A stretch of DNA of 10,634 nucleotides from Candidatus Rifleibacteriota bacterium (lineage in GTDB: Bacteria; Riflebacteria; Ozemobacteria; Ozemobacterales; Ozemobacteraceae), in contig JAKJFO010000140.1 in assembly GCA_022704885.1 (NCBI GenBank), forward strand, positions 1 through 10,634, written 5' to 3'. Of the stretch, positions 1-10,634 are shown in pieces; within the stretch, counting starts at the first letter, position 1, and each line of letters starts with the position of its first letter. The notes under the pieces are model-generated. The model ran no database searches. It was given only the letters and a program-made list of their open reading frames with translations, and had not been told where the DNA came from. The position numbers were made by a program, and so were the translations under genes.

Positions 1-2
1 TC

Positions 3-41
3 TTCGGGGTAGAGCGCTCTCACCTCGGTGGCGAAGGCTAA
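3..41 (+). CDS. C-terminal end of an upstream gene (partial)
   Basis: Frame 3 is open from the window edge and ends at a TAA (39-41), encoding the tail FGVERSHLGGEG. The stop touches the AGGAGA ribosome binding site of the next gene, a spacing typical of the operon that follows. Frame 2 is also open here, so the assignment rests only on this fit. Twelve residues are too few to name a product. Confidence 0.4.
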   Translation, partial: FGVERSHLGGEG

Positions 42-51
42 GGAGACAAAT

Positions 52-954
52 ATGGAATTCTTCATCAAACTCAAAAACCTTGACCGCCGCTGGGTGTTCT
101 TGTTCGTAGCCGCTTCTGTTGTGCTGCCGATGATTTTCAAGTTCGATTTTCCGGTATTTCCGGGCAAATCGGTAGCTGGTCTGCACGACTTTGTCGAAAA
201 GCTCCCGGAAGGCACACGCTGCTTTCTGTCGTTCGATTACGACCCTGCCTCTGAGCCTGAACTTGGGCCCTCTGCTATAGCCATTCTGGCCCACATGTTC
301 AGAAGGGGCGTTAAGCCGATGTGTGGTGGCAACTGGCCTCTTGGCGGCGAAATGGCTGAAGCAGCTCTCGATAAGGCGACCAAGATCTATATGTCCACCT
401 ACGATGAAATGAAGGCGGCCGGAAAACTGGCGCCAGGATGCAAGCCAACTCTGGTCAAAGGCGAAGATTACGTTAACCTCGGTTACAAACCGGGTGCGAT
501 CATTCACGTTAAGGCGTTGGTTACTGATTTCATGGGCCCGTATCCGTCTGATCGCGATGGCAACTCGACCAAAGAAATGGCGATCTTCAAGAATCCCGAT
601 GGTCGCAAATTCTCGATGAGTGATGTCGGCATCATCATCAGCTTTACTGCCGGCACCGGCGGTATCGAATCTTTCATCAACGTGGCTGGCGATCATAAGC
701 GCCCGATGGCGGCCGGCTGCACTTCGGTCAATATTCCGCGTTTTATCACCTATATGCAGACCGGGCAGCTGGTTGGCATGACTGGTGGACTTCCCGGCGC
801 TGCCGAGTATGAAAAGCTGATCGATTACATGGGTAAAGGCCGCGAGGGCATGGCTCCGCAGTCTATTGCACATCTGGTTATCATGCTGTTCATCATCGTG
901 GGCAATATCGCGTTTATTGCCGAGCAGAGAGCCGCCAAGCGGAAAAAGGTCTGA
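52..954 (+). CDS. Conserved hypothetical protein with two terminal membrane anchors
   Basis: I do not recognise a named family. The 300-residue protein has a basic N-terminus (KLKNLDRRW), a hydrophobic segment at about residues 14-29, a long mostly soluble middle (about 30-270), a second hydrophobic segment at about 271-289, and a basic tail ending KRKK. By the positive-inside rule both ends are cytoplasmic and the middle lies outside the membrane. The middle has many short Gly-rich turns (CGGNWPLGG, TAGTGG, MTGGLPG) and four Cys, resembling an alpha/beta domain. The ATG at 52 is chosen over a GTG at 28 because AGGAGA (41-46) sits six bases upstream of it. The gene leads a run of closely spaced genes reaching the GlmL/MutL-like ATPase, so it is probably a membrane component of that system (inference). 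Confidence 0.85.
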   Translation: MEFFIKLKNLDRRWVFLFVAASVVLPMIFKFDFPVFPGKSVAGLHDFVEKLPEGTRCFLSFDYDPASEPELGPSAIAILAHMFRRGVKPMCGGNWPLGGEMAEAALDKATKIYMSTYDEMKAAGKLAPGCKPTLVKGEDYVNLGYKPGAIIHVKALVTDFMGPYPSDRDGNSTKEMAIFKNPDGRKFSMSDVGIIISFTAGTGGIESFINVAGDHKRPMAAGCTSVNIPRFITYMQTGQLVGMTGGLPGAAEYEKLIDYMGKGREGMAPQSIAHLVIMLFIIVGNIAFIAEQRAAKRKKV

Positions 955-969
955 GGAGGGAATAACACC

Positions 970-1632
970 ATGACTACAATTACGCTTTCAATCTGGGTTG
1001 GTGCATTCATCACCCTGTGCTGTTTCAGCTTTCTGATCAAGGATAACCCGTTCTATCGCTTTGCCGAACACCTGTTCGTCGGCGTTTCGGCTGGTTATTA
1101 TTTCTCGCTGATTTCTTTCCACCAGGTTCTCAAGCCGAACCTGCTGGCCAAAATCATGCCGGCATACTTTGCGACCGGTCAGGCTGCCAGTGCGCCGCCC
1201 GAATATTCTCTGCTGATACCCGGCTTTCTTGGCATTCTCATGCTGTTCAGGCTTTCTGCTTCATATTCATGGATCAGCCGTTTCACTGTCGCCTTCGTTA
1301 TGGGCGTATCGACCGGTCTGGCCATCGTTTATTCAACCCAGCAGTTCCTGATTCCGCAGGTTGCCAAGGCGATCAGACCTATCGTCGTCGCCGGCGATTA
1401 CTTTCAGAGCTTCTCAAATCTCGTGCTCGTAATTGGCTCGATCTCGTGCCTGTTCTACTTCTTTTTCAGCACCGAGCATCGTGGTCCGGTCTATGGCAAC
1501 GTCGCCCGCGTCGGCATCTGGTTTTTGATGATCAGCTTCGGCGCTTCGTTCGGCGCTACCGTCATGGGTCGTATTTCGCTGCTTATCGGCCGTTTCCAGT
1601 TTCTGTTGTCGGAATGGCTGAAGATAGTCTAG
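970..1632 (+). CDS. Polytopic membrane protein, unknown function
   Basis: This 220-residue protein is strongly hydrophobic, with about six predicted membrane segments near residues 5-23, 31-54, 79-97, 104-124, 148-166 and 181-207. The loop between segments 1 and 2 carries NPFYRFAEHLFVG, in which charged and aromatic residues flank a helix and could be functional. No transporter or enzyme signature is visible. The ATG follows the strong binding site AGGAGGG (954-960) with a nine-base gap, and that site overlaps the stop of the previous gene, so the two are translated together. By context it is an integral membrane partner of the ATPase encoded two genes downstream. Confidence 0.85.
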   Translation: MTTITLSIWVGAFITLCCFSFLIKDNPFYRFAEHLFVGVSAGYYFSLISFHQVLKPNLLAKIMPAYFATGQAASAPPEYSLLIPGFLGILMLFRLSASYSWISRFTVAFVMGVSTGLAIVYSTQQFLIPQVAKAIRPIVVAGDYFQSFSNLVLVIGSISCLFYFFFSTEHRGPVYGNVARVGIWFLMISFGASFGATVMGRISLLIGRFQFLLSEWLKIV

Positions 1633-1647
1633 TGGAGCGTTGATTCG

Positions 1648-1978
1648 ATGGGAATGTGGACGATTCCGAAAGAGCCGACGGAGGAACAGAAGTTTTCCGC
1701 CGCCGAACTCGACGAGTTTACCGCAGCTATTGCTACGGCTGTCTACGCCCGTCGCATGAGCGTTCCGGTCATCATGGCGCTCGAAATGGCCAAGCCGCTG
1801 TCCTTTCTGGGATACAGCAGTCTGGTCGTTTTCGGCCCAATTCTCGAAATGATAATCGACCCGGTCAAGATGGAAAAGTTTCAGGCGTTGCTGGCTGATC
1901 GTAGCCGGATCGAGCGCCTGATCGTCAGCATCGAAGACCTGGAAAAGTCTAAAACAGAAGACAAGGAAGGTGAATCAC

Positions 1979-1992
<14 letters not shown>
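1648..1992 (+). CDS. Small helical protein of the ATPase operon
   Basis: This 114-residue protein of no family I recognise has three parts. The acidic N-terminus (about 1-25) is soluble. The middle (about 36-71) is rich in Met, Ala, Pro and Leu and could lie in or against the membrane. The tail (about 72-114) is charged, probably helical, and ends in a Lys/Glu-rich stretch. The ATG at 1648 is preceded by GGAG (1634-1637); a second ATG at 1654 is possible but further from that site. Its last 14 bases overlap the start of the GlmL/MutL-like gene, which points to translational coupling and fixed stoichiometry with the ATPase. Confidence 0.75.
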
Positions 1993-3784
<1,792 letters not shown>

Positions 3785-3802
3785 GCGAAAGGACAATAAT
3801 CA

Positions 3803-4927
3803 ATGGCCAGTGCATATACCCCAGGTCTCAAAATCGTTGCAAGAACACTAGTCGAAAAAGACAGAAGACTGCCGCTCAAAGGCGACGTTCATGTTAAGAA
3901 GGGCGATCGCGTGACTGCCGAAACGGTAGTTGCCTCGACCAATCTGCCGGGAAACGTTTTTCCGGTTAATATAGCCAACATGCTTGGCTGCGAAGCCCGC
4001 GAAATTACTGATTTTCTCGTGAAAAAAGAAGGTGACCTTCTCGAAAAAGATGATGTCATTGCCGAAACTCAGGGTTTTTTCGGGTTTTTCAAAACTTTCG
4101 TGCGTTCACCAATCAAGGGAACAGTCGAAAGTCTTTCGACCGTAACCGGTCAGGCAATTCTGCGTGAACCGCCGATTCCGGTCGAAGTCCATGCCTATGT
4201 TGATGGCGTTATCGATGACGTATACCCTGAAGAAGGCGTTAAGGTAAATACCGCTGCGACTTTTATTCAGGGCATTTTCGGTATTGGGCCCGAAGTCATC
4301 GGCGATCTCAAGATGGCGGTAAATTCGCCTTCAGACGTTCTCGACAAAGACAACATCAAGCTTGAGCACAAAGGCAAGATCATTGTCGGCGGCTCTCTGG
4401 TAACAGCTGCCGCGCTCGACCGTGCTGTTGAACTCGGCGTCAAAGGCGTTATCGTTGGCGGTTATGATGCGCATGATCTTAAGGAATTCCTCGGATACGA
4501 TCTTGGCGTTGCCATCACCGGAACCGAAGACAAAGGCATAACTCTGGTCGTCACCGAAGGTTTCGGCAAAATCAATATGGCCAAAAAAACCTTCGATCTG
4601 CTCAAGAACGCCGAAGGCCGCAAAACCTCGATCAATGGGGCAACCCAGATTCGTGCCGGTGTTATCAGACCCGAAGTCGTTATTCCGCTGGCAGATGCCA
4701 ATATCGCCGATCAGAAGCATGCCGCCAACACCGGTATGACGGTAGGCACTCTGGTGCGCATCATTCGCCAGCCACATTTCGGCGAAGTTGCCAAAGTAGT
4801 TTCGCTGCCTGAAAAGCCGGTAATCATACCTTCAGAAGCCAAAGTGCGCGTTGTCGAAATTGAGACACTCAATAAAGGCGAAAAGATGATTCTGCCACGC
4901 GCCAACGTTGAAATAATCGAAGAATAA
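3803..4927 (+). CDS. Barrel-sandwich (RnfC-like) and KOW-like domain protein
   Basis: This 374-residue protein has no signal peptide and no membrane segment. The N-terminal part (about 20-165) has the alternating short strands and KGD/EEGxxV turns of barrel-sandwich hybrid domains (RRLPLKGDVHVKKGDRV, SPIKGTVESL, DGVIDDVYPEEGVKV), as in RnfC/NqrA N-termini. The biotin/lipoyl Lys motif is absent. The single Cys (63) rules out the RnfC iron-sulfur clusters. Residues 190-300 form an alpha/beta unit (GKIIVGGSLV, GVKGVIVGGYD, GITLVVTEGFG). The C-terminus (about 311-374) looks KOW/SH3-like (GTLVRIIRQPHFGEVAKVVSLPE). AAAGGA (3788-3793) lies nine bases before the ATG. It starts 18 bases after the ATPase gene, so it is a likely soluble adaptor of the same system (inference). 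Confidence 0.8.
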   Translation: MASAYTPGLKIVARTLVEKDRRLPLKGDVHVKKGDRVTAETVVASTNLPGNVFPVNIANMLGCEAREITDFLVKKEGDLLEKDDVIAETQGFFGFFKTFVRSPIKGTVESLSTVTGQAILREPPIPVEVHAYVDGVIDDVYPEEGVKVNTAATFIQGIFGIGPEVIGDLKMAVNSPSDVLDKDNIKLEHKGKIIVGGSLVTAAALDRAVELGVKGVIVGGYDAHDLKEFLGYDLGVAITGTEDKGITLVVTEGFGKINMAKKTFDLLKNAEGRKTSINGATQIRAGVIRPEVVIPLADANIADQKHAANTGMTVGTLVRIIRQPHFGEVAKVVSLPEKPVIIPSEAKVRVVEIETLNKGEKMILPRANVEIIEE

Positions 4928-4933
4928 GCCAAG

Positions 4934-6163
4934 ATGACAGAAAAATTCAAAGACATCGATCCCGAGCAGCTCAAGAAAGAGGTCAAAGAAGAGCTCATCA
5001 AACGCGAGATTCTCATGGGTCTCGAAGAAGATGAAATAGATCTTTTTGAGTTGTTCAGAGTGCTGCTTAAACACTGGAAGCTGGTAATCGTCATGCCCTT
5101 CGTGGTGGCAGTGCTGGTTGCCCTGTACAGTTTGACTCTGCCGAATCACTTCAAGGCGAGTTCGACGATATTCGTTCATTCAAACAGCAAGCTCAGTGCT
5201 CTCAGCAGCCTGCCGTTCGCCGGAATGATTCCGGGGCTTGGTGGCGGCGGTGGTGGCGCTGAATATCTTATGGCTTATCTTAAGAGCCGCACAATGAGCG
5301 CCCGTATTATCAAACGCTTTGGCATTGCGACCAACCCGGCAATCGTTGGTGAAAGTCCTGATGAAGAGATCAAATACGACGAGATACTCAAGATTGTCGA
5401 TAAGATTGTGTCAGTTGATAAAGACAAGGATGGTTTGATAACAATCTCTGCAGAGACGCTCTCTCCTGAAGTTTCAGCCGAGATTGCCGCTGCTTACGTC
5501 GAGTATCTCAGCAGCTTTGCCCGTGGGCCGCAGAAAGAGAAGCGAGTGTTTATCGAACAGCAGCTCGAAAAGGTAAGTAAAGAGCTCGAACTGGCAGAAG
5601 AAACTTTCAAAGCTTTTCAGGATAAACACCAGATGTTTGCTCTCGAACAGCAGGCTTCGAAGGTGATTGAGAAGTTGTCCAGGCTGGAAGCTGAAAAGGT
5701 TGAAGCTGGTGTCTCTCTGCAGATGCAGGAGAGTCTGCTCAAATCTTCTGGGAGTGTGCCTGAACTGGTGAAGATCGAAGGCCTGAAAGTCTCTGAAGAA
5801 GCTAAAATAGCCGCTCTCGAAAAGGAAATCGGTTCAACCGAAAAAGAAATCGCGCAACTGCCGCAGCTTGCTCTCGAATTCGCCCGCCTTCAGCGAAATC
5901 TAAAGGTCAAAGAAAAGGTGTTTGGCGTTCTGACCGAACAGCACGAAATGGCCAAAATAGCTGAAGCCGAAGAAGGCAGCCAGTTCGAAGTCATCGATGT
6001 GGCACGGGCTCCTGAACTTAAATCAAAACCACGCCGTTCAATCATGGTTATTCTGGCTGGTTTGAGCGCCGGCGTTCTGGGCGTGTTCGCAGCCTTTCTG
6101 ATCGAATTCATCCGTCGTCGCAAAGAACAGGAAGCGAAGCACGCCGCCCCGGCTGCCGCCTGA
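4934..6163 (+). CDS. Wzz-type polysaccharide chain-length determinant
   Basis: Wzz-family (polysaccharide co-polymerase) proteins sit in the inner membrane and set the length of O-antigen or exopolysaccharide chains. This 409-residue protein has the full layout: cytoplasmic head EIDLFELFRVLLKHWK (34-49), first membrane helix (about 50-70), periplasmic domain with a Gly-rich turn PGLGGGGGGAEYL (100-112), long coiled coil (about 185-340), Pro/basic motif APELKSKPRR before the second helix (about 370-392), then a basic, Ala-rich tail. No tyrosine-kinase domain is fused. The ATG lies six bases after the previous stop with no clear Shine-Dalgarno, suggesting translational coupling; an in-frame ATG at 5015 is a less likely start. 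It is the last gene before the terminator and links the upstream operon to glycan assembly. Confidence 0.92.
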   Translation: MTEKFKDIDPEQLKKEVKEELIKREILMGLEEDEIDLFELFRVLLKHWKLVIVMPFVVAVLVALYSLTLPNHFKASSTIFVHSNSKLSALSSLPFAGMIPGLGGGGGGAEYLMAYLKSRTMSARIIKRFGIATNPAIVGESPDEEIKYDEILKIVDKIVSVDKDKDGLITISAETLSPEVSAEIAAAYVEYLSSFARGPQKEKRVFIEQQLEKVSKELELAEETFKAFQDKHQMFALEQQASKVIEKLSRLEAEKVEAGVSLQMQESLLKSSGSVPELVKIEGLKVSEEAKIAALEKEIGSTEKEIAQLPQLALEFARLQRNLKVKEKVFGVLTEQHEMAKIAEAEEGSQFEVIDVARAPELKSKPRRSIMVILAGLSAGVLGVFAAFLIEFIRRRKEQEAKHAAPAAA

Positions 6164-6190
6164 TCTGTTCTAACTTCTGTAACAACGCGT

Positions 6191-6220
6191 AGGGGTTCAA
6201 CCTGTTGAACCCCTATTCTT
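6191..6220 (+). terminator. Rho-independent terminator after the wzz-like gene
   Basis: A perfect 10-bp stem, AGGGGTTCAA (6191-6200) with TTGAACCCCT (6205-6214), closes a four-base CCTG loop and is followed by ATTCTTTAT, a T-rich tract. It lies 27 bases after the stop codon and ends the operon that occupies the first 6 kb. Confidence 0.9.
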
Positions 6221-6290
6221 TATAAGATGATAATTGCAGAATCTTTGTTAAGAAAAATGGCTTTGTTTCCGCTGTTATTAATAGCACAAT

Positions 6291-6320
6291 GCTCGTGCTC
6301 GTGCTCGTGCTCGTAATCGT
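6291..6320. repeat. GCTCGT hexamer tandem repeat
   Basis: Four exact copies of GCTCGT (6291-6314) are followed by a degenerate fifth, AATCGT (6315-6320). They lie in the 222-base spacer between the terminator and the methyltransferase gene, about 30 bases upstream of a possible -10 box. The rest of the spacer is AT-richer than the flanking genes and shows no other feature I can support. Confidence 0.85.
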
Positions 6321-6349
6321 AAGAATCGCTTTCTCTCTGTTTTCGTGAT

Positions 6350-6355
6350 TATAAC
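6350..6355 (+). promoter_or_regulatory. Possible -10 box for the methyltransferase gene
   Basis: TATAAC matches five of six positions of the sigma-70 -10 consensus, 30 bases before the TTG start. No convincing -35 box sits at the right distance. An upstream promoter is expected because a terminator lies between this gene and the previous one. Confidence 0.3.
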
Positions 6356-6385
6356 AACTTTACAAAATAATGCAGGTGTTTCTCA

Positions 6386-8158
6386 TTGATCACATTATTT
6401 TCGTGGTTTAACAGCAGGATCGCAGCAACATACCAGACAACACATCGTCATTCTGCGCGACCTGTTCTTCGAAGCCTTGGCGAAGAAGAAAGTCGCAGAA
6501 TCCATCTTAAAGATTCATCCGATCCGCTGTCGCCTGCTGAAACGCTCCGCCGTCTCGGCGCTCCAGCTGAACTGGCGGACATCTTTACCTCACTGACTGA
6601 TTGTGAAGTAATTCTAAAAACTGCTGCTGATGGCGAAGTGCCAGACCTCGAGCGTCGCGAGAAAAAGCGTAAGCGCAGCACCGGGCAATTTTATACCCCC
6701 GAAGCCTTGGCAGAGAGGCTGGTGGGGATTGCAGAACCTGGATCAGCTGGCGATATTCTCGACCCGGCCTGCGGCGATGGCAGTTTTTTAATGGCTATGG
6801 CAAGGCATCTGGCGCAGAACAATACTCATTCGCAGATTACGCAGATGGCCGCAGATGAGAATGAAGGATTCTTAAGCCGCCTGCACGGTTTTGATATCGA
6901 TCTGCAGGCTTTGTTTATCTGCCTGACCCGCCTGATATGTGCTTTCCCTGGGTGTGGCTGGCCTGTGTTCGAGCATCGCGATTTTCTGATGAATCCGCCA
7001 GATCGGCGCTATTCTGTAATAATTGGCAATCCTCCATATCGCGTTAATCTTGACGATGCTTTTAAAAAGCGTCTGGCTGAGCTTTATGAGACAGGCGAGG
7101 GCGAGAAAGATTTATATACTTTTTTTATCGAGGGTAGCCTCAAGGCTTTGCAGCAGGGCGGTCGGCTTGTTATGCTGACTTCACATACCTATCTGGTGAA
7201 TCATCAGTGCAGCAAAATCAGACGGTTTATTTTTGCCGGCTATTACGCGCGGGCTCTTCTGCTTCTGCCGGCCAGATTCTTCGTGCTGGCTCCTGGCGTT
7301 CTGCCAGTCATTCTGGTTGCCGATGCCGAACAGCCACATGATGACAATCAGCTGAATATTTATACTGATTATATAGAAAAAGACGGCTGGGGCCAGTGTT
7401 ATCAGGCTTCGGCAAAGCTCTTTGAAGCAAGTAACGGCCTTCGCCAGGCGATAGTGCCACCGCAATTGCAGCAGGTTTTTGCCGATATGAACAGTTGCAG
7501 CCGGCTTGGCAGCCATTGCCGTGTCGGCGTCGGCATTCAGGAAGCCCTCAAGCGCGATGGCAAGATATCGCGTTACGTCAGCGACAAGAAGATATCGGCA
7601 ACATATAAGCGCGTTTTGCGTGGACGTGAGCTTGAGCCTTTCAAAATCAACTGGGAAGGCAACTATATCGATTATGGCCCGCATCTGGCCTATGGTGGCG
7701 ATGAAACAGTCTTTGCCGGGCCTAAAATTCTGTATCAGAATATTCGCAATGAGCGCCTCAAGATCAGGCTGGTAGCAGCTTACGACACTGAAGGCTTTTT
7801 TCCGAAAAATTCGCTTTCTTATATTCTTTCTGGATCAAAAGATTTCAGCGAGTGGTTTCTGCTGGGACTGCTCAACAGTCTATTGGTAAATGCCTGGTTC
7901 AGCGGCAATTTTCACAGCTTTCACATTACCGTCACGCAGGTGCGCCAGATTCCGTTTCCGACCTGCTCTGCGGCACTACGGCAAAAGATTGCCGAGTTGG
8001 CAGAGTTGTTAAGCCGAACTGCCGCCAGCACTGGAAAGTGGCAGAAGGCTTATGAGCAGCTGAATCTGCTGGTATGTGAGAGCTACCTTGGTGTCGGAGA
8101 TCATAAACAGCTGTTGACAACCTGTGATAATTTTCTTGATCAGGCCGCCGCATTATGA
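6386..8158 (+). CDS. TaqI/Eco57I-type adenine-N6 DNA methyltransferase
   Basis: The enzyme transfers a methyl group from S-adenosylmethionine to adenine N6 in a specific DNA site. Motifs of the gamma-type order are clear: STGQFYTPEALAERLV (98-113, motif X), DILDPACGDGSFL (123-135, AdoMet-binding motif I), FDID (169-172, motif II), HRDF (197-200, motif III) and catalytic NPPY (215-218, motif IV). The C-terminal half (about 375-560) resembles a TaqI-type target-recognition domain (RVLRGRELEPF, LLGLLNSLL, VRQIPFP). At 590 residues it is far shorter than fused type IIG restriction-methylation enzymes and shows no PD-(D/E)xK motif. No nuclease gene is adjacent, so it looks solitary. The start is TTG at 6386 with AGGTG (6374-6378) seven bases upstream; the frame has no ATG before the catalytic domain, and GTG at 6638 is the alternative start. 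The N-terminal 85 residues are atypical. Confidence 0.9.
   Translation: MITLFSWFNSRIAATYQTTHRHSARPVLRSLGEEESRRIHLKDSSDPLSPAETLRRLGAPAELADIFTSLTDCEVILKTAADGEVPDLERREKKRKRSTGQFYTPEALAERLVGIAEPGSAGDILDPACGDGSFLMAMARHLAQNNTHSQITQMAADENEGFLSRLHGFDIDLQALFICLTRLICAFPGCGWPVFEHRDFLMNPPDRRYSVIIGNPPYRVNLDDAFKKRLAELYETGEGEKDLYTFFIEGSLKALQQGGRLVMLTSHTYLVNHQCSKIRRFIFAGYYARALLLLPARFFVLAPGVLPVILVADAEQPHDDNQLNIYTDYIEKDGWGQCYQASAKLFEASNGLRQAIVPPQLQQVFADMNSCSRLGSHCRVGVGIQEALKRDGKISRYVSDKKISATYKRVLRGRELEPFKINWEGNYIDYGPHLAYGGDETVFAGPKILYQNIRNERLKIRLVAAYDTEGFFPKNSLSYILSGSKDFSEWFLLGLLNSLLVNAWFSGNFHSFHITVTQVRQIPFPTCSAALRQKIAELAELLSRTAASTGKWQKAYEQLNLLVCESYLGVGDHKQLLTTCDNFLDQAAAL
6447..6502. repeat. REP-like imperfect palindrome inside the methyltransferase start region
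   Basis: Nested arms pair as ATTCTGC (6450-6456) with GCAGAAT (6495-6501), GAC (6459-6461) with GTC (6492-6494), and TTCTTCG (6465-6471) with CGAAGAA (6481-6487) around a nine-base loop, giving 17 base pairs. The flanks GTCATTCTG and CAGAATCC recall a palindromic repeat dispersed in many bacterial genomes, often mis-translated as CHSERSEES-like peptides. Here the frame reads it as HSARPVLRSLGEEESRRIH. Confidence 0.65.
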
Positions 8159-8164
8159 TAAATT
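8136..8164 (+). promoter_or_regulatory. Predicted promoter of the fmdB-family gene
   Basis: TTGATC (8136-8141) and TAAATT (8159-8164) are separated by 17 bases, and TGA directly before the -10 supplies an extended -10 element. Each hexamer matches four of six consensus positions. The promoter overlaps the last codons of the methyltransferase gene. Its expected start point, near 8171, falls inside the CIRCE element, the usual arrangement for HrcA repression. Confidence 0.55.
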
Positions 8165-8165
8165 A

Positions 8166-8192
8166 TTAGCACTCTGATAAATCGAGTGCTAA
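8166..8192 (+). promoter_or_regulatory. CIRCE element (HrcA operator)
   Basis: TTAGCACTC (8166-8174), nine spacer bases and GAGTGCTAA (8184-8192) match the CIRCE consensus TTAGCACTC-N9-GAGTGCTAA at every conserved position. HrcA binds this site as a repressor of heat-shock operons such as groESL and dnaK. It sits 30 bases before the ATG of the fmdB-family gene and just after a plausible -10 box, so it would block transcription start and lie in the 5' leader. No chaperone gene follows in this window. Confidence 0.95.
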
Positions 8193-8222
8193 CTGTTTTT
8201 GTGCCCTCAGGAGGAAAGGTTC

Positions 8223-8588
8223 ATGCCAACCTACAGCTATAGATGTACAAAATGTAATTCAACATTTGACGCCTTTCATTCAATGTCGTGCAAAGATCCG
8301 CAGCACTGCCCTGATTGCGGCGGAGAAGGCACCAAGCTGCTTTCTGCCAGTTCGGTCATTTTCAAGGGCTCAGGCTTTTATTCAACCGACTACCGCGATT
8401 CCGGCTATCTCGAAGCCAAAAAGAAAGACGGTAACGGCACCAGCAAACCCGAAAGCAAGCTCGATTCATCAGTCACGCCCGCAGCAGACTCTTCCGCTCC
8501 AGCAAAAAAGGCTGAGACTCCAGCTGCGACTCAGGCGCCATCGACCCCCGCGCCGGTAAAAGCCGCCCCTACCGCCCAGGCCGCCTGA
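8223..8588 (+). CDS. FmdB-family zinc-ribbon protein
   Basis: The first 60 residues match the FmdB/CxxC_CxxC_SSSS zinc-ribbon family: MPTYSYRCTKC, zinc ligands C8, C11, C29 and C32 (with an extra C23), then the typical SSVIFKGSGFYSTDYR segment. The family was named for a putative regulator in a formamidase operon, but its biochemical role is unsettled. The 121-residue protein carries a long low-complexity tail (about 70-121) rich in Ala, Pro, Lys, Ser and Thr, presumably disordered. ATG 8223 is chosen because AGGAGG (8209-8214) lies eight bases upstream; an earlier in-frame codon at 8199 has no such site. A perfect CIRCE element directly upstream predicts induction by heat or unfolded-protein stress through HrcA. 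It appears to be a single-gene unit. Confidence 0.92.
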   Translation: MPTYSYRCTKCNSTFDAFHSMSCKDPQHCPDCGGEGTKLLSASSVIFKGSGFYSTDYRDSGYLEAKKKDGNGTSKPESKLDSSVTPAADSSAPAKKAETPAATQAPSTPAPVKAAPTAQAA

Positions 8589-8640
8589 AGTAAGTACTTT
8601 TACCATTTTTCTGATTTTGCCAGTGTTGCAATGCCCAACT

Positions 8641-8688
8641 TGTCACTGCGAGGAGACCCTGGTCGACGAAGCAGTCTCAAGGTTTTTT
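8641..8688. repeat. REP-like palindrome with trailing T-run
   Basis: ACTGC (8645-8649) pairs with GCAGT (8671-8675), and inner GACC (8655-8658) pairs with GGTC (8661-8664). The sequence TGTCACTGCGAGGAG...CGACGAAGCAGTCTCA resembles a dispersed intergenic repeat family often written TGTCATTGCGAGGAG...CGAAGCAATCTC. A run of six T (8683-8688) follows, so it might also help end fmdB transcription, although the stem is weak. The rest of the 198-base gap between genes holds only small hairpins (8714-8732 and 8756-8770). Confidence 0.55.
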
Positions 8689-8710
8689 GGACATAGCCCC
8701 CTTTTCACTT

Positions 8711-8738
8711 TTTTCACCGGCGTCAGTGGTGATATCTT
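8711..8738 (+). promoter_or_regulatory. Weak candidate promoter for the SDR gene
   Basis: TTTTCA (8711-8716) and TATCTT (8733-8738) are 16 bases apart, with TGA before the -10 giving an extended -10 form. Each hexamer matches four of six positions. It is the best match I found in the spacer but could be chance. Confidence 0.25.
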
Positions 8739-8786
8739 TGCGCTAAAAAGCTTCGAAAACGCCGCGTTTTGTCGATAAACATAGGA

Positions 8787-9725
8787 ATGGCGGCGAAACC
8801 GACAATTTTAATGACCGGAACCTCTGGCTTTGCGGGCGGCAACATTGCTGCCTGGTTTTTGCATCGCGATTATAGAATCATTGCTCCTGGCAGGACGCGT
8901 CCAACTGATAACCGGCTTGAATTTCACCAGATTTCGCGTATAGATCGTTATACCTTCTGGGAAGACATGCTCAAAGATACTGATGTTGTCATTCACCTTG
9001 CCGGTCGAGCTCATCAGATGCGTGAAAAACCCGACTCCTATCATCTTTACTTTGAAACAAATTTTGATGGAACGGTTAATCTGGCTCGCCAGGCCGCAAA
9101 GCAGGGTGTAAAGCGCTTTATCTTTGTCAGCAGCATCAAAGCGATGATCAGTGACGCCTGCGAAACGGCGCTAACCGAGAACGCGCCCTGCAATCCTCTC
9201 GAACCCTATGGACAGTCAAAGCTCAAGGCCGAAATCGAGCTCAAAAAGATCAGCGAAGAAACCGGTATGGAACTGGTGATTCTGCGCCCGCCGCTTATTT
9301 ACGGCCCTGGAGTAAAAGGCAACTTCGAGAGTCTTGTCAGGCTGGTCAAAAATTTCAGCATTCTGCCGCTTGGTGGCCTGACCAATCGCCGCAGCCTGCT
9401 TGCCGTAGATAATCTTGCTTCGGCGGTCGAGACCGCCATGCTCAGCGAAAAAACACCCGGCAAAACCTATCTGCTCAGCGATGGCGAAGAAATTTCGACA
9501 ACTGAGCTGGTAACCCGCATAGCTGCTGTCTTCAACCCAGCCTGCCGCATCATATCTCTGCCTCAATGGCTCTGGCGCATCTGCTCAAAGATTCCACTTC
9601 TGTCCTTTAAAATCGCCCGCCTCGAAGGCTCTTTGCCTGTAGACTCAAGCCTCTTCACAACTGACACCAACTGGCAACCAGCAACCAGCATGCATCAACA
9701 GCTTTTGGGGATGGAAGATAGATAG
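8787..9725 (+). CDS. NAD-dependent epimerase/dehydratase, WbpV/GalE-like
   Basis: This is an extended short-chain dehydrogenase acting on nucleotide sugars. It has the Rossmann loop TGTSGFAGG (10-18, GxxGxxG), DVVIHLAGRAH (66-76), the VSSIK segment with the catalytic-site Ser (114-118), active-site YGQSK (Y141, K145), RPPLIYGPGVKGNF (167-180), and NRRSLLAVDNL (200-210). The last two recall WbpV/WreQ-type 4-keto reductases that make UDP-N-acetylquinovosamine, and related UDP-glucose 4-epimerases. The exact substrate cannot be fixed from sequence. The 312-residue start at ATG 8787 puts the first beta strand just after the N-terminus. Its binding site is poor (AGG too close), and TTG 8769 or ATG 8811 are alternatives. 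It precedes rfbF, consistent with a polysaccharide locus. Confidence 0.88.
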   Translation: MAAKPTILMTGTSGFAGGNIAAWFLHRDYRIIAPGRTRPTDNRLEFHQISRIDRYTFWEDMLKDTDVVIHLAGRAHQMREKPDSYHLYFETNFDGTVNLARQAAKQGVKRFIFVSSIKAMISDACETALTENAPCNPLEPYGQSKLKAEIELKKISEETGMELVILRPPLIYGPGVKGNFESLVRLVKNFSILPLGGLTNRRSLLAVDNLASAVETAMLSEKTPGKTYLLSDGEEISTTELVTRIAAVFNPACRIISLPQWLWRICSKIPLLSFKIARLEGSLPVDSSLFTTDTNWQPATSMHQQLLGMEDR

Positions 9726-9779
9726 TAGTCTGTTTCATCCTGATTTTATGGAATTTGCAGCCTCGAAGCCAATCCGGAA

Positions 9780-9808
9780 TTGAAAAAAAGTGTCATTTGC
9801 GGTAAACT
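9780..9808 (+). promoter_or_regulatory. Candidate promoter for rfbF
   Basis: TTGAAA (9780-9785) and TAAACT (9803-9808) are 17 bases apart, each with four or more consensus positions, about 47 bases before the GTG start. The 129-base gap after the SDR gene makes an own promoter plausible. Confidence 0.35.
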
Positions 9809-9837
9809 CGATAACCTGATTTCAGCGTAAAATGACA
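9791..9837. repeat. Inverted repeat upstream of rfbF
   Basis: TGTCATTT (9791-9798) and AAATGACA (9830-9837) are perfect 8-base inverted arms separated by 31 bases. They bracket the candidate -10 and transcription start of rfbF, so they could be paired operator half-sites or the base of a leader hairpin. Confidence 0.4.
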
Positions 9838-9854
9838 TCTTGCGAGGTTTGCTG

Positions 9855-10625
9855 GTGAAAGTAGTAATATTGGCAGGCGGGCTTGGTTCAAGGATTTCCG
9901 AAGAGAGCCAGCTCAAGCCGAAACCCATGATCGAAATCGGTGGCCGACCGATACTTTGGCATATCATGAAGATTTACTCTGCTTATAACATTCATGAGTT
10001 CGTTATCTGTTGCGGCTATAAAGGCTACATGATCAAAGAATACTTTGCCAACTACTTTCTTCACATGTCTGACGTGACTTTCGACATGCAGAAGAACAGC
10101 ATGGAAGTACATCATCGCCATGCTGAGCCATGGCGCGTTACACTCGTGGACACCGGTGAAAACACTTTGACCGGTGGCCGACTCAAGCGAGTTAAAGAGT
10201 ACGTAAAGAACGATGAAATGTTTGCTTTTACTTATGGCGACGGTGTAGCCAATATCAATATAGCCGATCAGATTGAGTTTCATAAGCAGCACGGAAAACA
10301 GGTCACTGTAACTGCAGTTCAACCTCCGGGAAGATACGGTGCTCTGGATATAGAGAGAGATTCAGTGCGTGGTTTTATCGAAAAGCCAAAAGGCGATGGT
10401 GGCTGGATCAATGGTGGCTTTTTTCTGCTTTCGCCAGAAGTTATAAGTCACATTAAGGGTGACGAAACAGCTTGGGAAACTACGCCATTGGAGGCACTTG
10501 CCAGGAAAGGTGAACTGAAAGCTTTTTTTCATGAGGGTTTTTGGCAGCCGATGGATACTTTGCGCGACAAGAACAATCTTGAAGATATGTGGCAAAACGG
10601 TAAAGCTCCGTGGAAAGTCTGGTAA
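9855..10625 (+). CDS. rfbF: Glucose-1-phosphate cytidylyltransferase
   Basis: RfbF makes CDP-glucose from CTP and glucose 1-phosphate, the first step toward CDP-linked 3,6-dideoxyhexoses and related sugars of O-antigens. All hallmarks are present: nucleotide loop [16 protein letters not shown] (3-18), [18 protein letters not shown] (21-38), metal-site YGDG (127-130, D129), [26 protein letters not shown] with the sugar-phosphate Lys, [10 protein letters not shown], and [11 protein letters not shown]. The 256-residue length is that of the family. GTG 9855 is chosen because AGG (9845-9847) lies seven bases upstream and the product then starts like other members (MKxVILAGG); TTG 9840 would add five atypical residues. 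The stop overlaps the next ATG as TAATG. Confidence 0.96.
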
Positions 10626-10634
10626 TGAGCTTAT
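10625..10634 (+). CDS. Start of the next gene, likely rfbG (partial)
   Basis: An ATG overlaps the rfbF stop in TAATG and opens a frame (Met-Ser-Leu) that runs off the window. In known loci rfbF is followed by rfbG, CDP-glucose 4,6-dehydratase. Three codons cannot confirm identity, so this rests on the coupling and on the family's usual order. Confidence 0.4.

Follow-up and report, generated by a model that had tools for sequence, protein, structure and literature searches.

What is a perfect CIRCE element, the candidate binding site of the repressor HrcA, doing directly before a small zinc-ribbon gene? In the accessible part of a survey of the delta-proteobacterial HrcA/CIRCE regulon, the operator has the same 18 specified bases as the one described here, groESL is its constant target, hrcA-grpE-dnaKJ a frequent one and rpoH a further one, but no FmdB gene appears (Rodionov, 2004; PMC545781). 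The stretch of DNA analysed here, 10,634 nucleotides of a Candidatus Rifleibacteriota contig that we refer to as the window, carries such an element ahead of a gene of the FmdB family (Table 1). An earlier reading made from the letters only (the sequence-only reading) had pointed out this arrangement, had predicted from it that FmdB-type proteins are part of the HrcA regulon in this lineage, and had seen in it a lead on a family without settled function. It had also stated that no chaperone gene adjoins, and indeed a Pfam scan of 10 window proteins gave no match to a chaperone family.

Table 1. Features in the window around the operator (positions are those of the window).
Feature	Position	Strand	Remarks
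Eco57I/TaqI-like N6-adenine methyltransferase gene, 590 aa	6386-8158	+	adjoins predicted ruc upstream; no recognised nuclease domain
Putative sigma-70 promoter TTGATC-N17-TAAATT	8136-8164	+	boxes 8136-8141 and 8159-8164, 17 bp apart; read by eye; 8/12 to consensus
Perfect CIRCE operator, candidate HrcA site	8166-8192	.	0 mismatches; same letters in the nearest genome (G001)
Shine-Dalgarno AGGAGG	8209-8214	+	8 bases before the ATG
Predicted ruc orthologue, FmdB-family zinc ribbon	8223-8588	+	profile matches, motif, alignment, structure model
Sugar epimerase gene, downstream	8769-9725	+	about 180 bp after predicted ruc

The gene starts with ATG at 8223, ends with a stop codon at 8586-8588 and encodes a protein of 121 residues that matches TIGR02605 ('FmdB family zinc ribbon protein') with 63.6 bits (cut-off 31.3) and PF09723 with 49.9 (cut-off 34.4), which bears out the family assignment of the sequence-only reading. 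The zinc ribbon (residues 1-40) contains cysteines C8, C11, C29 and C32 in a CxxC...CxxC arrangement and is followed by the motif KGSGFYSTDYR (residues 48-58; general form KGxGFYxxDxR) and by a hydrophilic, predicted disordered tail of 63 residues (59-121), 92% of which come from the set AEGKPQRSTDN. In a chosen alignment of 60 rows, C8, C11, C32, K48, G49, G51, F52, Y53, D56 and R58 are invariant and C29 is conserved in at least 90%. The structure model reaches pLDDT values of 84-88 (in blocks of ten) for residues 1-40 and of 49-57 for residues 41-121, where it shows no secondary structure; as expected, such a low-confidence, unstructured model fits disorder, although it is no proof of it. 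Taken together, these features fit the Ruc family, that is, a four-cysteine zinc ribbon of about 50 residues joined to a hydrophilic C terminus for which disorder is predicted. A profile match to one chain of PDB entry 2i13 (E 0.0003), which we take to be a designed zinc-finger protein, was read as a mere match of the cysteine pattern. A protein search returned 306 relatives, the best at 96%, and the named ones among the 120 relatives listed belong to Candidatus Riflebacteria, Rifleibacteriota or Rifleibacterium, with the exception of P0113 (Clostridiales).

The operator has the exact layout TTAGCACTC-N9-GAGTGCTAA, in full TTAGCACTC-TGATAAATC-GAGTGCTAA; its 9-bp arms pair perfectly, outer pairing ends there, and 30 bp separate it from the ATG. 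It is the sole match with up to three mismatches in the whole window, where shuffling predicts a mean of 0.01 (200 shuffles, one of them with a match). The claim that the operator sits on the start region of a promoter stands in so far as the putative promoter would place the transcription start within the left CIRCE arm; the promoter itself falls below the 9/12 threshold of our promoter scan, which listed no + strand site at 8136-8164, its + strand match lying at 8104-8131. The last codons of the methyltransferase gene upstream (stop codon 8156-8158) lie within the putative promoter. By eye, a similar promoter-like layout is seen in several relatives and is not obvious in G016 and G021, and the codons of the upstream protein can account for part of the conservation in this region.

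An hrcA gene, whose presence the sequence-only reading had asked to be confirmed, is present, judged by the nearest genome, G001, which serves as a proxy for that of the window and matches it at 92.5% from position 1521, where the compared G001 stretch begins, to 9704. The hrcA gene of G001 is recognised by the equivalog profile TIGR00331 (272.8 bits against 197.2). Our Riflebacteria sample comprised 39 genomes, 24 of them in one family (f1), and hrcA was detected in G001 and in 15 more of 22 f1 genomes. When up to three mismatches are allowed, G001 has two CIRCE sites: one identical to that of the window and before the same gene, the other, with one mismatch, before a groES-groEL-groES-groEL-hrcA-grpE string. 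The two successive groES-groEL pairs of this CIRCE-headed string, which includes hrcA and grpE, lie at 1091-6949 of the G001 locus L205 (G001:C12:93500-103500). Since the reversed control pattern gave three matches in G001 at the same stringency, only close matches were used. Over 36 genomes, up to three mismatches yielded 51 real matches and 18 control matches; the nine real matches with exactly three mismatches were dropped in view of these 18, a control count that takes all matches up to three mismatches together.

At up to two mismatches, the 22 f1 genomes contain 30 sites, of which 12 precede ruc-type genes and 16 groES/groEL (recognised by eye, with Pfam used in G001 only), one precedes a DUF2188 gene and one, at a contig edge in G004, repeats the groES site of that genome. 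The DUF2188 gene, found with a perfect CIRCE 25 bp upstream in G011 only (L010 1501-1786, G011:C30:12182), may be a third HrcA target. A tandem CIRCE in G036 was rejected as a new target, as it precedes a groES-like gene.

Does HrcA then control FmdB-type genes in general, as had been proposed? The family f1 holds 76 TIGR02605 matches in its 24 genomes, and we defined as Ruc-type those with [KR]GxGF after the zinc ribbon. This gives 18 genes, one per genome, with none found in six of the 24 genomes (another pattern gives 17 and misses G016). A CIRCE with at most one mismatch lies within 250 bp upstream of 12 of the 18 Ruc-type genes and of none of the 58 other matches, three of which have just 86-202 bp upstream; the best CIRCE match at these 58 genes has six mismatches. 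For this contrast the Fisher p value is 6e-10, which is optimistic because the genomes are related. All 18 f1 Ruc-type genes contain [KR]GxGFYxxDxR, as against 0 of 38 FmdB matches in other families of the phylum, 14 of which have a looser form of the motif and were counted among the Ruc-type rows of the tree described below. Nor does any of these 38 matches, from 14 of the 15 genomes of other families, carry a CIRCE, although hrcA is present in 10 of the 15. The expected conservation of CIRCE at orthologous genes is seen at 12 of the 18 f1 orthologues, one per genome, and the general form of the proposal gives way to a narrower one: most likely, the HrcA regulon of the Riflebacteria family f1 includes a single FmdB subfamily, the Ruc type.

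The distance from CIRCE to the ATG at the 12 f1 genes is 23-37 bp in eight, 77 bp in two, 168 bp in one and 2 bp in G003. At the G003 locus (L039/L259, G003:C24:470666) the interval from CIRCE to the start codon of ruc is short by some 30 bp, the Shine-Dalgarno sequence included, through either a real deletion or an assembly error. Eleven of the 12 genomes with CIRCE at ruc have a detected hrcA. The exception is G016, whose groEL contig stops before the place that hrcA occupies in its sister G021; we did not count G016 and G005, both lacking a detected hrcA, as counterexamples, since in both the groE contig stops short of where the gene would be expected. Six f1 ruc genes have no CIRCE. In two of them (G010 and G017, of one genus) hrcA is present, and the other four (G019, G022, G037 and G038) make up the genus g11, in which we found neither hrcA nor CIRCE at the retained ruc gene, two of these four genomes being just 69 and 78% complete. 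At the loci of G017 and G010 (L042 and L043) a different, imperfect inverted repeat around TGCACT can be seen by eye near the place of CIRCE.

This distribution also bears on whether the palindrome has a regulatory effect at all. A chance or relic palindrome, or one that acts only as a hairpin at the 5' end of the mRNA, is conceivable in that a perfect inverted repeat in a leader could fold in this way, and the control counts given above show how little weak sites mean. Such an origin is nevertheless highly improbable for an exact match, given that sites with at most one mismatch are expected 0.004 times per 5.4-Mb genome at equal base frequencies, that conservation covers the arms but not the 9-bp spacer, which differs between genera, and that the site is absent at ruc in the four g11 genomes, where hrcA was not found.

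Since all genes lie on the + strand and no convincing terminator follows the gene, the operator might instead serve another gene, either the epimerase gene through read-through or the upstream methyltransferase gene. One weak + strand terminator candidate is located at 8714, and a hairpin that precedes a run of T (8683-8688) was rejected because it folds no better than shuffled sequences (z -0.32). Within flanks of up to about 1.5 kb, some of them cut shorter by contig ends, an epimerase homologue is found at just three of the 18 f1 ruc loci and a methyltransferase homologue at 10, including the CIRCE-less G019; ruc is thus the constant partner of the operator. As the methyltransferase gene, moreover, lies upstream of the operator, we give hardly any credence to a role for the operator at either neighbour and retain ruc as its target. 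Further upstream, the window contains a MutL-type gene (PF13941) and, next after it, a gene whose RnfC_N match stays below the threshold (together 1970-4927); beside them lie three genes at 28-1992 that lack any Pfam match.

Beyond the phylum, the genome_contigs collection was scanned with a strict pattern (GCACTC-N9-GAGTGC, 4-34 bases, GG, 3-13 bases, start codon, codons for P-x-Y-x-Y-x-C), which found at least 119 stretches. Among the 80 CIRCE-FmdB loci listed, 79 are actinobacterial by record title and one (L102) comes from a Dehalococcoidia metagenome-assembled genome. The motif KGxGFYxxDxR is present in 78 of the 79 readable proteins among these listed loci; in L138 one residue of the motif is unread (X for F), and the protein of L094 is cut at the end of the locus. 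Of 296 genomes sampled from the phylum to which L062 (Streptomyces) belongs, 17 have the pair by the strict pattern, the seed included; of 301 sampled from the phylum of L102, one has it, namely the seed itself; and of the 39 genomes of the window's phylum, eight have it. The reversed control of the pattern found nothing in the samples of Actinobacteria, of the L102 phylum and of the window's phylum. The actinobacterial loci (Streptomyces, Micromonospora, Amycolatopsis and others) share with the window the CIRCE, the motif and a low-complexity tail. They differ in that their sites are mostly imperfect (a perfect 18/18 occurs in four of the 79 listed loci, and also in L102) and, by eye, in their Ser-rich tails and a motif ending in DSR instead of the DYR of the window.

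The phylogenetic tree (135 rows, 75 columns), built with the motif columns included and with CIRCE-less actinobacterial rows left out, has poor resolution, 67 of its 132 inner branches being open. The f1 Ruc-type genes form one group (SH-aLRT 98) and the 30 sampled CIRCE-bearing rows from beyond the phylum another (84). Within f1 the first-branching members, G011 and G018, bear a CIRCE, which favours a single gain of the site in this family followed by later losses. In the free tree, which is weak and based on few columns, the Ruc-type rows do not form one group; holding them together gave a tree 37 log units higher that was not rejected (p-AU 0.87), which is no proof of orthology.

The novelty of the link was overstated, and the hoped-for lead on function is already available in Ruc (Rv0991c) of Mycobacterium tuberculosis, for which HrcA control and a redox-dependent chaperone activity are in print (PMC7448276, PMC8557902). 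According to the parts of these papers available, HrcA directly represses ruc (Becker et al., 2020; PMC7448276), and the rv0991c-rv0990c operon is under direct HrcA control (PMC8557902). Ruc is described as largely disordered and as binding one zinc through its cysteines; it keeps luciferase from aggregating only once it has been oxidised or has lost its zinc, requires its tail for this holdase activity and aids refolding by DnaKJE (PMC7448276). Both proteins begin with a Cys4 zinc ribbon, VPTYSYE in the mycobacterium and MPTYSYR in the window, and the ribbon ends with AVGVVFKG and SASSVIFKG, respectively, the mycobacterial letters being translated from published primers. Both have a hydrophilic disordered tail (a predicted one in the window) and an HrcA site, or candidate site, in the control region. 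In the mycobacterium, however, a SigH site overlaps the HrcA site and ruc heads an operon with rv0990c, as far as the accessible text goes (PMC7448276, PMC8557902), whereas the window has a conjectural sigma-70-like promoter and an epimerase gene as the next one downstream. In the accessible parts of the papers examined, oxidation-activated chaperone activity was measured for one Ruc member only, the mycobacterial one.

The term CIRCE occurs in the accessible main text of neither PMC7448276 nor PMC8557902, FmdB is not mentioned in that of PMC7448276, and the accessible part of PMC9004370 mentions neither FmdB nor zinc. Our literature search, in which Riflebacteria and HrcA were never paired directly, found no paper that joins CIRCE, HrcA and FmdB and none that describes this operator at a riflebacterial FmdB gene. 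As the arrangement is known for mycobacterial Ruc, our results extend a known link to another phylum and do not introduce a new kind of system. New are the second phylum, the restriction to one paralogue, the absence of the operator in genomes where no hrcA was detected, and a motif by which Ruc-type proteins can be told from other FmdB proteins.

We consider it likely that the gene is the Riflebacteria orthologue of ruc, repressed by HrcA, released upon heat together with GroESL and encoding a holdase that acts upon zinc loss. Bound to the CIRCE at the presumed transcription start, HrcA would repress ruc jointly with the groESL-hrcA-grpE operon. HrcA is inactive when GroEL is occupied by misfolded protein; heat or misfolded protein would thus cost HrcA its activity, and Ruc would be made. 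By analogy with the mycobacterial protein, reduced, zinc-bound Ruc would be idle, and oxidation would release the zinc and turn Ruc into a holdase for unfolded proteins that feeds Hsp70. Alternatively, HrcA could control a gene whose product is not a chaperone but stores zinc, senses redox state or acts as an adaptor for a chaperone or protease, in which case the tail would be a flexible linker; the evidence for regulation is independent of function, and the accessible part of the mycobacterial study reports neither a strong virulence defect of the ruc mutant in mice nor a need for Ruc in the oxidative stresses tested (PMC7448276). We think this rather unlikely, as the window protein shares its conserved residues, the character of its tail and its predicted regulon with a holdase whose activity was measured and found to depend on oxidation and to require the tail (PMC7448276, in the part available), and we keep to the chaperone as the favoured product.

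The findings suggest that the HrcA-Ruc link is no mycobacterial or actinobacterial peculiarity, but recurs gene-specifically in an uncultured phylum. We are slightly more doubtful than confident that ruc came under HrcA control independently in Actinobacteria and in one Riflebacteria family, in both cases in the one FmdB subfamily that combines KGxGFYxxDxR with a disordered tail, and that this control was lost along with hrcA in g11. Were this the case, the motif would mark the true chaperone branch of FmdB, and most other paralogues would act otherwise. The combination of KGxGFYxxDxR, a disordered tail and an upstream CIRCE provides a sequence rule for telling the Ruc-type from the other FmdB proteins of a genome, and with this rule the claim of chaperone activity can be put to the test on another protein, only distantly related to the first.
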